From: Chloroflexota bacterium
Lineage (GTDB): Bacteria > Chloroflexota > Anaerolineae > Promineifilales > Promineifilaceae
Assembly: GCA_008501785.1 (NCBI GenBank)
Contig: QQUD01000395.1
Location: forward strand, 1 to 6,379
Reading direction: 5' to 3'
DNA length: 6,379 nucleotides
The notes below the pieces were generated by a model. It did no database searches, was not told where the DNA came from, and worked only from the letters and a program-made list of their open reading frames with translations. This document shows positions 1 to 6,379 of this stretch, piece after piece. Every line of letters starts with the position of its first letter. Positions within the stretch are counted from its first letter, which is position 1. The position numbers and the translations under genes were made by a program.

Positions 1-121
1 TAGACGCGGATTGCTGCGTCACTAGCAGCGCGTCGTCTTTCTAGCAGTCGGTTATGGCATCATTATTGGGGGCACACTTGCGCTGCAAGTCCGTTCTATT
101 TACAGTTTACTATTAACTACA

Positions 122-1300
122 ATGCTCATGACCGCATTTTTTGCCCTGATGAGCTGGCAATCTTATGTGGAACGGGAACGGTATATTGGTAGTTTACGGC
201 CGTTTGTTACCTCCCAACGCCTCTACGAACAGCTTTTAACCCAATCCGTCCCGCAAAATGTAGATTTTGTCTCACCCTTCCATGCCCTCTGCCGCGATGT
301 GCTAGATGCACAGGTTGCCTATCTGGCTGCACTTGGACAATTAGCCCCCCTGGTTGGACCACCACTTGTCTATCCCAGTCAAGAAGATGTGAACCTACCA
401 TCACTTACAAATTTAATTGAACACTTCCAATCACCAGCTACAGTCAACCTTTCCGTTGAACCAGAACAGTATGGAGGGGCAATTTGGGCAATTGCTTTGT
501 GGAGTGAACGTGGCCTGATTGGCGTATTTTTACTCGGTCCCAAAGTAGGCGACAGCCTCTACACGCAAGAAGAGATCGAAATAGCCCGTACCATTGGCGA
601 ACGGCTAATTGACACGCAAGCCAGCGCCGAAATGAGCCAAAAATTGATGGGATTGCAGCGCGAACGGCTGGCCCACAACCAAGTCATCGATCAACAAACT
701 CGCCGCGTGCTCCATGACGACATCTTGCCCAGCCTGCAAACCTCACTCATTGCCTTGAGCAGCGAAACAACCAGCGAAAACAGCGCCGTCAACAACGCCG
801 TCGCCATGATGACCGACGCTCACAAGCAAATTTCCGACTTATTGCACAATATGCCGACCATTTCGGTGCCAGATGTGGCCCGTTTAGGCATTGTCGAGGC
901 GTTTAAGCGTACAGTTAATGAAGAACTGGCCCACGCATTTCAAAAAATCACCTGGCAGATTGCTGAAGGCATCTCTGAAAAAAGCCAAATGATTCCACAT
1001 TTACCGGCCGAAGTATTGTTTTATGCGGCCCGTGAAGTTGTGAGAAACGCAATGAAACATGGTGGGGGGGATTCAGGGGGGGAAATCTCCCTCTGCATCG
1101 ACATCAACTGGCAAGATGGACTGATCATTAAGATAGAAGACGACGGCGTAGGAGTCTCGTCTAACACCTCGACGCGTGGCAGCGGCCAAGGTTTGTCATT
1201 ACACTCCACGATGATGGCTGTGGTGGGTGGCTCTCTTTCAATTGATAGTGTGGTGGGTAGGTATACGGCCGTTACCCTCACACTCCCCACCAACAGCTAA
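122..1300 (+). CDS. GAF-domain sensor histidine kinase, 5' end uncertain or broken
   Basis: Cytoplasmic part of a two-component sensor kinase, which would autophosphorylate on a histidine and pass the phosphate to a response regulator not present here. Residues 1-15 are the end of a membrane helix, followed by the basic/acidic stretch SWQSYVERERY. Residues about 46-165 look like a degenerate GAF sensor domain. The dimerisation/phosphoacceptor helix holds RRVLHDDILPSLQ with H198. The ATPase domain shows the N-box (EVVRNAMKHG, N309), G1 (DDGVG, 340-344) and G2 (GSGQGLSLH, 353-361). ATG 122 is only the first usual start codon. No Shine-Dalgarno sequence precedes it, and the frame upstream stays open back to 26 and reads as membrane helices, with a TAG at 23-25. 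The real protein probably began further upstream, so this may be a pseudogene or an assembly error. The kinase assignment is firm; the ligand is unknown. Confidence 0.88.
   Translation: MLMTAFFALMSWQSYVERERYIGSLRPFVTSQRLYEQLLTQSVPQNVDFVSPFHALCRDVLDAQVAYLAALGQLAPLVGPPLVYPSQEDVNLPSLTNLIEHFQSPATVNLSVEPEQYGGAIWAIALWSERGLIGVFLLGPKVGDSLYTQEEIEIARTIGERLIDTQASAEMSQKLMGLQRERLAHNQVIDQQTRRVLHDDILPSLQTSLIALSSETTSENSAVNNAVAMMTDAHKQISDLLHNMPTISVPDVARLGIVEAFKRTVNEELAHAFQKITWQIAEGISEKSQMIPHLPAEVLFYAAREVVRNAMKHGGGDSGGEISLCIDINWQDGLIIKIEDDGVGVSSNTSTRGSGQGLSLHSTMMAVVGGSLSIDSVVGRYTAVTLTLPTNS
1064..1082 (+). repeat. Two G7 homopolymer tracts in the kinase ATPase domain
   Basis: Two runs of seven G (1064-1070 and 1076-1082), separated by ATTCA, lie just after the N-box of the kinase and encode a glycine-rich linker (HGGGDSGGE). 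Runs of this length are prone to slippage. A single-base change would frameshift the protein before its G1 and G2 boxes. Confidence 0.9.
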
Positions 1301-1362
1301 TCTTATCAACATTAAACATCCCACATATCTGAGGAGCAAGTTATCCTAAATATTGCCTTTAG

Positions 1363-1809
1363 CTATGAAAGTAGCCAATTAACAATAATTATTGGAAATT
1401 TAGCACTTAACAAAAGCATTCCTGTCACAGTTCCCATCAAAAAAATGGGCGTAAAAAAGGAACTGGGAAATAGAAAAGAGAAGAATGTTCCCAGAAAACC
1501 ACCTAAAACAGAGCCTAAAAACATTCCCAACACGATTCCTATACTTGCTCCGGCAAGAATTTTAACACCAACTTTTTCTGACTTATATACCCAGCTAAGG
1601 TAGACACCAACGAGTAAACCGATAAGTGATGCCAAAGGAACAAATCCCCCAAAACTTGGATCCTGCAAAATTCCTGAAACAAACCCTATCGTACTGCCAA
1701 CTATGACAAAATTTAAGACATGTGTGATAGATTGAAAGGTAGTTCGCTGCATTTCTTGTTTCATGCTTGACTCCCGGTTACGGTCATGTCTTCTGACCGT
1801 GCGGGTCAT
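1363..1809 (-). CDS. Small glycine-rich multi-pass membrane protein, function unknown
   Basis: A 148-residue protein I do not recognise. After a charged N-terminus there are about four hydrophobic segments: residues ~30-48, ~54-75, ~83-114 (possibly two short helices) and ~117-146. They are rich in GxxxG-type spacings (for example GASIGIVLGMFLGSVLGG), as in tightly packed transmembrane helices. There is no signal-peptide cleavage site and no catalytic motif. Two starts are possible. The ATG at 1809 has AGGAG 10 bases upstream. The ATG at 1764 (residue 16) has GGGAG 6 bases upstream and would give 133 residues. I keep the longer one, but the extra 15 residues are low-complexity basic/acidic, and a perfect inverted repeat sits inside them, so 1764 is a real alternative. 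The gene is convergent with the kinase and lies 100 bases downstream of the metallohydrolase on the same strand, perhaps in one transcript. The base composition is more AT-rich than its neighbours. Confidence 0.75.
   Translation of the reverse strand: MTRTVRRHDRNRESSMKQEMQRTTFQSITHVLNFVIVGSTIGFVSGILQDPSFGGFVPLASLIGLLVGVYLSWVYKSEKVGVKILAGASIGIVLGMFLGSVLGGFLGTFFSFLFPSSFFTPIFLMGTVTGMLLLSAKFPIIIVNWLLS
1780..1800. promoter_or_regulatory. Perfect 7-bp inverted repeat at the membrane-protein start
   Basis: ACGGTCA (1780-1786) and TGACCGT (1794-1800) are exact reverse complements separated by 7 bases. They lie between the two candidate start codons (1809 and 1764) of the membrane-protein gene. It could be an operator or an mRNA hairpin close to the ribosome binding site at 1771-1775. 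No regulator is identified. Confidence 0.4.
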
Positions 1810-1909
1810 TTATTGCAATCTCCTGCACTTTTCTCAACTGCTTCTTCAACGGTGTTTGTTTTGTTAGTAGTGAAAAGGCTAATCTCCGTGTATCAGGTAA
1901 ATCAGCGTC

Positions 1910-2815
1910 CTATTTCCTTTTTTCGTCCCGCTTCCGCCAATAACGCAAAATCCCATCCACCGACATATACCAAGGATTTGCCATTTCATATTTATGCACA
2001 ACCTCAGCATCCATGCCTGCCGCTTCTGCTCTTGCTCGCTGCCATTGATTAAACAACGTCACCATTTCATCACGAGACACCCCAGCCAACAAATTAGCAC
2101 GAATAAAACCAACCGCATCAATCATCAACTGCTTCAGTGCAATCAATTGAAACGTTGGATTATCCACACGACCAAAATGCGTTGGGTAAATCGCTTTGAA
2201 ATCGCGTTCAAGCAGCCGGTCAATCGTTTTCATCCAAACTTCTAGCTTAAATTCAGGCGGTGGCGCTGGCACATCCACAAAAGGCTGCCCAGATAAACAA
2301 ATGCCCGCTGCATCTCCTGTAAATGCCACATCACCCAACTGATACACATGATGATGCCACGCATGTCCAGGCGTGTTCAGCGCTGTAAACGTCAAGCCAG
2401 CTACATCAATTTGCTGGTTATCTTCAATCGGAACCACATTTTCAGCAGGTGCTTGCAAAAAATCACCCCACAACATGTCCATTTTATCCTCATAAATACG
2501 TCCAGCACTGGTTAACAGCTTTTCTGGGTTGATGAGATGGGGTGCACCCACCACATGTACATAAATCTTGGCTCCCTGCTGTGCCCACCAACCAGCCGCT
2601 CCCGCATGGTCTAGATGAATATGCGTCACCAACACGTGTTTAATATCATTGACCGCAACACCATGCGCTTGAATCCCTGCTTTTAATGTGTCTAGTGTAG
2701 AACCTGGCCCCGTTTCAACCAACACTGGCCCATCTGGTCCCATCACCAGGTAAGCTGCAATAGATTGTGGCACATCTTGAAAATTGAGATCGATTGTATG
2801 AATTTGTACTGTCAT
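1910..2815 (-). CDS. Metallo-beta-lactamase-fold metallohydrolase
   Basis: A 301-residue MBL-fold hydrolase, cytoplasmic (no signal peptide). The metal-binding set is complete: THIHLDHAG (H65, H67, D69, H70), TPGHAWHH (H151), TGDAAG (D168) and YPTHFG (H213). The early strand-turn ETGPGS (34-39) is typical of the glyoxalase II-like branch, which usually has D where this protein has E34. The C-terminal ~70 residues form a helical extension seen in many uncharacterised members, so the substrate cannot be named; a thioester, lactone or phosphoester are all possible for the fold. The ATG at 2815 has no clear Shine-Dalgarno sequence. TATGAT just upstream on the minus strand could be a -10 element for a short-leader transcript, with no convincing -35. 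The upstream gene ends only 22 bases away on the same strand, so co-transcription is likely. Its relation to the replication-like genes on the right is unclear, and it may be ordinary chromosomal cargo. Confidence 0.93.
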   Translation of the reverse strand: MTVQIHTIDLNFQDVPQSIAAYLVMGPDGPVLVETGPGSTLDTLKAGIQAHGVAVNDIKHVLVTHIHLDHAGAAGWWAQQGAKIYVHVVGAPHLINPEKLLTSAGRIYEDKMDMLWGDFLQAPAENVVPIEDNQQIDVAGLTFTALNTPGHAWHHHVYQLGDVAFTGDAAGICLSGQPFVDVPAPPPEFKLEVWMKTIDRLLERDFKAIYPTHFGRVDNPTFQLIALKQLMIDAVGFIRANLLAGVSRDEMVTLFNQWQRARAEAAGMDAEVVHKYEMANPWYMSVDGILRYWRKRDEKRK

Positions 2816-2837
2816 AGCGAAATAGTATCATAAATCC

Positions 2838-4142
2838 CTAGAATGGGGGATCATTTTTTCCGACCCCATCTAAATTTTTTAAATTGTGCCAAATTTGAGC
2901 AGTTCCCTGCTTCGCTTCTGGCCAATAAGCTGCTTCAATCTGATCTCGCTGGATGGTTTTGGCCGCAAAACGGCCGTTTTCACAATACCGCACCCCACAC
3001 TCAGAAAGCTGAGTCCGCTCAGCAGATGTATATTGATCGTTCCCCGTTGTCCCTTGATGCATCAGGTCAGTCAATACACGATTCATTCGCTTCCGCTGGT
3101 TGCTTGTCTGAATACGGTGTGGGCCTGCATAGCTATTCGGTAGCTGCCACGCCAAGTATGATTTGCCAGGAGTGCCAAAACGGCCGTTTCTATCCACCAA
3201 CTTAAAAACAGCAGATCCACGCTGCCACGCCTCATGCTGCAAGGCAGCTTGCGAAAATGCAGCCCCAACAGAAAAATTCCGCTGTGGCCGCACCCGTGCT
3301 GCCTTTTCATACAGCCGTTGAATGCGTGGATTCACGTTTGTGATCTTTTCAATCGTCGATCTTGCAATAGGTTTCATTTGGGTAGCTCCTAGCTGTGGAT
3401 TGGCGCGACTGCTGTGAAAACTCGCATAAAAATGCGCCCGCACCGTGCCGATTCGTTGTGTCATCACCGAAACAGGCAATGCAACCGGTTTAGAAGAGAA
3501 CTTGTGTGTACCTAGCGATACAGCAACCTTGGGCAAAGAACGGAGCCAAATACGGCCGTTTTGCCTTCGCCAGAACACCCCTTCACCCTTCGCCAGCAAA
3601 TTCCGCAGCTGCCGCCAGCCACACACACGTAGCTGCGACTGCTTTTCAGTCAATCGCTTGCGTGCATCAGCCACAGCAACCCACCCACGACCCACCTGGT
3701 CCAGGTGACGCAGCAGCAGCCAGATACGTCCGGCCGCTTCTGATTCTGTGCGCAACATGCTTAATGCAATATCTGGGTAAAGTTGAAGGGTATCGGGTGC
3801 TAGCTTTGTTTCCAGGGCTTTGGGTGCATCACGGATTGGCGAGCCATCAAACTTCACAACCTCTAATGATGGGTGTGAAACGCTCACACTGAGCACCGCC
3901 GAAGTGTCCGTTTTCTGCAAATCAGAAAACGGTTGACTGTGCCATCCTAGGTGTGCTGGCAGTTGCAAAGGGGCAATCGTTGGGGGTGAAAACGCGTTTT
4001 TGGCGGAAACGCCTGCACTGGGCAGAGCCGAAACGGCCGTTTTCTTCCCTTGAATGCTCGATTGATAAGCTTGTCGCCGCCCCAAAAGCCGCTGCTGTGC
4101 AGCCAGCAATTCTGGCGATACGCTCGGTCCCTGCTCGTGCAA
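2838..4142 (-). CDS. Unknown protein with two helix-turn-helix-like segments (replication-initiator-like?)
   Basis: A 434-residue protein whose family I cannot name. Residues 1-125 are low-complexity (S, A, P, Q), probably disordered. Residues ~127-210 look like a winged helix: SMLRTESEAAGRIWLLLRHL, then WRQLRNLLAKGEG, then a beta-wing FWRRQNGRIWLR. A second block has IARSTIEKITNVNPRIQRLYE (259-279), which reads as a helix-turn-helix, followed by a conserved-looking AWQLPNSYAGPHR (331-343) and a basic helix NQRKRMNR (348-355). No catalytic motif is evident. The start is a TTG: a stop codon (TGA) lies six codons upstream in frame, and GAAGAG is spaced 6 bases from the TTG. The gene contains four of the window's six ACGGCCGT palindromes. 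It points away from the intergenic region holding a structured RNA and origin-like repeats, which fits a DNA-binding or replication role. That role is inference from layout only. Long plus-strand open frames inside it are shadows. Confidence 0.7.
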   Translation of the reverse strand: MHEQGPSVSPELLAAQQRLLGRRQAYQSSIQGKKTAVSALPSAGVSAKNAFSPPTIAPLQLPAHLGWHSQPFSDLQKTDTSAVLSVSVSHPSLEVVKFDGSPIRDAPKALETKLAPDTLQLYPDIALSMLRTESEAAGRIWLLLRHLDQVGRGWVAVADARKRLTEKQSQLRVCGWRQLRNLLAKGEGVFWRRQNGRIWLRSLPKVAVSLGTHKFSSKPVALPVSVMTQRIGTVRAHFYASFHSSRANPQLGATQMKPIARSTIEKITNVNPRIQRLYEKAARVRPQRNFSVGAAFSQAALQHEAWQRGSAVFKLVDRNGRFGTPGKSYLAWQLPNSYAGPHRIQTSNQRKRMNRVLTDLMHQGTTGNDQYTSAERTQLSECGVRYCENGRFAAKTIQRDQIEAAYWPEAKQGTAQIWHNLKNLDGVGKNDPPF

Positions 4143-4200
4143 GGCAAACTCTTCTTTTCAGGAAAAAGTAGCACATGAGCAGTCACAGAAAAACGGCTAA

Positions 4201-4221
4201 ACCCGAAGGGTCCCTAAAGGG
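4201..4221. repeat. Two abutting mini-hairpins
   Basis: ACCC-GAA-GGGT (4201-4211) is followed immediately by CCCT-AA-AGGG (4212-4221). Both are 4-bp stems with tiny loops, and the first has a GAA loop, a kind known to make unusually stable DNA mini-hairpins. They lie between the TTG-started minus-strand gene and the -35 element of the RNA promoter, in the presumed leader or promoter region of that gene. Confidence 0.5.
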
Positions 4222-4228
4222 CGAACCA

Positions 4229-4257
4229 TTGACAGTCTGCGCTGCCTATGTTATTCT
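4229..4257 (+). promoter_or_regulatory. Sigma70-type promoter of the structured RNA
   Basis: TTGACA (4229-4234) matches the -35 consensus exactly. A 17-base spacer leads to TATTCT (4252-4257), a 4/6 match to the -10. The expected start is near A4265. No open reading frame follows it before the terminator at 4378-4411, which points to an untranslated RNA. Confidence 0.6.
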
Positions 4258-4264
4258 CTTACCT

Positions 4265-4411
4265 AAGCTAGTGAGCTACCTTGGGGGCAAAAACTCCCCC
4301 TCCCCAATTAAGGGGCCTCTTGTTTACAGTGTTGGCGGCACATAAACAGTAGAAAGGTAACTTGCTGAATTGAACTGAGGCCAGGCATTCAAATGCTTGG
4401 CCTTTTTCTTT
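4265..4411 (+). ncRNA. Predicted small structured RNA with four-way junction, class unknown
   Basis: A stand-alone promoter and a strong terminator bracket about 147 non-coding nt that fold compactly by eye. The closing helix pairs 4266-4268 with 4364-4366, 4270-4272 with 4360-4362, and 4277-4282 (UACCUU) with 4354-4359 (AAGGUA). Inside are three hairpins: GGGGG 4283-4287 with CCCCC 4296-4300, CCCC 4302-4305 with GGGG 4312-4315, and an arm joining UCUUGUUUA (4318-4326) to UAAACA-GU-AGA (4343-4353) with UGU/ACA above. Only three bases are left unpaired at the junction. A terminator hairpin follows. I do not recognise a family: it is not tRNA, tmRNA or SRP RNA, and no 6S-type long rod is seen. 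It lies between the HTH protein gene and the ATPase operon, so a regulatory or copy-control role is possible but unproven. The stretch 4143-4702 has no protein gene. Confidence 0.5.
4378..4411 (+). terminator. Strong rho-independent terminator
   Basis: AGGCCAGGCAT (4378-4388) pairs with ATGCTTGGCCT (4393-4403) over 11 bp with one G-T wobble and a TCAA loop. It is followed by TTTTCTTT (4404-4411). The T-run is on one side only, so it works on plus-strand transcripts: it ends the structured RNA and separates it from the ATPase operon. Confidence 0.85.
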
Positions 4412-4479
4412 AGGAATAAAAGCTATCCACAAGCTTTAACAAAGGTGCAAACATGGACAACCTTTCTCTTTCATTCCTA
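4411..4479. repeat. Three-armed inverted-repeat structure with DnaA-box-like loop
   Basis: TAGGAAT (4411-4417) pairs with ATTCCTA (4473-4479). Inside are AAAGCT (4419-4424) with AGCTTT (4432-4437) and AAAGGT (4441-4446) with ACCTTT (4460-4465), which together make a three-way junction. The outer match extends to 11 of 12 bases if the first inner arm opens. The first arm's loop region contains CTATCCACA (4423-4431), 8 of 9 bases of the DnaA box TTATCCACA. An AT-rich stretch follows. It could be an origin, a recombination site or an RNA element. Confidence 0.45.
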
Positions 4480-4591
4480 ATAGAGTGCTGATATGATCAA
4501 ATCAATACCATTTAACGATCCTTCAGGCTATATTAATAGACATAACCTGTATAACGTGACAGTCTATCAGAATTAATATGGCGTGTCAACG

Positions 4592-4610
4592 AATCTATAG
4601 CATATAGATT
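4592..4610. promoter_or_regulatory. Perfect 8-bp palindromic operator candidate
   Basis: AATCTATA (4592-4599) and TATAGATT (4603-4610) are exact reverse complements with a GCA centre. The right arm touches the -35 of the first ATPase-operon promoter, a typical place for a repressor site. Confidence 0.5.
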
Positions 4611-4658
4611 TGAAATATTGCCTGGTTACTTGTATAATGACGGCATAGATTGAATATT
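4605..4658 (+). repeat. Imperfect direct repeat TAGATT(T)GA(A)ATATT over the promoter
   Basis: TAGATTTGAAATATT (4605-4619) recurs as TAGATTGAATATT (4646-4658), 41 bases apart, about four helical turns. The first copy covers the -35 of promoter P1, and the second covers its expected start and lies just upstream of P2. Ribbon-helix-helix proteins often bind such repeats, and one is encoded in this operon. Autoregulation is inference. Confidence 0.4.
4610..4638 (+). promoter_or_regulatory. Promoter P1 of the ATPase operon
   Basis: TTGAAA (4610-4615, 5/6 match) is followed by a 17-base spacer and a perfect TATAAT (4633-4638). The expected start is A4645, giving a 58-nt leader without a Shine-Dalgarno sequence before ATG 4703. 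It overlaps the palindrome and direct repeat listed separately. Confidence 0.6.
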
Positions 4659-4667
4659 TAACCATTC

Positions 4668-4696
4668 TTGACAATAGAATCATACTTATATACGAT
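4668..4696 (+). promoter_or_regulatory. Promoter P2 of the ATPase operon, predicted leaderless
   Basis: A perfect TTGACA (4668-4673), a 17-base spacer and TACGAT (4691-4696, 4/6) place +1 at 4703, exactly the A of the ATPase ATG. No ribosome binding site lies upstream of that ATG, which fits a leaderless mRNA. Confidence 0.5.
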
Positions 4697-4702
4697 AATG
4701 TC

Positions 4703-5590
4703 ATGGCAATTGGAAACCAGTTAGACTTAGAGTTCGAACAATTCTCACCCGATTGGGATCGTTTAGGGGTTGTTGTACCTCCCTTCACCATCGAAGCTGA
4801 TCCGCGCTTCATGTATCTGTCCACAGAAACACGTCGAGCGCTGTCCAAAGTAAGCTATATGGTAGAAGCAGGCCAAGGTGCTTCCGTCATTGTTGGCGAA
4901 GTTGGCACTGGCAAAACAACGCTGGCCTCCTGGTTCCACAGTAGGTACCAGCGCCGCCCAGACTTCATCGCCGCCAAAATAGACGAGTCACCCAAAAAGA
5001 GCGGCCTTCTATTACTACGTCGCATTGCTGCCGAGTTCGGCATTCGAACTCGACGCGCCACAGAAGATCAGCTAAACGAGTTTCGCGCTCTATTAGTTGA
5101 ACAAAGTAGCAACGGCATACTCCCCCTCATTATTATTGATGAAGCACATGAGTTAAGCCCTGAGCAGTTTGTTGAACTGCGACGCCTGCTAAACTTCCGT
5201 GACCCGCGTGGTGGCAAAGCATTTCAATTAGTATTGCTAGGCCGCCCCGAGCTAGACATCAACCTGCGAGAAGTCCCAGACTTCAATGACAGGGTAGCAA
5301 CACGCTCTTCCTTAGATCCCCTCACCCCCGAAGATACAAACTCTTTGATTGAATACCGATTGCTGGCCGCTGGTCGTGACTCAAAACAATCATCCATCTT
5401 CACCGAAGATGCCGTCTTACCCATTTGGCGAGAAACAAAAGGATATCCGCGAAGCATTTGCTTGTTGTGTTTACATCTATGCCTGGAACTGTTAGCAACA
5501 AATGGTGATGAAATCGATGCTGATTTCGTCACAAAATTCCTGGAAGACCATCACGATTACCGACAAGCTGGTTTAAAGCGGTTTGAATGA
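4703..5590 (+). CDS. ExeA/TnsC-like AAA+ ATPase
   Basis: A 295-residue P-loop ATPase, cytoplasmic and likely DNA-associated. Motifs in order: the ADPRFMYLS entry typical of ExeA-like proteins (32-40), Walker A GEVGTGKT (65-72), Walker B LIIIDEAHEL (142-151, D146 and E147), sensor-1-like LLGRPEL (178-184), and FNDRVATRSSLDPLTPED (194-211), where R197 or R201 may act in trans. A helical lid region (KGYPRSICLLCLHLC) follows. The protein ends there and lacks the peptidoglycan-binding tail of type II secretion ExeA. This shorter form is common in mobile elements, where such ATPases (TnsC, TniB and MuB types) partner a DDE transposase, but none is present here. The partner is instead the AT-hook/RHH protein, whose ATG overlaps this stop codon (ATGA). 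The start is supported by a leaderless-type promoter and the palindromic region just upstream. The ATPase fold is firm; the process it serves is open. Confidence 0.9.
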   Translation: MAIGNQLDLEFEQFSPDWDRLGVVVPPFTIEADPRFMYLSTETRRALSKVSYMVEAGQGASVIVGEVGTGKTTLASWFHSRYQRRPDFIAAKIDESPKKSGLLLLRRIAAEFGIRTRRATEDQLNEFRALLVEQSSNGILPLIIIDEAHELSPEQFVELRRLLNFRDPRGGKAFQLVLLGRPELDINLREVPDFNDRVATRSSLDPLTPEDTNSLIEYRLLAAGRDSKQSSIFTEDAVLPIWRETKGYPRSICLLCLHLCLELLATNGDEIDADFVTKFLEDHHDYRQAGLKRFE

Positions 5591-6147
5591 GCGATAAAGA
5601 AAAGACTCCACCCCCAAGCACCTTGGCAGCCTTGCTCAAGGAAAAACCTAAACGCGGTCGTCCTCCCCATGCTGTCAGCCGCCAAAACGTATATGTAGCC
5701 CTTACTCAAAATCAAAAAGCTCAAATAAAGGAACTTGCCACCAAATTGCCAAAAGGCATTGTGCGTGCAGACGTTCCTGATTTAGCCATTACAATACTGT
5801 CGGCACGCATGGAAGCATTGCGACGTGCTGTATCAGGCCGCGATAGAGAAATCCCCGAAGGTATCACTGATCTAGAATCTTTGTACCTTCTTTGGGACAT
5901 CCCCATACCAAATGATAAAGATGTACCGCGAAAATGGACATCAGTGCGGCTCTCTCCACAGCCTGCAATTGAGTTGGGTCGTGTACAAGGAATGCTGTAT
6001 GCTGTTTTTAGCGCCACTCGCAGTGAGGCATTTAGTCTAGGGTTAGACTTATTAGATGAGTTCATTAAAGGTGTTTTGCCCCAATTAGAAATTGAAGCCT
6101 GTGATTTGGCCGCTTTTCGTCAAATCATCATCGGCAATTATTTGTGA
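5587..6147 (+). CDS. AT-hook protein with two ribbon-helix-helix-like repeats
   Basis: A 186-residue putative DNA-binding protein, no exact family recognised. Residues 21-27 are PKRGRPP, a classical AT-hook (GRP core) that contacts the minor groove of AT-rich DNA. Two similar blocks follow, each a short beta strand, helix, turn and helix. The first is NVYVALTQNQKAQIKELA with DLAITILSARMEALR (34-79); the second is WTSVRLSPQPAIELGRV with SEAFSLGLDLLDEFI (117-160). This matches a tandem (pseudo-dimeric) ribbon-helix-helix plan. The linker has acidic and proline-rich turns. The ATG lies within the ATPase stop region (4-base overlap), with no good ribosome binding site, so translation is probably coupled and the two proteins likely act together. 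It may bind the repeats at 4592-4658 and repress its own operon, or act as the DNA-binding adaptor for the ATPase, much as RHH adaptors do in plasmid partition. The domain call is by eye and moderately sure. Confidence 0.65.
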   Translation: MSDKEKTPPPSTLAALLKEKPKRGRPPHAVSRQNVYVALTQNQKAQIKELATKLPKGIVRADVPDLAITILSARMEALRRAVSGRDREIPEGITDLESLYLLWDIPIPNDKDVPRKWTSVRLSPQPAIELGRVQGMLYAVFSATRSEAFSLGLDLLDEFIKGVLPQLEIEACDLAAFRQIIIGNYL

Positions 6148-6379
6148 GCTACTCATAAATAATTGCCCTGCACATGGCAAGGTGCTTTTACAAACACCAT
6201 TTTCTAGGATCAGACCCCCCAAATCAGAATCAAATGCCCCGTCATACAAGATGCCGAAACATTTAGCGGCGGATTCTCCTTGTACATTGCACCCGCATTT
6301 GTCAACGATGCCATCCAGAAAATCGAAATCAGGCAGGAATAACCAGCCAAACGAGGAGATATTCAAGCGAAAACAACAC
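6148..6379. other. Right-edge region, coding content unresolved
   Basis: No gene can be called with confidence here. A minus-strand frame is open from the window edge to 6085 (possible TTG start at 6366; it contains LFLPDFDFLDGIV) but would overlap the end of the upstream gene by 63 bases. A plus-strand frame is open from 6089 to the edge, with candidate starts GTG 6182, ATG 6251 and ATG 6308; it uses AGG and AGA codons that are rare elsewhere in the window. TTGCC (6163-6167) and GGCAA (6176-6180) form a weak hairpin with TTTT at 6186-6189, a poor terminator candidate for the ATPase operon. Confidence 0.3.

Follow-up and report, generated by a model that had tools for sequence, protein, structure and literature searches.

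The window, by which the whole 6,379-nucleotide stretch of Chloroflexota DNA analysed here is meant, carries on its plus strand an RNA that is most likely the prototype of a new, uncatalogued family of cloverleaf-like, four-way-junction RNAs. Sequence comparison confirmed this RNA as a conserved structure, and the family is tied by position and strand to genes encoding initiator-like proteins, on which the presumed transcripts would probably act as an antisense brake and possibly as protein-bound RNAs. An initial annotation, which had described a free-standing small RNA of no known class accompanying an ATPase operon, was thereby partly supported.

A conserved four-way-junction RNA

The features of the window are listed below.
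122-1300: gene for a histidine-kinase-like protein
1910-2815, minus strand: gene for a metallo-beta-lactamase-fold protein
2838-4142, minus strand: gene for a two-winged-helix, initiator-like protein (434 aa, TTG start; fold predicted), linked to the RNA
4229-4257, plus strand: promoter of the RNA, TTGACA (4229-4234), 17 nt, TATTCT (4252-4257), extended TG
4264-4411, plus strand: the RNA, its start placed approximately 7 nt past the -10 box and its end in the T run of the terminator
4271-4280 paired with 4356-4365, plus strand: P1, which closes the four-way junction
4283-4287/4296-4300, plus strand: P2, with an A-rich loop
4302-4305/4312-4315, plus strand: P3, with an AAUUAA loop
4317-4352, plus strand: P4, with the apical loop UUGGCGG at 4332-4338
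4377-4411, plus strand: intrinsic terminator of the RNA, 12 pairs (6 G-C) at 4377-4404, then TTTCTTT
4561-4589, minus strand: opposing promoter TTGACA-17-TAGACT with extended TG, reading across the RNA in the direction of 2838-4142
4593-4609, no strand: palindrome ATCTATAGCATATAGAT, just upstream of the -35 of the opposing promoter, candidate operator
4668-4696, plus strand: separate promoter of the ATPase gene, TTGACA-17-TACGAT, with similar sites in many relatives
4703-5590, plus strand: gene for an AAA+ ATPase (AAA_22), neighbour in window-type loci
5587-6147, plus strand: gene for a 186-aa basic protein, putative ligand of the palindrome
197, 1005, 1266, 2971, 3181, 3553, 3731 and 4034: CGGCCG-core sites of the interspersed palindrome ACGGCCGT

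The RNA comprises a four-way-junction core of approximately 100 nt, or approximately 150 nt including the terminator. In the computed fold P1 closes three arms and is followed by the terminator, with a single unpaired base at each of the P2/P3, P3/P4 and P4/P1 transitions; the junction with three unpaired bases that the initial annotation proposed was thus reproduced, as a peculiarity of the window, relatives having up to approximately 8 unpaired bases between P4 and P1. The terminator was likewise found, with 12 pairs instead of the 11 given earlier. The minimum free energy of 4265-4411 is -57.6 kcal/mol (z-score -3.82), which was equalled in 1 of 200 shuffles. The TTGACA-17-TATTCT promoter, near the consensus, is present as described and taken alone is no more than chance would provide (5 promoter-like sites in the window versus 8.8 expected); its family form, close to TTGACA-N11-CTRTGYTATNCT, is encountered in 34 of 34 window-type sequences as well as in paralogous units. 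The absence of a known class was borne out at the Rfam gathering thresholds: a scan of the window with Rfam 15 (4227 families) yielded only a miRNA match of 21.4 bits against a gathering score of 70, and four paralogous loci gave no match up to E 0.5. Chloroflexi-1 RNA (RF01698), a structured-RNA candidate of Chloroflexota according to the accessible part of PMC2864571, was not matched in these scans. Moreover, an RNA of this kind was not described in the literature searched, the coverage of which lay mostly outside subscription journals.

A search with the ATPase returned 37 loci, of which three short, weak matches from other phyla (L035-L037) were set aside. The remaining 34 loci, here designated window-type, derive from MAGs titled Chloroflexi, Anaerolineae, Promineifilum, Ardenticatenia/-ceae and similar. 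The 434-aa and 186-aa genes were each found in 32 of them, the gene for the metallo-beta-lactamase-fold protein in 27 and that for the kinase in 17, counts that are affected by contig ends cutting many of these loci. Promoter, core and terminator of the RNA are all present between the 434-aa and ATPase genes in 33 of the 34, the remaining locus (L022) being cut at a contig end. Downstream of one locus (L009:7038-10852) there are a full-length 16S gene, two tRNAs and the beginning of a 23S gene, and the contigs of several others stop shortly past the 186-aa gene, possibly because an rRNA operon follows there as well. On basis of the conserved neighbour genes and this rRNA operon, the window-type locus is taken as a fixed chromosomal locus. 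In two loci (L022:1183-1551 and L024:5897-6256) an additional ORF of approximately 120 aa separates the ATPase and 186-aa genes.

A covariance model built from ten loci recovered all 34 members, including the window (4269-4367, 76.3 bits) and the most divergent member, L032, with a weak core match (16.3 bits, E 0.28). The covariance check that had been suggested along with the initial annotation was carried out and revealed compensatory double changes in 20 of 28 base pairs, with 79 double-change cells versus 19 in shuffled alignments and none of 500 shuffles reaching as high, whereby it should be considered that the alignments were fitted to the structure model, so that pair counts lean towards it, that shuffles ignore relatedness, and that the set holds near-duplicates (L002/L018; L005/L006/L007/L033; L009/L013/L015; L017/L034). 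Double changes were detected in 9 of 10 pairs of P1, 8 of 9 of P4, 2 of 4 of P3 and 1 of 5 of P2, and the signal collapsed when partner columns were slid by 1-3 positions. The set including paralogs had 147 double-change cells versus 39 shuffled, and 41 later matches had 246 versus 90, although L154 among these covers the same place as L010, and L157 and L158 probably match by chance. Summed over P1, the plus strand has 45 G-U cells versus 8 A-C cells, which argues for the plus strand as the folded transcript; P2 displays the opposite tendency (6 G-U versus 20 A-C), perhaps because its GGAG can pair with the neighbouring CUCC. The most conserved sequence of the family is that of P2 and P3 (4283-4315), while the P4 loop UUGGCGG is identical in 30 of 34 window-type sequences and most paralogs have other loops; for the conservation comparison, terminator ends were set by eye in L005, L006, L007, L020 and L033, where the automatic stem was wrong.

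Among 400 genomes of the phylum, nine contained the RNA at E<=0.01. Three of them (G002, G155 and G383), in which E is below 1e-8, all belong to one Chloroflexota order, the other six ranging from E 3e-4 to 0.01. Of these six weak matches two (L157 in G135 and L158 in G299) were inspected by eye and revealed neither family promoter nor terminator and no 434-aa-type gene, and a spread of the RNA beyond the order was rejected. The corresponding protein scan detected 5 of the 400 genomes, including two distant relatives outside the order (G164 and G220) that match only sub-threshold HTH models. Within the order of G002, 56 genomes contain the protein in 43 cases and the RNA in 40, the latter count having been obtained with stricter filters that lose weak matches, and the RNA was never detected in a genome lacking the protein.

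Linkage to the 434-aa gene family

The protein encoded at 2838-4142 has a predicted two-winged-helix core, as in RepE of mini-F, pi of R6K and RctB of Vibrio chromosome II; among the structure matches, those titled 'Isoreticular co-crystal' do not all name RepE, while the match used here does. The fold suggests that the 434-aa protein may function as an initiator. Neither Pfam Rep_3 nor another initiator family was recognised in this protein or nine other proteins scanned, and no iteron-like direct repeats were detected in the window, the only repeats of note being the ACGGCCGT palindromes. These amount to 6 copies in 6.4 kb versus 0.07 expected in shuffles, also occur in L007, and are reminiscent of the HIP1 repeats of cyanobacteria. 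Replacement of DnaA by the 434-aa protein was considered and rejected, DnaA being present in 13 of 13 genomes. Relatives of the 434-aa gene were not found in PLSDB, INPHARED or IMG/VR at the sensitivity used, PLSDB had no match to the gene or the locus, and IMG/VR had no relatives of the ATPase. The latter resembles transposition ATPases (phrog_296; TnsC V-K, a weak match at E 1.8e-8) and is matched by the PEP-CTERM ATPase model TIGR03015 below the cut-off of that model, whereas an Arc-like match of the 186-aa protein is very weak (phrog_3431, E 0.026). PADLOC gave no match for the 434-aa HTH protein or the 186-aa protein, and a direct-repeat search within the window detected no CRISPR-like array.

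Among the 83 RNA matches in the order of G002, some of which had served to build the model, 81 are located on the 5' side of a 434-aa-family gene at a distance of at most 3 kb, all 81 on the opposite strand, and the median gap between gene and RNA profile match in these linked cases is 145 nt. Matches to the protein family reach 14-15 per genome, whole and partial matches (fragments included) taken together, and the RNA was detected at E<=0.01 beside 67 of 89 long matches. For the 434-aa gene 38 loci were fetched, which were chosen from protein matches and are mostly copies away from the window-type place; the RNA was found at E<=1 in 33 of them (two cut by the sequence end), including nine of the 22 gene copies that lacked an RNA at E<=0.01.

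The RNA had been regarded as a companion of an ExeA-like ATPase/RHH operon, which did not hold: the ATPase is present in 3 of the 38 loci, all window-type, versus 33 for the RNA. Eleven genomes were searched whole, and seven contain RNA copies away from the window-type place; 11 small loci around such copies (L047-L057) have a 30-40% identical 434-aa paralog in 8 cases and the ATPase in none. The ATPase was therefore rejected, and the partner of the RNA is the 434-aa gene. Two of the 83 matches are exceptions. One is located on a 3.5-kb contig carrying a window-type ATPase gene, and the other (L185:2968-3044; G431:C7:48167-48243, minus strand) lies upstream of and opposite to a DnaA_N gene encoding 403 aa, which stays a single case because the relatives of this protein are mostly ordinary DnaA.

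The consistent orientation bears on the possibility that the family acts in trans on mRNAs elsewhere, seeding on them by UUGGCGG or by the C-rich strands, and is no more than a companion of the gene. The separate promoter and terminator, along with the loop retained in 30 of 34 window-type sequences, would suit such a small RNA, but 81 of 83 matches in the same orientation next to the gene and the different loops of most paralogs would not, and we hold this to be improbable. The sole candidate target tried, CCGCCAA in the ATPase mRNA, was rejected, as it changes at synonymous sites.

In a number of loci two to four RNA units occur in tandem (L058:9536-11200, L065:9473-10250, L059, L062, L063, L064, L121, L122, L127, L141 and L155), with the maximum of four in L058; some units are degenerate, and many have their own recognisable promoter and terminator. 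Beyond the RNA, several loci encode an AAA ATPase of 493-499 aa (L059:6675-8156, L061:3786-5285, L063:8140-9621, L064:7552-9039 and L065:10356-11837), which in the three scanned (L059, L063 and L065) contains ATPase_2 (PF01637) and DUF234 (PF03008), and relatives of which were found in 10 of 38 further loci. Near the array of L058 a TraG/VirB4-type P-loop protein (PF19044) is encoded at 13803-15956; a protein at L064:2324-4507 was judged similar to it by the first residues alone, and relatives of the L064 protein occur near L121, L122 and L142. The presence of TraG/VirB4-type proteins near RNA arrays suggests conjugative-type elements. Together with the adjoining initiator-like gene, these proteins would also fit a functional DNA element, in which palindromes or hairpins act as an origin of replication or a site of recombination and the transcript is a by-product. 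This explanation appears very improbable, however, as the G-U excess in P1 favours a plus-strand RNA, the structure is framed by a conserved promoter and terminator, and no iterons were found in the window.

Opposing promoter and proposed control of the adjacent gene

The opposing promoter, with a TAGACT-like -10 box and a 17-nt spacer, occurs in all 34 window-type sequences. Counting L022 as well, 32 of 35 sequences have the palindrome ATCTATAGCATATAGAT with at most 3 mismatches, the exceptions being L016, L019 and L031. In paralogous loci the opposing promoter was detected in 2 of 35, which is no more than chance. A better-than-chance promoter within the 160 bp on the gene side of the RNA promoter was found in 2 of 24 window-type loci and 0 of 35 paralogous loci, the shuffle control having covered 24 of the 34 window-type sequences (30 block shuffles each, p<=0.1). 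The opposing promoter and the scarcity of gene-side promoters indicate that transcription of the 434-aa gene probably begins on the far side of the RNA, so that the mRNA would include the complement of the RNA. The initial annotation of a free-standing small RNA can thus be retained as to the transcription unit, but instead of an independent small RNA it is probably antisense to the leader of the gene, and the accompanying guess at a copy-control or regulatory RNA agrees with the opposite-strand linkage to initiator-like genes.

In the proposed mechanism, transcription from the minus-strand promoter at 4561-4589 would provide the gene with a leader of approximately 400 nt holding the complement of the RNA. 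The RNA, as a countertranscript, would pair with this leader, first via the exposed P4 loop, and pairing would terminate transcription early or block translation, lowering expression of the adjacent gene. A DNA-binding protein on the palindrome next to the opposing promoter may constitute a second brake, and the 186-aa protein is a guess at this ligand. That the family consists of countertranscripts lowering adjacent initiator-like genes is given an even chance. The minus strand at 4315-4297, complementary to P3 and to the loop of P2, resembles a hairpin with a stretch of T's behind it; as an attenuation site it remains an idea because several relatives have a short T stretch. YUNR-type loops are not enriched, and neither is a pseudoknot partner of the IncI type in the 250 bp preceding the promoter of the RNA in 34 sequences (mean run 4.97 versus 4.73 shuffled), and control by such a pseudoknot was rejected.

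Conservation of the loop (30 of 34) and of the P2/P3 strands goes beyond what an antisense RNA acting in cis would require. Moreover, in 10 of 41 paralogous units a stretch of 6 nt or more from the P4 loop of that unit recurs in its terminator hairpin, versus 5.3% between units, a comparison in which some paralog stems are doubtful (e.g., L131, L142, L143 and L146). In the window-type group, which here also includes L136, L152, L153, L154 and L156 and in which L005, L006, L007 and L033 had a wrong terminator stem, such repeats occur in 6 of 39 versus 10.4% between units. The repeat of the own P4 hairpin loop spans 12-13 nt in L060, L133, L153, L155 and L058. Strict conservation of loop and P2/P3, opposing promoters in 2 of 35 paralogs, tandem units and loop repeats favour a bound partner, at least as an additional one. 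The winged-helix protein or another factor may bind P4 and P2/P3, leading to titration, activation or guiding, the RNA and the gene then being a divergent pair; the near-invariant P2/P3 sequence, P4 loops that vary among paralogs, terminators repeating the loop as two binding sites would, and tandem copies strictly paired with the 434-aa-family gene are all compatible with this. It leaves the opposing promoter of 34 of 34 window-type sequences unexplained, however, and loop repeats in the window-type group are near the between-unit rate, one copy is paired with a DnaA_N protein outside the 434-aa family, and no RNA-binding domain was recognised in the proteins scanned (2838-4142, the 186-aa protein and nine others), so that protein binding is considered possible but doubtful. 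Somewhat more doubtful still is the extended form in which the family directly regulates initiator-like proteins as a bound partner, with a private hairpin code per unit (the P4 loop, which some units repeat in the terminator) that would match the initiator-like protein of that unit, multiplication in tandem and one DnaA_N-type member.

Relation to known systems and significance

The antisense arrangement is reminiscent of the Inc18 plasmid pIP501, for which the accessible part of PMC4981023 describes a 136-nt antisense RNAIII with its own promoter directed against the 329-bp leader of rep (repR), attenuation shown experimentally, and an inverted-repeat operator of the small repressor CopR upstream of the -35 of the rep promoter. 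Shared with the window are a rep-type promoter, a putative operator upstream of its -35, a predicted long leader and an antisense RNA with its own promoter. Unlike plasmid-borne pIP501, the present locus is chromosomal, the RNA has a closed four-way junction, and tandem copies occur in some paralogous loci; moreover, the RNA-leader pairing is predicted here, in contrast to attenuation established by experiment, and the likeness is one of layout. Most such antisense RNAs start pairing via loops (PMC4485353 and PMC10724649, in the parts available), and in the I-complex plasmids (ColIb-P9, IncB/O and IncK) Inc RNA/RNAI recognises the initiator mRNA through a loop (PMC10724649, same part). The loop-borne recognition proposed here and the UUGGCG loop motif resemble those systems. 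According to its title, a 1998 study by Asano, Niimi and Yokoyama reportedly concerns this motif in ColIb-P9, in the target RNA. In contrast to the window, the I-complex thus has UUGGCG in the target RNA and an RNAI of 60-61 nt, and its pseudoknot partner was not found here. Prophages of cluster A mycobacteriophages have RNA-based origins, in which the RNA is required for replication, and these phages lack a repA gene (PMC7157519, in the part available); a noncoding RNA tied to the replication of a resident element is the common ground, whereas the requirement for RNA and the absence of repA set them apart.

As in countertranscribed copy-control RNAs, the RNA is opposite to and upstream of an initiator gene (81 of 83, the initiator assignment following from the predicted fold), and it has its own promoter and terminator and structured loops. 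Carriage by an autonomous plasmid was not found, considering the conserved neighbours, the rRNA operon of L009 and the lack of a PLSDB match, and the RNA is therefore not filed as a member of the plasmid copy-control RNAs, but would work alike.

To our knowledge, RNA regulation has hardly been studied in this Chloroflexota order, 40 of 56 genomes of which contain this uncatalogued structured RNA family with clear covariation, linked to an unnamed family of initiator-like proteins. If the RNA is antisense to the gene leader, plasmid copy-control logic would have become fixed in the chromosome across an order, and the tandem arrays would provide naturally occurring RNA regulators that may be orthogonal to one another. 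If it acts as a bound partner, it would represent a system in which RNA sets the identity and dosage of resident replicon-like elements that have become fixed in the chromosome.
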